From positions 19,446-83,445 of the forward strand of contig JAFZLD010000026.1 in the NCBI GenBank assembly GCA_017553505.1: a stretch of 64,000 bases of DNA, written 5' to 3'. This stretch comes from Lachnospiraceae bacterium. Lineage in GTDB: Bacteria; Bacillota; Clostridia; Lachnospirales; Lachnospiraceae. Each line of letters opens with the position of its first letter. Position 1 is the stretch's first letter. Positions 1 through 64,000 of this stretch are shown piece after piece. Below the pieces are notes generated by a model. The model had not been told where the DNA came from. It did not search any database and worked only from the letters and a program-made list of their open reading frames with translations. A program made the position numbers and the translations under genes.

Positions 1-1539
1 ATCAAGCACAACAGTCTTAGAAAAGTATTGGTCGTCTCCCGTAGTCGGAAGATATGAAACATATATGTAAGTACCGTCTGACTTTAAGGACATAACAATC
101 ATTTCGCTGAAGCTGTAGCCCAAAATGTCGTAAAGGTTTTTCTTCTTGATAAGCGCTCCGTCGGTACCGATTCTTGCAAGAATATCTATAGTGGTGTCGT
201 TCTCGTAATCATATCCGAGAAGTACATATCCCTTGTCGCCCGCGGGTGCAATCTTGGTGGCAAACATGGTCTTAGATGACTTGGAAAGATCCACATCCTC
301 GCCAATCTGCTCGTAGGTCAACGCATCTCTTGTTCGAAGTACATCATGCAAGCCGTTTTTTTTGTCCGAAACCGATACAACACTATATAAAAGTCCGTCT
401 TCGGCAAAATAATAAATATTGCTTTCGCCCTGAACTTCCGGATTGAATGCTTCTATCTCAGCCTCGTACTTGGTGGAATCTTCTGTAACTGAAGTACCCG
501 TAACCGTAGCAATGTAGTATACATCGGTTGTGCCTTCGGGTGTCAGATAATCTCTGCCTACCAACTTGTCAAATACAAAGTTTAAATTGCCCTCGGCATC
601 TTTGTATACGTCATCAAAAGAAACCGCAGATATATCTACATCAGCAAAATCAAAAAGCCTGGTAGCTGTTTTATAAAGATAATCACAGGCATAAATCGAC
701 TTTCCGTCGGAAACAAACACCTCGTTCTTATCTCCGCCAAAAACAGCATCGCCGCCTTCAATTACAGTCACATCCATCGATCTTTCGATAGAAGGATTGT
801 ATGCATATAATGCGCCTTTTCCCGACTCGATATAATACGCAAGGCCCTCCTTGTCCAGGCAAATGCGTGGAGTGTTGGCAGGAACTATCTGCTTGCCAAG
901 TTCCATATCTTCGTCAAATACAAGTACCTGTCCGTCGATGGCAACATATGTAAAGCATCCGTCGGATGCAAGACCCGTAAGAGTCTCGGAATTTATGCTC
1001 GCATCTGCTGCCTCAGCAAGGTCAACTTTATAGCTTACCTTACCGTTATCGGAATATTTAACCAGATAAACGGAAGCATCTCCGTCATCTGCAGTCTCGA
1101 CAACGGCCATGTAGTAACCTTCCTCGCAAGGTACGATTTTCTTGACATCTACATCCTTAAAATCACCCTTTAAGCTTAAGTCCTTGCCTGAAGTCTTGCC
1201 TGTGGCAATGTCCGTTGCTCTTAAAAAGCTACTTCGTGTGCCTGCTGATTCTTTGACTACTACTGCATAAAAAAGATTGTCCTTAATAAAAGCGTATCTT
1301 GTTTCCTCAATACCTTTGTCGGACAAATCAAGTCTCTTGATGGTCGAGGAGTACTCATTATCCTTATCTTCAAGGATTTCGGTAACTTCTTCTTTAATTT
1401 CCTCTTCGACCTCTTCTATCTCTTCCACCACGGGAGTCTCGAGCAGATAGTGCTCGGATTCCGTAACGTCTTTATCCGAGGCATTGTTAACTCCTGCCAG
1501 AATGCCCCAAAGTGCAAATATAAATAACCAGTGTTTCAT
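1..1539 (-). CDS. Secreted beta-propeller-like protein, C-terminus cut by window edge
   Basis: Open frame running off the window start; 513 codons are visible from an ATG at 1539 preceded by GGAG. The first ~20 residues (MKHWLFIFALWGILAGVNNA) form a signal peptide or anchor without a lipobox Cys. An acidic Glu-rich stretch follows (about residues 30-50), then repeated short blocks of the kind 'G..Y.V..SDGK..Y..D' that suggest beta-propeller blades. No catalytic motif was recognised. It lies 32 bp downstream of aroF on the same strand and may be the last gene of the pncB-aroF transcript. A surface sensor, binding or scaffold protein is possible, but function is unknown. The missing C-terminus prevents domain assignment. 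Confidence 0.7.
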   Translation of the reverse strand, partial: MKHWLFIFALWGILAGVNNASDKDVTESEHYLLETPVVEEIEEVEEEIKEEVTEILEDKDNEYSSTIKRLDLSDKGIEETRYAFIKDNLFYAVVVKESAGTRSSFLRATDIATGKTSGKDLSLKGDFKDVDVKKIVPCEEGYYMAVVETADDGDASVYLVKYSDNGKVSYKVDLAEAADASINSETLTGLASDGCFTYVAIDGQVLVFDEDMELGKQIVPANTPRICLDKEGLAYYIESGKGALYAYNPSIERSMDVTVIEGGDAVFGGDKNEVFVSDGKSIYACDYLYKTATRLFDFADVDISAVSFDDVYKDAEGNLNFVFDKLVGRDYLTPEGTTDVYYIATVTGTSVTEDSTKYEAEIEAFNPEVQGESNIYYFAEDGLLYSVVSVSDKKNGLHDVLRTRDALTYEQIGEDVDLSKSSKTMFATKIAPAGDKGYVLLGYDYENDTTIDILARIGTDGALIKKKNLYDILGYSFSEMIVMSLKSDGTYIYVSYLPTTGDDQYFSKTVVLD

Positions 1540-1571
1540 CGTATCTCCATAATTCCTGACTTCTCATTTAT

Positions 1572-2600
1572 TTACAGCATCTCTGCTATTTCTTTGACCA
1601 GTTTCTCGGTCTTCTTCCAGCCTAAGCAGGCGTCGGTAATGGACTTGCCGTATACACCGCCGCCGATTTTCTGATTGCCGTCTTCGATGTAGCTCTCCAC
1701 CATGAAGCCCTTAACAAGGCTCTTAGCATCATTGCTATCCTTGCAGAAAGAAAGCACCTCTTTGATGATGCGTCCCTGCAATAACGGGTTCTTGCCGGAA
1801 TTGCAGTGATTACAGTCAATAACAACCCCGGGATGTGGAAGCTCTGTCTTGTCATACAATGCCTTAAGGCGCATAACATCCTCAAAGTGGTAATTGGGCG
1901 ATGCAAGACCTCTCATATCGTTAAAGCCGCGAAGTACCGCATGCGCATAAGGGTTTCCCTTGGAATGAGCCGCCCAGCCACGATAGATAAAAGAATGACC
2001 CGTGCTGGCTGCAGTTATTGCATTCATCATAACGGTTAAGTCACCGCTGGTAGGATTCTTCATACCTACCGGCACTTCGATACCGCTTGCGGTAAGTCTG
2101 TGCTGCTGGTCTTCAACGGAACGCGCTCCTATAGCCACATAGCCGAGCAAATCGTCTACATACTTGTAGTTCTCGGGATACAAAAGCTCGTCGGCACAGG
2201 TAAATCCTGTCTCCTTAATCGTGCGCATATGAATCTCACGTGTAGCGATAATACCCTTAAACAAATCCGGCTTCTCGTTGGGGTCCGGCTGATGTAAGAA
2301 TCCCTTATAACCTTCACCCGTGGTACGGGGCTTGGAGGTATAAAGGCGCGGGATAATATAAACCTTCTCGCTTACCTCATCGGCAAGTCCGCGAAGCCTG
2401 CTAAAATAATCAAGCACGCTCACTTCATTGTCGGCTGAACACGGTCCGATTATAAGCAAAATACGGTTATCCGTGCCGTCGAAAATGCCCTTTATTTCCT
2501 TGTCTCTTCTTTCGAAAACTTGGCGAAGGTCCTCGGTTAAGGGATACATCTCCTTAACCTCCATGGGAATCGCAAGCTTTCTTTCAAAATCCATATTCAT
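1572..2600 (-). CDS. aroF: 3-deoxy-7-phosphoheptulonate synthase (DAHP synthase), class I
   Basis: Condenses phosphoenolpyruvate with erythrose-4-phosphate, the first step of the shikimate pathway to aromatic amino acids, in the cytosol. The 342-residue protein has the usual length of the AroF/AroG/AroH type. Diagnostic motifs are visible in order: GPCSADNE (about residue 52), KPRTTGEGYKG (about 89), GARSVEDQQHR, GMKNPTSGD, GFMVESYIEDG and GKSITDACLGW near the end. No fused chorismate mutase or ACT domain is present. The feedback class (Phe, Tyr or Trp sensitive) cannot be told from sequence alone, so the symbol is generic. It follows pncB by 12 bp and is very probably co-transcribed with it. 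Confidence 0.95.
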   Translation of the reverse strand: MNMDFERKLAIPMEVKEMYPLTEDLRQVFERRDKEIKGIFDGTDNRILLIIGPCSADNEVSVLDYFSRLRGLADEVSEKVYIIPRLYTSKPRTTGEGYKGFLHQPDPNEKPDLFKGIIATREIHMRTIKETGFTCADELLYPENYKYVDDLLGYVAIGARSVEDQQHRLTASGIEVPVGMKNPTSGDLTVMMNAITAASTGHSFIYRGWAAHSKGNPYAHAVLRGFNDMRGLASPNYHFEDVMRLKALYDKTELPHPGVVIDCNHCNSGKNPLLQGRIIKEVLSFCKDSNDAKSLVKGFMVESYIEDGNQKIGGGVYGKSITDACLGWKKTEKLVKEIAEML

Positions 2601-2612
2601 AAAGAATACCTC

Positions 2613-3833
2613 TTATACTCGGAGAGAATCTCCTGTCTCATTGTTCATACGCCATTCGATACAACGCTTTAAGTAGTGCACGTAGTCAGGGTTCTTGCAT
2701 ACGCTCTTACCCTCAACGTCAGAAATCTTGGCTACATCGCAGCCGTTGCAGGCGGTAGTCTTCATAACAATGTTAAGTGCGGGAACGCAAGTATCGTTGG
2801 CAATAAATGTACCGATACCGAAAGCGGTCTTGGCCTTACCCTTAAAGTATCTGCAAATCTTAGTAGCGCGCTCGAAATCAAGGCTGTCGCTGAAAAGCAA
2901 AGTCTTGGTTAAGGGATCGATACCAAGAGACTTGTAATGTTCAATCATAAGCTCGCCCCACTCGTAAGGGTCGCCCGAATCGTGACGAACGCCCGAGAAC
3001 AGAGTCGAGAAAGTAAGCTGGAAGTCCTTAAGGAAGCACTTGGTAGTAATTGCATCCGTAAGAGCCGTTCCGTTTAACACGCCATATTCCTTAACCCACG
3101 CATCAAGCGCATACCAGTTGGAATATGCGGGATTGTGCTTGTGATTGCCCTGTCCCACGCACATAATCCACTCGTGAGCCATGGTGCCGACGGGTGTAAG
3201 ATTGTGCTTCTTGGCAAGATATATGTTGGAAGTTCCGACGAACTTTGAGTTCTTAAGATGTGCGGTCGAAAGTTCGAGTACCGCAAGGTCCTGAGCCTCA
3301 CCGGACAATCTTCTTCTCAAACCGAACTCCGAGAAAGCACCAAGCTCATATTCGCCTGCTTCAAGCTTCTTAATCTTATCTTCGAGACGCTCCTTGAAGC
3401 TCTCAAAGAGCTTGTTGTAATCATATGCCATTCTGAAGTAAACTTCATTGACAATGGCAAGTGTGGGAATCTCGTACATCGAAGTATTAAGCCATGTACC
3501 TCTGGTCTCGATGGTAAGTCCGCAAGGCGCATCCGTGCCAAAAGAAAAATCATCGAAACGAGGCTTCCAAAGTCTTAAGAAATCCACATAAGAGCCTCTG
3601 ATCCACTTAATATTGTTAAGATAATCAAGCTCATCTTCTTTGAATCGAAGATCGCAATACATCCTTATCTGTCGCTTAATCTCTTCCACCATCTCGGGTG
3701 TGAAATGCACCTCTTCGTTACGGCACTTAAAAGACCATGTGGTCTTATACTCGCTGAACTGGTGGTAAATAGCCTGCCCCATAGAAAATTTGTAGGCATC
3801 TGTTTCAAGTAAACTTGTAATAATAGGTTCCAT
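2613..3833 (-). CDS. pncB: Nicotinate phosphoribosyltransferase
   Basis: Makes nicotinate mononucleotide from nicotinate and PRPP, the entry step of NAD salvage, in the cytosol. The 406-residue protein starts with the family hallmark LLETDAYKFSMGQAIY and contains GTWLNTSMYEIPTLAIVNEVY, GLRRRLSGEAQ and GTSNIYLAKKHNL (around the phosphoribosyl site), then SGVRHDSGDPYEWGE and GIGTFIAND. The length matches PncB (about 400). The ATG at 3833 is preceded by GGGGGAGG. A good sigma-A promoter (TTGCAA, 17 bp, TATTAT) lies at 3870-3898 and would serve pncB-aroF and perhaps the truncated gene beyond. Confidence 0.95.
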   Translation of the reverse strand: MEPIITSLLETDAYKFSMGQAIYHQFSEYKTTWSFKCRNEEVHFTPEMVEEIKRQIRMYCDLRFKEDELDYLNNIKWIRGSYVDFLRLWKPRFDDFSFGTDAPCGLTIETRGTWLNTSMYEIPTLAIVNEVYFRMAYDYNKLFESFKERLEDKIKKLEAGEYELGAFSEFGLRRRLSGEAQDLAVLELSTAHLKNSKFVGTSNIYLAKKHNLTPVGTMAHEWIMCVGQGNHKHNPAYSNWYALDAWVKEYGVLNGTALTDAITTKCFLKDFQLTFSTLFSGVRHDSGDPYEWGELMIEHYKSLGIDPLTKTLLFSDSLDFERATKICRYFKGKAKTAFGIGTFIANDTCVPALNIVMKTTACNGCDVAKISDVEGKSVCKNPDYVHYLKRCIEWRMNNETGDSLRV

Positions 3834-3869
3834 ATGAACACATCCTCCCCCTATTTAGAGTCAAAATTA

Positions 3870-3898
3870 ATAATAGATGAAACCACGGTTATTTGCAA
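3870..3898 (-). promoter_or_regulatory. Sigma-A promoter of pncB-aroF
   Basis: On the minus strand: -35 TTGCAA at 3893-3898, a 17-bp spacer and -10 TATTAT at 3870-3875. This is about 35 bp before the pncB start and in the right orientation. Confidence 0.7.
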
Positions 3899-3911
3899 GG
3901 ATATTGATAGT

Positions 3912-3932
3912 GTGTTAAAGTCTATTTAACAC
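3912..3932. promoter_or_regulatory. Inverted repeat (operator candidate) before the lipoprotein/radical SAM unit
   Basis: Perfect 8-bp arms GTGTTAAA (3912-3919) and TTTAACAC (3925-3932) with a 5-bp centre. They overlap the zone downstream of a weak -35-like TTGATA (3904-3909). There is no U-tract, so this is more like a protein-binding site than a terminator. The lipoprotein start follows 25 bp later. Confidence 0.4.
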
Positions 3933-3957
3933 GTGAATGTACATATGAGGTACACCT

Positions 3958-4395
3958 ATGAGAAGAAAGACCAAGAAGCGCGGCGTACTCGCCATAATAG
4001 GCATGGTATCTGCTCTTTTCGCATCAGCTTGCGGAAGCAGCGGTGAGCCGTTTGACCCCGCCCAAAATGCACCCGATACCCTTTACGGGCCTTCTTTTAC
4101 AAGCGAAGATGAATACGACCCCGCCAACAATTTAAACGAAGATGTATACGGTCCTCCCGAATGGTTCGGTGAGGAGCCCGATGATAATACGACACCTACA
4201 GAGGAAGAACCTATGTCAGACATAAGCTCCAACTTTTCCTTCCGCGAAGACACTTCCGGCAACACAAGTGCCCACGACGTGTCTGCGAATCTTAAGCAGG
4301 ATATTTCCGGCGGCGACGATAATTTCAAGCCCGCCGACAACATTGCCGAGCCCGTCTACGGTCCTCCCGCAGGCAGTAAAGATGCTACGGAGTAA
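3958..4395 (+). CDS. Small lipoprotein with three YGP[PS] repeats, putative radical SAM substrate
   Basis: 145-residue exported protein: basic N-terminus, hydrophobic segment (residues 9-22) and a relaxed lipobox ending at Cys25 (FASAC). The mature part is acidic and low complexity. Three 15-residue repeats are visible: residues 32-46 (FDPAQNAPDTLYGPS), 53-67 (YDPANNLNEDVYGPP) and 123-137 (FKPADNIAEPVYGPP). Their consensus is [FY]-x-P-A-x-N-x(4)-[LV]-YGP-[PS]. Two weaker D-[IV]-S-x-N...D-x-S-G blocks lie between repeats 2 and 3. GAGG stands 7 nt before the ATG. The downstream radical SAM/SPASM gene begins 5 nt after the stop, and its ribosome site overlaps this stop, so the two are translationally coupled. 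The pair resembles the 'rSAM/lipoprotein system' (TIGR04133 enzyme with TIGR04134 lipoprotein) best known from Bacteroidetes. That the repeats are modified is inference. Confidence 0.8.
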   Translation: MRRKTKKRGVLAIIGMVSALFASACGSSGEPFDPAQNAPDTLYGPSFTSEDEYDPANNLNEDVYGPPEWFGEEPDDNTTPTEEEPMSDISSNFSFREDTSGNTSAHDVSANLKQDISGGDDNFKPADNIAEPVYGPPAGSKDATE

Positions 4396-4400
4396 CCACT

Positions 4401-5489
4401 ATGAGTAATTCGGGATTATCCGACTCTGTCAAAAGAAAACATTTGAATCAACTTGCAGCATACAGGGATGAGGAATTAAGGCCTCATCCCGCTTTGCATT
4501 CTTTATTTTTCGAGCTTACGATTAACTGTAACGAGCACTGTCTCCACTGCGGTTCCAAATGCGGTGACATTTCCGAGGAAGCGCCCCTTACCGCAGCCGA
4601 ATGGAAGCATATCCTTGACGATGTGAAGAGAGATTTCGGCACCGACACTCTCCGCCTTTGCATAACAGGAGGCGAGCCACTTCTTAACAAAGATTTCTTT
4701 GATATCATGGGCTACGCGCACTCGCTCGGATTTGACTGGGGCATGACCAGCAACGGCACCCTCATCACCCCCGAAGTGGCTCATAAGCTCGCAGAAACCG
4801 GCATGCGCACCATATCAATCAGTGTAGACGGTCTTAAGGACACCCACGATTGGTTCAGACAGGTGCCCGGAAGCTATGAACGCACCATGGCCGGCATCAG
4901 GAATCTCCTTAACGAAAAGAGCTTTAACCACGTCCAGGTTACCACCGTCGTGCATCACAGAAACATCGGTGAGCTTGACGAAATGTACGAAATCATGAAA
5001 GCCCTCGGCATCCGCTCCTGGCGCGTTATCAACATCGAGCCCATCGGCCGTGCCAAGGATAACCCCGAGCTTATGCTTACGGTGGACGAATACAAGTATG
5101 TTCTCGACTTTATTAAGACCCACCGATTCGAGTCCACTATGGAAGTCACCTACGGTTGCTCTCACTTCCTTCCCATTGAATACGAGCGCGAAGTCCGCAA
5201 GTGGTACTTCCTCTGCAACGCGGGCGTATACACTGCAAGCATCATGTACAACGGTAACATCGGAGCCTGCCTCGACATCGAGCGTCGCCCCGAGCTTGTG
5301 GAAGGCAACATCCGTCGCGACAGATTTAAGGATGTGTGGGATAACGACTTTAAGATTTACAGAAGCGACTTCAGAAAGTGCGGTCCCTGCAAGGACTGCC
5401 CCGATTACAAATACTGTGCGGGCGACTCATTCCACACCTGGAACTTCGACAAGATGGAACCGAACCTCTGCCTGCGAAAATTACTGTAA
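4401..5489 (+). CDS. Radical SAM/SPASM protein of the rSAM/lipoprotein type
   Basis: 362-residue cytosolic enzyme. The radical SAM cluster motif CNEHCLHC (Cys43, 47, 50) is followed by GSKC, giving the HCGSxC signature I associate with TIGR04133 enzymes. ITGGEP (88-93) is the SAM-binding GGE motif. The C-terminus is a SPASM domain with Cys253, 272, 290, 327, 330, 333, 339 and 357, enough for two auxiliary Fe-S clusters; the CGPCKDCPDYKYC block is typical. SPASM enzymes usually modify ribosomal peptides (thioether, C-C links, epimerisation). No RRE domain, peptidase or transporter is nearby. Given the coupling to the YGPP-repeat lipoprotein, that protein is the likely substrate. The chemistry is unknown. 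Confidence 0.9.
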   Translation: MSNSGLSDSVKRKHLNQLAAYRDEELRPHPALHSLFFELTINCNEHCLHCGSKCGDISEEAPLTAAEWKHILDDVKRDFGTDTLRLCITGGEPLLNKDFFDIMGYAHSLGFDWGMTSNGTLITPEVAHKLAETGMRTISISVDGLKDTHDWFRQVPGSYERTMAGIRNLLNEKSFNHVQVTTVVHHRNIGELDEMYEIMKALGIRSWRVINIEPIGRAKDNPELMLTVDEYKYVLDFIKTHRFESTMEVTYGCSHFLPIEYEREVRKWYFLCNAGVYTASIMYNGNIGACLDIERRPELVEGNIRRDRFKDVWDNDFKIYRSDFRKCGPCKDCPDYKYCAGDSFHTWNFDKMEPNLCLRKLL

Positions 5490-5498
5490 GACATAAAA

Positions 5499-5536
5499 AA
5501 CCTGTGTGAGCTTAACTACCCGCACAGGTTTTCTTT
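5499..5536. terminator. Bidirectional intrinsic terminator
   Basis: Stem AACCTGTGTG (5499-5508) with CGCACAGGTT (5521-5530), followed by TTTTCTTTT on plus and by a T-run on minus. It separates the convergent radical SAM gene and the signalling operon. Confidence 0.85.
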
Positions 5537-5541
5537 TGCCT

Positions 5542-7905
5542 TTATCTTATTCTTATATCCGTAAGCGCCACTTCGTCGCCGGTAAGCGTCACGTAGACGT
5601 CCTTGGACGAATCGAATATCTTGGTGGTATTCTCTATCAGCACTCCGAGGTTCTCCGTTGTAACGGTTATCGTGTCCGATTTTCTGACAATCTGAACCGT
5701 GCACTCGTAGCCCTCTCTGTTCTTAACCTTCCAGTCTTCCCAGTCGGTAAAAGAATCCATTTTCTTCATATGCAGATGGTTCTCTGCAACGCTCTCATCG
5801 CCCGTGGATTCACCGTTCAGCTTAATAAGCGCGTATTCCTTAAAGCCGGGTCCGTTCACAGTTCCGTCTTCCGAAGTAAACAGCCTTACGAACGGTACAT
5901 GCCATATAAGGTTGGCGCTCGGAAGGCTCATGGCGTGGAATACAAGCTTAAGCTCGCCTGAAACCTTGATGCTCTCCGTCGTATCCGAGCAGAAAGTATT
6001 AATCTGAACATTCGGAATATCGGACTCGAGTCTGTCCGTGAAATTAAACTCGGACTCGATACGCTCAATGTCGGATTCGGATATCTTATCCTCGGACTGG
6101 GATGCCTCGATACTGTTGAGCTGGCAGTTCTCGCCGGTAAGCGCTATATAAACAGACTTCGTGGTATCGGGAAGTGCAACCGTAACATGCACCAGCGTAT
6201 CCGCATATGAAAGCTCCATCTTCATATGGTCTCCGATTTTGGCCGCCTTGATACGGTAACCCATATCCCCGTAACCGCCGGAGCGCTCTTTCTTCTCAGT
6301 TCTTGCCACAATGTTACGCGCGTTGGTACACACAAATCTTCCGTCGAACCATACTTCGCCGTATTCAAAGCATCTGTATTCTTCGATTTCACCCGGCTTA
6401 TCATGTATGCGCCTGTCGTAGGAATCAAACAACACTATTGCAGGCGCCGAGAACTCATCGGCACCGTAATTGGTAGGTATACAGTCAAAACTTATATTGG
6501 TATATGCTTCCACAACAGGCACACCGACAGTTATACTCTCCCTGTAATGCCTGCACTGTAATTCGTTTTCTATGGTGGTATCGTAATCCCAGTTGGCCGC
6601 CGTACGGTCACTGTCCATGATATTAATCATGTACCTGACGTACTCGGGGTCAAACTCGGTACCGGAACGCTTAATAAACTCTTCTCTCACCGTCTGGTAA
6701 GGCAGTCCGTCCCTTGAACCGTTCTTGGAAGACATGGTGTCAAAAGCATCGCAAACTGCGATAATTCTTGCAATCTCGGGAATCTTATTGCCCTTAAGCC
6801 CCTCGGGCGAGCCGGTTCCGTCGAAATGCTCATTTCTGTAATACGCACTTTCTTTAAGATACGGATATTCGGTGATACTTGAAAGGATTTCATTGCCGAC
6901 TAACTGCTTTTGCTTAAGGATTTCCTTGCCTTCTTCACTGTCCTCATCGATATCCATGGTGTTATCAGGCATACCTACCATTCCCACATCATGAAGAAGT
7001 GCCGCGAAATATACCTTATCTATTTCGTCCTCGTTTTTACCCGCCAGTTCGGCAAGTCTTCTTGCAAAAGAAGCTACTCTGACAGAATGCCCCTTTGAAT
7101 AGATACTCTTGTTTTCAACCGCAGTAACAAAAGCCGTAGTCATGCGACCGAACATGCGCTTCATGTTCTTAGACTCTTCCTGTAACTGTCCCATCTCAAT
7201 CTTATGGGCTCTCTCAACGGTGTCGTTAATATCTAGATAGGTGAATACATATAGGGAAATGGACACAAGTACCATCGCCATGTTAACGATGGAAAGGCCG
7301 TAAGCAAATATCTGAATGATACCTACAACTATAGGAACGAATATGTAAAGAACCAGTGAAGTATATATCAGTCGGCCGACAGATTTACGCAGATACTGCC
7401 TGATTACCGTATACTGTATAAGCGGGCACAATATAGGGATAATGTAGCAAAGCAGGAATCCCGGTCCTCTGTGATAAATGTTGGCATCGTCAAAATAATA
7501 GTACATTCCCGTAAACAGATTAAGTACTACCATAAACATTTCAATAAGCGCCGCGATGCCCACAAATTTGAGTCTGTTTGGTACCACACTTATCCTGTCG
7601 CTCTTATTTATGAGGACAATTAAGTACATGTTAAAAACAAGCACAATCATGGCGGTAAGGAAGAATACAAAGAAATTGCTTAACCTTACCAGCACATACC
7701 CGCGCTTTCCCGCCACACCCGAATAAATGTATGCGAGTCTGTCAAAAAAAAGCAGGAATGTAGCCGCAAATTCCATCGCAATAAGGATTCTTTTGCGTCT
7801 GGGTTCAAGGAACCTTGTGACAAACAAAAGAAGCGCAAACGTAAAACAGGCTACACTTAACGAAAGCATAATATTAAGTTGATGCGCTCGTAAAAATTCA
7901 AACAT
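5542..7905 (-). CDS. Seven-TM HD-domain signalling protein with duplicated C-terminal beta-rich domain
   Basis: 787 residues. Seven hydrophobic segments (about 12-30, 40-60, 75-99, 113-133, 150-168, 183-200, 206-224) lead through a short coiled region into an HD-type domain. His273 (KGHSVRVASFARRLA) and HD at 305-306 (ALLHDVGM) are present. The GYP triad is replaced: NEHFDGTGSPEGL at 358-370 has GSP, so it is an HD-GYP relative rather than a canonical member. The remaining ~340 residues hold two similar beta-rich units ending in VYIALTGENCQLNSIEA and VYVTLTGDEVALTDIRI, which resemble lectin/jelly-roll folds. It is the last gene of the four-gene signalling operon. Cyclic di-GMP hydrolysis is possible but unproven. 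Confidence 0.75.
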   Translation of the reverse strand: MFEFLRAHQLNIMLSLSVACFTFALLLFVTRFLEPRRKRILIAMEFAATFLLFFDRLAYIYSGVAGKRGYVLVRLSNFFVFFLTAMIVLVFNMYLIVLINKSDRISVVPNRLKFVGIAALIEMFMVVLNLFTGMYYYFDDANIYHRGPGFLLCYIIPILCPLIQYTVIRQYLRKSVGRLIYTSLVLYIFVPIVVGIIQIFAYGLSIVNMAMVLVSISLYVFTYLDINDTVERAHKIEMGQLQEESKNMKRMFGRMTTAFVTAVENKSIYSKGHSVRVASFARRLAELAGKNEDEIDKVYFAALLHDVGMVGMPDNTMDIDEDSEEGKEILKQKQLVGNEILSSITEYPYLKESAYYRNEHFDGTGSPEGLKGNKIPEIARIIAVCDAFDTMSSKNGSRDGLPYQTVREEFIKRSGTEFDPEYVRYMINIMDSDRTAANWDYDTTIENELQCRHYRESITVGVPVVEAYTNISFDCIPTNYGADEFSAPAIVLFDSYDRRIHDKPGEIEEYRCFEYGEVWFDGRFVCTNARNIVARTEKKERSGGYGDMGYRIKAAKIGDHMKMELSYADTLVHVTVALPDTTKSVYIALTGENCQLNSIEASQSEDKISESDIERIESEFNFTDRLESDIPNVQINTFCSDTTESIKVSGELKLVFHAMSLPSANLIWHVPFVRLFTSEDGTVNGPGFKEYALIKLNGESTGDESVAENHLHMKKMDSFTDWEDWKVKNREGYECTVQIVRKSDTITVTTENLGVLIENTTKIFDSSKDVYVTLTGDEVALTDIRIR

Positions 7906-7919
7906 CCGAAAATGCCCTC

Positions 7920-8684
7920 TTATTTGTGAAGAATAAAGAACTCCTGTAGTTTTTCAAGCAGTTCGCCCCTTTGAATATTCTTAAGGAAATATCCTTCGGG
8001 CTTTAAGGCTACAACGGCCATAACGCTTTCTTTGTCCGACTTGCCGGTAAGAAACATTACGGGAATGTTTTTGGTCTCCGAATCGTTTCTTAACATCTCA
8101 AGTACCTGTGGTCCGCTTGTAACCGGCATTTCGTGATCGAGAAGTATAAGATCGACTTTATTCTTACCCAGGAACTTAATCGCCTGGAGTCCGGAATTGG
8201 CCATGGATACTTTGTAGTCGTTTTTGAGCCACTGTCTTACTACGTTTAAGTAGTTGGGGTCGTCATCCACTATCAGGATGCTTTTTTTGAACTCACCGGA
8301 ATCGACTTTATCGTAGTATTCGGTGATGGTCTTGGCAAACTGTTCATTGTCTATGGGTCTTGTAAATGTCTTATAAACAAGGTCGCTTGACATATGCTTG
8401 CTGACGAAATCAATCTCGGGCTGCGCGCCGAGAAGGATTACCTGACTGTTCTTTTCTTCGAGGCTGTCGGTAAGGTAGTGAAGCACTTCATCCTTCGGAC
8501 GTACATCATCGTCCATGTAAAGCGTAATCAGTGAGGCATCCCCCCATGCCGCATTGATATCGTTAACCGAATATGGCACGAATCTGCAGAACACGCCCGC
8601 GTCCTGAACTTTCTTAACAAGCACGCGCACGATAAAGGATTCTTTCTCCGCGATAAAAACCATACTGTTTCCTGTATCACCCAT
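7920..8684 (-). CDS. Response regulator with N-terminal pseudo-receiver and C-terminal receiver
   Basis: 254 residues. The C-terminal half (about 134-253) is a receiver domain: acidic pocket VDDD (139-142), phospho-acceptor Asp183 in LLDHEMP, Thr213 (FLTGK) and Lys235. The usual K-P is K-N here. The N-terminal half (about 6-125) has receiver-like strands (MVFIAEKESF, LITLYMDDD, VYKTFTRPI) but lacks a clear acceptor site and looks like a pseudo-receiver. There is no DNA-binding or enzymatic output domain, so it should act through partners. It sits 15 bp after the giant hybrid kinase and 14 bp before the HD protein, and is a likely phosphorelay partner of that kinase's Hpt domain. Confidence 0.85.
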   Translation of the reverse strand: MGDTGNSMVFIAEKESFIVRVLVKKVQDAGVFCRFVPYSVNDINAAWGDASLITLYMDDDVRPKDEVLHYLTDSLEEKNSQVILLGAQPEIDFVSKHMSSDLVYKTFTRPIDNEQFAKTITEYYDKVDSGEFKKSILIVDDDPNYLNVVRQWLKNDYKVSMANSGLQAIKFLGKNKVDLILLDHEMPVTSGPQVLEMLRNDSETKNIPVMFLTGKSDKESVMAVVALKPEGYFLKNIQRGELLEKLQEFFILHK

Positions 8685-8699
8685 AATTACTCTCCCTTT

Positions 8700-11600
8700 T
8701 TATGAATTTAGTCCCATTAATTGTTCCATGCCGTCCCAGTCAAATGTCTTAAGCATCTTTTCAAGCTCGGCCATTTTTATCTCGTCTTCGTCCGGAAGTT
8801 TGTATTCATGCAGACTTGCCAGTATCATTTCGACCGCATCGTAATCCATCTGCGGTATCACGTCGGCAAGAGCAGAATATGCATCCTTAAGCTCATCCTC
8901 GGGAATCGGAGGAAGGTTGTCCGCTTTCTTTTCCTCCTCTTTAAGCAGTTTTAGCTTCTCCTTAAAGTCTTCGTACATGCTTAAGAGTCTGTCCGTATTG
9001 TCATTTATAAAGTTCATGTTGTCGTGGTTGCCCGCGTCTTCAAGCTGCTCGGCAAGCTTTGAAAGAACAGGTGCGCCGATAATTCGGGCCGAGCTCTTAA
9101 GCGCATGAACCTTTATGGTATACAACCTTATGTTACCACTATCGTACGCATCTTTAATTACCCTTGAATTGTCATCGATAGTGTCAAGGAACAATTTAAG
9201 TGCATATATATAATTCGCCACGCCACCGGAAGCTTTGATACCGTCTTCGGCGCTGACGCCTTCGGTTTCGTAGATCCACTTCATATCTTCGGGAATCTCT
9301 GTAATTTCTTCCACCGCGTCGGCCTGCGTAGGCTTCTCCATCATTTCTTCGGGCAGATGCTTCATGATGGTCTTTTCAAGTATCTCGGGCTCAACGGGCT
9401 TTGAAAGATAACCGTTAAAGCCTTTGGACTTGTAGAATTCTTCACCTGCCGTGGAGTTGGCGGTAAGGGCATAGACAGGTAAGTCGGGATAAATCTTTCG
9501 TATCTCTGCAACCGTCTCGATACCGTCCATTCCGGGCATCATGTGGTCGAGAAGTACCACATTAAACCGGTGATCCTTAATCTTATTAAGAGCATCTTCG
9601 CCGCTTTCCGAGGTGGTAACGAATACCTTGGTAGCCTTTAAGAGTCCCTTCATAACGTTTAAGTTCATCTGGTTGTCATCGACTACAAGGATGTCGGCAT
9701 CGGGCGCGATAAACTGAGGAACGTAAGGTCCTTTGGCCTTGCTTTCGTCATGCTCGATAAATGCACCAAGAGGTGTCGCATCCACGATCTTTTGATTAAT
9801 CGTAAGTATGAATTCCGAACCTTTTCCGTACTCACTTTCTACCCAGAGATTGCCGCCCATAAGCTCGGCAAATCTTCTTGAAATATCAAGGCCGAGGCCG
9901 GTTCCCTGAATACTGCTGTTCTTCTCTTCGTCAAGGCGCTCGTATGCCGTAAAGAGTTTTTCTTTGTCCTCTTCCTTAACACCCATACCGGTGTCGACTA
10001 CTGAGAATCTGAGGCTTGCAATGTCATCATTACGTTCCTGCATTGAAACATAAAGTGCGAGGCCGCCGATGCTTGTGTACTTTACTGCGTTGGTAAGAAG
10101 ATTTAGAACAATTTGTTTTATTTTGCCCGCGTCACCATACATGCGCTTGGGTAAGAGTTCGTCTACAACAACGTCAAAAGTAAGTTCTTTTTCCGTACTC
10201 TTAACACGAATCATGGAAACGATTGAACGAAGATTCTCCGCAACATCGTATTCCTGCTCCACAAGGTGCATCTTGCCGGATTCAATCTTACTCATGTCGA
10301 GAAGGTCGTTAATAAGACCGAGGAGTGATTCCGAAGCGTTCTTAATGTCGAGAGAATAGTTCATCATGGCCAGGAAATAGCCCTTGGGCACGCCCGTCGG
10401 GTCTTCACGCATAATCATTTCGTTCATACCCGTTATCGTATTGATGGGGGTACGAATTTCGTGAGACATATTGGCAAGGAAGCGTGACTTGGCGGTGTTG
10501 GCGCGCTCCGCTTCTTCTTTGGCCTTTCTGATTTCCTCGTACTGCTTGTTGGCAAGCGTGGAATGCATGATTCGCCATACAAGAAATGCACCCAATGCAA
10601 TTGCCAGGATACTTATAACTACCCTTACAAGCAAAAGCTCCATTAGCTTCGGTGTCTTGTAAATCTTATACGTATCTTCCTGAATGACGTCTCCCGCAAT
10701 CTTATCAAGTACCTGTATATGCAGTGTGTAATCGCCGTAAGGAAGTCTGGTGTACTCAAGCGGGGTTATATCGCTCTTTAAGACGGTAATTCCTTCGTCC
10801 TTAACACCTTCAAGGTACAGGCGAACCGTAGGATTGAGCATAGTGTAATCCATTACGGAAGCAGTAATCTGTATACGTCCGTCAGAAGCCGGAATTCTGT
10901 ATACTCCGTCCTCGCTTTCCCTAACCTCAGCGTCGTCACAGTAGATGCTTCTTATAGCTGTTTTGATTTCGCTTTTGCCTTCATAATAGTTGTTAATGTC
11001 GACCCTGATAACACCATGTCTTCCGGGAATATAGAGGAAGCCGTTATTGTCCCTGAAACTGTATGAGTTACTCGTAACCGCATAAGGAAGGCCGTTGGCC
11101 ATGGTGTAGAGTCTGTAATCTTTGACATCATCATTGAGCATATCGGCCTTCTTGACCATATACACTCCGTACGAAGAAAGAATCCACATATTGTCGGTGT
11201 TGTCAAAGTAAATATCATAGTTATTGTTGTACGGGAACGTAGTAACTGCTTTAATCGTTCCGTTCTTGTAGTATTCGATGGAGTTGGATGTTACTATCCA
11301 GTACACATCTCTTTTCTCATCTTTTACTATCTTCATGATAACGTCACTTGTAAGGCCGTCGTCGCGACCGATTCTTTTGGCATTGTAGCCGTCTATAATA
11401 TATATTCCGTCACCGTCGGAACCTGCAAGAATTCTTCCGTCGTCAAGTTCGGCAAGTGTCATGAAGACACTGTTCCTGACTACAGGTCCCGAGCCGACAG
11501 TTCTTTGTATTCTGCCGTTTTGAATGACTGCAAGACCACCGTTGGTACCCACAAGAGCACTTCCGTTCTCGGAGAAAGTGATGCATCTTACATGATTGTC

Positions 11601-12959
11601 GGGAAGCCCGTTCTCGGTGGTATAAGAAGAAATATGCTCATACATCGAGAAGCATACAAGTCCCTTGTCGTTATTGTATGTCGCTATCCAGATGTTTCCT
11701 TCTTTGTCCGAGTTGATGCAGCGGATTCTGGTGTCTTTAAGGTACTCGGTAAGTTCATTGTCGATAGACTTACCGTCTTTGTTGATTATATAAAGGCCGG
11801 AATCGGTTCCGATATAAAGCCTGCTGTTAACAAGACATACCGCGTTCGTAACCACCTCGGGAAGTCCTACGCGGGCACTGTAATCCGCAAAGTTGTTGCT
11901 TACAAGCTTCATGACTCCCTGAGTTGAGGAAGCAATCCATAAATTGCCCTGGTAATCGGAGGTCACCATTTCTATTCCGCTGTCAAAAGGAATACCCTCA
12001 AGCTTAACAAACTGCAGCTTTTCGTCGAGATATCCCACCATGCTCGCAGAAGAAACCCATACTCTTCCGCAGTCATAGTTCATCCAGTGAACATCGGTTA
12101 AAGGCTCTACGAAAATTTTGGTCATGTGACTTGAATCCAGACCGAAATCCCCATAGAATACCATCTTGTCTTCTGTACCTATGTAGACTTTGCCGGGATT
12201 AAGCGGGTCCGCAAGGATGGTCGAAATCTTCTTCATTCCCAAATCTGCGCTGGTATAGACTTCTTTGACCTTGCAGTTTTCAATCTTAAAAATATAACCG
12301 TTGCCTGTCTGACCGTATATTATACCGTTGCTGTCGGCACTGAGCTTAAGGACACGTTCCTCTCTTAATCTTTCTTCCGAAATATCGTGAACCTGCATGT
12401 CCGAATCCACGTAGCATACGCCGGAAGTAGTACCGATAAAGATGTTACCTTTCGGATCTTCCTCGAAAATTCTTATGGAGGATGAAGGAAGGCCGTCTTT
12501 GTATGTAAAGTGCGTTACGTCGCCGGTTCTGTTAAGTATTACCACGCCGTTATCATTGGTTCCTACCCAAATACGCCCCTTACTGTCTTCAAAGAACCCT
12601 CTGGCGCTGGTAAGACCGCCCGCAGTGTCAAGTCTCTTGAAAGTAGAACCGTCATACTCAATAACACCGCTGTAACCGCCGATGAATATGTGGCCTTCTC
12701 GTGCTCCCATAACAAACATCGCATCTGATGTGGGAAGACCGTTTGAAGCGTCATAAACCTCGGTAGTGTATCCCATGCCGGATATCTGTCCCGTAGCCGC
12801 ATAGCCGCCGCCACAAAGCCCGCTTGCCGCTCTTGATGCAAGTCCTATGGGTCTGTAGGTGGAAGCCTGAGCGTAAGTATTCAGTTTAAAGAAAATTCCG
12901 GACAGCACGAATAAGCCTGCACATGCCATCGCTATGAATTTTATCTTTCTTTTAACCAT
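8700..12959 (-). CDS. Hybrid two-component sensor kinase with extracellular propeller (HTCS-like, no HTH)
   Basis: 1419 residues. An N-terminal signal anchor (8-30) precedes ~14 Reg_prop-type blades (about 65-660; repeated 'DGLP...', 'GNIWIAT', 'IFIGTTSGV'). Then come a Y_Y_Y-like domain (about 690-765), a TM helix (774-797), a coiled linker and HisKA with His833 (FLANMSHEIRTP). HATPase_c follows (NLLTNAVKYT, DTGMGV, GTGLGL), then a receiver with Asp1138 (VVLLDHMMPGMDG) and an Hpt domain with His1285 (VHALKSSARIIGA). The propeller/Y_Y_Y sensor is typical of the glycan-sensing hybrid systems of Bacteroidetes. Here the AraC output is missing and a full relay (H-D-H) is present instead. It probably signals to the adjacent receiver protein. 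Ligand unknown; a nearby glycan locus makes oligosaccharides a reasonable guess. Confidence 0.9.
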   Translation of the reverse strand: MVKRKIKFIAMACAGLFVLSGIFFKLNTYAQASTYRPIGLASRAASGLCGGGYAATGQISGMGYTTEVYDASNGLPTSDAMFVMGAREGHIFIGGYSGVIEYDGSTFKRLDTAGGLTSARGFFEDSKGRIWVGTNDNGVVILNRTGDVTHFTYKDGLPSSSIRIFEEDPKGNIFIGTTSGVCYVDSDMQVHDISEERLREERVLKLSADSNGIIYGQTGNGYIFKIENCKVKEVYTSADLGMKKISTILADPLNPGKVYIGTEDKMVFYGDFGLDSSHMTKIFVEPLTDVHWMNYDCGRVWVSSASMVGYLDEKLQFVKLEGIPFDSGIEMVTSDYQGNLWIASSTQGVMKLVSNNFADYSARVGLPEVVTNAVCLVNSRLYIGTDSGLYIINKDGKSIDNELTEYLKDTRIRCINSDKEGNIWIATYNNDKGLVCFSMYEHISSYTTENGLPDNHVRCITFSENGSALVGTNGGLAVIQNGRIQRTVGSGPVVRNSVFMTLAELDDGRILAGSDGDGIYIIDGYNAKRIGRDDGLTSDVIMKIVKDEKRDVYWIVTSNSIEYYKNGTIKAVTTFPYNNNYDIYFDNTDNMWILSSYGVYMVKKADMLNDDVKDYRLYTMANGLPYAVTSNSYSFRDNNGFLYIPGRHGVIRVDINNYYEGKSEIKTAIRSIYCDDAEVRESEDGVYRIPASDGRIQITASVMDYTMLNPTVRLYLEGVKDEGITVLKSDITPLEYTRLPYGDYTLHIQVLDKIAGDVIQEDTYKIYKTPKLMELLLVRVVISILAIALGAFLVWRIMHSTLANKQYEEIRKAKEEAERANTAKSRFLANMSHEIRTPINTITGMNEMIMREDPTGVPKGYFLAMMNYSLDIKNASESLLGLINDLLDMSKIESGKMHLVEQEYDVAENLRSIVSMIRVKSTEKELTFDVVVDELLPKRMYGDAGKIKQIVLNLLTNAVKYTSIGGLALYVSMQERNDDIASLRFSVVDTGMGVKEEDKEKLFTAYERLDEEKNSSIQGTGLGLDISRRFAELMGGNLWVESEYGKGSEFILTINQKIVDATPLGAFIEHDESKAKGPYVPQFIAPDADILVVDDNQMNLNVMKGLLKATKVFVTTSESGEDALNKIKDHRFNVVLLDHMMPGMDGIETVAEIRKIYPDLPVYALTANSTAGEEFYKSKGFNGYLSKPVEPEILEKTIMKHLPEEMMEKPTQADAVEEITEIPEDMKWIYETEGVSAEDGIKASGGVANYIYALKLFLDTIDDNSRVIKDAYDSGNIRLYTIKVHALKSSARIIGAPVLSKLAEQLEDAGNHDNMNFINDNTDRLLSMYEDFKEKLKLLKEEEKKADNLPPIPEDELKDAYSALADVIPQMDYDAVEMILASLHEYKLPDEDEIKMAELEKMLKTFDWDGMEQLMGLNS

Positions 12960-12989
12960 TATCGGGACAAACCTCCTCGCAAAAACGGG

Positions 12990-15155
12990 TTATACGCTCT
13001 CATTGTACTTTCGTAAAATAACTTTAACTTCGGGAAGCGATTCCATGAATACTTCCACGCACTTAGGATCAAACTGGGTGCCTGAGCCTTCCTGAATCAG
13101 TGCAAGTGCTTCTTCAAGCGGGAATGCCGGTTTATAAACGCGCGTTGACGTCAATGCATCGAACACATCCGCCACAGAAGTAATTCGAGCCGAAAGCGGA
13201 ATCACCTCGCCGTGCAAGCCTTCGGGATAGCCCTTGCCGTCCCAGCGCTCGTGATGATATGCCGCCATGTTTCTTGCTTCTTTAAGGTAGTTCTCACCTT
13301 CTACGGTACTGATTGCTTTTTCCATAATCTTCTCGCCCGCAGAGGTGTGAGTCTTCATAATTTCAAATTCCTCGGCTGTAAGCTTGCCGGGCTTGTTCAA
13401 AATACTGTCGGGAATGTTAATCTTTCCGATATCGTGAAGAGGCGCGCTTCGTACTATGTCAGATATAAACTGTGGTGTAACCTTACCCGCATAGTAACCT
13501 TTTTTCATAAGTCCTTCGCCGATAATCTTAACGTAAGCCGCCATTTTCTGAATGTGGGCGCCGGTATCGGAGTCTCTGTTTTCGACCAGGTCCGCCATGG
13601 TAATAATAAGACCGTCCTGCATCTTGGCTGTTGCGTCCGTATATCTTCTGATGCTTCGCATCTGCTCGGTCTGGTTGAGTGTCATGTCACAGATTGAATA
13701 ATAAAGCTTCTCAACCTCGTCCTCGGTATTAATTTCCAAGGTTCTTATGTCCTTAACCACTTCATCGAGCTTCTTTTGGTCGCTGCCCGCTTTAATGAAG
13801 CGTTCAACCGCCATAACAATTGAGTTGATGGGGTATACAAGGAATGTACCCGCAGTCCAGATTCCGTAAGCCAGTATCAAAAGAAACAGTCCCGCCATCA
13901 TAAGTACGATATGCACAAGAAAGTCTCTCATATAATTCGACAAATACTGAATATAAGTGTCGGCACATGCATACGCAACGCATTTACCGTCACTGTTGAA
14001 TATGGGCGTATACGAGGTAATGAAATAGTTCCATTGTGTTTTAATCGGAATCGACGGCATATCTTTGCCTGCCAGGAAATCATCTAAGTACGGAGCTATA
14101 ACACCGTCAACCGGATAAGTTTCTCCCGGTTCGTAACCCGGTATGGGCTCTTCATGGTAGTTTCCTTCATAATCCATGTTGGCATCCAGGTCGAACACAA
14201 ATGTCATATCGGTCTCATCTATCTGAATTACGGATAAATTCTGAACACCGTATGCGTTATCCCGAATCTTGTACATAAGTTGCTCGGTATCGAGATATCC
14301 AGGCGTATTGACTCCGTATTTTATATATTTAGCTATGGAATCTCCGTCAACTATCTGGCTTACAAAGTTGGCAGCACCTTTATTTATCTCGGTTCTCTCA
14401 TTAATTGCGTTTTCAAAATAAAGTCTGATACCTACCCAGAACATGATAATAACAAGCAGGATAGCCATGCCGCTCATGGTAAGGGTCATTCTGGTACGAA
14501 CGGAGCGCTTGTTATCTTTGCTCCACCGTCTCATGGTCTTTTTTTCGGTTTCGGAGAGCGGTACCTGTCTCCATGTACTGTTTCTAAGCTTTTTCTTAAG
14601 CTTCTCCGGCAGAAAACGAACCACCAGATAAGCTACCATAAACGAAATTCCTTTATCCGGAACATTTACAAGAATTTCTACAACAATGAATGTCAGAAAT
14701 GCCGGCACGCCCGTTGCTTGTGAAAAAGCAGAAACCGAGTCGCCGATAAATGTATTCTGAGGCTGTCCGAAAAGTCTCCACTGAATCAATCCTCCGACAA
14801 TGCCCGTTATAACGCTTAATTTCAGAATCAAAAGAATCTTATTCTTAATCTTCCTAATATCATTTCTGCTTATAAACTCAACCACCGTAAGAGCTGTGAT
14901 TGCATTGACTATACTGAAATAAATGGAGTCTGGGTAAAAGAAACCGCACATCATGTTGGTCATAACTGCGGTAAGAATGCCCGGAAAATATCCGCAGAGG
15001 ATTGCAACAGTGATTGTGCCGATAGTGTCAAAATAAAACGGCACACTCTGCCTGTATGTAAAAGAAGCGAGAACAACGTTAAACGTAATTCCCATTAAAA
15101 TGCAAATCGAGCTTATTATTCTTTCGCTGTGTTTTTTGCGTAAATCGTGCTTCAC
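12990..15155 (-). CDS. HD-GYP domain membrane protein, probable c-di-GMP phosphodiesterase
   Basis: The GTG at 15155 is chosen because GGAGG sits 8 nt upstream; an in-frame TTG at 15248 has no ribosome site. 721 residues: about five TM segments at the N-terminus, resembling an ECF-type or MASE-like membrane sensor. A further TM (about 225-243) precedes an extracytoplasmic Cache-like region (245-405), then a TM and a HAMP-like linker. The HD-GYP domain carries ENRDSDTGAHIQK, HD at 574-575 (APLHDIGK) and HHERWDGKGYPEGL with GYP at 642-644. All canonical metal ligands appear present, so hydrolysis of cyclic di-GMP is likely. First gene of the four-gene signalling operon; the kinase gene follows 30 bp later. 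Confidence 0.88.
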   Translation of the reverse strand: MKHDLRKKHSERIISSICILMGITFNVVLASFTYRQSVPFYFDTIGTITVAILCGYFPGILTAVMTNMMCGFFYPDSIYFSIVNAITALTVVEFISRNDIRKIKNKILLILKLSVITGIVGGLIQWRLFGQPQNTFIGDSVSAFSQATGVPAFLTFIVVEILVNVPDKGISFMVAYLVVRFLPEKLKKKLRNSTWRQVPLSETEKKTMRRWSKDNKRSVRTRMTLTMSGMAILLVIIMFWVGIRLYFENAINERTEINKGAANFVSQIVDGDSIAKYIKYGVNTPGYLDTEQLMYKIRDNAYGVQNLSVIQIDETDMTFVFDLDANMDYEGNYHEEPIPGYEPGETYPVDGVIAPYLDDFLAGKDMPSIPIKTQWNYFITSYTPIFNSDGKCVAYACADTYIQYLSNYMRDFLVHIVLMMAGLFLLILAYGIWTAGTFLVYPINSIVMAVERFIKAGSDQKKLDEVVKDIRTLEINTEDEVEKLYYSICDMTLNQTEQMRSIRRYTDATAKMQDGLIITMADLVENRDSDTGAHIQKMAAYVKIIGEGLMKKGYYAGKVTPQFISDIVRSAPLHDIGKINIPDSILNKPGKLTAEEFEIMKTHTSAGEKIMEKAISTVEGENYLKEARNMAAYHHERWDGKGYPEGLHGEVIPLSARITSVADVFDALTSTRVYKPAFPLEEALALIQEGSGTQFDPKCVEVFMESLPEVKVILRKYNESV

Positions 15156-15253
15156 GTATCGTGCCTCCGATAAATATTCGGGCATATTTTCAAGTGCTTT
15201 TTGCACATAAACATCCAAAAATAATGATATCACCGAGTTATTTAACAAAAGGC

Positions 15254-15292
15254 AAAAAAAGCTGCCATTTCAAGCGAAATGACAGTTTTTTT
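15254..15292 (-). terminator. Intrinsic terminator after the GH127 gene
   Basis: Stem CTGCCATTTC/GAAATGACAG with loop AAGC (15262-15285), followed on the minus strand by seven T. It isolates the glycan locus from the signalling operon. Confidence 0.85.
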
Positions 15293-15301
15293 GATAAATT
15301 G

Positions 15302-17146
15302 TTATTTTTTTACCTTAAAATACACCTGATAAGGCTCGTAACCTACCTCGTTAAGCTTCATAAAGCTGATTCCGGGGTCAAGATTCTCGGTCTTATAGAA
15401 GGTTCTGAAGTCGCCCCACTGACGTTCTGTGTCGGCGGAAAGTTCCTTGCAGGGGTCGGCGGTCTCTATTGTGAGAACACGCTCTTGCTTGGTAATGCCG
15501 GCAAGCACTTCCGAACCGTATCTGAATGCTCCCACAGTGTTGTCATCGGGAAGGGTAATAAACTTAAGTCCGATGGGAAGAATTACTGTCACGGTGTCTT
15601 CTTTGTCCCATACACGCTTAATCTTTACAAAGTCACATTTCTTGGTCTCTGCAACAAGCTCATCGTTAATGTAGATGGCCGCTTTCTTGTCAATCCATTC
15701 GGGGATGCGCACGTAAAGCGTAATCTCTGCATTTTCGCCGGTCTCGACAGAAATAATGTATTTCTTGAAGTCGGGCTTATTGGCATATGCGGCGGTGGTA
15801 TCCGTAACTGTCTGCTTGGCATTGTTCTCGGAAGAGTTCATGAGGCTTCCGTTCATGCGGTCCTCTCGCACACGTACCTTCACGAGAACGTCCTCGGTCA
15901 CGAAGTCAGCCTCTGCATTTAAGTACTGTGTCACGTAAATGCTGTTGCCGTCCTGATAGAATATGTGACGGTTCCAAGCGGCATTGGCCTGCACCATAGT
16001 ACCGTGACAGCAAAAGAAAGAATCTTTCTCTCCCGCCCAGTCTTTCTTGGAGCCTGCTTTGAGCGGCAGGAAGTAGGTAAGCAAGCCTTCGCCCTTGCTG
16101 CCTTCATAAGGCATTCCCTGCCAGTAAGTCTGAGCTTTGATACCGTTCTGAACGTTGTACTCAATGTACTGTGAGTAAAGCGGATCTTTGGTCTGTTTAA
16201 AGAGGAAGTCCGCAAGACGAATCATGTTGTATACGGTGCAGTGTTCCTGGTTCTTATCACCGAGACGAGCCTTAAACTTCATCTTTGGAGTCCAGATTTC
16301 ACCCTGTGTCTGACCGCCTGTTACGAAGATTCCTCTGTCGGTAACGGCGCATTTCCAGTAGGCTTTAACTATATCAAGGTATTTCTTGTCACCTGTAACT
16401 TCGAATGCTCTTGCACAACCCATAATCTCGGGGATTGTGGTATTGGCATGCATGTTGGTAAGAACGTCCTTGCCCTCAAGAAGGGGATTGAAGAGGCGTC
16501 CTCTGTAGTAGCGCTTGAGAAGCTCCTCGTACTTGGCATCGCCCGTTATCTCAAGAAGGTCTGCCCATACTTCAAGCATTCCGCCTGTCTCTACATCAAG
16601 AATGTCGTCAAACTCCTCGCGGCTATACTGTCCGCTCCACTTATAGAACCAGTCTGCGAGGTGGTCGGCTATGTCGAGAGCCTTTTCAAGCTTCATAATC
16701 TTGTAAACGTCCACAAGGCCCATAAAGAGCTTGTGAATGGTATACTGAGGCGCCCAGACAGCCTTACCCTTCGCTATCCAGTAAAGATACTTCTCGGGGA
16801 TGGAGCAAGCCCACTCTCCGCCGTTGTCAATCTGGCATTCTTTGAGTTCGTCTAAGATTGCGGAAGTCTTGGCATAGAGCTCGAGGTCTTCTTTTTCCTC
16901 GTATACAAAAGCAGCCGCCGAAAGCCAGTGACCTAAGAAATGGCCTCTTAACTGGCAGGACAAATCCTCCCAGCCGTCCAATGCTTCCTTGTTGTTGCCG
17001 CGACCCGTAACTCTTCCTGCCTCAAACAGGAAGCTTCTGAGTAACTGCCAGTTTTCAAGAGACATAAGGTACTGCTTGTTGCGCATCTCGCGTCTTATTA
17101 AGTCGCCTTCAAAAATTCTAACGTTTTTTCCTTTTAACTCTTTCAT
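15302..17146 (-). CDS. Glycoside hydrolase family 127-like (DUF1680), beta-L-arabinofuranosidase type
   Basis: 614 residues, no signal peptide, so it acts on imported oligosaccharides in the cytosol. The family's zinc/cysteine active site is visible: Glu301-x-Cys303 (NQEHCTVYN) and the pair Cys379-Cys380 (FFCCHGT). This corresponds to Glu338/Cys340/Cys417/Cys418 of Bifidobacterium HypBA1, where one cysteine is the nucleophile. An (alpha/alpha)6 barrel is expected over residues ~30-400, followed by beta-sandwich domains. It follows the GH31 gene by 11 bp and ends the locus. Release of beta-L-arabinofuranose from side chains (hydroxyproline arabinosides, arabinan-type glycans) is the family role. 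The exact substrate, and GH127 versus related GH146, cannot be fixed here. Confidence 0.85.
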   Translation of the reverse strand: MKELKGKNVRIFEGDLIRREMRNKQYLMSLENWQLLRSFLFEAGRVTGRGNNKEALDGWEDLSCQLRGHFLGHWLSAAAFVYEEKEDLELYAKTSAILDELKECQIDNGGEWACSIPEKYLYWIAKGKAVWAPQYTIHKLFMGLVDVYKIMKLEKALDIADHLADWFYKWSGQYSREEFDDILDVETGGMLEVWADLLEITGDAKYEELLKRYYRGRLFNPLLEGKDVLTNMHANTTIPEIMGCARAFEVTGDKKYLDIVKAYWKCAVTDRGIFVTGGQTQGEIWTPKMKFKARLGDKNQEHCTVYNMIRLADFLFKQTKDPLYSQYIEYNVQNGIKAQTYWQGMPYEGSKGEGLLTYFLPLKAGSKKDWAGEKDSFFCCHGTMVQANAAWNRHIFYQDGNSIYVTQYLNAEADFVTEDVLVKVRVREDRMNGSLMNSSENNAKQTVTDTTAAYANKPDFKKYIISVETGENAEITLYVRIPEWIDKKAAIYINDELVAETKKCDFVKIKRVWDKEDTVTVILPIGLKFITLPDDNTVGAFRYGSEVLAGITKQERVLTIETADPCKELSADTERQWGDFRTFYKTENLDPGISFMKLNEVGYEPYQVYFKVKK

Positions 17147-17157
17147 ACTCTTATTCC

Positions 17158-19488
17158 TTATTTACCGATGATTGTGCAGGTTGTAGTAACCTTGTATTCC
17201 GCATTGCCGGTTTCGGCTGACGATAACTTACCGGCATCGTCGTTCCACATAAATTTCTGAAGGCTGTAGTCGCCCTCTTCATAACCGTAGCCCTCACCCG
17301 CGTCATTGTAAAGCGTAAAGGTGCAGTCGTCGCCGGGGTAGATGTTAAGAACAGTCTTTTCCTTTTCGTCATTCATGGGAATAATGCTTCCCGCCTTAAC
17401 ATACAGCGGTATTCTGTCGATTGTGGCCTGAGCCTTGATATGCTGTCCTCCCGCATACTTCTTGCCCGTGTGGAAATCGTACCACTCAGCGCCCTTGGGA
17501 AGCCATACGTCGATGGTCTTATCGCTGTCTGAGGTTTCTGTCACTCCGTAGTATAAAGGCTTGGTAACCGGACATACCATAAGGCTGTCGCCCACCATAA
17601 ACTGCTTTAAGTCCTTATAGCACTCTGCGTCCTCAGGGAACTCAAAGAACAAAGGCTTAATAAACATCTTATCCTCAAGTGCCACCGAAGCAGCTACCGA
17701 ATATATGTAAGGCATAAGCTTCTCTCTCAAGCGAATCGCACCTACGATAGCATCATAGAACGGGTCGCCCTTATCACCGAAGTTCCAAGGCTCGCGACAC
17801 ACATCTGTGCCGTGGCTTCTAAACATCGACAGGAACGCTCCGTACTGAAGCCATCTTGTATAAAGCTCTCTGTAGCGAGGGTCTTGAGCACCGTCCTCAT
17901 ACTCTCCGCTCCAATACCACTCACGTCCGTTCTTTACAAAGAAAGCGCCTATATCAAGCGTCCAGTACGCAATCGAAGTCATTGCAAGCTGCAAGCCTTC
18001 GATAATCTGCTTATTAAAGGTATCCCAACTTGCGCTGATATCTCCGGACCATACTACCGCACCATACTGATGCGAACCGTAGTATCCGCTTCTGGTAAGA
18101 TTCAGCACGCGCTTCTCGGGCTTAACTTCACGCTGTCCCACATATATGTTACGCGCGTGATATAAACCGTAGCCGTTACCCTTATCTATGTACATGGAAT
18201 CCATTGAGCGTTCTTTAAAGTCGTAGAAAAGCTTCTCGGGCAGAGGTCTCTTAAGCACCTCCCACTCGGGAGTGATGGGCTCACTCGAATCGCACCACCA
18301 GCTTTCAACATTCTCGGAAAGAAGCCCCCTCTTAACCTGATCGAAATACAGCTTACCGGCCTTCTCGTCAAAAGCATCATATACGTTCGTACCGGGCAAA
18401 AGAAGCCCTTCCTTCTTAAACTCAGCATAATTCTCCGTGCACTCGTTCATGGAAGGCCAGATAGAAAGCATAAAGTGAATACCGTCATCGTTAAGCTTCT
18501 TAACCATAGCCTTAACGTCGGGGAAACGCTTCTTGTCAAATATCTTCTCGCCCCACTTGCCGTCTTCCCAGCTCATCCAGTCAAGGACGATACAGCCAAG
18601 CGGAATATCGCGCTCTACAAACTCTGCGGCGGTCTCCTCGATTTCTTCCTGCGTCTCGTAGCGTTCTTTGGACTGAACGTAAGAATATGCCCACTTGGGA
18701 AGCATAGCGGCGCTGCCTGTCATGCGTCTTACAGCGCTTACGATATCCTCGTATGAATCCTCCGCGAGTATAAAGTAATCAATATACCTATCCGCCGAAG
18801 TATACATGTATGTGCCGTACGCGGTATCCGAGAAAATAGCGGGGCTCATGGTCGTAAACATCACGCCGTAACCCTTGCTCGATATGAACATCGGAAGCGA
18901 AATCTGCTTGTTGGCCTGATGAATGTACCTTGTGGTGCCTCTGTAATTGTAAACACCTTCCTCGTACTGACCGAGGCCGTAAATCTTCTCATCCTCAGCA
19001 AAAGAAATAAAGGTCTTAGTCTCGTAAAAGCTATCGTAGTACTCTCTCTCCGCGCTTACCACGTGCTTCTTGATACCGTCGCGGGTCTCGATGTCTTCTG
19101 TCTCGATGTGCCCGTTTCTTTTGAGGCGAAGGGCGTCGAACTTCACCAATTCCCTCTCGGCCTTGGGGCTCTCTGCGTACAGCTTCATGCCCTTTTTGTA
19201 CAAAGAAACAGACGCATTGGCCTTAAGCACTTTAACAGTCAGTTCGGCAGCATTGACATAGTACGCCTCAGCATCTGCGTCAACGGTAACCTGTGTCGGC
19301 TTCGTAAGCTTAAGATAATCAGCCTGGCCGGATCTGAACTCTGTACCTTCGGTATAAGAAACTCTGACATTCTTACCCCTGTATACCGTTATTCTTAATG
19401 TTCCGTGCTCACTCGTAAAAATAATCGATCCATCCTGCTCATGAATCGATTCAACTGTTCTTGATAAGTCTTTGACAGGTGTAAGCAT
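17158..19488 (-). CDS. Glycoside hydrolase family 31, alpha-xylosidase/alpha-glucosidase-like
   Basis: 776 residues without signal peptide; intracellular processing of imported oligosaccharide. The N-terminal beta-sandwich (about 1-240) precedes the (beta/alpha)8 barrel: GCIVLDWMSWEDGKWG, then nucleophile Asp400 in WWCDSSEP, and acid/base Asp483 in WSGDISASWDTF. Proximal and distal beta domains follow. The WWxDxxEP form of the nucleophile motif is seen in Xyl31A-type alpha-xylosidases, so removal of alpha-xylose from xyloglucan-like oligosaccharides is plausible; other alpha-glycosidase specificities remain possible. It lies between the LacI regulator and the GH127 gene. A hairpin (19518-19539) in the gap upstream may modulate read-through. 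Confidence 0.9.
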   Translation of the reverse strand: MLTPVKDLSRTVESIHEQDGSIIFTSEHGTLRITVYRGKNVRVSYTEGTEFRSGQADYLKLTKPTQVTVDADAEAYYVNAAELTVKVLKANASVSLYKKGMKLYAESPKAERELVKFDALRLKRNGHIETEDIETRDGIKKHVVSAEREYYDSFYETKTFISFAEDEKIYGLGQYEEGVYNYRGTTRYIHQANKQISLPMFISSKGYGVMFTTMSPAIFSDTAYGTYMYTSADRYIDYFILAEDSYEDIVSAVRRMTGSAAMLPKWAYSYVQSKERYETQEEIEETAAEFVERDIPLGCIVLDWMSWEDGKWGEKIFDKKRFPDVKAMVKKLNDDGIHFMLSIWPSMNECTENYAEFKKEGLLLPGTNVYDAFDEKAGKLYFDQVKRGLLSENVESWWCDSSEPITPEWEVLKRPLPEKLFYDFKERSMDSMYIDKGNGYGLYHARNIYVGQREVKPEKRVLNLTRSGYYGSHQYGAVVWSGDISASWDTFNKQIIEGLQLAMTSIAYWTLDIGAFFVKNGREWYWSGEYEDGAQDPRYRELYTRWLQYGAFLSMFRSHGTDVCREPWNFGDKGDPFYDAIVGAIRLREKLMPYIYSVAASVALEDKMFIKPLFFEFPEDAECYKDLKQFMVGDSLMVCPVTKPLYYGVTETSDSDKTIDVWLPKGAEWYDFHTGKKYAGGQHIKAQATIDRIPLYVKAGSIIPMNDEKEKTVLNIYPGDDCTFTLYNDAGEGYGYEEGDYSLQKFMWNDDAGKLSSAETGNAEYKVTTTCTIIGK

Positions 19489-19517
19489 TGTAAATCTCCT
19501 AAATTTCTGTATAAGCA

Positions 19518-19539
19518 GGGCGAAGAATACTCTTCGCCC
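19518..19539 (-). terminator. Hairpin between lacI-type gene and GH31 gene
   Basis: Perfect 9-bp stem GGGCGAAGA/TCTTCGCCC with a short loop. No T-run follows on the minus strand, so it is more likely a weak attenuator or processing hairpin than a full terminator. Confidence 0.45.
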
Positions 19540-19549
19540 GTAATATTCG

Positions 19550-20590
19550 TTATCTTATGGAATCCCTGAGGATAAGTTCACAGGGAACCTTGTATGCCGA
19601 GGCGGGAGCATTTCTGAATTCCTCATCCTCGATTTCTCTGATCATAAGCTCTGCACATTTCTCGCCGATTCCCTTAAGGGGAAGTTCGCATGTGGAAAGC
19701 TTGGGGGACATGAACTCGGATATTTCTCTGTTGTCAAATCCAAAGACCGAAATGTCCTTGCCTACAACAAGTCCTGCTTCAAGCGCCGCATCATATGCGC
19801 CTGCAGCCATAAGGTCGTTCATGCACCATATTGTGGTAACTCCTTTATTAAGGAGCTGCTTGGCATATTCTTTGCCGGTTTCTCTTTCCCAGTCGGCAAA
19901 ATAAATTATTGATTCATCATATTTGATACCAAATTCTTTAAGTGCTTTCCGGTAGCCCTTAAGTCTCTCGACGGTATGAAGGTTCTCTTCCTTGCCGGCG
20001 ATAACACCTATCTTGCGATGTCCGCCTGCGATTAAGTATCTGGTAAGCATTTCGCTTCCGCCTTCATCATCGATAAGTACCGACTTATACTCGCTGTCTC
20101 TTGCCGGGCCATAGGCAAAAACAACGGGAATCCCGTAATCACTCGGAATATTGTTAAGTACGTGGCCGTGAGCGGCAACGTAAATTACACCGTCGGCGCG
20201 CATAGCCTGCGCTTCGAGCAGTGCGGGAGATGTATTGGCTTTTAAAAGATTCTCTTCGCCCAAAGTAAGACCGGTCTTCTTCCACTTTTCGTACATGGCC
20301 ATATTGATAAGGATACTTCTGTAGCCCTTCTGCTCGCACACGTCCATAATAGCCTCAACGATGGGCGGTGTGGAAAACTGCAACAGTTCCTCTGCAATAA
20401 TACATATGCACTTATTGTTCTGGCGTCGCATTCCCTGTGCAAAGAAATTGGGACGATAACCCGTCTTCTCAACTACTTCGAGAACTCTTCTCTTGGTTTC
20501 TTCCGTCATGTTGGACTTGCCATTTAAAATGTTTGAAACGGTACTGGGAGAAACGTTGCACATTTTTGCGATTTCTTTAACGGTAATCAC
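19550..20590 (-). CDS. LacI-family transcriptional regulator of the glycan locus
   Basis: 346 residues. The start codon is GTG (20588-20590), with GAGGAG 7 nt upstream. The N-terminal helix-turn-helix plus hinge has the LacI signature VKEIAKMCNVSPSTVSNILNGKSNMTEETKRRV (split by motif: helix 1-27, hinge ~45-58). A periplasmic-binding-like sugar domain follows (residues ~60-346). It stands between the ABC transporter genes and the two hydrolase genes. The front promoter of the locus carries two copies of a CG-centred near-palindrome (24399-24423) of the LacI-operator type, which is its likely target. The inducer is presumably a breakdown product of the imported oligosaccharide. Confidence 0.9.
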   Translation of the reverse strand: MITVKEIAKMCNVSPSTVSNILNGKSNMTEETKRRVLEVVEKTGYRPNFFAQGMRRQNNKCICIIAEELLQFSTPPIVEAIMDVCEQKGYRSILINMAMYEKWKKTGLTLGEENLLKANTSPALLEAQAMRADGVIYVAAHGHVLNNIPSDYGIPVVFAYGPARDSEYKSVLIDDEGGSEMLTRYLIAGGHRKIGVIAGKEENLHTVERLKGYRKALKEFGIKYDESIIYFADWERETGKEYAKQLLNKGVTTIWCMNDLMAAGAYDAALEAGLVVGKDISVFGFDNREISEFMSPKLSTCELPLKGIGEKCAELMIREIEDEEFRNAPASAYKVPCELILRDSIR

Positions 20591-20648
20591 TTTGAAACTC
20601 CTCTATTGTTAAGGTCTTTCACCTTAATCCATACTTTCTTCTTAATAG

Positions 20649-20677
20649 ACCCCTGCCGTGGTAATCCGACAGGGGCC
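20649..20677 (-). terminator. Hairpin terminator after the binding-protein gene
   Basis: GC-rich stem CCCCTGCCG/CGACAGGGG (20650-20675) directly downstream of the solute-binding gene. The T-run is weak, so partial read-through into the regulator and hydrolase genes is possible. Confidence 0.65.
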
Positions 20678-20696
20678 CAGATATTAAGTATATACC

Positions 20697-22448
20697 TTAC
20701 TTTGCAGCCTGCATAGCCTCAAGTTCAATTGTGTACTTATCAACATCAAACTTGTAAAGCTGATCGAAGCCTAAGCTGTTAAGATTCTCAACCATTTCGT
20801 CCCACATGGAATCGAATTCGGCATCGCTCTTAGCAAAGATCATTCTCCAAGAAGCATCCTTAACTTCCTGACCTACCTGGTTTCTGATAACTGTGATGTC
20901 AGCATCATCGGAAGGAAGTGATACGGATACGCTGGGTCTTACAAGAAGTGCATTGTTAGCCTTCATCCAGTCAACGGGTTCAGCAACACCAAATCTTGCG
21001 CTCCACTCGTTCTTGGTCTTGGTAGCTGTTGCTTTCTTCCAAGATGACCAGTGAGTGTTACCATAAGGTTCGCCTGTGTTGGGGTTGGTGGAGATTGCGC
21101 TTACAATCCACTGGTTGATAGCGTTGTTACCGTCTGAGTAACCTGCTCCGCCGTACTCTTCGGGAACGGGAAGGTTGTCCATAAGAGCGTTGTCGTTAAG
21201 GATAGAGAACTTACCATCGATGATTTCATAGTTAAAGCCTTCGATACCGTTATGCTGGAAGGTACATCCTTCGGGTGAAGCATACCAGTCAAGGAACTTC
21301 ATGATGCGATCGAGTTTTTCGCCTTCAACGCCTGAACCAACACCGAATAAACGACCCGATCCATAGTAAGAGTCAGATGTGGTGTAGTAGTTCTGATCTT
21401 TAACGGGGATGAAAATCATACCCTTGCCGTCTGCAAGTCTTTCCTGGGTATTCCAGAAACCTACCTGCCAGCTGTACCAGAATGTGTAAACCTGTCCTGC
21501 GCTCATCTTAGCACATGCAGCGTCCCAGTTCTGAGAACCGGAGTCGGGGTCAACAAGACCCATCTGGTTAGCCTTGTATAAGAACTTAAGCATCTTGTAG
21601 TATGTAGCGTTCTTGTCTGTAAGAGGAACAAACTTATCGTCTGCTGTAAGGATTGCGGAACCCTTAATCTTCTCGCCGTACCAGGTGGTAAGCTGAACAA
21701 CGTTAGCGATACCGATCATACCGTCGTTGTTGTCCCAGTCGGGCCAAAGTGAGAAACCATAAGCGGGATCGCCGGCTTCATTGGTGGGGTTAGCATCCTG
21801 AATCTGCTTGATAACATCAAGGAGACCGTCAAGGTCAGCAATGTCGGGAGCGCCGACTCCTGAGTATAAATCCCAGCGAAGCATAGGGCTTGAGTAAATA
21901 ACATCATCCGAGAAAGCTGTGGGAGAAGTGTTGGTCATTTCGCAAGGAATACCATAGATCTTACCGTCAGTATTTCCGGGAAGACCACTGTTGTAAGTGG
22001 TAATCTGTCTGTCGAACTCTTTAAGGTTGCTTGCATTAGCATATTCTGCAGTAATGTCCTTAATGAGACCTGCCTGTACACAATCGCTGAAGTGTGTAGG
22101 ATCAAGTACTACGATATCACCTAAGTTACCTGTTGCTGTTCTGGTCTGATAAACAGCGTCGCCTGCTACCTGAGGAGCAATAATGTTAAGTTCGATATTG
22201 AAACGATCCTTAACAACCTTTGCAAACCAACCGGTCTGTGTGCCCTGGTAGTTAGCTGCCTCGTCGTATACTTCTACAACGAGTGTTTCATCTGAAGATG
22301 AGCTTGCGGCAGCACCGCCGTCATCTTTCTTTTCCGTTGAAGTCTGTGTGCCTGCATTGCTTCCCGAATCTGTGGTCTTGCCACATCCTGCAAGAGATGC
22401 TGCTACGAGTGTCAACGAAAGTAACATTGCAACTACTCTCTTCTTCAT
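20697..22448 (-). CDS. Carbohydrate ABC transporter substrate-binding lipoprotein (LplA-like)
   Basis: 583 residues. Lipoprotein signal with lipobox SLAGC (Cys22), then a low-complexity Ser/Thr/Gly linker and a large two-lobed binding domain. The unusually large size (>550) and the aromatic-rich lobes fit the LplA/YtcQ-type binding proteins used for complex oligosaccharides in Firmicutes. AAGGAGG lies 6 nt before the ATG, suggesting high expression. It follows two permease genes in the same operon; a small hairpin (TAACGG/CCGTTA, 22488-22504) in the gap may stabilise or separate its mRNA. No ATPase gene is in the locus, so a shared MsmK-type ATPase is expected from elsewhere. Confidence 0.9.
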   Translation of the reverse strand: MKKRVVAMLLSLTLVAASLAGCGKTTDSGSNAGTQTSTEKKDDGGAAASSSSDETLVVEVYDEAANYQGTQTGWFAKVVKDRFNIELNIIAPQVAGDAVYQTRTATGNLGDIVVLDPTHFSDCVQAGLIKDITAEYANASNLKEFDRQITTYNSGLPGNTDGKIYGIPCEMTNTSPTAFSDDVIYSSPMLRWDLYSGVGAPDIADLDGLLDVIKQIQDANPTNEAGDPAYGFSLWPDWDNNDGMIGIANVVQLTTWYGEKIKGSAILTADDKFVPLTDKNATYYKMLKFLYKANQMGLVDPDSGSQNWDAACAKMSAGQVYTFWYSWQVGFWNTQERLADGKGMIFIPVKDQNYYTTSDSYYGSGRLFGVGSGVEGEKLDRIMKFLDWYASPEGCTFQHNGIEGFNYEIIDGKFSILNDNALMDNLPVPEEYGGAGYSDGNNAINQWIVSAISTNPNTGEPYGNTHWSSWKKATATKTKNEWSARFGVAEPVDWMKANNALLVRPSVSVSLPSDDADITVIRNQVGQEVKDASWRMIFAKSDAEFDSMWDEMVENLNSLGFDQLYKFDVDKYTIELEAMQAAK

Positions 22449-22512
22449 AATATCCTCCTTTAAGATTATGAAATAAGTTATATATCTAACGGCCCACCCG
22501 TTAAATATCGTA

Positions 22513-23460
22513 TTAACCCTTTACCGCACCGATCATGATGCCCTTGGTAAAGTATTTCTGGAAGAACGGATATACCAAAAGGATAGGGGTTACTACCACT
22601 ATGGTAACCGTCATTCGTACCGAAGTAGCCGTCTGCATCTTAGCCATGGATGCCGCGATATTGGCGGATGACGAACTACCGTTAAGAAGCGCCTTAATGG
22701 AGCTGGACTGCGTGATGTACTGATAGAGTACAAACTGCAGGGTGCTAAGTTCCTTTTTGGTAACGTAAATCAGAGTATCCTGGAATGCGTTCCACTGGTT
22801 AACGGCGGTAAAGATTGCTACCGTGGCAAGGATAGGCTTGATTACGGGAAGCATGATTCTAAAGAAAATCGTGAGTGTTCCCGCGCCGTCTATCATGGCC
22901 GCATCTCTTAGCTCACCGGGAGTCGCTTCTATAAAGGTCTTACAAAGAATCATATAGAAGGGGCTTATGGCTGTGGGAAGTACGTAAATCCAGAAGTTGT
23001 CGGTAAGTCTTAAATTGCTCATCGTAATGTATAACGGAATAATACCTGCGTTAAAATACATGGTAGCTGCTATAAATCTGTACCAAAATTTTCTGCCCCA
23101 CATTGTCTTGCTTGTGAACATATATCCCAAGAACGCTGACGTAAATACTACTACCAGTGTTCCGATACCGGTTCTCAAGAGTGAAATCTTAGCTGCATCA
23201 AACAAACCTTCAAGTTTCATTACCTGAACATAGTTTGAAAAATGGATTTCCTTGGGAAGGAAAATTACTTTACCTCTCTCACTAAGCTGATTGGAGCTTA
23301 TGGAGTTGATAAAGATGTAGTAAAAAGGATAAACACAAACAAATGCAAATATCGAATATACAAAATATGTTACGATACTTACCATTCTGTCACCAAAAGA
23401 AGGCTTGTAGTGTACGCTTGATGACGCGAATTCCTGATCTTTCTTACTCATTCGGGCCAC
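22513..23460 (-). CDS. Carbohydrate ABC transporter permease (LplC/YtcP-like)
   Basis: 315 residues with six predicted TM helices. The first is at about 30-55 and the inner-membrane EAA loop reads GELRDAAMIDGAGTLTIF followed by RIMLPVIKPIL (about residues 205-235). The C-terminal YPFFQKYFTKGIMIGAVKG ending is typical of the LplC/AraQ type, where the tail reaches toward the ATPase dimer. It forms the membrane channel together with the neighbouring permease, whose stop codon is 3 bp upstream, so the two are translationally coupled. Confidence 0.92.
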   Translation of the reverse strand: MARMSKKDQEFASSSVHYKPSFGDRMVSIVTYFVYSIFAFVCVYPFYYIFINSISSNQLSERGKVIFLPKEIHFSNYVQVMKLEGLFDAAKISLLRTGIGTLVVVFTSAFLGYMFTSKTMWGRKFWYRFIAATMYFNAGIIPLYITMSNLRLTDNFWIYVLPTAISPFYMILCKTFIEATPGELRDAAMIDGAGTLTIFFRIMLPVIKPILATVAIFTAVNQWNAFQDTLIYVTKKELSTLQFVLYQYITQSSSIKALLNGSSSSANIAASMAKMQTATSVRMTVTIVVVTPILLVYPFFQKYFTKGIMIGAVKG

Positions 23461-23463
23461 CTC

Positions 23464-24381
23464 CTAAATAAAGCCTTCACCACGTACGAGCTTCGAGAAG
23501 CCGTTCGTTAAGGTGAGTAATATGATGCTGACAATTGACTTAAGAATACTTACCGCAACGGAAAGTGAATATCCGCCGCTGCCCATTGCCAGGTTGTATA
23601 CGTATAAGTCAAGAACCTGGATGTAGTCTTTGTTGAAGGAGTTCTGGAATACGTAGAACTGCTCCATACCGTTGGTTAAGAAGTTAGCAAGGTTAAGCAT
23701 TACGATTACGAAGTATGTAGGTAAGATACTGGGAATCGTGATGTGACGGATAATCTGCATACGGCTTGCTCCGTCAACCTTGGCCGCTTCTATCATCTGT
23801 TCATCGATACCGGTGATGGCCGCTATGTACATGATGGCCGCCCATCCGGCATTCTTCCACGTCAGCCACAGCCATTGCTTAAAGTAGATATGTTCCGTGG
23901 ACTTTAGGAAGTCTATGGGTCTGTCAATTAAGTGACAATTCATAAGGATTGTATTTACAACACCTGTACTGTTGAGTACGGAATAAGCGATTGAGAATAC
24001 AAGTACCCAGCTTATGAAGTTAGGAATCGTAGTAACTGTCTGTACGAATTTCTTAAAAGGAACACATTTGATTTCATTAAGAAATACCGCAAATATCATG
24101 GGGAACCATGAAAACAGGAGACTCAAACCACTGATGGCGAAGGTGTTACGAAGTACCTGTAAAATCTGTTTAACCTTAACAGGGTTCTCTACCATGTACT
24201 TAAACCACTTAAGTCCTACGAACTTATCGGGTGTGAGTGCCTGCGGCGGCTTGTAATCAAAGAACGCGTATACCCAACCATAAAGCGGATAGTACGAAAA
24301 AATAAGTACTATCAGGATAAAAGGCAGGATATAAAGAAACTCTCTGAACGAACGCCATTTCTTCTTGCTCATATCAACCAT
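23464..24381 (-). CDS. Carbohydrate ABC transporter permease (LplB/YteP-like)
   Basis: 305 residues with six TM helices and the EAA loop EQMIEAAKVDGASRMQII, then RHITIPSILPTYF (about residues 195-225), ending FSKLVRGEGFI as usual in LplB-like permeases. First gene of the transporter operon. Two in-frame ATGs are possible (24381 and 24372). The second is better spaced from the AAAGG ribosome site; the longer form is given. The promoter and LacI-type operators lie 18-75 bp upstream. Confidence 0.9.
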   Translation of the reverse strand: MVDMSKKKWRSFREFLYILPFILIVLIFSYYPLYGWVYAFFDYKPPQALTPDKFVGLKWFKYMVENPVKVKQILQVLRNTFAISGLSLLFSWFPMIFAVFLNEIKCVPFKKFVQTVTTIPNFISWVLVFSIAYSVLNSTGVVNTILMNCHLIDRPIDFLKSTEHIYFKQWLWLTWKNAGWAAIMYIAAITGIDEQMIEAAKVDGASRMQIIRHITIPSILPTYFVIVMLNLANFLTNGMEQFYVFQNSFNKDYIQVLDLYVYNLAMGSGGYSLSVAVSILKSIVSIILLTLTNGFSKLVRGEGFI

Positions 24382-24398
24382 AACCTTTCCAAAACCAG

Positions 24399-24456
24399 TA
24401 AATCGTTTTAATAAATCGTTTTACAATAATATAGCCTTTTTTTACAAAATATTCAA
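24399..24456 (-). promoter_or_regulatory. Promoter and tandem LacI-type operators of the glycan locus
   Basis: On the minus strand: -35 TTGAAT (24451-24456), 17-bp spacer, -10 TATATT (24428-24433). Just downstream, over the expected start of transcription, are two exact copies of the 12-mer TAAATCGTTTTA (plus-strand reading) at 24399-24410 and 24412-24423. Each is a near-perfect palindrome with the central CG typical of LacI-family sites. The 13-bp period is unusual. Confidence 0.75.
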
Positions 24457-24545
24457 TATTTTTACAGCACTTTTACTTTTTTGGTGACATTTCTCCAAAT
24501 TTGTTTGTGCATATTTGTTTAAAAATGAGTTGTATGCATACAAAT

Positions 24546-24570
24546 ACCCCCAACTTGGTAAGTTGGGGGT
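24546..24570 (-). terminator. Hairpin after azlD
   Basis: Stem ACCCCCAACTT/AAGTTGGGGGT with a 3-nt loop, located 7 bp past the azlD stop. The T-run is weak on the minus strand. Confidence 0.7.
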
Positions 24571-24576
24571 AAATTT

Positions 24577-24897
24577 CTAAACAAATAATTCAATTATAAA
24601 TACTGCCACACAACAGATAATCGATACCGGGAACAGGCCCAGTCCGAAGTATGCTGCCACGATACCGAGTAACAGTGCCACAAGGCCTGCTATGGGGCTC
24701 TGTGTGGCCTCCATAATGGCCGGGAAGGTCATTACGGCTAGGGTTACGTACGGAACGTAATACAAGAAGCTTTGTATGAACTTATTCTTAATGGGCTTCC
24801 TGATAAGCGTTATGGGTAATACTCTTATACCGTTGGTAACCACTATCGCTATCAATATATAAATCAATACTTTAACCGTATCATGCATCGGCGCCAC
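24577..24897 (-). CDS. azlD: AzlD-family branched-chain amino acid exporter subunit
   Basis: 106 residues, almost wholly hydrophobic, with about four TM helices; the segment NGIRVLPITLIRKPI is typical of AzlD (R-x-x-P near TM1-TM2). AzlD is the small partner of AzlC in a two-component membrane exporter for branched-chain amino acids and analogues. It overlaps the azlC gene by 17 bp, showing translational coupling. Confidence 0.85.
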   Translation of the reverse strand: MAPMHDTVKVLIYILIAIVVTNGIRVLPITLIRKPIKNKFIQSFLYYVPYVTLAVMTFPAIMEATQSPIAGLVALLLGIVAAYFGLGLFPVSIICCVAVFIIELFV

Positions 24898-25615
24898 CTC
24901 CGTTCTCGGGAGTGGTATGCGGTTTGATTACAGCCGCCACAGCCGCGATAATGATAGTAAGTATTATCGTTCTGGTGCCTGAACTTATCTCCTTGACTAC
25001 AGGTGCAATGCTGAAGATGTAGCTAAGCGTAAAGCTTGCGATTACAGCTACTGCCACAGCCTTGTCCTTCTTGGAAGGCGGTACGATAATTGCAAGGAAC
25101 ATTCCGTACAAAGCTACGCTCAGAGCCGATACAGCCCTTGTAGGAAGTGCTCCGCCGGCCACAATACCGAGTGCGGTGCCAAGAGCCCACATGGGACCTG
25201 CTACAGCAGTCGCCCCGAAAGTGTAGCCGGGCTTAAGATAGCCAGGCCAGGCAATGGATATACCGAATATCTCGTCTGTACAGCATACGCCCACCAGCAG
25301 CCTCTTAATGATGCCGGTCTTCGGATTAAACTTCTGGCTGAGAGCAGCGTTCATGAGAAGGTATCTCGCATTGGCAATAAGTGATATCACTACTGCTTCC
25401 CAATACGTTCCAAGCGCCGCTATTAACGTATATATAGCGTACTCTCCCGCTGAGGCTCTTACAAAGAGACTTGAAAAGAAGCCCATCACAGGTGTGAGTC
25501 CGCCTTTCTTGGCTATTATTCCCAGGGAAAAAGAAACCGCAAAGTATCCAAGACCTATGGGAAGGCCGTCACGCATACCTTTAAGGAATGCACCGTTGTC
25601 TTTATTATTACTCAC
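24881..25615 (-). CDS. azlC: AzlC-family branched-chain amino acid exporter subunit
   Basis: 244 residues, GTG start (25613-25615) with AAAGGA upstream. The N-terminal GMRDGLPIGLGYFAVSFSLG is the AzlC hallmark, and ARYLLMNAALSQKF and GVCCTDEIFGISI follow at the usual places. About seven to eight TM helices. Works with AzlD to export branched-chain amino acids. The last ~12 residues (HTTPENGGGADA) form a short soluble tail. Confidence 0.88.
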   Translation of the reverse strand: MSNNKDNGAFLKGMRDGLPIGLGYFAVSFSLGIIAKKGGLTPVMGFFSSLFVRASAGEYAIYTLIAALGTYWEAVVISLIANARYLLMNAALSQKFNPKTGIIKRLLVGVCCTDEIFGISIAWPGYLKPGYTFGATAVAGPMWALGTALGIVAGGALPTRAVSALSVALYGMFLAIIVPPSKKDKAVAVAVIASFTLSYIFSIAPVVKEISSGTRTIILTIIIAAVAAVIKPHTTPENGGGADA

Positions 25616-25653
25616 GTCACATCAGTCCTTTAACTTAGTAAAGTGGTTCTAGT

Positions 25654-25683
25654 TAAAAAGAGGCGGTTATTACTAACCGCCTC
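25654..25683 (-). terminator. Intrinsic terminator of the rpsB-tsf operon
   Basis: Perfect 10-bp stem GAGGCGGTTA/TAACCGCCTC (25660-25683) followed by TTTTT on the minus strand. Confidence 0.9.
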
Positions 25684-25705
25684 AAGTAATTCAAAGAGGT
25701 ATATC

Positions 25706-26791
25706 TTATAAACCTGCCTGAGCAGCAACTTCTGCAGCGAAGTCGTCAACCTTCTTCTCCATACCTTCGCCAACTTCGAAACGAACGAACTTAGCTACGG
25801 TGATGTTAGCGTCAACGCTCTTAAGGTAAGCTGCTACGCTCTGCTTGCCGTCTTCAGCCTTAACGTATACCTGATCGAGAAGGCAGATTTCCTTTAAGTG
25901 CTTGGAAATACGTCCCTCTACGAGGCCTGCGAAAATCTTATCGCCGGAGATGTTAGCCTTGTCAGCAAGTGCAAGTTCTGCAAGCTGAGCCTTAGCTGCA
26001 TCGGATAAGAAGTTGGGAAGATAGTTCATGTTGGACTTCTTCTCTTCGTAGATAGCCTTATCGGAATCGCTCCATACACCGTTAAGTGCCTTTTCAATAA
26101 GCTTGTTAAGAATAGGCTTGGGAAGTGAGAAAGGATCGTTAAGTGCGCTCTCAAGAGTGATGTCCTTCTCCTTGGCAAGTTCATCTGCAGAAATATCGTT
26201 TCTGGAGATGTAGGTGGGGTTCATAGCTGCAACCTGCATTGCAACGTTGGTAAGAGCTTCCTTAACTGCGTCGCCCTGTGCACCGTTAGCTGCTACAAGA
26301 ACACCGATCTTACCGCCACCGTGTACGTAAGATACAACAGTGTCGCCTTCAACCTTGGCAAATCTTCTGATGGAAAGCTTCTCACCGATTGTAGCGGTCT
26401 TCTCTACAAGAACTTCCTTAACGGTCTTGGAAGAATCCTCGATCCACTTTTCATCCATCATAGCTTCAACATCAGCTGCTGAAGAAGCAAGTGCCTGCTT
26501 AGCTACTGCTTCAACATAGCTCTGGAAAGTTTCATTCTTGGCAACGAAGTCTGTCTCGGAGTTAACCTCAACAACTACTGCCTTACCGCCTTCGATAGCG
26601 GTACGGGTAATACCTTCAGCTGCGATACGGCTTGCTTTCTTCTCAGCCTTAGCTGCGCCGCTCTTTCTTAATACATCTACAGCGGCTTCCATGTCGCCGT
26701 TTGTTTCATTAAGTGCCTTTTTACAATCCATCATGCCGGCACCGGTCATTTCACGTAATTCTTTTACCATGCTTGCGGTAATGTCTGCCAT
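25706..26791 (-). CDS. tsf: Translation elongation factor Ts with a ~65-residue insertion
   Basis: Nucleotide-exchange factor for EF-Tu. 361 residues against about 280-295 in E. coli and B. subtilis. Conserved parts: TGAGMMDCKKAL, SRIAAEG, VEVNSETDFVAKNE (catalytic TDFV), MQVAAMNPTYISR, GLVEGRISKHLKEICLLDQ and FVRFEVGEGMEKK. The extra length lies at residues ~218-283, between 'DITLESAL' and 'KIFAGLVEGR', where B. subtilis has only a few residues; it is predicted helical. The gene follows rpsB by 40 bp, the classic order. Confidence 0.95.
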   Translation of the reverse strand: MADITASMVKELREMTGAGMMDCKKALNETNGDMEAAVDVLRKSGAAKAEKKASRIAAEGITRTAIEGGKAVVVEVNSETDFVAKNETFQSYVEAVAKQALASSAADVEAMMDEKWIEDSSKTVKEVLVEKTATIGEKLSIRRFAKVEGDTVVSYVHGGGKIGVLVAANGAQGDAVKEALTNVAMQVAAMNPTYISRNDISADELAKEKDITLESALNDPFSLPKPILNKLIEKALNGVWSDSDKAIYEEKKSNMNYLPNFLSDAAKAQLAELALADKANISGDKIFAGLVEGRISKHLKEICLLDQVYVKAEDGKQSVAAYLKSVDANITVAKFVRFEVGEGMEKKVDDFAAEVAAQAGL

Positions 26792-26831
26792 GATTATATT
26801 CTCCTTTATTCTGTTATGTACTTAAGATAAA

Positions 26832-27593
26832 TTAAGCTTCTTCTGCTACTTCTTCGATGTCGGTAGCTTCTACTTCAGCGTCTGCGTTAGCGTCTTCTGC
26901 TGTAGCGGTTTCACCCTGATTAGCTTCGATTACTGCGTCAGCCATCTTGGAAACGATAAGCTTAACGGCTCTGATAGCATCATCATTACCGGGGATAATA
27001 TAGTCAAGTTCTTCAGGATCGCAGTTGGTGTCACCGATACCAAGTAAGGTGATTCCGAGTGCGTGTGCTTCCTGAACACAGATGTGCTCTTTCTTAGGGT
27101 CAACTACGAAGATAGCGTCGGGAATTCTCTTCATATCCTTGATACCGCCAAGGTTCTTCTCAAGCTTTTCCCATTCCTTCTTGATGTTGATAACTTCTTT
27201 CTTGGGAAGTACGTCGAAAGTGCCGTCCTGAGACATGGTCTCGATAGCCTTAAGACGTGCGATACGGGACTGAATGGTCTTGAAGTTGGTAAGCATACCG
27301 CCAAGCCATCTCTCGTTAACATAGAACATACCGCAACGCTCAGCTTCAGTCTTAACTGCATCCTGAGCCTGCTTCTTGGTACCTACGAAAAGTACGGTAC
27401 CGCCCTGAGCTACGATATCGGAAATTGCATTGTAAGCTTCGTCAACCTTACCTACAGACTTCTGAAGGTCGATGATGTGGATACCGTTTCTCTCGGTGAA
27501 GATGTAGGGAGCCATCTTAGGGTTCCATCTTCTGGTCTGGTGTCCGAAATGAACACCTGCTTCAAGTAACTGTTTCATTGAAATAACGCTCAT
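26832..27593 (-). CDS. rpsB: 30S ribosomal protein S2
   Basis: 253 residues. Diagnostic stretches: [64 protein letters not shown] and [14 protein letters not shown]. The C-terminal 25 residues are acidic and low complexity. S2 binds last in 30S assembly and bridges to S1 where present. It is the first gene of the rpsB-tsf operon, with a strong promoter and a ~130-nt leader upstream. Confidence 0.97.
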
Positions 27594-27722
27594 TTTAAAA
27601 TCCTCCGTTTTAGTTAATCATCCGTGTGTGTCCGCTTTCCGTCAACTTCCGCGTTAAAGAAGCACCGACGGGGATGTGCGTGCATTATTGCACACAAAAC
27701 ACACGTGCCTTTTAGTCACAGC
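27594..27722 (-). promoter_or_regulatory. rpsB 5' leader, possible autoregulatory RNA
   Basis: About 130 nt separate the -10 box from the rpsB start. The leader contains potential stems, e.g. TGTGTGC/GCACGCA around an AATAAT loop near 27685-27705 and CGTC/GACG further down. S2 leaders with autoregulatory function are known in several phyla; this one was matched to no known class. Confidence 0.4.
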
Positions 27723-27728
27723 GTACCG

Positions 27729-27757
27729 ATTGTATCACAAGACTTGTGCCTTTGCAA
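27729..27757 (-). promoter_or_regulatory. Sigma-A promoter of rpsB-tsf
   Basis: -35 TTGCAA (27752-27757), 17-bp spacer, -10 TACAAT (27729-27734) on the minus strand. Confidence 0.8.
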
Positions 27758-27763
27758 GCATTT

Positions 27764-28234
27764 TTAGAAAATACCGAGATTACAAAGAATATCGAATGCA
27801 AAATGGATAACCGCAATCAGAAAAGCAAGCACTGAAAAAGTAATCGCGGCGTTAACCCTGGACTCGGTGCTCTTGCCCGAAGCATTAACAGATGCCTTGA
27901 CCTTTTCGGCTTCGTCCACCACTACGGCCTGCACGTTACGGTATACCTTAACGTTCTCGGTGTGGATGGCGTCTCTGGTTTCTTTCTTGCAGTCTTCCAC
28001 AATCGATTTAAAGTCTCCGAGGCCGTCGACCTTGTCGCTTAAGCTTTTAAGAACTTCACCGTTCTTTACGGCATTGTCCTTAAGTTCGCCCACAACGTTC
28101 TTAAGTTCAGACTCGGATTCTTTCTTCGCAAAAGAAAATCCTGCGGTCTCGGGTCTTGCTTCATAAGAAGATCCGGAAACGCTTCTCCGGGGCTTACCCG
28201 AAAATCTTTTAAATCTTTCCGAAAAAATGCTCAT
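27764..28234 (-). CDS. Tail-anchored coiled-coil protein of unknown function
   Basis: 156 residues. A basic/serine-rich N-terminus (MSIFSERFKRFSGKPRRSVSG) is followed by a long charged helical region (about 40-130) with coiled-coil character and one C-terminal TM helix (about 132-152), near the end as in tail-anchored proteins. The helical part would be cytosolic. No enzymatic motif. It is monocistronic or the end of a unit: the next gene downstream has its own promoter, whose -35 box almost touches this stop codon. I do not recognise the family. Confidence 0.65.
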   Translation of the reverse strand: MSIFSERFKRFSGKPRRSVSGSSYEARPETAGFSFAKKESESELKNVVGELKDNAVKNGEVLKSLSDKVDGLGDFKSIVEDCKKETRDAIHTENVKVYRNVQAVVVDEAEKVKASVNASGKSTESRVNAAITFSVLAFLIAVIHFAFDILCNLGIF

Positions 28235-28315
28235 ACAACCTCCCGTTTAACAAACAGTACGTGTATCACTACATATCTAACAATATCACCTTTTTACGGT
28301 AATATAAACCTTTAT

Positions 28316-30958
28316 CTACAGCTTTCTCTCACTTCTGCAGGTCAAATAAAGTACCTGGTAGTCCTTGGCCACAACTTCCAAGAGTTTCTCGGCGCCTTCA
28401 AGCTTCCTGTCGTCGAGATTCACGAAGGGATCGTCCATGATAAGCGTGGGCTTCTCGCCGGTATACATTGCGTCGGCCATGGCAAGTCTCATACAGAATC
28501 CTATGAGGTCTCTGTAGCCGTAGCTGAGCGTGTCTACGTTACGCTGCTTACCCTTCTCCTTAACCGTTATATTGGTATTGGCGTCAATCTTGTAAGCTGC
28601 GGCCGTATCACCCGTAAGCGCCGTGTAATACTTGGAGAATCCGGTAAGGAGTGGCTCCATGTATCTTGCGGTAAGGCTTTCTTTGGCCTCAGTTAAGATG
28701 GTGCCGGTTAACTCGATAAGTTTCAGGCGATGCTGCTTCTCTGCAATGGATTCTTCAAGTTCCTTAAGCTCTTCCACGTCTTCCTGCCAGGTGTCGTAGT
28801 TCTCGGCACAGTCATCCAAAGTTCTCGTGTCGGTAAGTATTGCCTCGCGAAGTGTGTCGGCGCGTAAGTTCAATTCTTCTTCCCTGTCATGAATCGCTTC
28901 AACCGACTCTGCGCCTTCCTGCGACGCTGCCATTATTTCTTCTATATTCTTATCATTCTTAAACGCCTCGAGACGCCCCTCGACATCATTGAAAAGTTCA
29001 CGCACCGATTCATACTCGGTAACGGCATCCAGAAGGTCTTCAACTTTTTCAAAAAGGTTGCCGCTTATATCGATGTCATACTGCGAAAGTCCCGATTCAA
29101 GCTCACTGCGAAGTCTTGTCGCTTCCTCGGCCGCACGCTTGTGGTCACGATTCTTCTTGGAAAGTAAGTTAAAGTGCGAAATCTTTCCCTTCAAATCCGT
29201 AAGAAGCGCCACCTGCCTTGACTCATCCGCCTGCGTGGAATACTTGTAAAGGAACGCATTCACGCCTGCAGACAACTCGGCGCATTTCTTAGTATAATCA
29301 TACTCCGACGCCATTCCGGCCTTCTCAAGAAGCGCCTTGTAGTCATATGAATCATAAAGGATGCCCTGCAGCGCCTTCGGAACGTTAATCTCATCGTAAG
29401 CTATGCCGAAGCTGTACAGAAGATTCTGCGTAGCCTCTTCGATATCCGCCGACTTGTCCCTGTATTCGCTGAGTCTTTCCTTAATATCGTTAATCTCCGC
29501 CGCCCTGACGCGCTTATCCTGCCCCGACGAAAGGCTCTTCTTAACCTGCAGCAAAAGAAAGACCAGCCCAAGCCCGAAAGCCAAATAAGAAAAGTAAGAA
29601 AGTCTTACCGGGCTCTCAACCTTAAGCACCAAATCGCACAGTAGCAACACAGCGCCGGCCAGCACAAGGAACAGTCCGAGAAGCATTAAGCCCTTCCTGC
29701 CACCCTTCTCGCCGTACGTGTATTCTTTGTCCGATAAGTCACGCTCGAGGAAGCGCGCTTCATTAAGCATGCGGCTTCTGTCGTTCCAGTCGTTAAGCGC
29801 TCCGTTAACGTCGGCTTCAAGCGTATGCGGATCTTTGTATATATTGTTGTAACGCGAAAGCTTATCCTGCTCGGCTTCGGTCAAAGAATGCTTCTCTGTA
29901 ATACCGCGAAGTCTCGCGCATTCTTCCGCGTCGTCAATCATCCTGTCGATGTCGGGCTCGGAGGGAACGCCTTCTTTGAACGTGTTAAGAAGCGTATTGT
30001 ACAAAGCTTCCTCTGTATCTTCAAGACGCGTGCCTTCGTACAAAGCCTGCGCTTCTCTGAGTCTGTCGGCCGTATCTTCAAGCGCCTTGCCGTTCTCGCT
30101 TGTGGGAACCTTGCCGGGGAAGCGGTCGCGCCTGGATTTAAGCAGGTTTTCTTTGTCTTTGTATTCGTTAAGAAGCTTCTCGTAAGCTTCCTTGTCATTT
30201 AACAGTTTCTCGACACGAAGAGCTTCTTTCTTTTTAAGGGAAAGTTCGGAAAGCTCCTTCTTGCAGTTTTCGAGTTCATCTTTCTCCTTCTTGATACGCT
30301 CGGACACGGCTGCCATGGTGGATTCTATTCCCTGACCGTTTCGAATGCGACTCTTAAGCTCGGAGGCGTAAGCCTTGTCCTTGGCTATCTCGCCGGTCTT
30401 GCGGGTGGCGGACATTGCGTTCAAAGTATCCTTGATAATCGACTCGGCATTGGCATAACGATTTAAGTCCATGCCGTCGGAAATGTTACCGAGGCGCGCA
30501 TTGACGTCGTCTGTAGCCTTCGAAGATGCCGCATCGCTCTGGCTTATAAATACCGTATTCATGAAGGACTCACTGTTAATGTGGAACAGTTCCTCGCCTA
30601 TCTTCTCGCTGTAATCCGTCGATTCGAGGTTAGTCGCGCGGTCACGAAGTTCGAAGGTATCCTCGGCGGCCTTAGCTCCGAAAAACCTTGTCATCTCGTA
30701 GGTCTTGCCGTGAGTTTCGAAGACTATGCTTCCGCCGAAAGCACCGCCCTGCCAGGGGGCGAAACGCTTTCTTTCGTTCTTCATTACATCGACCTTGCCG
30801 TCGCCCTCTAAGCCATAGAAAAGCGCTCTTATAAAGGCCGCAAGCGTACTCTTGCCCCAGCCGTTGTCATTACAGAATGTATTCAATCCTTCCGCAAAAG
30901 AAAGGTCTACGCCTGATAACTTACCGAAATTTTCAACATGACAGGATATCAGTTTCAT
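28316..30958 (-). CDS. SbcC/YhaN-like AAA ATPase
   Basis: 880 residues. The N-terminus MKLISCHVENFGKLSG holds the SMC/Rad50 lead-in, followed by the Walker A variant NDNGWGKSTLAAFIRALFYG. A long coiled coil (about 180-740) is interrupted by two adjacent hydrophobic stretches near 430-475, as in YhaN (a membrane-associated Rad50 relative). The C-terminus has the ABC signature-like LSYGYRDLIGFCMRLA and Walker B TLIMDDPFVNLDD. It would act with the nuclease encoded just upstream in DNA-end processing. The genes overlap by 4 bp (ATGA), showing tight coupling. Confidence 0.85.
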   Translation of the reverse strand: MKLISCHVENFGKLSGVDLSFAEGLNTFCNDNGWGKSTLAAFIRALFYGLEGDGKVDVMKNERKRFAPWQGGAFGGSIVFETHGKTYEMTRFFGAKAAEDTFELRDRATNLESTDYSEKIGEELFHINSESFMNTVFISQSDAASSKATDDVNARLGNISDGMDLNRYANAESIIKDTLNAMSATRKTGEIAKDKAYASELKSRIRNGQGIESTMAAVSERIKKEKDELENCKKELSELSLKKKEALRVEKLLNDKEAYEKLLNEYKDKENLLKSRRDRFPGKVPTSENGKALEDTADRLREAQALYEGTRLEDTEEALYNTLLNTFKEGVPSEPDIDRMIDDAEECARLRGITEKHSLTEAEQDKLSRYNNIYKDPHTLEADVNGALNDWNDRSRMLNEARFLERDLSDKEYTYGEKGGRKGLMLLGLFLVLAGAVLLLCDLVLKVESPVRLSYFSYLAFGLGLVFLLLQVKKSLSSGQDKRVRAAEINDIKERLSEYRDKSADIEEATQNLLYSFGIAYDEINVPKALQGILYDSYDYKALLEKAGMASEYDYTKKCAELSAGVNAFLYKYSTQADESRQVALLTDLKGKISHFNLLSKKNRDHKRAAEEATRLRSELESGLSQYDIDISGNLFEKVEDLLDAVTEYESVRELFNDVEGRLEAFKNDKNIEEIMAASQEGAESVEAIHDREEELNLRADTLREAILTDTRTLDDCAENYDTWQEDVEELKELEESIAEKQHRLKLIELTGTILTEAKESLTARYMEPLLTGFSKYYTALTGDTAAAYKIDANTNITVKEKGKQRNVDTLSYGYRDLIGFCMRLAMADAMYTGEKPTLIMDDPFVNLDDRKLEGAEKLLEVVAKDYQVLYLTCRSERKL

Positions 30959-32058
30959 GCAAGCTTACCTCCCATCAACGCTTCAAGACCGAGACGCACA
31001 ATCTCGCTCTTGTCCTCTTCGGAAATATCTTCACGCGCAAGTACCGTTCTTACGAACTCGCCCTTTAAGGAACTGTCGTACATAAATACCGACGGGTCCA
31101 CCTTCAGCTTGGTCTTGTCATAGACTTTCAGAAAGTAGAAGTCGTCTTCCATGCTTTTTCTGATAAACTCAGTGTCCTTCTCGCACTCTACGTCCACGTC
31201 GCCGGTAAGAACAATCTTCACCATATCATCGTCACCGGCATCGGTAGCCGCTACAGCCTTACGCGCCGCATCAAGCATGGACGGGGAATCGTTAAGGCCC
31301 GTCACATCTGCATTAATCTCATATATATGTCTCGTGGCAAAAGGAACAAACGTGTCCGTAACCTCACCCGTCTCCTCGTCCACATCAAGCAGCACAAATC
31401 CGTGCTCGCCGGTCTCGTCGAATCCGCGGCCCTCAAGGCAGCCGGGATAGCAATACTTGGCATATCCGTCAAGCGGCGCGCTCACATACTCATGAACATG
31501 ACCGAGCGCAAGATAATTGATGCCCTTGTTTCTAAACTGCTTAAGGTCGATAACCTCAGCCTTGTCGCGTGAGACAGACTCGGCCTGCTGACCGTGAAGC
31601 ATAACTATATTGATATTCATGGGATCGGGTGAAAAACTGCTCTGTACCGACCGACTGTTATCAGAATCAAGCTCGACACCGTGAATGCATACGTTGCCGC
31701 TTCTGCCGGCAGTATAGACTGTCCAAGTATCGTTAAAAAGCTTGAGATTAGACGGAATCTCGTCAAAAGAATTGATAAAGGCATCCGTATCGTGATTGCC
31801 TTTAAGCAAATAGAAATCTATACCGGGGTGCTTGATTACCGTGTCCCTGACAGTATTTCTTGCAAGGGCGGAGACATTGCCGGTATCAAATAAATCCCCG
31901 CATATAAGCACCGCATCCACCGCGTTACCCGCAGCGTAATCAATCATACGCACGAAGGTATTGAGAATCTCCTGCTTGCGTTCTCTTCCCTTATCGGGCG
32001 TAAGGTTAGCATTAAGCTTAGAGTCAAGATGGATGTCGGCACAATGAATAAGTCGCAT
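30955..32058 (-). CDS. SbcD/YhaO-like metallophosphoesterase (DNA repair exonuclease)
   Basis: 367 residues. Calcineurin-type phosphoesterase motifs in order: ADIHLDS (D-x-H, residues ~7-13), CGDLFDTG (GD-x-x-D), KGNHDTD (GNHD), MLHGQQ (H) and ALGHVHEY (GHxH). Together these bind two Mn/Mg ions for the nuclease reaction. The C-terminal ~120 residues should dock on the ATPase partner. The length and gene pairing fit the YhaO-YhaN branch of the Mre11-Rad50 family. Confidence 0.88.
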   Translation of the reverse strand: MRLIHCADIHLDSKLNANLTPDKGRERKQEILNTFVRMIDYAAGNAVDAVLICGDLFDTGNVSALARNTVRDTVIKHPGIDFYLLKGNHDTDAFINSFDEIPSNLKLFNDTWTVYTAGRSGNVCIHGVELDSDNSRSVQSSFSPDPMNINIVMLHGQQAESVSRDKAEVIDLKQFRNKGINYLALGHVHEYVSAPLDGYAKYCYPGCLEGRGFDETGEHGFVLLDVDEETGEVTDTFVPFATRHIYEINADVTGLNDSPSMLDAARKAVAATDAGDDDMVKIVLTGDVDVECEKDTEFIRKSMEDDFYFLKVYDKTKLKVDPSVFMYDSSLKGEFVRTVLAREDISEEDKSEIVRLGLEALMGGKLA

Positions 32059-32070
32059 AAATCGCTCCCG

Positions 32071-33417
32071 TTATATCTTAATCTTGGTCCATTTCCCCTG
32101 TCTGAACCTTATGGAGCCAAAGAAGAATCTTGATACCTGGTCTGCTAAGATACCCATCCAAACGCCGTTGATACCAAGCCCCAATGCATAGCCGCACAAG
32201 TAGGAAAAGGCCGTTCTTATAATAGTGACACTGATAATGGATGCCATGGCGGTATAGCCGGTATCTCCCGCCCCTCGCAGACAACCCATATAGATGACCT
32301 GCGATACCTGGAACACCACTACCAATATTATAATACGGGTAATGCCTACTCCGATAGATACAATTTCAGGTTCTTTGAAGAAAGCTGACATAAGCGCGCG
32401 CCCTCCGAAGAAATAAAGGAACGCAAGACAAATTGAAATCACCATTCCGATCATACGACAAGTCCTGCCGTACTCTCTTGCCAGATCCTCATCACCTTCG
32501 CCAAGGCTTCTTCCGATAAGTGCCACCGCCGTCGCTTGCAAGCCGTCACCGAAGGAAAAAGAAAGGCTCATGATATTCATGCCCACCTGATGCGCCGCCA
32601 TCTGTGCTGTCCCCATATCGGCAGCCATAATTGCAGTCGCCATGAATCCGATACGCATAAGTATTTGTTCAAAAAACACCGAATAGCCCACTTTCACCAG
32701 CGATTTAAACGACTCCCATGCGGGACGAATTTTATTCTTAACTATAAAAGGAATACTTACAAAACAATCCTTCTCAAACAGCGAAAGAACGCTCATGATA
32801 CTAGCCACGACGGTACCTGTAACCGTAGCAATTGCAGCGCCTCTTACACCAAGTGCCGGGAAGCCGAGCTTACCTCCGATAAGCAGATAGTTAAATGTTA
32901 TGTTAACCAAATTGGAGGTGACGTTCGTACGCATGGTAATCTTGGTATTGCCCGCGCCACGCTGCGAAGCGTTCACACCCATCTGAATGCAGTTAAAAAT
33001 CATACCGCCCATGATAATCTTATAATACGCAACCGCGGAATCATGGGTATCTGCATTAGAGCCGCAGAATCTTATTACGTCTCCGGCAAATGTAACAAGA
33101 AGTGTACTGATAACAGCCGCCGCAAGTACGATAAAGGTTATAGCCGTTATCAGAATCTTATTTGCATCGTCTTTCCTGCCTTCGCCCCTTCTTCTGGCAA
33201 CAAGTGCGGAAATCGACACATTTATTGCAAAAAACATGGACAAGCCCATAAGCTTAGGCTGTGTAGTCAGTCCGACCGCCGCAACAGCGTTACTGCCCAG
33301 ACCGCTTACCATATAAGAGTCCACAAGTGCCACAAAGGCAGCAAAAAACGACTCAACCACTGCGGGCCAAGCCATATTAATAGTTTCATTTACAATTTTC
33401 TTATCAAACTTTTTCAT
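32071..33417 (-). CDS. MATE-family efflux transporter
   Basis: 448 residues, twelve TM helices in two bundles of six. Typical MATE elements: MAWPAVVESFFAAFVALVDSYMV at the N-terminus, GLTTQPKLMGLSMFFAINVSISALVARRRGEG, NVTSNLVNITFNYLLIGG and MGTAQMAAHQVGMNIMSLSFSFGDGL in the second half. Expected to export organic cations or drugs with Na+ or H+ antiport. It is 12 bp upstream of the YhaO-like gene on the same strand, so co-transcription is possible without a functional link. Confidence 0.9.
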   Translation of the reverse strand: MKKFDKKIVNETINMAWPAVVESFFAAFVALVDSYMVSGLGSNAVAAVGLTTQPKLMGLSMFFAINVSISALVARRRGEGRKDDANKILITAITFIVLAAAVISTLLVTFAGDVIRFCGSNADTHDSAVAYYKIIMGGMIFNCIQMGVNASQRGAGNTKITMRTNVTSNLVNITFNYLLIGGKLGFPALGVRGAAIATVTGTVVASIMSVLSLFEKDCFVSIPFIVKNKIRPAWESFKSLVKVGYSVFFEQILMRIGFMATAIMAADMGTAQMAAHQVGMNIMSLSFSFGDGLQATAVALIGRSLGEGDEDLAREYGRTCRMIGMVISICLAFLYFFGGRALMSAFFKEPEIVSIGVGITRIIILVVVFQVSQVIYMGCLRGAGDTGYTAMASIISVTIIRTAFSYLCGYALGLGINGVWMGILADQVSRFFFGSIRFRQGKWTKIKI

Positions 33418-33567
33418 AATCTTCTACCTATAAGCCATTATACTCTTAAGGCTTTAAAAAGAAATGAAAAATAAAACCGTTTTTATCACAATATCGCTCA
33501 ATTGAACTTTTTCTTTTGCCAAATGTCTGATTGTGTAAGCACATCAGCCGCTTGGCTCGTCGCCTAA

Positions 33568-33600
33568 CAAAAAGAGCCCCGACCGTTACGGCCGAAGCTC
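33568..33600 (-). terminator. Intrinsic terminator after the GGDEF-EAL gene
   Basis: Stem GAGCCCCGACCG/CGGCCGAAGCTC (33574-33600), loop TTA, then TTTTTGTT on the minus strand. Confidence 0.88.
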
Positions 33601-33608
33601 TGAATCAA

Positions 33609-35252
33609 CTATCTGCACATATCAAGCGCATCCTGCAAAGCGAGCGGTCTGCTCCACACGTAACCCTGAATAAAGTCGCAGTTTTGTTCTCTTAATAACT
33701 TAAGCTGGGACTCGGATTCAACACCTTCCGAGATTACCTCGCTGTTCATGATGTGTCCCATGTAAATTACAAGTTTAACAAAGTCGCGGCTCACCTCGCT
33801 GGTCTCAACGTTATCCACAAGCGACTTGTCAACCTTAAGAAGGTCGAAAGGCAAGTGAAGGAGCTGTGCGAGAGACGTATATCCGGTACCGAAATCATCA
33901 AGTGCGAGCTTCGCTCCCATGCCACGGATTCTTTCGATATTGGCTACCGTGGTCTCAAGTGAATCGTACAAAGAATACTCCGTAATCTCTATCTCAAGAT
34001 GCTCCGCAGGGAAGCCTGTCTCCTCAAGTATCCTTGCAAGCTTGCCTGCAAAGTCGGGACTCGAAATGTCCTTGGCCGAAATGTTCACCGAAAGAAGAAG
34101 CTTATCGCCCGAGGTAAGAATTGCGTTCTTAAATTCCGTAAGAGCGCGCCTGAGGACGTATTCGTCAATCTTGTATATAAGGTCAGTCTTCTCGGCTATC
34201 GGAATAAACTCACCGGGGCTTATGTTGGTTCCGTCGGGAAGCTTCATTCTGATGAGGGTTTCAAAACCTCGTAAGCCCTTGTCTTCCGCTCTGAACTGAG
34301 GCTGGTATACGAGGAAAAAGTAATCGTTCTTAAGGCTTTCCTGAATGTAGCCTTCCACCTGTGCTCTTCTTAACAGCTCTTCTTCAAGGCTCTTGTTAAA
34401 GTATACGATTCTTTCTTTGTTATTCTTACTCGCATGATACATCGCTATGTCGGCGTATCTTAAGAGCTTAAGAATAGAATTGGTATCTTCGGGATATGTT
34501 GCAACTCCGGCAAAGCCTCTAAGGTAAAAGTTAGCGGGAACGCCATCGCTGTCGAGAACGATTTTCTTGTTTACCTCATTCATGATTTCGTCCGCGATGA
34601 GTTTGATATCGTCGTTCTCGGGAATTGCTATGGCATATTCGGTACCGTCAAGCTTGCTGACGATGCTTCCTTTGCTTACTACCTTGCTGATTCTGTCGGC
34701 AATTATCGCAAGCGCTTTGTCACCGTATTCGTAACCCAGGTTATCATTTATGGATTTTAAGTTGTTGACGTGAAGGAACATCATGTGGAAGTGCTTGGAA
34801 TCCGCCTGCTGCGCTTCAAGTTCTTTGATGAGGCCGCGTCTGTTTAAGAGCTTGGTAACAAGGTCGGTGATGCTGTCCATCTCCATCTGCTTAAACTGCC
34901 TTGCGATTATTTCGCAGGAAAGAAGAGACATAAGAACTGTCACTGCGCCGGGAAGAGGGGTAAGCCCACCGCCGCTTCGTATTACGGCCAATACCATTGA
35001 AACAACTGAAATCAAAAGAATGACTCTTGCGATAATCAATCCTATGCGGGCATCTATAAGTACGAGAATAATACAGATAAGCGCCATAATAGCCTGTATG
35101 ACGCCTGTAATATTAACCATTGACGCCTTCCCGCCCAGTTGCAGGAGAATACTTCCGCCGTTAGGCGTCTTCATTATGAGCATCTGAAGCACAAAGCACA
35201 CCAACGTGCCTGCCATCAGACAATATGCCTTTCCTTTTCTGCTAAGCTTCAT
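33609..35252 (-). CDS. Membrane GGDEF-EAL protein, EAL intact, GGDEF degenerate
   Basis: 547 residues. Four to five TM helices (about 7-125), then a GGDEF domain (about 130-285) whose signature is DGTEY, so cyclase activity is unlikely. An EAL domain follows (about 295-545). In the EAL domain the catalytic set is present: ETLIRM (ExLxR), NISAKD, EIEITEYSL (ExTE), LDDFGTGYTS, KVDKSLV, SEGVES and QGYVWSRPL. A c-di-GMP phosphodiesterase with a regulatory degenerate GGDEF is the likely role, at the membrane. Transcribed alone, ended by the terminator at 33568-33600. Confidence 0.88.
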   Translation of the reverse strand: MKLSRKGKAYCLMAGTLVCFVLQMLIMKTPNGGSILLQLGGKASMVNITGVIQAIMALICIILVLIDARIGLIIARVILLISVVSMVLAVIRSGGGLTPLPGAVTVLMSLLSCEIIARQFKQMEMDSITDLVTKLLNRRGLIKELEAQQADSKHFHMMFLHVNNLKSINDNLGYEYGDKALAIIADRISKVVSKGSIVSKLDGTEYAIAIPENDDIKLIADEIMNEVNKKIVLDSDGVPANFYLRGFAGVATYPEDTNSILKLLRYADIAMYHASKNNKERIVYFNKSLEEELLRRAQVEGYIQESLKNDYFFLVYQPQFRAEDKGLRGFETLIRMKLPDGTNISPGEFIPIAEKTDLIYKIDEYVLRRALTEFKNAILTSGDKLLLSVNISAKDISSPDFAGKLARILEETGFPAEHLEIEITEYSLYDSLETTVANIERIRGMGAKLALDDFGTGYTSLAQLLHLPFDLLKVDKSLVDNVETSEVSRDFVKLVIYMGHIMNSEVISEGVESESQLKLLREQNCDFIQGYVWSRPLALQDALDMCR

Positions 35253-35351
35253 ATCGTTAACGTATCCTCACTCAAAGTGATTTCGCAATTATTGTAAAAG
35301 TTGCAAATATTCTAAAAATACAACTATATATTATTTCACACAAGGCAACGA

Positions 35352-35391
35352 AAAAGCAAAGAAACAGTCGTAAAACCGTCGCTTTGCTTTT
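35352..35391 (-). terminator. Intrinsic terminator of the sufCB unit
   Basis: Stem AAAAGCAAAG/CTTTGCTTTT (35352-35391) with an internal loop. It lies just past the SufB stop and ends in CTTTTT on the minus strand. Confidence 0.75.
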
Positions 35392-35400
35392 ATGTTTACA

Positions 35401-36318
35401 TTATTTGAGGAATCCGTTTACAATCTGCTCTTCGGCTTCTTCTTCCGTAAGACCGAGAGTCATAAGCTTGATAAGCTGTTCGCCCGCAATCTTACCGATG
35501 GCAGCCTCGTGAATAAGGCTTGCCTCAACGCTTGCAGCTGTAAGCTTGGGATCTGCGGCAACTACCGCTCTGTCCATGATGATGGCGTCGCATTCGGAGT
35601 GGCCGTTACACTTGTTGTTACCCAGGATGTTGGAAGAAAACTCCTGTCTGGAATCGTCTCTTGCAACGGAACGTGACACAACGTCAGCATGTGAGTCTTC
35701 ACCGTTTAATTCAACCGTAAAGTCGGTGCGTGCAAACTGGTGACCGTGAGTCATGAGTTTTTCTTTGACTATAAATGTAGAGTTGTCGGCACAGGTGCCC
35801 TTGGTGATACGGTTGGTGGAATCGATACCCTTAATCTGGGTGGTCTCCATCTCCATGTATGCGCCTTCTTCAAGTTCGACAACGGTGGTGGGGTTCATGA
35901 TGTTCTCGCCGTTTCCGTCGCCTTCGCCGTAGTGCTTCTCAATGTACTTAACGTGAGCGTTCTTGCCGATGTGGAAGGTGTGAATACCGTCGTGACCGGA
36001 ATCCAGATCGCCGCAGTTGTGAATACCGCAGCCTGCCACGATTACCACATTGCTGTCCTCTCCGATAAAAAAATCGTTGTATACAAGGTCGGTAAGGCCG
36101 GTCTCACTGATAATTACGGGAATATGCACGCTTTCGTTCTTCGTACCCGGTGCGATGATGATGTTGATGCCGGGCTTGTCAGTCTTAGATTCAATCGTGA
36201 TATTGGCGGTTGAATTTCTGCCTACGGACTGACCGTTGGAGCGGATGTTGTAAGCGCCCTCGGGAGTTCCGTGAATGTCGGCGATTTCCTTAAGAAGGTT
36301 TAACTGCATTGCATCCAT
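35401..36318 (-). CDS. SufB/SufD-family Fe-S scaffold protein, short form
   Basis: 305 residues against about 465 for classical SufB, so this is the minimal form. The beta-helix core contains AGCGIHNCGDLDSGHDGIH, GENIMNPTT, a conserved SRSVARDDSRQEF, GHSECDAIIMD and the family C-terminus ASLIHEAAIGKIAGEQL with LTEEEAEEQIVNGFL (Glu/His pair near the SufC interface). It builds Fe-S clusters with SufC. The start overlaps the sufC stop by one base (TAATG). No sufS, sufU or sufD is nearby, matching the two-gene SmsCB-type arrangement. Confidence 0.85.
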   Translation of the reverse strand: MDAMQLNLLKEIADIHGTPEGAYNIRSNGQSVGRNSTANITIESKTDKPGINIIIAPGTKNESVHIPVIISETGLTDLVYNDFFIGEDSNVVIVAGCGIHNCGDLDSGHDGIHTFHIGKNAHVKYIEKHYGEGDGNGENIMNPTTVVELEEGAYMEMETTQIKGIDSTNRITKGTCADNSTFIVKEKLMTHGHQFARTDFTVELNGEDSHADVVSRSVARDDSRQEFSSNILGNNKCNGHSECDAIIMDRAVVAADPKLTAASVEASLIHEAAIGKIAGEQLIKLMTLGLTEEEAEEQIVNGFLK

Positions 36319-37043
36319 TAGCGTACACCTCCTTCTTCAAGCTTCACGCAGGTGCCGCTTCCGATTTCCATGAATAATTCGGGGTAGACATCTTCCTGAG
36401 TGCCGTCTGCGGTAATTTCACCGTTTGAAAGAACGATGATTCTGTCAGCCGTCTTAAGAATGCGTTCCTGGTGAGAAATGATAACTATGGAACCGTTAAT
36501 CTTCTCATGCATCTTCTCAAATACCTTGATAAGACTGTTAAAGCTCCAAAGGTCGATACCTGCTTCAGGCTCGTCGAAAAGCGAAAGCTTGGTGCCGCGG
36601 GCAATAATCATGGCAATCTCGATACGCTTAAGCTCGCCGCCGGACAAAGAAGCATTTACCTCTCTGTTAATGTAATCTCTTGCGCAAAGGCCTACTTCCG
36701 AAAGAATCGCGCATGCTCCGTTAAAATCAATGGTCTTGCCGGAAGCAAGAGTTAACAGGTCGCGTACCGTAATGCCCTTAAATCTTACGGGCTGCTGGAA
36801 GGCAAAGCTTATGCCTTTGTGAGCTCTCTCTGTGATGGAAAGTCCTGTAATATCCTCTCCGTCTAAGATTATCTGACCCTTGGTGGGAGTAATGATACCT
36901 GCGATAATCTTAGCAAGTGTAGACTTACCTCCGCCGTTGGGACCGGTAATGGCAGTGAATCCGCCGTCTATCTTAAGACTTATGTCTTTGATAATGTCAT
37001 GTTCGTCTTCAGCCGTGTAGCTGATATTCTTTAACTCTAACAC
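36318..37043 (-). CDS. sufC: SufC-type ABC ATPase for Fe-S cluster assembly
   Basis: 241 residues. Walker A GPNGGGKST, Q-loop region FAFQQPVRFKG, ABC signature SLSGGELKRIEIA, Walker B TKLSLFDEPEAGID (slightly altered from LDEP) and H-loop ISHQ are all visible. SufC-specific features include the long KGISFAFQQP segment. Provides ATP hydrolysis to the SufB scaffold. Lies between a thioesterase gene (15 bp upstream) and sufB (1-bp overlap). Confidence 0.92.
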   Translation of the reverse strand: MLELKNISYTAEDEHDIIKDISLKIDGGFTAITGPNGGGKSTLAKIIAGIITPTKGQIILDGEDITGLSITERAHKGISFAFQQPVRFKGITVRDLLTLASGKTIDFNGACAILSEVGLCARDYINREVNASLSGGELKRIEIAMIIARGTKLSLFDEPEAGIDLWSFNSLIKVFEKMHEKINGSIVIISHQERILKTADRIIVLSNGEITADGTQEDVYPELFMEIGSGTCVKLEEGGVR

Positions 37044-37058
37044 TTTCTTGCTCCTTCT

Positions 37059-37484
37059 TTATATAGAAACGTCCTTGGGTGAGCGGTAGAATGTAAAGCT
37101 TCCGTCGTCTACCAGAGTACCGTCGTCGTTCTTAATCTTAACCTTAACCACAATAAGGTGGTTGCCTCCGCGAACTCTCTTAGCCTCGCAGTATATATAC
37201 TCACGGCTTACTGCAGGCTCAAGGTAATTCATGCTGCCTTCGACTGTGGTGCAGAACTTGCCGCTCATACAAGCAACCGTTCCTGCCAGAATGTCTGCAA
37301 AAGAATACAGCACTCCTCCGTGAACCGAGCCGTAATTGTTAAGAAGCGGCTTCTTAAAGGGAATACGTGCTCTAATGAACTTTTCTTCAAACTCTAAGAT
37401 TTCGATGCCGAGGTGCCTTGAAAACTCGTCATTAAGAAGCACTTCGGTCATAACTTTCTTATTCTCTTCAAATGTAGCAGCCAT
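37059..37484 (-). CDS. PaaI-like hotdog-fold thioesterase
   Basis: 141 residues. The hotdog thioesterase core shows NNYGSVHGGVLYSFADILAGTVA (the HGG motif with following Asp) and an N-terminal helix HLGIEILEFEEKFIRARIPF. The family hydrolyses acyl-CoA thioesters of aromatic or short acids. First gene before sufC-sufB under a visible promoter (37519-37548); a link to Fe-S assembly is not obvious. Substrate unknown. Confidence 0.82.
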   Translation of the reverse strand: MAATFEENKKVMTEVLLNDEFSRHLGIEILEFEEKFIRARIPFKKPLLNNYGSVHGGVLYSFADILAGTVACMSGKFCTTVEGSMNYLEPAVSREYIYCEAKRVRGGNHLIVVKVKIKNDDGTLVDDGSFTFYRSPKDVSI

Positions 37485-37518
37485 GATTCCAACCTCACTG
37501 TCAATTCAAGCAGAAGTA

Positions 37519-37548
37519 ATTGTACTATAAACTTACAGGCAAAAGCAA
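37519..37548 (-). promoter_or_regulatory. Promoter of the thioesterase-sufCB unit
   Basis: -35 TTGCTT (37543-37548), 18-bp spacer, -10 TACAAT (37519-37524), minus strand, 35 bp before the start codon. Confidence 0.65.
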
Positions 37549-37558
37549 CCGTTTAATA

Positions 37559-40156
37559 TCACTCCGTAATTCTTACGGAGTCAGGCAGTTTCATTGACTT
37601 TAATTCCTCGCTCTTACGCTTGCAGTCTTCCTCAAAATCTCGTGAGGACATAAGTGTGCAGCCCGCGCCTCTGATGATTACCTGCTCGACACCATCGCTG
37701 GTGACCACTATAATGTCGTACTTCTTGCCATTGTCGTGGGCATACCTTTCGATGTAGCGATCGGCTGTCTCTGCAGTCTTGGTGTAGACCACAGTTATGT
37801 TGTGGTACTTAATCTCCTCGGTGCTGTGACCGAGAACCTTGTATGCATCGAATACCAGAATCGTCTTAATGCCTGTAATGCCGCTGTAGTTGCTGACAAT
37901 GTCCATCAGGCGTCCTGCGGCGCCACCCATGTCTTTCTCGGCTATTGAATTAAGCTCTGCCCAGGCATGGACTACGTTGTAGCCGTCGATGAGCATGTAT
38001 TTTTCTTTGGCCGGGGTGCCCTTGTAAGATGTAGGCGTAGGATTAATGGGCTTACCGCCTATTCGGCGACGTTCACGCATGGCTTCGCTTATGCCTTTGT
38101 AGGAGCCTTTGCGGCCGCTTCTGTTGGCGTAGGCGGTCTTGTTGATAATCTCGTCTATCTCTTCGGTGGTGACAAAGATCTCTGCGCGCTCCTTGGATGT
38201 GGGAGCGTTTACGGGTGCCCCCGCTTCGTCTTCGTCCCGCGCCTCACCCATGAGGGGCAAGTGCATGTAATTATATACTTCGTGCCAAGGGATTACCGTA
38301 CCTGCGCCGTGTGAGCAGAATACGGAATCGGGCGTGTTGCGAAGATCGTTCTCGGGGCTGTATGCACGCGCCGCTATTACTTCCTCGGCGTTGTGGCAAG
38401 GCTCGTAGCCCGCAAGACTAACTGATAATGTACCGAGACCCTTGGTGTAAGCCGCGACTTCTTTGGCATAACCGTTGAGAGTCGATACCGGGGCCTTTCC
38501 GGTGATGATAGATATTCCGTCACGCTGCTCGGAAACCTCCGCGGTTCCCCACATTCTGTCGATGTCGGTCATGGCGCGGCCCACAGCGCTGTCGGGCACT
38601 GTCAGTTCGTAAAAATAAAACGGCTCGAGCAGAATTGACTCAGCCATCATAAGGCCCTGTCGTACAGCACGATACGTGGCCTGTCTGAAGTCGCCGCCCT
38701 CGGTATGCTTAAGGTGAGCTTTACCGGCCACCAGCGTAATCTTCATGTCGGTTATGGGCGAGCCCGTAAGAACTCCCCTGTGCTCGCGCTCGCCAAGATG
38801 TGTAAGCACCAGTCGCTGCCAGTTAAGTGCCAGGTCATCGGTGGATACGTCTGTGTCAAACTGCATGCCTGTGCCGCGGTCGAGCGGTTCCATCTTAAGG
38901 TGCACTTCCGCGTAATGTCTGAGCGGTTCAAAATGGCCGACGCCCTCGACGGTGTCCGCGATGGTTTCTTTGTACAGGATGTTGCCTACACCAAAAGAAA
39001 CCTTTATGTTGTAGCGCTCTTCTATCTCCCGGGTAAGGATTTCCGTCTGAACCTCGCCCATTAAGTGGACGTAGATTTCCCTTGTGCCTTCGTTATATTC
39101 AACTTTCAGGTTAGGCTCTTCTTCTTCAAGTTCGAGGAGGTACCTGTGCATGGCCTGACGGTCGACGTCGTCGGGATATTTCACTGCATATGTTAATACC
39201 GGTTCGATGTATGTATCCGTAACATTTGTTACATTTCCGTATGTGGAGCCGGGGCGTGAATTCTTAAGTCCCGTGACAGCCACTATGTCGGTGGCATGAG
39301 CTTCGGGAACTGCCTCGTATTTTTCGCCGGAGTAAAGTCTTATCTCGTTAATCTTCTCGTCTTCGAGCGTATCCTTAACCTTTATGGTGCCGCCCATCAG
39401 CTTAAGATGGGTAAGCCTGTTGCCTGCTTTGTCACGGGTAATCTTAAGGCAAACTGCAGCAAAAGAATCCTTAACGGGTGCCGGTCGCGAATATAGTTTC
39501 AGTGCCTCAAGGAACTCGCTCACGCCGTCACCCTTAAGTGCCGAGCCGAAAAAGACCGGGAATGCGTGGCAAGCAGCTATTGTGTCTGCGATCTCCTCGT
39601 CGGAAATCGAGCCTGTTTCCATATATTTATCAAGGAGCGATTCCGAGGCGGTAGCTATCTCCTCGTAGAAATTGTCTGTGTGAAGTTCCGAAAAGTCTAA
39701 GGCTTCGGGAGAAAGTTCTTTTCTAAGGTTCTGTAGTGACTTCTCCTTGTCAAAGCCCGGCAAATCAGTCTTGTTAACAAATATGAATGTGGGAATGTTA
39801 CGGTGTCTAAGCAGATTCCAAACGGTCTTGGTGTGGGCCTGAACACCGTCGGATGCGTTGATGATAAGAATCGCCTGGTCGCAGATATTGAGGGCTCGTT
39901 CCATTTCTCCCGAGAAATCCACGTGACCGGGAGTATCTGTAAGAATCAGTTCAACGTCCCCGAGGTTAAGCCTTGCAACCTTGGAGTAGATGGTAATTCC
40001 CCGCTCTCTTTCCCATGTGTTGTTGTCAAGGAAAGAATCCTTAGTGTCCACTCTTCCCTTTTTGCGAAGCACACCTGCCTCATACAAAAGAGCTTCCGAT
40101 AATGTAGTTTTGCCCGCGTCTACGTGGGCGAGGATACCCGTTACAATTTTACTCAT
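37559..40156 (-). CDS. Tet(M)-like translation GTPase fused to a YacP/Rae1-type NYN nuclease domain
   Basis: 865 residues from the ATG at 40156; a TTG at 40204 is rejected because it has no ribosome site and the family starts at MSKIVTGILAHVDAGKTT. Residues 1-~650 are an EF-G-like ribosomal protection factor: G1 HVDAGKTT, G3 DTPGHVDFSGE, G4 NKTDLPG, then domains II-V with RAMTDIDRMWG in the family's variant domain IV. After a linker (~650-720), residues 721-865 form an NYN/PIN-like domain: MLIDGYNVVHAW, ILVFDAYKV, TAETADRYIE and VVTSDG provide the acidic metal site of YacP (Rae1), the B. subtilis ribosome A-site mRNA endonuclease. The fusion suggests a one-chain ribosome rescue or mRNA cleavage factor. 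Tetracycline resistance is not implied. Confidence 0.9.
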   Translation of the reverse strand: MSKIVTGILAHVDAGKTTLSEALLYEAGVLRKKGRVDTKDSFLDNNTWERERGITIYSKVARLNLGDVELILTDTPGHVDFSGEMERALNICDQAILIINASDGVQAHTKTVWNLLRHRNIPTFIFVNKTDLPGFDKEKSLQNLRKELSPEALDFSELHTDNFYEEIATASESLLDKYMETGSISDEEIADTIAACHAFPVFFGSALKGDGVSEFLEALKLYSRPAPVKDSFAAVCLKITRDKAGNRLTHLKLMGGTIKVKDTLEDEKINEIRLYSGEKYEAVPEAHATDIVAVTGLKNSRPGSTYGNVTNVTDTYIEPVLTYAVKYPDDVDRQAMHRYLLELEEEEPNLKVEYNEGTREIYVHLMGEVQTEILTREIEERYNIKVSFGVGNILYKETIADTVEGVGHFEPLRHYAEVHLKMEPLDRGTGMQFDTDVSTDDLALNWQRLVLTHLGEREHRGVLTGSPITDMKITLVAGKAHLKHTEGGDFRQATYRAVRQGLMMAESILLEPFYFYELTVPDSAVGRAMTDIDRMWGTAEVSEQRDGISIITGKAPVSTLNGYAKEVAAYTKGLGTLSVSLAGYEPCHNAEEVIAARAYSPENDLRNTPDSVFCSHGAGTVIPWHEVYNYMHLPLMGEARDEDEAGAPVNAPTSKERAEIFVTTEEIDEIINKTAYANRSGRKGSYKGISEAMRERRRIGGKPINPTPTSYKGTPAKEKYMLIDGYNVVHAWAELNSIAEKDMGGAAGRLMDIVSNYSGITGIKTILVFDAYKVLGHSTEEIKYHNITVVYTKTAETADRYIERYAHDNGKKYDIIVVTSDGVEQVIIRGAGCTLMSSRDFEEDCKRKSEELKSMKLPDSVRITE

Positions 40157-40171
40157 GGGGTAATTGTAGCA
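40157..40171 (-). promoter_or_regulatory. Extended -10 element abutting the start codon (leaderless candidate)
   Basis: On the minus strand TGCTACAAT (40171-40163) is an extended -10 (TGn-TACAAT). Only six bases, TACCCC, separate it from the ATG of the GTPase-NYN gene. No Shine-Dalgarno sequence fits, so transcription may begin at or very near the A of ATG. Confidence 0.5.
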
Positions 40172-40247
40172 TAAAGCGGCGCGGGCTTCTTTCTTTTTCC
40201 GCAAATTTTATATATAATTAATCCACATTGAGTTAGGAAGGCTTATC

Positions 40248-40901
40248 ATGAAGAGAAATTTGACTTTCGAAGAAATTTCAGACGGAAAGCGATATTCCTC
40301 CGGTGACCTTGCCAAGATTGGCTGCGGCGACTGCAACGGTTGCTCGGAGTGCTGCAGGGTGACGGAAGATACTATATTTCTTGATCCGTATGACATATAC
40401 AGTTTGAGCGCGGGCCTGTCCGAGACTTTCGCGACGATGCTTGACAAGTTTGTTGGGCTTACGGTTAGCGACGGTGTAGTTACGCCATTTCTGCAAAAGA
40501 AAGAGTCTGACGGCGCCTGCGGTTTCTTAAATGCCGAGGGACGTTGCGGTATTCATAGCTTTCGTCCCGGGTTCTGTCGTCTGTTCCCGCTTGGGCGTAT
40601 TTACAATGATGACGGAAGTTTCGATTACTTTATTCAGGTTCATGAATGCCCTTATCCCAACAAGACTAAGGTGAAGATTAAGTCATGGCTCGGGATTCCG
40701 TCGCTTGGTCGTTACGAAGAGTTCGTGCGGACTTGGCACGAGATTGTTAAGAATATAAGCGAGTGTATGGTCGATAATCCGACTCTTGCACGGGAAGCTA
40801 ATGTAAGGATGCTAAAGATATTCTTTGAGACTCCTTACGACATGACAGAGGACTTCTACTCACAGTTTCAAGAGCGAGTCCTTGAATATCAGGGAGCATG
40901 A
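40248..40901 (+). CDS. YkgJ-family CxxCxxCC cysteine-cluster protein
   Basis: 217 residues. The N-terminal cluster CGDCNGCSECCR (about residues 25-36) and the later GRCGIHSFRPGFCRLFPLGR are the signature of the YkgJ/UPF0153 family, thought to bind zinc or an Fe-S cluster. The biochemical role is unknown. AGGAAGG lies upstream of the ATG and a TATAAT box at 40213-40218 could be its -10. It is the only plus-strand gene between 5.5 and 47 kb and stands divergent from the GTPase-NYN fusion. Confidence 0.8.
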   Translation: MKRNLTFEEISDGKRYSSGDLAKIGCGDCNGCSECCRVTEDTIFLDPYDIYSLSAGLSETFATMLDKFVGLTVSDGVVTPFLQKKESDGACGFLNAEGRCGIHSFRPGFCRLFPLGRIYNDDGSFDYFIQVHECPYPNKTKVKIKSWLGIPSLGRYEEFVRTWHEIVKNISECMVDNPTLAREANVRMLKIFFETPYDMTEDFYSQFQERVLEYQGA

Positions 40902-40915
40902 TAAAACGGGGCGCC

Positions 40916-42142
40916 TTACAGGCGTCCCGCTGTTTCTCTCGGCACATAGGCCTCTACATATATACCGTCTTCTCTGTAATCTTCGATTAAGAGCTTGCCG
41001 GTCTTTCTGATAAGCTGAATCTTGCCCGCTTCGGTGAAGGGGAAGGTTCTTTTTATTTCTACTTTTCTCTCGGCTAAGATGTCTTCGATAGCCTTATTGA
41101 ATTCATCGATGCCAAGTCCGGTTCTGGCAGAAATATTGATGGATTTGTAAGCACGTATGTCCTTGTAGCCGTGATTAAGTCCCGCCACATCACACTTATT
41201 AAAGAGCGTGATTACAGGGCGGCCTTCCACGTCAAGGCTGTGCAATGTGTCATAGACCACATCCATCTTGGCATAGGCTTCCGGGTCGGAGGCGTCTACT
41301 ACGTGGACGATAATGTCCGAGTACTTGGCCTCTTCAAGAGTACTCTTGAATGCCTCGATAAGGTGGTGGGGAAGCTTGTCTATAAATCCTACCGTATCGG
41401 TAAGAAGCACTTCCTCGCCGCTGTTAATTTCATACTTACGAGTAGTCGGGTCGAGCGTCGCAAAAAGCTTATCTTCGGATAACACTTCCGAGTCGGTTAA
41501 GCTGTTAAGAAGCGTGGACTTGCCGGCATTGGTATAGCCTACGATGGCAAGTACGGGGATGTTACTGCGCTCACGTCTCGCTCTGGTAACGGTTCTGTGC
41601 TTCACGATTTCTTTGAGCTCTGCTTTGAGCTTGGAGATTCGGTTCTTGACTACTCGTCTGTCCGATTCAAGCTTGGTCTCACCGGGGCCTCTGGTACCGA
41701 TACCGCCGCCGAGTCTTGACATCGACTTACCGTATCCCGCAAGTCTTGTAAGGCTGTATCTTAACTGTGCAAGTTCAACCTGAATCTTACCTTCCTGAGT
41801 CTTCGCTCTGCCGGCGAAGATATCAAGGATAAGTACTGTTCTGTCCATGACCTTGGTATCAAGAATCTTGGACATGTTATTCATCTGGGAGGGAGTCAGT
41901 TCATCGTCACAAATGATACCGGTGGCTCCCGTGGCCTCTATAAGCTCTTTAATCTCTTCAAGCTTACCTGATCCTACGTATGTTGTAGGGTGCTCGTATT
42001 CGCGAGTCTGAATTACTCTTCCGACTGTCTCGGCTCCTGCGGTCTTGGCAAGCTCGTAAAGCTCATGCAGACTTTCTTCCGCATCGGCTCCCGATGTCTC
42101 GCTTACCCCTACCAATATTACTTTCTCAATTAGTTTTTCCAT
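40916..42142 (-). CDS. hflX: HflX-type ribosome-associated GTPase
   Basis: 408 residues. The N-terminal HflX domain has GRVIQTREYEHPTTYVGSGK and ICDDELTPSQMNN. The coiled segment holds LAQLRYSLTRLAGYGKSMSRLGGGIGTRGPGE. The GTPase domain carries GYTNAGKSTL (G1), DPTTRK (G2), LTDTVGFI (G3), NKCD (G4) and SARTG (G5). The C-terminal domain is short. HflX binds 50S and splits stalled 70S ribosomes under stress. Next to the ribosome-acting GTPase-NYN gene, though separated from it by a plus-strand gene. Confidence 0.95.
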   Translation of the reverse strand: MEKLIEKVILVGVSETSGADAEESLHELYELAKTAGAETVGRVIQTREYEHPTTYVGSGKLEEIKELIEATGATGIICDDELTPSQMNNMSKILDTKVMDRTVLILDIFAGRAKTQEGKIQVELAQLRYSLTRLAGYGKSMSRLGGGIGTRGPGETKLESDRRVVKNRISKLKAELKEIVKHRTVTRARRERSNIPVLAIVGYTNAGKSTLLNSLTDSEVLSEDKLFATLDPTTRKYEINSGEEVLLTDTVGFIDKLPHHLIEAFKSTLEEAKYSDIIVHVVDASDPEAYAKMDVVYDTLHSLDVEGRPVITLFNKCDVAGLNHGYKDIRAYKSINISARTGLGIDEFNKAIEDILAERKVEIKRTFPFTEAGKIQLIRKTGKLLIEDYREDGIYVEAYVPRETAGRL

Positions 42143-42179
42143 ATTTATCTCTCTGTATGGAATCAGCCTGGAGCGCTAT

Positions 42180-43547
42180 TTAACCTTCGATGATTTTCCT
42201 AGCGACATACACACCGCTGGCGGATGCATGCGAAAGGGAATGGGTTACACCGCTTCCGTCGCCTATGATGTAAAGGCCTTTATGGATGGTCTCGAGATTC
42301 TCATCAAGCTTAACCTCCATATTGTAGAACTTAACCTCTACGCCATAAAGAAGCGTGTCGTCATTGGCTGTTCCGGGTGCTATTTTGTCAAGTGCGTAAA
42401 TCATTTCCATGATTCCGTCTAAGATACGCTTGGGAAGTACAAGGCTCAAATCGCCGGGTGTTGCGTCAAGAGTGGGTCTGACGGTACCCTCTTCGATTCT
42501 CTTTAAGTTAGAGCGACGTCCTCTCTCAAGGTCGCCGAATCTCTGAACGATTACGCCGCCTCCAAGCATATTGGAAAGTCTGGCGATAGACTCACCGTAT
42601 CCGTTGGAATCTTTGAAAGGTGCTGTAAAGTGCTTACTTACAAGAAGTGCAAAGTTGGTGTTCTCGGTCTTCTTGGTGGGATCTTCGAAGCTGTGTCCGT
42701 TAACGGTTACGATACCGTTGGTATTTTCGTTAACCACAATACCGTTGGGGTTCATACAGAAGGTTCTTACAGCGTCCTCGAACTTGGATGTACGATATAC
42801 AATCTTGCTTTCGTACAAAGCATCTGTTAAGTGCGAGAAAATCGCTGCGGGAAGCTCTACTCTGACACCGATATCCACACGATTTGAAAGTGTATCGATG
42901 TTAAGGTCGTTACAAACCTCTTCCATCCACTTACTGCCGCTTCGGCCTACGGACACAATACACTTGTCCGCTTCAACACTTCCGCCGTCGTAATTAATCT
43001 TAAAGCCGTTATCAAGCTTCTCGATTGAAGTAACGGGTGTTCTGAAATGAAACTCCACGTGATCCTTAAGCTCGTTGTAAAGATTCTCAAGCACAACATA
43101 GTTAATATCCGTACCGAGATGTCTTACGCTCGCATCAAGAAGTGTAAGCTTATTCTGCATGCAAAGCTTCTTAAACTCAGAACCTGCGGTTGAGAACATC
43201 TTGGTGCCTTCTCCGCCGTGGGTCATATTGATGTCATCAACGTATTTCATGAGATTAAGAGCCTTTTCTTTGCCAATGTACTGGTAAAGTGTGCCACCGA
43301 AATCGTTGGTAATGTTATATTTGCCATCGGAAAAAGCACCTGCGCCGCCAAATCCGTTCATGATTGCGCAAGTAGGACACTTAATGCAACTCTTAACCTT
43401 GTCTCCGTCAATGGGACATTTTCTCTTATCAAGGGGATTACCCGCTTCGAATACCTTAACTTTAAGGTTAGGTGCCTTCTTCATAAGTTCATATGCGGAA
43501 AAAATTCCGCCGGGGCCTGCCCCGATTATTACTACATCAGTTCTCAC
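42180..43547 (-). CDS. FAD-dependent dehydrogenase (COG2509-like)
   Basis: 455 residues. The Rossmann motif VVIIGAGPGGIFSAYELMKK is at the very N-terminus. A cysteine-rich block KRKCPIDGDKVKSCIKCPTCAIMNGFGGAGAFSDGKYN follows (described in parts: four Cys around residues 43-61, then GGAGAFSDGK). The C-terminal YIIGDGSGVTHSLSHASASGVYVARKI is the second FAD contact. This matches the uncharacterised FAD-dependent dehydrogenase family. The Cys block may bind a metal or cluster. Reaction unknown. Ends 37 bp before hflX on the same strand. Confidence 0.82.
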   Translation of the reverse strand: MRTDVVIIGAGPGGIFSAYELMKKAPNLKVKVFEAGNPLDKRKCPIDGDKVKSCIKCPTCAIMNGFGGAGAFSDGKYNITNDFGGTLYQYIGKEKALNLMKYVDDINMTHGGEGTKMFSTAGSEFKKLCMQNKLTLLDASVRHLGTDINYVVLENLYNELKDHVEFHFRTPVTSIEKLDNGFKINYDGGSVEADKCIVSVGRSGSKWMEEVCNDLNIDTLSNRVDIGVRVELPAAIFSHLTDALYESKIVYRTSKFEDAVRTFCMNPNGIVVNENTNGIVTVNGHSFEDPTKKTENTNFALLVSKHFTAPFKDSNGYGESIARLSNMLGGGVIVQRFGDLERGRRSNLKRIEEGTVRPTLDATPGDLSLVLPKRILDGIMEMIYALDKIAPGTANDDTLLYGVEVKFYNMEVKLDENLETIHKGLYIIGDGSGVTHSLSHASASGVYVARKIIEG

Positions 43548-43637
43548 TGTTATCTACCTCTCTTTACATAAAATAAGTGCGTCAAGATGACCTGAGTCCA
43601 TTCTCGCGCACCCAAAAGATATTATAGCACATATCTA

Positions 43638-44441
43638 TTAATCAGAAAACGTCTGACCTGAAGATAACAGTCGTTGCGCTTCAGCGATTTCCTCGGCAGT
43701 GGCATTTAGATAAGTCTTTAACATATCGGGGGTACCACCATTAGAAAGCATACGCACAAGATTGTCCATACGCTCCTCTTCCTTGGCATCCATACGGCCA
43801 AAGTACTCTCGTAAATATCTTACGCTCAGTTCAAAATCGTCTTTCTTCTTCTCAACCATAGCCGCTATATCTCCTGTAAGTTCATCCGAAGGCTCGCCGG
43901 TATTGATATACTTGTACAGATTCATAATCCCTTGCGGTATGCCTTCTTCCGTCGCTGTAGTGTTAAAAAAGTACTTGCTGGTACCGCTGTCAAGTAAAAG
44001 GCCGACTTTTTCCTCACAATACTCCCTAAAGGTATACTTGTAGTTCCCCAGCCCGAACGGATCAAAAGTACATATAAAAACCACATTGCTGTCTGTCAGG
44101 TTCTGATATGACTCGCCACTTCTCAAATTATTGATATCAATCATAGCCTGATAATATCTGCTCCGCCTCGGAAGCCCATGCGCCCCAACCGATTTGCGGT
44201 TGAGATTCTGCATCTCCGTATCGTAAATTGTTCCGTTTGCGGATTCTCTGGTGTAGACATCAAGGCGAATAGCCTTTCCGTCCTTGGTAGCCTTAACCTC
44301 TTTCTCATTAAGAGGCATAGTCAGTTCTGAAAGCTTTGTCTGTAGTAACGTTTCAAGCACACGACGACAAAGCTCTGGGTCTTCCATTACTTTATTGAAC
44401 ATAAAGGAGTCAGAAAACCCAAGTTTCTTAAATTCTTTCAT
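43638..44441 (-). CDS. Rpn-family PD-(D/E)XK nuclease (transposase_31/PF12784-like)
   Basis: 267 residues. The N-terminal FSDSFMFNKVMEDPELCRRVLE and the nuclease core with Asp61 (IRLDVYT) and Glu76-x-Gln78 (YDTEMQN) give the D-ExQ form of PD-(D/E)XK. A helical C-terminus (KKDDFELSVRYLREYFG...) is typical of the Rpn/'PD-(D/E)XK nuclease family transposase' group common in Firmicutes and multiplying in genomes. RpnA of E. coli is a DNA endonuclease that promotes RecA-independent recombination. An inverted repeat lies ~160 bp upstream (44595-44613). Confidence 0.85.
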   Translation of the reverse strand: MKEFKKLGFSDSFMFNKVMEDPELCRRVLETLLQTKLSELTMPLNEKEVKATKDGKAIRLDVYTRESANGTIYDTEMQNLNRKSVGAHGLPRRSRYYQAMIDINNLRSGESYQNLTDSNVVFICTFDPFGLGNYKYTFREYCEEKVGLLLDSGTSKYFFNTTATEEGIPQGIMNLYKYINTGEPSDELTGDIAAMVEKKKDDFELSVRYLREYFGRMDAKEEERMDNLVRMLSNGGTPDMLKTYLNATAEEIAEAQRLLSSGQTFSD

Positions 44442-44694
44442 TTCTCTCCTTCGGGAGCCCGATGCTCCCTATATTAAATTTCAAGCAGGGATTTCATCGA
44501 GAGCCGAAAACGGTTAACCCATAGTGGCAGAAACCACAAGAAATGTACTTATGCTTATATGCTAACTTAGGTAAAAAGAAAACACAATCGTCGATTTTCA
44601 CAAACTGTGAAAAGGCATAAAATCTCATGAAATTGGCTGTACCTGTTTGCAGTCGCATGTTATTGCGAGAATTCTTTGGTAACTATGTATAGTC
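44442..44694. other. Intergenic stretch upstream of the Rpn-type gene
   Basis: About 250 bp with no gene. It holds a perfect inverted repeat TTTTCACA-AAC-TGTGAAAA (44595-44613) that could be a regulator site. No strong sigma-A promoter was recognised. Confidence 0.4.
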
Positions 44695-44720
44695 AAAAAA
44701 GCCGAGCCCGAAGGCCCGGC
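44695..44720 (-). terminator. Strong intrinsic terminator
   Basis: GC-rich hairpin 44701-44720 (GCCGGGCC-TTCG-GGCTCGGC on minus) followed by TTTTTT. Confidence 0.85.
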
Positions 44721-44850
44721 GATAGGGAGTTGGATATCGTAAAGTATGAATTTATTCTGTCGATCCCTTCCGGTTAAGGAAGTAGGCCTTTCTCAATCAC
44801 CGGCGGATGCTCTTCAAAGAGCATATAGCTATAATCAGCCCTAGCGTTTC
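44721..44850 (-). ncRNA. Candidate structured RNA ending at the 44.7-kb terminator
   Basis: The minus strand holds a perfect 8-bp hairpin ATGCTCTT/AAGAGCAT (44807-44824), then CCGGT/ACCGG bracketing a smaller AAGG/CCTT stem, and then the strong terminator. The only ORF inside is 16 codons with no ribosome site. It could be a small RNA or a structured 3' UTR of the small membrane ORF upstream. No promoter was assigned. Confidence 0.35.
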
Positions 44851-44854
44851 CTCC

Positions 44855-44989
44855 TCATCCGGCAAGCGCCAGTATAATAATTATCAGCATAAGTAGAATA
44901 GCTCCGATAATGGAAAGTCTTGTAAGAGCATTGCCTTGAAGAATGTCCGATAATGCTTTCTTATTCTTTTCTTTGCCTTTGTATTTCAT
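44855..44989 (-). CDS. Small single-TM protein, unknown function
   Basis: 44 residues from the ATG at 44989. A Lys-rich N-terminus (MKYKGKEKNKKALSDILQGN) is followed by one TM helix (about residues 22-43). A TTG at 45010 with AAGGA upstream would add seven residues. Longer starts run into the terminator of the upstream gene and are unlikely. Whether it is expressed is uncertain. Confidence 0.4.
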   Translation of the reverse strand: MKYKGKEKNKKALSDILQGNALTRLSIIGAILLMLIIIILALAG

Positions 44990-45045
44990 GTTTGCAACTA
45001 TAGCTTTCAAGAAAAATATTCCTTGGATTAGATGGCTTGCACTGA

Positions 45046-45070
45046 ATAAGGGGACGCTTACGCGCCCCCT
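45046..45070 (-). terminator. Hairpin after the secreted repeat-protein gene
   Basis: GGGGGCGC-GTAA-GCGTCCCC type stem on minus followed by TTATT, 27 bp beyond the stop. Confidence 0.65.
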
Positions 45071-45096
45071 ATTAACCAATAGATTTTGATTTTAGA

Positions 45097-46743
45097 TTAT
45101 GAATCAGAAACAGTAACCGTTACCGTTACAGTCTTTGTAGCTGTGCCAGTACGTGTACCACTTCCGGTTGCAGTAATTGTAAATGTAGCAGTATATGGAC
45201 TCGCACTTTCATCCTTACCAGTAGCGAAAGTAACTAAGCCTGAGGAGGCATCTATCGTGAAGCAATCACCTGTATCAGTCGTTTCTGCATAAGTGAACTC
45301 AACATCTTCGACTGCTGTAGCAGCAAGAGATACGGTATTTCCGGTAGCATATCCAGCTATAAGTGTAAGAGTCTCGTCAGTTGTGCTAATATCAGATTCC
45401 TCAACAGCTGTTGCAGCTGCATTTACTGTAACAGATACAGTCACTTCCTTTGTTGCTGTGCCTTCACGTGTATCACTTCCGGTTGCAGTGATTGTAAATG
45501 TAGCAGTATACGGACTCGCACTTTCATCCTTACCAGTAGCGAAAGTAACTAAGCCTGAGGAGGCATCTATCGTGAAGCAATCACCTGCGTCAGTCGTTTC
45601 CGCGTATGTGAACGCAACATCTTCGACTGCTGTAGCAGCAAGAGATACGGTATTTCCGGTAGCATATCCAGCTGTAAGTGTAAGAGTCTTGTTAGTTGTG
45701 CTAATATCAGACTCTTCAACAGCTGTTGCTCCACCGCCACCACCGGATGCTGCTGCAACAACAACTGTTATATCTATAGGTAATGAAATGCTTTCCGCGC
45801 TATTACTAAATCTAACACTTACTGTCTGCGAGCCCTCTGTTGTTGCTGTATATCCTGAAACAATCTCTGCTGCTGACCAACCGCTTAAATTCAATGCTAA
45901 GCCAGCGATTTCGGTATTAATCAGGCCTAATACTTCTGATGCGCTCGAACCATTAGGCGCATTTACAGAAATATCATCCAATAATCTTATATCTGCATTA
46001 ATATTAGCAATAATTGCTTCCTGTGCAGCTTTGTAGCTAGTCCATGTAGATTCAGCGTCTTCTCTATAATATACAGTCATACCAGATAGCGTATCATGAA
46101 GCATCGCTACAGAAGGTTCTTCTGCTGCAGCACTTTCAGTCAATTCAGCAAATTCTGCTTGAGTCAATGCTGTTATAGCAGACCCATCAAAGTAATTAAT
46201 TCTAGTAACTACAGGTGTCTGTACGCTTCCTGAAGATCCTGATGAAGGATTCTGCACTGAAGGAGGCAGAACAGTCTTGGTTGCTCCAGTTACAGACTTA
46301 ATTACAACGCCGGCTGCCTCAGCCTTTTCTACGGTAACGAGTTCTCTCTTCTCCTTCTTACCGTAGTTATTGTAATGGCGATAGTAAGCCATGATATCCT
46401 TGCCAAATGCCTTCTGAAGGTCACCGTAGCTTGACATGTATGCGGATACGTTAAAGCTCTTGCTGGGTCCGCGGCCTTCGAAAACACCATACTTAATGAA
46501 GTGAGCAAATAACTTGTTGGCGTCCTTACCAACTGCCTTAACAACATCTTCGTTCATTGCTGCATATTCTTCAGCATTGAACATTCCCTTTAAGATGTTC
46601 TGATCTGCTCTGGACAAAGTACCATACTTAACTTCCTTAGCATCAAGAGCCTGACCGGGAGTGGCTGCAAAAGCAGTTCCCGAGATGAGGAGTGCCATAC
46701 ATAATACAGTGGCAACTGCCTTTAAGAAATTGTGTTTCCTCAT
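45097..46743 (-). CDS. Secreted surface-type protein with two near-identical tandem beta domains
   Basis: 548 residues from the ATG at 46743 (AAGGAGG upstream); a longer frame start is rejected. Signal peptide 1-27 (...LLISGTAFA). Residues ~30-130 hold repeats of the type YAAMNEDVVKAVGKDANKLF and SAYMSSYGDLQKAFGKD, a module seen in Lachnospiraceae secreted proteins. A Pro/Ser/Gly linker is followed by a beta-sandwich region and a GGGGG linker. Two cadherin/Ig-like domains of ~105 residues follow (each starts TAVEESDISTT and contains DCFTIDASSGLVTFATGKDE). The domains end at the C-terminus with no LPxTG or S-layer anchor. Probably adhesive or structural. Controlled by the divergent XRE repressor. 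Confidence 0.82.
   Translation of the reverse strand: MRKHNFLKAVATVLCMALLISGTAFAATPGQALDAKEVKYGTLSRADQNILKGMFNAEEYAAMNEDVVKAVGKDANKLFAHFIKYGVFEGRGPSKSFNVSAYMSSYGDLQKAFGKDIMAYYRHYNNYGKKEKRELVTVEKAEAAGVVIKSVTGATKTVLPPSVQNPSSGSSGSVQTPVVTRINYFDGSAITALTQAEFAELTESAAAEEPSVAMLHDTLSGMTVYYREDAESTWTSYKAAQEAIIANINADIRLLDDISVNAPNGSSASEVLGLINTEIAGLALNLSGWSAAEIVSGYTATTEGSQTVSVRFSNSAESISLPIDITVVVAAASGGGGGATAVEESDISTTNKTLTLTAGYATGNTVSLAATAVEDVAFTYAETTDAGDCFTIDASSGLVTFATGKDESASPYTATFTITATGSDTREGTATKEVTVSVTVNAAATAVEESDISTTDETLTLIAGYATGNTVSLAATAVEDVEFTYAETTDTGDCFTIDASSGLVTFATGKDESASPYTATFTITATGSGTRTGTATKTVTVTVTVSDS
45127..45734 (-). repeat. Two tandem ~300-bp coding repeats, period 315 bp
   Basis: Copies at about 45127-45419 and 45442-45734 align at a fixed 315-bp offset (for example CACTTCCGGTTGCAG at 45159 and 45474). 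They differ by scattered substitutions only, showing recent duplication of one beta domain. Confidence 0.85.
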
Positions 46744-46804
46744 GAAAATTCCTCCTTGAAAATAATAAGGGGGTGCACCTTCTGTTTGTGCACCCCATGG
46801 CTTG

Positions 46805-46849
46805 ATGTTAAAACAAATTGTTCTAATTGTCAATAAAACATTTTGTTTT
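46805..46849 (-). promoter_or_regulatory. Promoter of the secreted protein with two XRE-type operators
   Basis: Minus strand -35 TTGACA (46828-46833), 17-bp spacer, -10 TAACAT (46805-46810). Operator 1, AAAACA-AAT-TGTTCT (46810-46824), fills the spacer. Operator 2, AAAACA-TTT-TGTTTT (46835-46849), is a perfect palindrome touching the -35 box. Bound repressor would block RNA polymerase. Confidence 0.75.
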
Positions 46850-46978
46850 ATCTGTTAATTTTTGGATAATTAACGAGCTATTAAACTAATTGTCTGAATT
46901 GTTTGTAAAAATCGTAAATAACACCTTTCTTCAATGTTCATTCGCCCTCTTCTATACCATTTTGTTCTAAAGATGTTT

Positions 46979-46993
46979 AAAACAATGTGTTTT
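46979..46993 (+). promoter_or_regulatory. Operator before the XRE repressor gene
   Basis: Perfect AAAACA-ATG-TGTTTT, the same motif as the two sites at the divergent promoter. It lies just upstream of a TATAAA-like -10 (46996-47001) and 49 bp before the repressor start, which points to autoregulation. Confidence 0.65.
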
Positions 46994-47041
46994 GTTATAA
47001 AATATCTTCACACGTTGAATGTATAGAGAGGAGGTTGCCTA

Positions 47042-47272
47042 ATGGCTGAAGATTTCGTTCCCTATCCGCATATAAGAGACATGCGCGAACGTCACAACTT
47101 AACTCAGACTCAGGTTGCCGAAGTCTTAAACTGTACTCAGACCTCCTATTCCTACTATGAAATCGGTCGTCGCGACATACCTACTCAGCAGCTTATCAGA
47201 CTAGCCAAGTATTATAAGACATCCACCGATTACCTATTAGGTCTTACCAATAACGATAAGCCATACAGATAA
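47042..47272 (+). CDS. Small XRE-family repressor
   Basis: 76 residues, essentially one Cro/cI-type helix-turn-helix: LTQTQVAEVLNCTQTSYSYYEIGRRDIPTQQLIRLAKYY, with recognition helix around residues 31-41. There is no sensor or dimerisation domain beyond a short tail. AGGAGG precedes the ATG by 7 nt. Divergent from the secreted repeat protein; matching palindromes at both promoters suggest it represses both genes. What relieves repression is not visible. Confidence 0.88.
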   Translation: MAEDFVPYPHIRDMRERHNLTQTQVAEVLNCTQTSYSYYEIGRRDIPTQQLIRLAKYYKTSTDYLLGLTNNDKPYR

Positions 47273-47274
47273 AA

Positions 47275-47308
47275 GGATTTAGATGATACTCATCCAAATC
47301 CTTTTTTA
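47275..47308 (+). terminator. Intrinsic terminator of the XRE gene
   Basis: Stem GGATTTAGATG/CATCCAAATCC with T6 on the plus strand, starting 3 bp after the stop. Confidence 0.85.
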
Positions 47309-47338
47309 GTTCGCAATTTTGTATACTTCTGCCCAATC

Positions 47339-47366
47339 AAAAAACGGTGTGGAATCTTCCACACCG
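47339..47366 (-). terminator. Minus-strand terminator left of the IS element
   Basis: Perfect 9-bp stem CGGTGTGGA/TCCACACCG (47345-47366), then TTTTTT on the minus strand. No minus-strand gene is adjacent. It probably once served the TetR-PAS gene before the IS inserted between them. Confidence 0.7.
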
Positions 47367-47443
47367 TCTTATTGTTGTATTAAGAAAACCACGCGATAGT
47401 CGCGTGGTTCCGTTAAGCTTAAGCGATGTATTCAGTTTCAATA

Positions 47444-47505
47444 CTCCTAATGTGTATAATCAAAAGCGTGACCTGCCAGTTACGCAAGAAAATACACATT
47501 AGGAG
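47444..47505 (+). promoter_or_regulatory. Long stem that hides the tnpA ribosome-binding site
   Basis: CTCCTAATGTGTAT (47444-47457) pairs perfectly over 14 bp with ATACACATTAGGAG (47492-47505). The second arm contains the AGGAGG used by tnpA, so the folded mRNA blocks translation. This is the known control mode of IS200. Confidence 0.85.
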
Positions 47506-47514
47506 GACAGTACA

Positions 47515-47985
47515 TTGTCGGGACAAAATACTGATGCACAAAGTTTAGCACATACGAAATGGAACTGCAAATACCATGTGGTGTTTGCACCGAAGTATCG
47601 AAGAAAAGTATTCTTCAACGAAAAAAGAGAGGATATCAGAGACATAATAAGGACTTTATGCCAATGGAAGGGTGTCGAGATAATAGAGGGCGAGGTATGC
47701 CCGGACCACATACACCTTTTACTAAGTATCCCGCCCAAAATGAGCGTTTCGGGTTTTATGGGATACCTAAAAGGAAAGAGCAGTCTCATGATATATCAAA
47801 AGTATGGGAATATGAAATTCGCATACCGAAACCGCGAATTTTGGTGTAAGGGATACTACGTAGATACAGTGGGTAAGAACACTGCAGCAATAAAAAGTTA
47901 CATAGCCAACCAGCTAAAGCAAGATTACGAAATGGATCAATTAAGTATATTCGACCCACAGGACCCGTTTACGGGTAGCAAGTAA
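47515..47985 (+). CDS. tnpA: IS200-type Y1/HUH transposase TnpA
   Basis: 156 residues; TTG start at 47515 with AGGAGG 8 nt upstream. HUH metal motif in CPDHIHLLL (about residue 62-70), and the catalytic tyrosine region CKGYYVDTVGKNTAAIKSYIANQ near residues 117-139. It starts TKWNCKYHVVFAPKYRRK as usual. Moves the element as single-stranded DNA, linked to replication or repair. The frame is intact, so the element may be active. No tnpB accompanies it. Confidence 0.95.
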   Translation: MSGQNTDAQSLAHTKWNCKYHVVFAPKYRRKVFFNEKREDIRDIIRTLCQWKGVEIIEGEVCPDHIHLLLSIPPKMSVSGFMGYLKGKSSLMIYQKYGNMKFAYRNREFWCKGYYVDTVGKNTAAIKSYIANQLKQDYEMDQLSIFDPQDPFTGSK

Positions 47986-48094
47986 CACTACGCGTGGCTG
48001 GCAGGCCAAATATAAGACCCACTTGTGGGTGGCTAGTAGTATTAGGGCTATGCCCGAAAAAGAAAAACCACCCGCTATGCGGGTGGATGTTTAT

Positions 48095-49135
48095 TTATCC
48101 AAATACCGCTCTGTCAAAATCATCATCAGCCGGCCTAGGCCTCTTAGCCGACGCAATTTTGTGTCCGCCGATAAGAATCCTGTTTCCGTAGGAGTACATC
48201 GGGTCAAGCGCTATAATGGTCTGATAGAATACCGTTCTTCCCTTGTAATTAACTCTGTGATCTATAAACAGCACAGGATCCTCGTCGAAACGATTCATGA
48301 TGCTCTGCGGTTCTGTTTCTTTAAGGAACCACTCCGCATCTTCCGGATAAAGAAAAGTCTTGGCAAAGTTCTTTCTGTATTCATTGTAGCCTTTTCTGGC
48401 GCTATCCATAATCCACTGGTCATTGGCTCCGTTGGCCTGATACACATCCATCTTACCTGTATCAAGATCCACAAAAAGAATGCTGTCAAAGTCCGACGCA
48501 AAGGTCGCAATTACAGAGTTCTGTCTCTTGATTATAGCGTCCTCATTATCTTTGGTATCATCAATCTTTTTAAATAAAAGCGCCAGCAGCCACTCTGTTG
48601 CCGGAGGCTCCACACCCGCAACTGCATAGCCTTTCACAATGTTAAATACAGCCTGAAAGAAATTCACGAGTGAATCTGCAGAATCGTCGCACTTAATCAA
48701 GCCCTTACCGCAATCTCTGGCAAAGCACTCATAAGCCCTGGTATTTTCAAAGCACTCTACGCAGGTTTGCTTAACATCTGCAGGTATTGTCTGATCGTAG
48801 AACAGCATGCCGATAAAAGAAGCCTTTCTGGTATCGAGTTCAATCTCGTGCTTCATACTGTCTACTATTGATGCAAGCATTTCAAGCGAAGAATTGGTTT
48901 CTTTGGATGTGGCATTTTCAATGAGTTCTTCTATAAGTCTTTCCAGAAGCTCCTCTTTACTGCCGAAAGCGGTTAATAACTGCTTTTCACTTACTTCTGC
49001 CTTGGCTGCTATATTTTTAAGTGATGCACTAAGGAATCCTTTTTCAGCGAATTCGCCGTAAGCACATCCTCTTACACGCATTTCATCAATACCCTGCAAA
49101 GTACCATTTCCTAATAAAAAATTATCAAACAGCAT
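48095..49135 (-). CDS. TetR-type DNA-binding domain fused to a PAS-like sensor domain
   Basis: 346 residues. Residues ~22-66 are a TetR_N helix-turn-helix: GEFAEKGFLSASLKNIAAKA, then EVSEKQLLTAFGSKEELLERL. A TetR-like helical middle follows to ~195. Residues ~205-335 (QNSVIATFASDFDSILFVDL..., YPEDAEWFLKE, VLFIDHRVNYKGRTVFYQ) match the PAS-like module usually found in front of GGDEF or HD domains in Lachnospiraceae signalling proteins, here without any GGDEF. Probably a one-component regulator with two ligand sites. The IS200-type element lies directly after its stop codon. Confidence 0.72.
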   Translation of the reverse strand: MLFDNFLLGNGTLQGIDEMRVRGCAYGEFAEKGFLSASLKNIAAKAEVSEKQLLTAFGSKEELLERLIEELIENATSKETNSSLEMLASIVDSMKHEIELDTRKASFIGMLFYDQTIPADVKQTCVECFENTRAYECFARDCGKGLIKCDDSADSLVNFFQAVFNIVKGYAVAGVEPPATEWLLALLFKKIDDTKDNEDAIIKRQNSVIATFASDFDSILFVDLDTGKMDVYQANGANDQWIMDSARKGYNEYRKNFAKTFLYPEDAEWFLKETEPQSIMNRFDEDPVLFIDHRVNYKGRTVFYQTIIALDPMYSYGNRILIGGHKIASAKRPRPADDDFDRAVFG

Positions 49136-49230
49136 AGGAAATAATCCTCCTTTGCCAAAATGCTAACAAAGGGACATTTGTAAATAATTAAGTGTGAATT
49201 ACCAAATAATTATATTTTCTTCTTGTGAAA

Positions 49231-49257
49231 AGAAAAGACCCCGTAAAATACGGGGTC
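49231..49257 (-). terminator. Intrinsic terminator of rny
   Basis: Perfect stem GACCCCGTA/TACGGGGTC, loop AAA, followed by CTTTTCTTTT on minus. Confidence 0.9.
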
Positions 49258-49263
49258 CAAATC

Positions 49264-50817
49264 TTATTTAGCGTAATCTGTAACTCTTGATTCACGAATA
49301 ACGTTAACCTTAACCATACCGGGATATTCCATCTCGTCTTCAATCTTCTTAGCAATGTCTCTGGCTAAGATGACCATGTCGGCATCGGTAATTACTTCGG
49401 GAACTACCATTACACGAACTTCTCTACCTGCCTGAATAGCAAATGATTTGTCTACACCTTTGAAATTGTTGGATATTTCTTCTAACTGTTTAAGTCTTGT
49501 GGTATAAGTTTCAAGCGTATCGCGTCTTGCACCGGGTCTTGCTGCGGAAATAGCATCGGCAGCCTGAACGATACAAGCGATAAGTGACTGAGGCTCTACG
49601 TCGCCGTGATGAGCTTCAACCGCGTTAACAACGACGTTGGATTCCTTGTACTTCTTACAGAGCTCAACGCCGAGCTGTACGTGAGTACCTTCCATATCGT
49701 GGTCAACAGCCTTACCGATATCATGAAGTAAGCCGGCACGCTTGGCAATACGAACGTCAAGTCCGATCTCGGCAGCAAGAAGTCCTGATAACTGTGCCAC
49801 CTCAATAGAATGCTTAAGGGCATTCTGACCGTAACTTGTTCTGAAACGCATTCTACCGAGAAGCTTAATGAGCTCGGGATGTAATCCGTGAACTCCCGCT
49901 TCCATACATGCGGTCTCACCTTCTTCGCGAATGAGGTTCTCAACCTCCTTCTGCGCTTTCTCAACCATTTCTTCGATTCTTGCCGGATGAATACGTCCGT
50001 CAACAATCAACTTCTCAAGGGCGATTCTCGCTACTTCACGTCTGATGGGATCGAAGCCGGAAAGAATTACTGCTTCGGGGGTATCATCGATAATCAAATC
50101 AACTCCGGTAAGGGTCTCGATGGTACGAATGTTACGACCTTCTCGACCGATAATTCTACCTTTCATCTCATCATTGGGAAGCTGTACAACGGAAATGGTA
50201 GCTTCGGATACGTGGTCGGCAGCACATTTCTGAATGGCGCCTACAATATAATCCTTGGCTTTCTTGTCCGCTTCCTCCTTGACTTTCTGCTCCATGTCTT
50301 TAATAAGCTTGGCAGATTCGATTTTTACATCATCTTCAACAATTTTAAGTAAGTGCTCTTTTGCCTGTTCAGAGGTTAATCCGGAAATTCGTTCCAGTTC
50401 CTGTATACGTTCTTCGTTGAGCTTGGCAATCTTTTCTTTCTCCTTAGCTAAGCTCTCTTCCTTGGCAGTTAAGCTCTGTTCCTTGCGTTCAATCGCTTCA
50501 GTCTTACGATCGATGTTCTCTTCCTTCTGCTGGATACGGCGTTCGTTGCGCTGTATCTCGGCGCGGCGTTCCTTAATCTCTCGGTCTAAGTCGTTCTTGG
50601 TACGAATGGACTCTTCCTTAATTTCAAGTAGGCTTTCACGCTTTTTGGATTCTGCTTCACGAAGAGCTTCATCAATTATCTCTCTGGCCTTGGCATCTGC
50701 ATTGCCAATCTTGGCATTCTGCTCTCTGATGCGCTTGGTGTTAACAGCCACGATTAATGAAGCTGCAAGGACGGCTACTACTGCTATGGCTAAGAATACG
50801 ATTTCCATCGTAGTCAT
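49264..50817 (-). CDS. rny: Ribonuclease Y
   Basis: 517 residues from the ATG at 50817 (AAGGAGG upstream); an upstream in-frame start at 50880 is rejected. One N-terminal TM helix (about 5-25), then a long coiled coil (30-190) rich in Glu/Arg. A KH domain ([21 protein letters not shown]) precedes the HD domain ([29 protein letters not shown]). Membrane-bound endoribonuclease that starts mRNA decay in Firmicutes. It lies downstream of recX with its own ribosome site, a normal position in this group. Confidence 0.96.
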
Positions 50818-50966
50818 ACAGGAGTACCTCCTTATTAAATTATTGCGAGTATATAGGTAAGGATGCTCGCATCCTGACAAACATGTTCACAACATAGAAA
50901 TTTTATCTAAAAAAACAAGTTATGTCAAGTAAATGTACCCCATCGCCTTTAGAAATATTTAAGAAT

Positions 50967-50994
50967 TAAAAGCGCTCCGAGAGTCCCGGAGCGC
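50967..50994 (-). terminator. Intrinsic terminator of recA-recX
   Basis: Stem GCGCTCCG/CGGAGCGC (50972-50994) followed by TTTTAATT on the minus strand, 6 bp after the recX stop. Confidence 0.85.
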
Positions 50995-50999
50995 CTTAA

Positions 51000-51632
51000 T
51001 TATTCCTTCAATGAATCCATTGCCTTGTATACCGAGTCCATCTCAAAGCCCCTTCTGTAGAAGTACGCCAAGAGCTTTTGTCTCTCTTCATAGGACTCAT
51101 TGCCCGTAAATCCACGCTTCTTAAGAGTCTTAACAATAACATCCGTTTCGTTAAAAGAAGACTCCTCTCTCACATCTCTGTAAGAGCCGTATACCTCGGC
51201 AAATACTCCGTCCAGAATCTCCTTGGCAATGCCTTTCTGAGAGAGTTTCTGATAGAGTTCCTTCTTACTGCGCTTAGTACATTGATCATTGACATAGTCG
51301 AACGCATATTGTCTGTCGTTCACATATCCATAGGACTTAACGTAGGCTATGGCTTCATCGCATACCGAAGAGGGATAGCCGCCTTCGATAAGCTTCTTCC
51401 TAAGTCCGTACTCGGTATATGCGCGAGACTTAAGCAGATTCATAGCTCTGAGCTTAGCCCGCTTGGGAAGAACAGTCTCCATAATATTACGATATACTTC
51501 GTCGCTTAAATCGGTGTCTTCCTTAAGCTTCAATATTCGTAGCTCACCCTTATAGAGAACAAACTCATGTCCTCCTTCGAGTCTTACTCGACTCCTATCC
51601 TTACTGATAGGCTCAATAGACTCAATCAGCAT
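51000..51632 (-). CDS. recX: RecX family regulator of RecA
   Basis: 210 residues of three-helix repeats: [39 protein letters not shown] and [23 protein letters not shown]. Binds the RecA filament and tunes its activity. The start overlaps the end of recA by 11 bp, so the two are translated together; terminator at 50967-50994. Confidence 0.92.
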
Positions 51633-52644
51633 CTACCTTCGCTCCTTCGGCCGGAAGTCCGTGTGCCGCACGAACCTTTGCCTCGATTTCATCAAGTACC
51701 TGAGGGTTATCCTTAAGATACTGGCGGGCGTTCTCACGACCCTGACCTATCTTATTGCCTTCATAAGCGAACCATGCGCCGCTCTTGGCAACAATATCCT
51801 CATCAACCGCAAGATCGAGTACATCGCCGGCATGAGAAATACCCTCGCCGAACATGATATCAAATTCAGCTTCCTTGAAAGGAGGGGAAATCTTGTTCTT
51901 AACAACTTTAACTCTGGTACGGTTACCGATTACCTCACCGTTCTGCTTAAGAGCCTCGATACGACGTACATCAAGTCTTACGGATGCGTAGAACTTAAGT
52001 GCACGACCGCCGGTGGTAGTCTCGGGGTTACCAAACATTACGCCCACCTTCTCACGAAGCTGGTTAATGAATACAACTGTACAATTGGTCTTACTTACAA
52101 TACCGGTAAGCTTTCTTAATGCCTGAGACATAAGACGTGCCTGAAGACCTACATGAGAATCGCCCATGTCGCCTTCAATCTCGGCCTTGGGAACAAGTGC
52201 AGCAACAGAGTCGATTACAATAATATCCATAGCACCGGAACGTACCATGGCCTCTGCAATCTCAAGAGCCTGCTCACCGTCATCGGGCTGTGAAATGTAA
52301 AGGTCGTTAATGTTAACGCCGATATTGGCCGCATATACGGGGTCGAGAGCGTGCTCGGCATCAATAAAGCCGGCGATACCGTTTCTCTTCTGTACCTCCG
52401 CAATCATGTGAAGAGTAACTGTGGTCTTACCACTGGATTCGGGTCCGTATATCTCAATGATACGTCCCTTGGGGATTCCACCGAGGCCCAAAGCTATATC
52501 AAGGCTTAATGAACCTGTGGGAATGGTCTCAATATTCAACTGAGCGGCAGGATCGCCGAGTCTCATGACAGCGCCCTTACCGAATTGCTTCTCAATCTGT
52601 CCGATTGCCGCATCAAGGGCACGAAGCTTGTCGTCTTTTTCCAT
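51622..52644 (-). CDS. recA: Recombinase RecA
   Basis: 340 residues. Walker [13 protein letters not shown]-binding loops ([12 protein letters not shown] and [20 protein letters not shown]), Walker [20 protein letters not shown]. No intein or insertion. It performs strand exchange and triggers LexA self-cleavage. Two SOS boxes lie at its promoter. Confidence 0.98.
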
Positions 52645-52666
52645 AATAAAAATGCTCCTCTCGCAA

Positions 52667-52714
52667 GAACAAACGTTCTAAGTAAAGAATAAAACATCTG
52701 TTCGTTTTTGTCAA
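52667..52714 (-). promoter_or_regulatory. recA promoter with two LexA (SOS) boxes
   Basis: Minus strand -35 TTGACA (52709-52714), 17-bp spacer, -10 TATTCT (52686-52691). LexA box 1, GAAC-AAAC-GTTC (52667-52678), is perfect and lies just downstream of -10. Box 2, CGAACAGATGTTTT (52691-52704), matches the consensus CGAACRNRYGTTCG except for the last bases and lies in the spacer. Confidence 0.85.
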
Positions 52715-52868
52715 TTACTTTTTTCTTTTTCTTACAATATTACTGTACCACATTTGGGTGTCCGATAAACATCCCACACCCTTATCTTTATAAAAAATTT
52801 TAATCATACGGATAATTGCCGGATATCGGCAGGGCTTCTTATCATCGGAGAACGTCTCCGTTTATATG

Positions 52869-52897
52869 AAAAAGAAGCATGACCTAAGCCACGCTTC
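52869..52897 (-). terminator. Terminator of the zinc-ribbon gene
   Basis: Stem GAAGCATG/CACGCTTC (52874-52897) followed by TTTTTC on the minus strand. Between this and the recA promoter (about 52715-52868) a further stem GGGTGT/ACACCC (52756-52781) is the only structure seen. Confidence 0.75.
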
Positions 52898-52931
52898 TAT
52901 TCTATACACATTATTCAAAATGTCAATATGA

Positions 52932-54131
52932 TTATTTGAAGATAACTTTCGGATCCATAGTGCAACTGTAGAAGCCGTAGTTGTAAGGGAAATTGTACAC
53001 TATCTCAACGCCTATGGGGGTGTAGAACCATACAAACTCACCGTTATTGTAAGCCATAAGAAGGTCAATCTTGCCGACCTCTTCCAATATGTCCGAATCA
53101 TTCTGCTCGTTAACCGCTTCGACAAACATCTCGATAAACTTGTCCTCGGAAACCGCAAGCTTAGGCATCTTTAATTCCTTGCCATCGGCCATATTGAAAT
53201 TAAAGGCCTTGACAGTCTCGGACACAAGCTTGGGATCGTCATCCGAATCATTGGCGAAATATCCGTCGTAAAAGGCCATGACGCTTAACACGTCCTCGTC
53301 CATATATGTAACGTACACGTGCTCGTCGCCGTAATAGATTTCTTCTTCCTTCATATACTCGCAGTCGTACTCGTACATGTCGCAGATATACGTAGTTACT
53401 TCCTTGATTGTCTCATTAATCTTATCCTGAAAATCAGGCTTGCCGTCAATGCCGGGGTATGAGCAGTATATATAAACATTCTCCGGCGCATTGTCACCGT
53501 AATTAAGCGCATTGTATCCGCCGTACTCCCAGCCATGGTAAATTATCTTATAGTCAAGATCCGTTCTGATATAATCGTCGTACACATAATAGTCGGCAGT
53601 GTCGGCATAGTCGTAGCCGTCCTCTGTGGCTTCTTCTGTTTCGTCTTCAAGATAGAATGTCTCGAAGCCTTCGGTAATCAGCTTTCTGAAATATCCTTCC
53701 CCAAGAGCTACGTCATCATCGGACTCGTCTTCCGGTAAAATATCAAGCTTGGTAGGCTCGGGCTTGGACGTGGATACCGAAGCAGCCGAATTGCTTACGG
53801 TAACCTTGGACGATGAATTCGAACTGTCTGCAGTCTTTAAGTAGGAATATGCAAACATTATTCCCGAGAAAACGACTATAAGGAGTACGGAAATAATCGC
53901 AGACATTGCCACGCCGCTTCCTTTCTTACCCGCCGCATTTCTGTCTCCTACAAAAGAAGTCGTAACATCGGTCTTGGTATAATCGAAAACAGTCTGCTCC
54001 GGCTTGTATGCGGGCTCAGAAGGCTTTTTCATTACCGCACCCTTACTCTTATGTCCGCATGCGGTACATACTCCGTCTTTGGTCACTGCGCCGCAATTGG
54101 GGCAGAAATTGTATCCCTGATAATCGCTCAT
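52932..54131 (-). CDS. Zinc-ribbon membrane protein with large extracytoplasmic domain
   Basis: 399 residues from the ATG at 54131 (GAGGAG upstream); a longer frame start at 54200 runs through a hairpin and is rejected. N-terminal zinc ribbon FCPNCGAVTKDGVCTACGHKS (CxxC...CxxC), a cytosolic linker, one TM helix (about 78-98), a Ser-rich stretch, then ~280 acidic residues rich in Tyr/Asp outside the cell. No enzymatic motif. This architecture (zinc ribbon-TM-unknown) is frequent in Clostridia; function unknown. Confidence 0.75.
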   Translation of the reverse strand: MSDYQGYNFCPNCGAVTKDGVCTACGHKSKGAVMKKPSEPAYKPEQTVFDYTKTDVTTSFVGDRNAAGKKGSGVAMSAIISVLLIVVFSGIMFAYSYLKTADSSNSSSKVTVSNSAASVSTSKPEPTKLDILPEDESDDDVALGEGYFRKLITEGFETFYLEDETEEATEDGYDYADTADYYVYDDYIRTDLDYKIIYHGWEYGGYNALNYGDNAPENVYIYCSYPGIDGKPDFQDKINETIKEVTTYICDMYEYDCEYMKEEEIYYGDEHVYVTYMDEDVLSVMAFYDGYFANDSDDDPKLVSETVKAFNFNMADGKELKMPKLAVSEDKFIEMFVEAVNEQNDSDILEEVGKIDLLMAYNNGEFVWFYTPIGVEIVYNFPYNYGFYSCTMDPKVIFK

Positions 54132-54179
54132 TAAAAACTCCTCGTAATACACGGGCCAAGGGCCCGCAAGTCTGTAAAC

Positions 54180-54209
54180 AAAAAAATGGCGGTGGACCAA
54201 GCCACCGCC
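54180..54209 (-). terminator. Intrinsic terminator of the small two-TM protein gene
   Basis: Perfect stem GGCGGTGG/CCACCGCC (54188-54209) followed by TTTTTTT on minus. Confidence 0.9.
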
Positions 54210-54221
54210 GCCAAATCTTAC

Positions 54222-54437
54222 TTATTCCTGGGTGCTGTTAGCCATATCGGCGTTTAAAATTTCTCTGTCCTGCTTAACGAACATCATGGTAACAGACGCA
54301 ATGATGATGGTCATAAGAACCACGATGGGTAAGTCGAACATCTTTCCGCCAAGCAAAGTTACGAGGGCAATTAGCAACAAGCCGGCGCCAACTTCAAACA
54401 TAATCTTAACTAATGCACAACTCTTTTCTCTTTCCAT
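54222..54437 (-). CDS. Small two-TM protein, unknown function
   Basis: 71 residues; the ATG at 54437 has GGAGG 5 nt upstream, so the TTG at 54452 is not used. Two TM helices (about 8-30 and 36-55) with short charged ends. Alone between terminators, with a ~200-nt leader that looks structured (54540-54650), which suggests RNA-level control. Family not recognised. Confidence 0.6.
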   Translation of the reverse strand: MEREKSCALVKIMFEVGAGLLLIALVTLLGGKMFDLPIVVLMTIIIASVTMMFVKQDREILNADMANSTQE

Positions 54438-54460
54438 TTCTTCCTCCGACAAAATCCCTT

Positions 54461-54494
54461 GTTAATAGGTTATTAACTATCTGTTAATAAAGAC
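54461..54494 (-). promoter_or_regulatory. Switching elements in the leader of the small membrane protein
   Basis: GTTAATAACCTATTAAC (54461-54477, minus reading) folds on itself with 7-bp arms. GTCTTTATTAAC on minus (54483-54494) can pair perfectly over 12 bp with the 3' end of the upstream structured region (54540-54551). The two states are close to the ribosome site. Confidence 0.4.
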
Positions 54495-54539
54495 GTAAGC
54501 TATTTTCAAAAAGGTTCATCTTTTTGACAAAATTTTTCA

Positions 54540-54650
54540 GTCTTTATTAACCTATCGATAAAGCCACCGACATTCCCCAACATCGGTTTCCCCTCGGCTC
54601 CATCAGATTGTTAAAACCTGACACAAATCGAGTTCAGACTAGCCTCACCC
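54540..54650 (-). ncRNA. Candidate structured leader RNA (riboswitch-like)
   Basis: On the minus strand a G-rich ~110-nt stretch begins about 10 nt after the promoter. Stems: AGTCT/AGACT closing, TCAG/CTGA, and AGCC/GGCT enclosing a 9-bp hairpin ACCGATGTT-GGGG-AATGTCGGT (two wobble pairs). The start GTCGGGTGAGGCTAG recalls the opening of the M-box, but the rest does not fit. Identity unknown. Confidence 0.45.
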
Positions 54651-54660
54651 GACTTCTTAT

Positions 54661-54689
54661 ATTATTAACATTTTATTAACAAAAGTCAA
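54661..54689 (-). promoter_or_regulatory. Promoter of the structured leader/small membrane protein
   Basis: -35 TTGACT (54684-54689), 17-bp spacer, -10 AATAAT (54661-54666), minus strand. It starts transcription at about 54653. Confidence 0.6.
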
Positions 54690-54717
54690 CTTGTTAATTT
54701 TACCAATTTTTTTCATG

Positions 54718-54752
54718 AAAAAGCCAAATGACTGTCATTTTTGCCATTTGGC
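54718..54752 (-). terminator. Terminator of the sugar transferase gene
   Basis: Stem GCCAAATG/CATTTGGC (54723-54752) followed by TTTTTC on the minus strand. Confidence 0.8.
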
Positions 54753-54773
54753 TCAAAATTGGAACCACAACAT

Positions 54774-56174
54774 TTAGTAAGCACCGTCTTTTTTAAATAC
54801 AGAAAGAACGGTTTTTATTAAAATCGATATATCAAGAAAAATTGACCAATTGTCAATATATTCTGTATCAAGTTTAACAACTTCGTCGAAGTCTGTTATA
54901 GAGCTTCGACCGCTTACCTGCCACATTCCCGTAAGCCCCGGCTTAATACTGATACGTCTCCACTGTCTTGCGTCGTACTGCTCCACCTCATCAAGTGTGG
55001 GAGGACGAGTACCCACAAGGCTCATGGTTCCGCCCAGAATATTAAAGAACTGAGGTAACTCATCAATACTGGTCTTTCTGATGAACTTACCAACCTTCGT
55101 AATACGAGGGTCTTCCTTCATCTTAAACATTGCGCCGCCTTCAACCTCGTTCTGATTCATGAGGTCTTTCTTCATGGCGTCGGCACCGTCACACATGCTT
55201 CGGAACTTGTACATCTTAAAGTGACGACCGTTCTTACCTACACGAGTCTGCTTAAAGAACACGGGACCGGGCGAATCAAGCTTAATCGCCAGCGCCGTAA
55301 CAAGCATAATCGGTGAAGAAAGAACAATTCCCACAAGACTTCCCGCAATATCCATGATACGCTTGATAATCTCTGCCGAACGGTTAAGAGTAACCGTATG
55401 GTAAGTCACAATCGGGTAAGTACCCACAGTACTTACATAGGAATTGGCACGACGTCTCTTATAGATATTAACAATGGTTCTCGCCGTAACACCCATTCTG
55501 ATGCACAGGTCGATACTGTTTTGAACAAGATTAAGATCCACATCATGGCTGTCCATGATATACACCTGATCTATCTGATAATCTCTGATAATCTCCTCAA
55601 GATTGTCTACGTAACCGAGATAGCTTCCGTCACATGTATCCTCGCTGTAAGCCACAAAGCCTACAAGCTCATACCTGATATTGGTCTTCTCAAGGAAATA
55701 GGTGAACTTATTGAACTCGCCACGCTTACCCATGAACACAACTCTCGGGATGCCCTTATAAGAAAAGCGCTCACCGAACTTACGATACAGATACGTAATA
55801 ATGTAAATCGACGCAAGTGTAGCAAAAAGAAACTCGTAATAAGATGCCTTATCAACCAGCACCTCATCCGACATATAAAGCTCTGCGAATGTAACAAAGA
55901 ATGCGAAAGCAAAAGAAAACGTTATCTTACGATATATTCTGTCAAGATAAAAGAACAACGTAACATCATAGACACTCTGAGCGTAATTGGAAATGCAGTA
56001 TACCGCTCCGAAAATAACCACAAGGAGCGCGATACTGCCCGAAACGTCCAAGGCATCTGCTCTGTTACGGAAGAAATTGATTGCGAAAACGACGCCGTAC
56101 CCCAAAAGGACGGCGAGCATATCCACGAACATCTTACCTATATTGGTATTAGCCCCAACATTAGTCCTATTCAT
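54774..56174 (-). CDS. Polyprenyl-phosphate sugar phosphotransferase (exopolysaccharide priming enzyme)
   Basis: 466 residues. Four to five N-terminal TM helices, a CoA-binding-like middle region, then a further membrane helix and the catalytic domain: SPGPVFFKQTRVGKNGRHF, KMYKFRSMCDGAD, IRKTSIDELPQFFNILGGTMSLVGTRPP and IKPGLTGMWQVSGRS. Transfers a sugar-1-phosphate from UDP-sugar to undecaprenyl phosphate, the first step of capsule or exopolysaccharide building. It stands alone here; no glycosyltransferase cluster adjoins it. Sugar type unknown. Confidence 0.92.
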   Translation of the reverse strand: MNRTNVGANTNIGKMFVDMLAVLLGYGVVFAINFFRNRADALDVSGSIALLVVIFGAVYCISNYAQSVYDVTLFFYLDRIYRKITFSFAFAFFVTFAELYMSDEVLVDKASYYEFLFATLASIYIITYLYRKFGERFSYKGIPRVVFMGKRGEFNKFTYFLEKTNIRYELVGFVAYSEDTCDGSYLGYVDNLEEIIRDYQIDQVYIMDSHDVDLNLVQNSIDLCIRMGVTARTIVNIYKRRRANSYVSTVGTYPIVTYHTVTLNRSAEIIKRIMDIAGSLVGIVLSSPIMLVTALAIKLDSPGPVFFKQTRVGKNGRHFKMYKFRSMCDGADAMKKDLMNQNEVEGGAMFKMKEDPRITKVGKFIRKTSIDELPQFFNILGGTMSLVGTRPPTLDEVEQYDARQWRRISIKPGLTGMWQVSGRSSITDFDEVVKLDTEYIDNWSIFLDISILIKTVLSVFKKDGAY

Positions 56175-56261
56175 TACCTATCATTCCCCTAAAGATTGTA
56201 TGTACAGTAGTATACCAATTAAAAAATGCCTTGTCGATATCCAAATGGATAGTATTTTCTC

Positions 56262-57518
56262 TTAAGAAAAAGCGATTTCACTTAAAAATTTGAGCACCGC
56301 ATCCCGCATAAGTACCAGCGCCTGAGTGGTCGCAGACTCTCTGACCTTAAGTCTGTTGCCCACAAAGTGAAACTCTCTTACCTCAACCCGTCCATGTACA
56401 TTGCAAGCAATAAACACGTGGCCTGCGTCCTCACCGTCAGCATAGCCCGTAACGCCGACACATACATCGGACTTAAGCGGAGCATCGAGGTTCTTAACCA
56501 TTTCCTCGGCAGTCTCGCGACTTACGGCAGTTTGCTTTTCAAGAGTACTCTTCTTCACACCCGCAAGCTTGTGCTTGGCCTCGTCGCAATAAGTAACAAG
56601 GCTGTATTTAAACACATCGGAAGCGCCGGGTACATTGACAATTCTTGACGCAACCATTCCCGCGGTACAGCTTTCAACCGCAGTTACTTTAAGCCCTCCG
56701 CTGAGAAGTAAATCTACCACCGCTTTCTCGAGAGACACCTCGTCATGGGTAGTATAAATGTTATTGCCGAAGCGATTCTTAAGCTCTCTGATAATAGGCT
56801 TAATGAGCGAATCGCACTCATCTTCGTCCTTGCCCGAAGCCGTAACCCTGATGTGAACCTCGCCGGTCTTGGCATAAGTTGCAATCGTAGGATTGGTCTG
56901 GGCATCAATCATATCTTTAATCATCGTCTCTGCGACACTTTCGCCCACAGATACGACTTTAACTGTTCTTGACTTAAAAATAACAGGCGATATCTTGCGT
57001 AAGAAAGGCACCACGCTCTCATAAAACATGGGTTTAAGCTCTCCGGGCGGTCCCGGCAAAAGAATCATGAACTTATCTTCATAAGGAATAATAACTCCCG
57101 GAGCGGTACCGTTGTTATTGGTAAGAACCGTTGCACCTTCGGGAATTAAAGCCTGTTTGAAGTTATTGTCGGTAAGCTTGATACCGCGCTTTTTAAAGTA
57201 ATCTTCTATGCGTTTCTTACTCTCTTCGTGCATTAATAGCTGCTTACCTGCAACTTTGCTTGCGATTTCTTTGGTTAAATCGTCTTCCGTGGGACCGAGG
57301 CCGCCGCACAGGATAACGATGTCGGAACGCGACAAAGCAAGCTTTATCGACTCCTCGAGTCTTCCCGCATTATCGCCCACAACCGACTGATAATAAGACG
57401 ACAGTCCAAGCTTTGCAATTTCCTCGGCAAGAAAGGCTGCATTTGTGTTGACAATATTGCCAAGCAACAATTCTGTACCGACACACAATAATTCAACTGT
57501 GTTATTTTTATTAAACAT
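56262..57518 (-). CDS. cinA: CinA-family nicotinamide-nucleotide amidase/ADP-ribose pyrophosphatase
   Basis: 418 residues, full two-domain form. N-terminal MoCF-like domain: VGTELLLGNIVNTNAAFLA, CGGLGPTEDDLTKE, LLPGPPGELKPMF. C-terminal PncC domain: VDLLLSGGLKVTAVESCTAGMVASRIVNVPGAS, and SVRETAEEM-like SRETAEEMV. Recycles NMN and cleans up ADP-ribose. Overlaps pgsA by 8 bp; last gene of the yicC operon. Confidence 0.93.
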   Translation of the reverse strand: MFNKNNTVELLCVGTELLLGNIVNTNAAFLAEEIAKLGLSSYYQSVVGDNAGRLEESIKLALSRSDIVILCGGLGPTEDDLTKEIASKVAGKQLLMHEESKKRIEDYFKKRGIKLTDNNFKQALIPEGATVLTNNNGTAPGVIIPYEDKFMILLPGPPGELKPMFYESVVPFLRKISPVIFKSRTVKVVSVGESVAETMIKDMIDAQTNPTIATYAKTGEVHIRVTASGKDEDECDSLIKPIIRELKNRFGNNIYTTHDEVSLEKAVVDLLLSGGLKVTAVESCTAGMVASRIVNVPGASDVFKYSLVTYCDEAKHKLAGVKKSTLEKQTAVSRETAEEMVKNLDAPLKSDVCVGVTGYADGEDAGHVFIACNVHGRVEVREFHFVGNRLKVRESATTQALVLMRDAVLKFLSEIAFS

Positions 57519-58155
57519 TTTCGTTCTGTCCGTTATTGTCTGTCACTTCTACGGGAGTGGAAACAACGGGTTCTTCTTTCTTAGTCTTGGTAAATGCGTC
57601 GCTTAAAACGCTGATATTCTTAACGATATAATCTACTAAAGATACGATTGTGAGTGTAACTGCCACCCAGAAAAGCACCATGGTAACGTCCTTAAGGAAA
57701 GGAAGCTCTTTAACAACTATCATTAAGCAGATGGCAACCATGGTGGTAGCTGTCTTAAACTTGCCCCACATGGAAGCTGCGATTACGATGCCGGCATCGC
57801 TTGCCACAAGTCTGAATCCGCTGATGATGAATTCACGCGCAACGATAACAAGAACTGCGATAAGGCCGAGTGTCTGGCTTACGCACATTCTCTCGCCGCC
57901 GTCGATGATAAGGAGGCACATAAGTGCGCTTACCACAAGAAGCTTGTCTGCAAGAGGATCCATGAACTTGCCGAAGTTCGTAACAAGGTTCTTCTTACGG
58001 GCGATGGCGCCATCGAGAAAATCGGTAACACTTGCAAGAATAAATACGCCGAGTGCAATGTATGCATTGTAAGGCACGAAGCTCGCAAGTAAAAAGAAAA
58101 CAAATACGGGAATCAAAATAACTCTTAAAACTGTAAGTTTGTTAGGTAAGTTCAT
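57511..58155 (-). CDS. pgsA: CDP-diacylglycerol-glycerol-3-phosphate 3-phosphatidyltransferase
   Basis: 214 residues, about five TM helices. The CDP-alcohol phosphatidyltransferase motif DFLDGAIARKKNLVTNFGKFMDPLADKLL (D-x2-DG-x2-AR...G-x3-D-x3-D) is complete at about residues 45-73. Makes phosphatidylglycerol phosphate in the membrane. The C-terminal ~25 residues are a polar tail. Overlaps rimO by 14 bp and cinA by 8 bp. Confidence 0.94.
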   Translation of the reverse strand: MNLPNKLTVLRVILIPVFVFFLLASFVPYNAYIALGVFILASVTDFLDGAIARKKNLVTNFGKFMDPLADKLLVVSALMCLLIIDGGERMCVSQTLGLIAVLVIVAREFIISGFRLVASDAGIVIAASMWGKFKTATTMVAICLMIVVKELPFLKDVTMVLFWVAVTLTIVSLVDYIVKNISVLSDAFTKTKKEEPVVSTPVEVTDNNGQNENV

Positions 58156-59476
58156 CTTCAGGTACCCCCACTAAGTCATATTCTCTGGCGTCGGTGACTC
58201 TTGCACGAATCAGGTCGCCTGTCATAAGGTCTTTCTCCGTCTCTAAGAACAGATATCCGTCCACTCCGGGCGCGTCCTTGTAGGTACGGCATACGTAAAC
58301 ACCGTCCTCGGGCATCTTGCCTTCCGCAAAGACCGTCATGGTCTTGCCCACTTCCTCGCGGGCCTTGTCAAAAGCAATCGTCTGCTGGAGCTTCATTATC
58401 TTGTTCTTGCGGCGGTTCTTGATAAATTCGGGAAGGTGACCGCTCATACGAGCCGCTGCGGTATCTTCCTCTCTTGAGTAAGTAAAGACGCCGAGTCTGT
58501 CAAAGCGCATACGCTTCACAAATTCATAGGTCTCCTTAAAGTCTCTGCCTCTCTCTCCCGGGAATCCCGAAATAAGAGTGGTACGAAGACATATATCCGG
58601 AACCTTGGCGCGAAGCTTACCGATGAGCGTTTCTAACTCGACACGTGTGGTACGTCTGCCCATACGCTTTAAAACTCTGTCGGCACCGCTTTGAATCGGT
58701 ATGTCTAAGTACTTAATCACCTTTTTATTATAACTTATTTCATCGATAAGTTCATCCGTAATCTCTTCGGGATAGCAATAAAGAATACGGATATAATACA
58801 GTTCTTCTATGCCGCTCAAAGCTCGAAGTAACTTGGGAAGTGACTTCTCATGATAAAGGTCTGTACCGTAGAGAGTAGTCTCCTGAGCCACTAATATAAG
58901 CTCCTTAACTCCCTGCGACGCAAGCTCGCGAGCTTCTTTCACAAGCACATCCATGGGAACGCTTCTGTAAGTGCCGCGCATCTTGGGAATGGCGCAATAT
59001 GTACAGTGCTTGTCGCAGCCTTCCGCTATCTTAAGATATGCGTAATGTCCGCCTGTGGTAACCACGCGGCGCTTGCCATATACCAAGTGGCCGTCTACAG
59101 GCTTAAGAAACTCTGCCTTCTCGCCGGCTTCAACCTTGGCAACCGCTGCCACTATCTCGTCGATAGCCATGGTGCCTACAATAACGTCAACTTCCGGTAA
59201 CTCTGTACGAATCTGGTCCGCATAGCGCTGCGCCAGACATCCGCACACAATAACTGCCTTAAGCTGTCCTTTTTCCTTAAGCTCACCGAGTTCGATAATC
59301 GTGTTGATGCTTTCTTCCTTGGCATCATGGATAAAAGAACAAGTGTTGATGACCGCAATATCCGCTAAATTCTCGTCATCTACAATCGCATGTCCCGCAT
59401 CCACAAGCTCGCCGAGCATCATTTCGGTGTCCACAAGGTTCTTGTCACAGCCTAGGGATACAAAAAATATCTTCAC
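58142..59476 (-). CDS. rimO: Ribosomal protein S12 methylthiotransferase
   Basis: 444 residues from the GTG at 59476, which has AGGA 6 nt upstream; the TTG at 59500 is a worse start. UPF0004 domain with three Cys (VSLGCDKNLVDTE, INTCSFI, CGCLAQRY), radical SAM motif CDKHCTYCAIPKMRG and C-terminal TRAM domain. Methylthiolates Asp of S12. A bifunctional Fe-S enzyme in the cytosol. Confidence 0.95.
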   Translation of the reverse strand: MKIFFVSLGCDKNLVDTEMMLGELVDAGHAIVDDENLADIAVINTCSFIHDAKEESINTIIELGELKEKGQLKAVIVCGCLAQRYADQIRTELPEVDVIVGTMAIDEIVAAVAKVEAGEKAEFLKPVDGHLVYGKRRVVTTGGHYAYLKIAEGCDKHCTYCAIPKMRGTYRSVPMDVLVKEARELASQGVKELILVAQETTLYGTDLYHEKSLPKLLRALSGIEELYYIRILYCYPEEITDELIDEISYNKKVIKYLDIPIQSGADRVLKRMGRRTTRVELETLIGKLRAKVPDICLRTTLISGFPGERGRDFKETYEFVKRMRFDRLGVFTYSREEDTAAARMSGHLPEFIKNRRKNKIMKLQQTIAFDKAREEVGKTMTVFAEGKMPEDGVYVCRTYKDAPGVDGYLFLETEKDLMTGDLIRARVTDAREYDLVGVPEDELT

Positions 59477-59509
59477 TAAAAATCCTGCTTTCTTTTGCAA
59501 ACATTAAAT

Positions 59510-59537
59510 AAGGGAAACACCTTACGGCGTTCCCCCG
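59510..59537 (-). terminator. Hairpin between rpoZ and rimO
   Basis: Stem GGGAAACACC/GGCGTTCCC (59512-59534) followed by TTATTTAAT on minus. Probably a partial terminator inside the yicC operon. Confidence 0.6.
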
Positions 59538-59554
59538 GTTAATACAAGAGATTA

Positions 59555-59794
59555 TTAATCTTCTTCGTCGCTGATGATTTTGATCTTGGCCTGATTAAGT
59601 TCATCTACTGCAATGCTTAAGGGCTTTCTGTCGGTGCTGCCCTCTACGTAGGGCTCGTCACCTCCGATGATCTGGCGTGCGCGACGGCTTGTTGCCATAA
59701 CGATTGAGTAACGGCTGTTAACCACCTTAGCCTCGCCGGGCTCAACATCACTGTTAACTACTTTCATTAAGTCTGAATATGAGGGATGTAACAT
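59555..59794 (-). CDS. rpoZ: DNA-directed RNA polymerase omega subunit
   Basis: 79 residues. MLHPSYSDLMKVVN at the start and the core SRYSIVMATSRRARQIIGG are diagnostic; KPLSIAVDELNQAKIKI closes it. Helps assemble the beta' subunit. Sits 11 bp after gmk, the usual order. Confidence 0.95.
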   Translation of the reverse strand: MLHPSYSDLMKVVNSDVEPGEAKVVNSRYSIVMATSRRARQIIGGDEPYVEGSTDRKPLSIAVDELNQAKIKIISDEED

Positions 59795-59805
59795 TTTCTT
59801 CTCCT

Positions 59806-60420
59806 TTAAATACTTTTAAGTTCGTCTATTACTGTGTCGATAAATTCTCTGCGGCGTGATACCGTGAACTTCGCGGACTGTACCATTGCGTACATTTCCT
59901 TAACCGCAGTGTCTAAATCGTCATTGATAACAATGTATTCGTATCTGTCCATGTAGGTACATTCGGTCTTGGCCTGAGTGATACGTCTCATGATCACTTC
60001 CTCGGACTCTGTACCTCTGGCACGAAGCCTCTTAAGCAATACCTCGATTGACGGAGGAATTACAAAAAGCATAAGCGCATCGGGAAACTTCTCTTTAATC
60101 TGCATGGCGCCCTGAACTTCGATATCGAGGATAACGTTCTTACCCTTCTTAAGCTGTTCAAAGACATATGCCTTGGGAGTTCCGTAGTAATTGCCCACGT
60201 ACTGAGCGTACTCTACGAAGCCGTCTTCCTCAATGGCTTTCTCGAACTCTTCCTTGGTAACAAAGAAGTAGTCCTTACCGTCTACCTCGCCCTGTCTGGG
60301 AGCTCTGGTAGTCATGGAAACGGAAAAAGCAAAATCATCATAATCGGCCATGAGCCTTTTCATGAGAGTGCCTTTGCCGGCGCCGGAAAATCCGGACATA
60401 ACAATCAATAAACCGTCCAT
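59806..60420 (-). CDS. gmk: Guanylate kinase
   Basis: 204 residues. P-loop SGFSGAGKGTLMKRL, SMTTRAPRQGEVDGKDYFFV (GMP site), YGTPKAYVFEQLKKGKNVILDIEVQGA and LLKRLRARGTESEEVIMRR lid region. Phosphorylates GMP to GDP. Follows yicC by 10 bp; the remA gene common between these two in Firmicutes is absent. Confidence 0.96.
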   Translation of the reverse strand: MDGLLIVMSGFSGAGKGTLMKRLMADYDDFAFSVSMTTRAPRQGEVDGKDYFFVTKEEFEKAIEEDGFVEYAQYVGNYYGTPKAYVFEQLKKGKNVILDIEVQGAMQIKEKFPDALMLFVIPPSIEVLLKRLRARGTESEEVIMRRITQAKTECTYMDRYEYIVINDDLDTAVKEMYAMVQSAKFTVSRRREFIDTVIDELKSI

Positions 60421-60430
60421 TTATATTTCC

Positions 60431-61309
60431 TTACTCGATGTTTTGTATCTGCTCACGTACCTTCTCAATTTCGGTCTTAAGCTCGATGGCGTGATTGCCG
60501 GTCTGAAGGTCATTGGCCTTAGACAAAATGGTGTTGGCCTCACGGTTCATCTCCTGAGCGATGAAATCAAGCTTACGTCCGATGCTGCCGCCTTCGATAA
60601 GAGCTTTCTTAGTAGTCTCGATGTGGCTGAGTAACCTTACGATTTCCTCATCGATACATACCTTGTCGGCAAAGATGGTAACTTCTGTAAGAAGTCTGCC
60701 CTCGTCGACCTTAACGTCGCCGAGAAGCTCTTTAACCTTCTCTTCAAGGCTCTTCTTGTACTCGGCAATAATCTCGGGAGCACGTTCTTTAATATATGCC
60801 ACATGAGTAAGCATATCGTCAAGCTTCATTATGAGATCTTTCTTAAGATTCTCGCCTTCCTTAATGCGGGCTTCCACGAATTTATCGGCAGCGCCCTGGA
60901 TTGCGGTTCTTAAACCTGCCCAGATCTCCTCTTCATCCACGTCGATTTCTTCCATGGTGAAGACTTCGGGATATCTTGAAAGAGTGGAAACTCTTACATC
61001 AAGATCTAACTCAAATTCCTCGGACATCTGCTTTAAGTACTTAAAATACTCTTCCGCAACGTCCTTATTGTACTTAATACCGACATTATTCTCGGTATAG
61101 TCTTCGTAGGTGATGAACACATCTACCTTACCGCGCTGAATGCTGTTCTTAAGCTCATTGCGGATGGCTGCTTCGAAGAAGTTAAGCTTCTTGGGCATCT
61201 TAATGGCCATGTCGAGATAGCGGTGATTAACCGACTTAATCTCCACCGTAAACTTGCGGTGCTCGTCAGCGTACTCGGCGCGACCAAAGCCTGTCATGCT
61301 CTTAATCAT
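60431..61309 (-). CDS. yicC: YicC/YloC-family endoribonuclease
   Basis: 292 residues from the ATG at 61309 (GAGG upstream; MIKSMTGFGRAE is the family start). Contains EIKSVNHRYLDMAIKMP, RNELKNSIQRGKVDV, and the C-terminal GSIGRKLDFIAQEMNREANTILSKANDL. YicC proteins are endoribonucleases. First gene of the operon yicC-gmk-rpoZ-rimO-pgsA-cinA. Confidence 0.93.
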   Translation of the reverse strand: MIKSMTGFGRAEYADEHRKFTVEIKSVNHRYLDMAIKMPKKLNFFEAAIRNELKNSIQRGKVDVFITYEDYTENNVGIKYNKDVAEEYFKYLKQMSEEFELDLDVRVSTLSRYPEVFTMEEIDVDEEEIWAGLRTAIQGAADKFVEARIKEGENLKKDLIMKLDDMLTHVAYIKERAPEIIAEYKKSLEEKVKELLGDVKVDEGRLLTEVTIFADKVCIDEEIVRLLSHIETTKKALIEGGSIGRKLDFIAQEMNREANTILSKANDLQTGNHAIELKTEIEKVREQIQNIE

Positions 61310-61377
61310 ATATATACCTCTGCATCTAGTGTGGTATACAATCATCTCTAAACTCTCATCATTGTATGCCCTTTTGT

Positions 61378-61406
61378 ATTATAGGTAACTTTTATGCAAT
61401 AGTCAA
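61378..61406 (-). promoter_or_regulatory. Promoter of the yicC operon
   Basis: -35 TTGACT (61401-61406), 17-bp spacer, -10 TATAAT (61378-61383), minus strand. Confidence 0.85.
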
Positions 61407-61409
61407 CAC

Positions 61410-61438
61410 TTGAGCACCTCTCCCGCTTATGATATTAT
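61410..61438 (+). promoter_or_regulatory. Promoter of rqcH
   Basis: -35 TTGAGC (61410-61415), 17-bp spacer, -10 TATTAT (61433-61438), plus strand. It starts four bases beyond the -35 of the divergent yicC promoter, so the two may compete. Confidence 0.75.
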
Positions 61439-61485
61439 TTCTTTTGTATCGGCAAAAGAAAAAATTTACGATAAGGACTACCACT

Positions 61486-63222
61486 ATGGCTTTCGATGCA
61501 ATTACGGTCGCCGCTTTGACACGAGAATTAAGCGACACCTTTCAGAATACAAGAATATACAAAATTTCCGAGCCCGACCAAAACGAGCTTATCCTTACCA
61601 TCAAGGGTAACTCCTCTCAGTACAGGCTCTTAATCTCCGCGGACGCTTCTCTCCCGCTTATGTATCTTACGAGCGAGAACAAGCCCTCGCCTCTTACCGC
61701 GCCCAATTTTTGTATGCTTCTTAGGAAGCACTTATCCAATGCCAAGATTATATCTGTAACCCAGCCGGGGCTTGAGCGTATTATCCGTATCGAGCTTGAG
61801 CACCTCGACGAAATGGGCGATTTGTGCCGTAAGAACCTTGTAGTGGAGCTTATGGGCAAGCATTCGAACATTATTTTTACGGATGCCGAGGACAATATCA
61901 TCGACTCAATTAAGCATGTATCTCACAATGTAAGCTCCGTGCGTGAAGTTCTGCCCGGTCGCAAGTATTTCATACCGCATACGCAGGATAAGCAGGACCC
62001 CTTCGGTGTCGATGCAGGTTCTTTTGCCGCTACTATTGCAGGTGCGCATGAGCCTGCGGGTAAGGCGATTTACATGAACTATACGGGCTTCTCTCCCATC
62101 CTCGCTACCGAGGTATGTTACCGTGCGGGCGTGGATGCAGATGCGTCGACTTCGTCGCTGTCAGAGTCGGAGGTTGCGGCTTTGTATGATGCTTTTGCCG
62201 CACTGGTGGCTGACGTGCGTGAGGGCCGCTTCGCGCCCGAGATTATCTATGACGGCTCGGCACCGTTAGAATACGCGGCAGTTCCGCTTACTCTGTACCA
62301 CGACAAGAGCGTAAAGGCGTACGATTCCATATCTTCTCTCATAGAGGATTTCTACCGCGAGAAAAGCGTGGTCGTGCGCATCCGACAGAAATCCGCCGAC
62401 CTTCGCAAGATTGTCACCACCGCTCTCGAACGTAACGTTAAGAAACTTGACCTGCAAAAGAAACAGCTCGAAGATACCGAGAAAAAGGACAAATTCCGCA
62501 TCTACGGCGAGCTCATCAACACCTACGGCTACACCGTTCCCGAAGGCGCCAAGTCCTTCGAGGCGCTTAATTACTATACGAATGAAACCATTACGATACC
62601 TCTCGACCCCGATATGACGGCTCTCGAGAACGGTAAGAAATACTTTGAAAAATACTCGAAGCTTAAGCGTACAGCCGAGTCTCTCACCGGCATCATTGAG
62701 GAAGTCTCTGACGAAGTGGCTCAGCTTGAATCGATTCTCACATCCCTCGATATCGCTGTCGACGAGGCCGACCTTGCCGAGATTAAAGAAGAGCTTACCC
62801 AGTCCGGCTACATCCGTTTCAAAGCCGGCACCAAGAAACAAAAAATCACCTCGAAACCCTTCCACTTCGTAAGCTCCGACGGCTTCGACATCTACGTAGG
62901 CCGCAACAACCTTCAGAACGACCGTTTAACCTTCGAATTTGCCAACGGTGGCGACTGGTGGTTCCACGCCAAGAAAATGCCCGGCTCCCACGTAATCGTT
63001 AGAACCGAAGGCCGCGAAGTTCCCGACCGCACCTTCGAAGAAGCCGCCCGCCTCGCCGCTCACTTCTCCAAAGGTCGTGGCACCGACCGAGTCGAAATCG
63101 ACTACTTACTTCGTAAGAACGTCAAGAAACCCGCCAAAGCCAAGCCCGGCTTCGTGGTGTACTACACCAATTACTCTATGGTGATAGATGATGACATTTC
63201 AAAAATAAAGCAGGTGGACTAG
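61486..63222 (+). CDS. rqcH: Rqc2 homologue RqcH (NFACT protein)
   Basis: 578 residues from the ATG at 61486 (AAGGA upstream); the longer frame start at 61429 overlaps the promoter and is rejected. The NFACT-N domain begins MAFDAITVAALTRELSDTF. A middle helix-hairpin-helix and coiled coil (about 290-440) follow, then the NFACT-R domain at the C-terminus with DIYVGRNNLQNDRLTFEFANG and DWWFHAKKMPGSHVIV. Binds split 50S with peptidyl-tRNA and adds alanine tails for degradation of stalled chains. Confidence 0.95.
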   Translation: MAFDAITVAALTRELSDTFQNTRIYKISEPDQNELILTIKGNSSQYRLLISADASLPLMYLTSENKPSPLTAPNFCMLLRKHLSNAKIISVTQPGLERIIRIELEHLDEMGDLCRKNLVVELMGKHSNIIFTDAEDNIIDSIKHVSHNVSSVREVLPGRKYFIPHTQDKQDPFGVDAGSFAATIAGAHEPAGKAIYMNYTGFSPILATEVCYRAGVDADASTSSLSESEVAALYDAFAALVADVREGRFAPEIIYDGSAPLEYAAVPLTLYHDKSVKAYDSISSLIEDFYREKSVVVRIRQKSADLRKIVTTALERNVKKLDLQKKQLEDTEKKDKFRIYGELINTYGYTVPEGAKSFEALNYYTNETITIPLDPDMTALENGKKYFEKYSKLKRTAESLTGIIEEVSDEVAQLESILTSLDIAVDEADLAEIKEELTQSGYIRFKAGTKKQKITSKPFHFVSSDGFDIYVGRNNLQNDRLTFEFANGGDWWFHAKKMPGSHVIVRTEGREVPDRTFEEAARLAAHFSKGRGTDRVEIDYLLRKNVKKPAKAKPGFVVYYTNYSMVIDDDISKIKQVD

Positions 63223-63236
63223 TGCCACCTGCTTTA
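63210..63236 (+). terminator. Terminator overlapping the rqcH stop codon
   Basis: Stem GCAGGTGG/CCACCTGC (63210-63232), followed by TTTATAT. The stop TAG is in the loop. Confidence 0.8.
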
Positions 63237-63296
63237 TATATTGCTGTTGGAGCAGTAAACCGTCTGCAGTCCATGCTCACCATTTTCTATACCCCA

Positions 63297-63855
63297 TCAA
63301 TCAATTGGTAACAATTTACTTATTTTACCTGTGTATAGTAATACTAATCTGTGTAATGCACGCATACAAGCAATATACAATAATTTTCGATCATGCTCGG
63401 AATAATAATTTTCTTCGTTCACATCCGGAACAATAACGGCATCAAATTCAAGTCCCTTCGACAAAGAAACAGTAGTAATTATAACGCCTTCTGGAAAAAT
63501 ATCCATTTCTGATGTAAGCAGCGAAATATCTTTATCAAATAGTAACTTCAATTTTTTGTAAATATTCTCAGCCCTACACTGATTTTTGCAAATAATTCCT
63601 ATATTCTTTTTTCCTTCATCATTCAGCGACATTACTTCTTTACTAATACAATTAATTATACCTTTTTCATCCAGACATTTTTTAAGCGATGGTGCTACTC
63701 CTCTCCTATCTATTGGAATCATTTTTACTTCTGGTATTATTCTATTCGAAAATGACGCAATTTCATATGTCGAACGAAAACTTTTCACCATCTCAATTAT
63801 GGGGTAACCTTTATAGATGCTTGACATATTATCTAATTGATGATCAATTAATGGA
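63297..63855 (-). pseudogene. C-terminal fragment of a HelD/UvrD-like helicase
   Basis: About 185 residues with no start of its own. Helicase motifs: KSFRSTYEIASFSNRIIPEV, TTVSLSKGLEFDAVIVPDV (motif V region) and EHDRKLLYIACMRALHRLVLLY (motif VI). The ATPase N-terminal half (Walker A/B) is missing. The open frame continues to 63911 only because it reads antisense through an IS30 fragment. AT content is clearly higher than in the neighbours. It is probably a remnant of a transferred gene cut by an IS30-type event. Confidence 0.75.
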
Positions 63856-64000
63856 TTTATACAACTACATTGACAACTGCCTTTTGGAGGTCCGCAACAT
63901 CGACCTTCCAAGAAAGGTCCGGTTCCGTGCCCGCCGTAAGAAGCCTGAATTCAAAGTCGATAAAGGCTGTCGCGTCGGCCGATCCTACAAGGAATTCGAA
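63848..64000 (+). mobile_element. Internal fragment of an IS30-family transposase gene
   Basis: The plus strand from 63848 on reads LMDLYNYIDNCLLEVRNIDL, then PRKVRFRARRKKPEFKVDKG and CRVGRSYKEFE. This matches the part of IS30-family transposases between the helix-turn-helix and the DDE core. The N-terminus is absent; the rest would continue beyond the window edge. Composition is GC-richer than the adjoining helicase fragment. Confidence 0.75.

Follow-up and report, generated by a model that had tools for sequence, protein, structure and literature searches.

An EF-G-fold GTPase fused to a Rae1-type nuclease: a likely relocated Rae1 in Lachnospiraceae

What an EF-G-fold translational GTPase and an NYN nuclease domain do as a single polypeptide, and whether this nuclease is its host's own Rae1, is the question raised by one gene of the window, i.e. 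of the whole stretch of 64,000 nucleotides of Lachnospiraceae DNA analyzed here (contig JAFZLD010000026.1). The gene and its parts are:

37559..40156, minus strand: whole fusion gene (865 aa), in which an EF-G-fold translational GTPase is joined to an NYN/Rae1 nuclease (ORF, Pfam)
39491..40141, minus strand: G domain, residues 6-222 (Pfam GTP_EFTU, E 5e-50)
38990..39205, minus strand: EF-G domain III, residues 318-389 (Pfam EFG_III)
38642..38983, minus strand: EF-G domain IV, residues 392-505 (Pfam EFG_IV)
38906..38938, minus strand: first tip of domain IV, GHFEPLRHYAE, residues 407-417, a signature of the subfamily (alignment)
38684..38716, minus strand: second tip of domain IV, HLKHTEGGDFR, residues 481-491 (alignment to the Tet(M) chain)
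38390..38632, minus strand: EF-G domain V, residues 509-589 (Pfam EFG_C)
38249..38389, minus strand: conserved C-terminal extension of the GTPase, SVFCxHGAGxxxxWxxVxxYMH, residues 590-636 (alignment)
38000..38248, minus strand: linker, residues 637-719, variable and charged (alignment of 28 fused proteins)
38114..38161, minus strand: short conserved linker motif EIDEIINKTAYANRSG (family form ELEEIFERTYGPIKRR; pattern count)
37595..37996, minus strand: NYN_YacP/Rae1 nuclease domain, residues 721-854 (Pfam, match to 5mq8/5mq9, conservation)

The frame is intact from the start ATG at 40156 to the stop at 37559 (865 aa), and Pfam finds both the EF-G-fold domains and NYN_YacP within it, which bears out the fusion of GTPase and NYN nuclease described in the first-pass annotation. 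The motifs of the G domain (P-loop AHVDAGKTT, DTPGH with His78, NKTD) are intact, His78 being present in 28/28 fused and 12/12 unfused GTPases of our alignment; domain II gives a weak match (22 bits with EF-G_D2, whose cut-off is 27). The fusion is not due to chance, because relatives at 97% (a protein of Lachnospiraceae bacterium YSD2013), 89% and 46-53% identity in seven named Lachnospiraceae records have the same architecture. The GC content of the gene is 0.51 against a window mean of 0.46 (~1.6 standard deviations high), and its GC3 is 0.58 against 0.51 (~1.1 standard deviations high). Promoter and terminator scans gave signals at or below chance, and a repeat scan gave nothing of note. 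The architecture has been known since 2015, when a survey by Atkinson, in the part of the text available, described the same combination of GTPase and YacP-like NYN domain in ten Clostridiales species under the name "Tet proteins" (PMC4342817). Relative to that part, the present analysis adds the absence of yacP from the rlmB operon, a separate clade of unfused GTPases, distinct domain IV tips and the frequency of the fusion in Lachnospiraceae, while the comparison with Rae1 was the addition of the first-pass annotation. Among the matches listed from the open-licence literature we found no experiments on any member of the family. The protein is real, conserved and under-studied, and a 2018 paper on the distribution of Rae1 may already report the fusion.

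The assignment of the nuclease half to the Rae1 type, as first proposed, is well supported. Its NYN_YacP match scores 148 bits against a curated cut-off of 24.6 (E 3e-43), its best match among solved structures is YacP of B. subtilis (5mq8/5mq9, E 2e-16), and no other YacP was found in its genome (3.13 Mb, 28 contigs), where yacP is missing from the rlmB locus. The four acidic residues pointed out at first pass are indeed in place: D724, D770, D799 and D821 align with D7, D53, D81 and D104 of the 5mq8/5mq9 chain (counted on the alignment), and all four are Asp in 28/28 fused, 7/7 standalone Lachnospiraceae and 24/24 other standalone sequences, where the window's protein, L032 and L033, which are near copies of one another, count as three of the 28 fused rows. 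Rae1 was reportedly described in 2017. The available parts of two papers describe B. subtilis Rae1 as an A-site mRNA nuclease (PMC6613710, PMC12320835), and by homology the fused NYN domain may be expected to cut mRNA in the A site as well. A substrate of Rae1 named in the available part of another paper is S1025 (PMC11780869). The fused form thus resembles Rae1/YacP of B. subtilis in its NYN domain, in the four acidic residues and in usually being present in one copy per genome, and differs from it in being the C-terminal domain of a GTPase, in lying away from rlmB and in its often shortened tail. This tail, counted after the VTSD motif, is 65-72 aa long in 30 standalone sequences (the 31st has no match to the motif) and is shortened to 34-57 aa in 16/28 fused domains, including the window's and its two near copies, as against 0/30 standalone ones. 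The NYN_YacP match of the window's protein ends at position 136 of 166, short of the C-terminal tail, and in 45/123 fused members of the family it ends before position 150 (G542, in two pieces, was left out). Because the full tail is kept in 12/28 fused domains, it was not taken as family-defining; these 12 were also counted against the explanation that we prefer. In B. subtilis, the rae1 suppressor mutations that were interpreted as loss of function include R166P, a change within the tail, according to the part of the study available (PMC6613710). Shortening of the tail is what would be expected if the GTPase had taken over docking, and the GTPase may have made the tail dispensable.

A domain search and phyletic survey of the fusion had been proposed at first pass, and both confirmed it. 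Our family survey covered 150 genera of Lachnospiraceae, with a fusion defined as an open frame of >=800 aa. YacP is present in 137/150 genera and by frame length is fused in 124 of these 137; three of the others have it in frames of 516-690 aa and ten in frames of <300 aa. The profile of the GTPase also matches 123/124 of the fused proteins, the exception being a very diverged fusion (G546) without a match at 1e-35. Seven of the ten short frames are complete genes that stand alone, 174-185 aa long; the other three are G475, near a contig edge, G430, in which a single contig has the GTPase in one frame and NYN in another, and G451. Two YacP matches occur in four genomes (G427, G458, G507 and G542), in which no complete second YacP gene was seen (less certainly so in G427), the second match being a piece at a contig edge, a weak match or a part of the same frame. 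In a sample of 398 genomes of the phylum, YacP called at E <= 0.001 is found in 219 (215 over the cut-off), and the fusion in at least 28 (frames of >=850 aa). A second YacP match was found in 0/28 fused genomes, as against YacP in 191/370 non-fused ones (Fisher p 5e-9, kinship ignored), and two matches occur in 2 of the 219 matching genomes.

The location of the standalone genes bears on where the fused domain came from. Six of the seven standalone yacP genes of Lachnospiraceae lie directly behind rlmB, five of these six (not L132) with cysS and mrnC ahead of rlmB, and four loci (L129, L130, L132 and L133) have a sigH-like gene downstream; the L128 locus has no rlmB, cysS, mrnC or sigH-like neighbor. 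These gene names are what we take the neighbors to be from reading their sequences, not from a family scan. The standalone copies thereby follow rlmB as in B. subtilis, where rae1 lies next to yacO (the RlmB homolog) and is transcribed together with it (PMC6613710, in the part available). We queried 24 fused genomes, obtained an RlmB match in 23, and read 1.5 kb on each side with the proteins of L130. In none of the 23 was yacP found in this range; in 19/23, among them the window's own genome (L255), sigH is the next recognized gene, <=350 bases after rlmB, with no yacP between, and L259, L266, L267 and L268 show no sigH within the stretch read. Since yacP is gone from the rlmB locus in fused genomes, while standalone copies sit there, the fused domain is most likely the relocated Rae1 of this lineage. 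When four fused rows that are long or odd (L145, L149, L153 and L154) are dropped from the NYN tree, the Lachnospiraceae sequences, fused and standalone, group as a single clade (100/100), with the 24 other standalone sequences outside it; the four rows, if kept, fall outside as well. On the tree with all rows the standalone Lachnospiraceae sequences are nested in the fused clade, as if they were broken-off fusions; once the same four rows are dropped, however, they are sister to the fused ones with weak support (62/27). Their location behind rlmB argues for the standalone gene as the ancestral state; these genes may predate the fusion or may have split from it.

The GTPase half is, judged by its sequence, a subfamily of its own, apart from EF-G and from the Tet proteins sampled. 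In a tree of 55 rows all 28 fused GTPases form one clade (support 95/76), 11 unfused GTPases form a separate clade (100/98), a twelfth unfused row (L127) lies outside both, and the EF-G/Tet rows fall outside (100/99); two other genes of the window's genome, L155 and L156, group with EF-G. A profile (A1) built from domains IV-V and the extension of 26 rows gives the subfamily >=260 bits in the phylum sample (except G334, 192 bits), versus <=136 bits for other EF-G/Tet proteins. In the family sample G479 scores 186 bits, from half of a split gene, and G451, with 141 bits in a 644-aa frame, was not counted as a member. Domain IV is the part of EF-G and of the Tet proteins that enters the A site. 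Its first tip, GHFEPLRHYAE, is exact in 23/28 fused and 7/12 unfused proteins, and the second, HxKHTEGGDFR, is nearly invariant in fused and unfused forms alike; EF-G and Tet rows differ at both. The C-terminal extension is absent from all 8 EF-G rows. Eleven of the 12 unfused relatives (L127 deviates) stop at about residue 636 of the query, right after the SVFC...YMH extension, the site where the nuclease was added. A zinc site in this extension, suggested by C587, C614, H616 and H632 in a first alignment, is unsupported, as H616 is His in only 20/28 fused and Lys in 12/12 unfused proteins. With EF-G the fusion shares the domain order, the GTPase motifs and His481 of domain IV (His in 14/15 EF-G/Tet outgroup rows), and it differs in its separate clade and its tips; it scores 293 bits with the NCBIfam EF-G model TIGR00484, below the cut-off of 659.

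With respect to tetracycline resistance, the first-pass description of a 650-residue Tet(M)-like GTPase was right about the fold: the EF-G-like domain order is shared with Tet(M), Tet(O) and Tet(W), whose chains are the closest solved ones. The homology, however, ends near residue 636, and the fusion is only 29.5-31.8% identical to the Tet-type genes among the phage matches listed. With the NCBIfam model tet_protect the fusion scores 413 bits, below the cut-off of 775, as do all four fused and unfused members tried (413-430 bits), whereas a genuine Tet protein used as a control (L166) scores 819 bits; the genome that it comes from (G131) has both this protein and a fusion. Lys483 aligns with Pro509 in the alignment to the Tet(M) chain, and this position is Lys in 25/28 fused proteins and Pro in none of the fused or unfused ones. 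Pro509 of Tet(M) is reported in the tetracycline site (PMC8161019, in the part available). The GTPase is thus, by the tests run on its sequence, not a tetracycline-protection protein, because it falls below a Tet model that a genuine Tet protein passes and has different tips, shared with its unfused relatives; its own C-terminal extension and the nuclease set it further apart. A Tet(M)-type ejection of drugs is not supported by the domain IV tips and the position of the tetracycline-site proline, both of which are unlike Tet(M).

The neighborhood offers little guidance. HflX is encoded at 40919-42142, past a divergent CxxCxxCC gene, RNase Y at 49267-50880 and RqcH at about 61495-62844, while a thioesterase and SufC/SufB-like genes lie downstream of the fusion. 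The first-pass annotation had cited rqcH and hflX as context, but the former is 21 kb off and the latter is near the fusion in only 3/27 other fused loci (the near-identical L032 and L033, plus L146); as the gene order is not shared by other genera, we do not count it as evidence of function. The genome contains tmRNA (142.8 bits, over the cut-off). A phage origin was considered and not retained: at least 110 phage records match the fusion, two of them over >=80% of the protein (H1 with 52% and H2 with 48% identity), but both are unannotated faecal scaffolds, one marked unverified, that could be phage or host DNA; H1 holds the NYN domain. A search of viral contigs with the whole protein gave at least 80 loci of 98, of which five were inspected (L170, L171, L202, L210 and L217), and a search of viral contigs with the NYN profile gave no match. 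In L170 and L171, which a quick tree places inside the fused clade, the GTPase ends without a nuclease; a prophage splitting the fusion gene was considered and rejected, as no NYN was found in either record.

How closely the two halves are coupled can be approached from the linker and from their co-occurrence. GTPase homology is followed by a linker of ~84 residues, and among the 28 fused proteins its length from the residue-632 column to the NYN start is 70-121 aa (median 85.5). The strict pattern of the linker motif occurs in 42/59 rows, i.e. in 37/54 distinct genes (five genes are present twice). Looser forms are visible by eye in many other rows. Unfused GTPases are found in 6/7 Lachnospiraceae genomes with standalone YacP (in G479 over two frames) and in 0/13 Lachnospiraceae genomes without YacP (Fisher p 2e-4, or 5e-4 with G451 taken as negative, kinship ignored), an association that rests on few independent events. 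Fused genomes of the family have no second GTPase gene, the double matches in G407 and G543 being pieces of one frame; in the phylum, fused genome G367 has a second GTPase piece (265 bits, a 220-aa frame with a stop). A general co-occurrence in the phylum was rejected: YacP is present in 4/7 genomes with an unfused GTPase versus 187/363 other non-fused genomes (p 1.0), and G357, G312 and G334 have the unfused GTPase without YacP. Conversely, G402 has the nuclease and no GTPase. The lack of such a link across the phylum means that the GTPase serves a function apart from YacP, and co-localization could be all that the fusion achieves. Rae1 would then act as in B. subtilis, the GTPase would have an unrelated ribosomal job, and joining them would raise the local concentration or co-regulate the two. 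The three genomes with an unfused GTPase but no YacP, the NYN-less L170 and L171 inside the fused clade, the identity of the tips in fused and unfused forms and the long, variable linker would all fit; however, the fusion forms a single clade kept by frame length in 124/137 YacP-bearing genera, the tail is shortened in 16/28, and the linker motif is conserved, so that we regard loose co-localization as rather unlikely.

We prefer, with a probability of about 0.5, the explanation that the protein is the Rae1 of this lineage, moved from the rlmB operon onto an uncharacterized EF-G-family GTPase with which it would perform a clear-then-cut cycle. The evidence is compatible with the first-pass idea of one protein that both clears the A site and cuts mRNA, which might work as follows. 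The GTPase would first bind to the factor site of a 70S ribosome that has paused. Domain IV, bearing the tips particular to the subfamily, would then enter the A site and displace or rearrange its contents; after GTP hydrolysis the GTPase would withdraw, and the NYN domain on its tether of 70-120 residues would move into the emptied A site and cut the codon there. A non-stop complex would be left, to be dealt with by tmRNA or RqcH. Entry of the GTPase into the A site is suggested by analogy of fold with EF-G and the Tet proteins, and the order of clearing and cutting, as well as the kind of stall that is recognized, is our surmise. Domain IV of EF-G and Rae1 would compete for the same A site, so the two would not be able to occupy one ribosome simultaneously and would have to alternate, which a linker of this length allows in principle. 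More tentatively, the protein might represent a new class of translational GTPase, distinct from EF-G and Tet, whose domain IV opens a stalled A site and hands it to a tethered Rae1, making access of the nuclease GTP-driven and regulated in what would be a standing housekeeping form of Rae1 in Lachnospiraceae.

Other functions are less probable. The available part of the 2015 survey suggests antibiotic resistance based on an RNase that cuts rRNA (PMC4342817), and the fold of the GTPase is Tet-like; yet the scores with the Tet model, the Lys at the Pro509 position, the presence of the fusion in most family genera sampled and the Rae1 type of the NYN domain make this quite improbable. A very improbable reading, in line with the first proposal for YacP (cited in the available part of PMC4342817), assigns maturation of rRNA or tRNA to the NYN domain and ribosome assembly to the GTPase: the standalone yacP neighbors that we read as mrnC and rlmB are rRNA enzymes, but what the literature describes for Rae1 of B. 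subtilis is cutting of mRNA in the A site (PMC6613710, PMC12320835, in the parts available). Least credible is an effector against phages or for shut-off under stress, which would degrade mRNA wholesale once the GTPase detects that a ribosome is blocked. A sensor of ribosomes that carries an A-site nuclease could in principle act so, but no PADLOC family matches the fusion and most genera sampled have it, both of which also count against the defence role considered at first pass. Two of six neighbors scanned do match PADLOC families, HflX (LeoBC, a weak match of 27 bits) and the SufC-like ABC ATPase (mad3, 87 bits, plus nine weaker matches), which in view of their Pfam calls we read as general GTPase/ATPase similarity.

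The fusion marks a widespread and, as far as we found, uncharacterized subfamily of translation factors in a major family of gut and rumen bacteria. The available part of the 2015 survey had grouped it with tetracycline-resistance proteins (PMC4342817). The question of how Rae1 reaches an A site that is occupied or paused is here built into one polypeptide, which probably both opens a stalled ribosome and cuts the mRNA on it.

The region in which the gene for the GTPase-NYN fusion protein begins holds a promoter-like element:

Window 40154-40173, minus strand: extended -10-like element TATGCTACAATTACCCC and start codon of the fusion gene

The element lies directly 5' of the start codon, with no Shine-Dalgarno sequence ahead of that codon in the window, and this arrangement is kept in the two near-identical relatives of the locus, L032 and L033, which suggests that the fusion gene may be translated from a leaderless mRNA in the genus of the window. 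A Shine-Dalgarno-like site was found in 18 of the 27 other fused loci checked (L032 and L033 included), for which start codons were guessed and in two cases not found at all. Further downstream, the linker that joins the conserved GTPase extension to the NYN domain is variable except for one short segment, which a strict pattern picks up in 37 of 54 distinct fused genes and which takes the form ELEEIFERTYGPIKRR or EIDQIINxTFYANQGK:

Window 38114-38161: short conserved linker motif of the fusion protein

Among the compared loci, a gene for RNase Y in the vicinity of the fusion, which in the window lies 9 kb away, was also seen in L033 and not in the others:

Window 49267-50880: gene for RNase Y

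Three genomes of the Lachnospiraceae survey carry odd NYN cases: a 690-aa frame without a match to the GTPase subfamily (G512), a 260-aa frame (G451), and a very diverged fusion (G546). Another class of Tet-like GTPases (L157-L162, 659–683 aa) has domain IV tips that include TMPKPCWA and HHVWHTHPLDF; L162, the single member scanned, scores below the NCBI Tet cut-off (602 vs 775).

Related GTPase genes were also found in entries of viral sequence collections:

L170 1-2178 and L171 1-2178: fused-clade GTPase without nuclease, virus-database records
L210 1771-5301: two ORFs near the N-terminal fragment of a related GTPase, viral contig end

The L170 (GC content 62%) and L171 records open with the GTPase, which ends just past the extension, and other sequence begins immediately behind it. 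Because this other sequence abuts the GTPase, the 3' end of the GTPase gene may be a prophage attachment site. At least one of the two L210 ORFs is recombinase-like, as judged by eye, and their arrangement is a further hint that these GTPase genes serve as integration sites.
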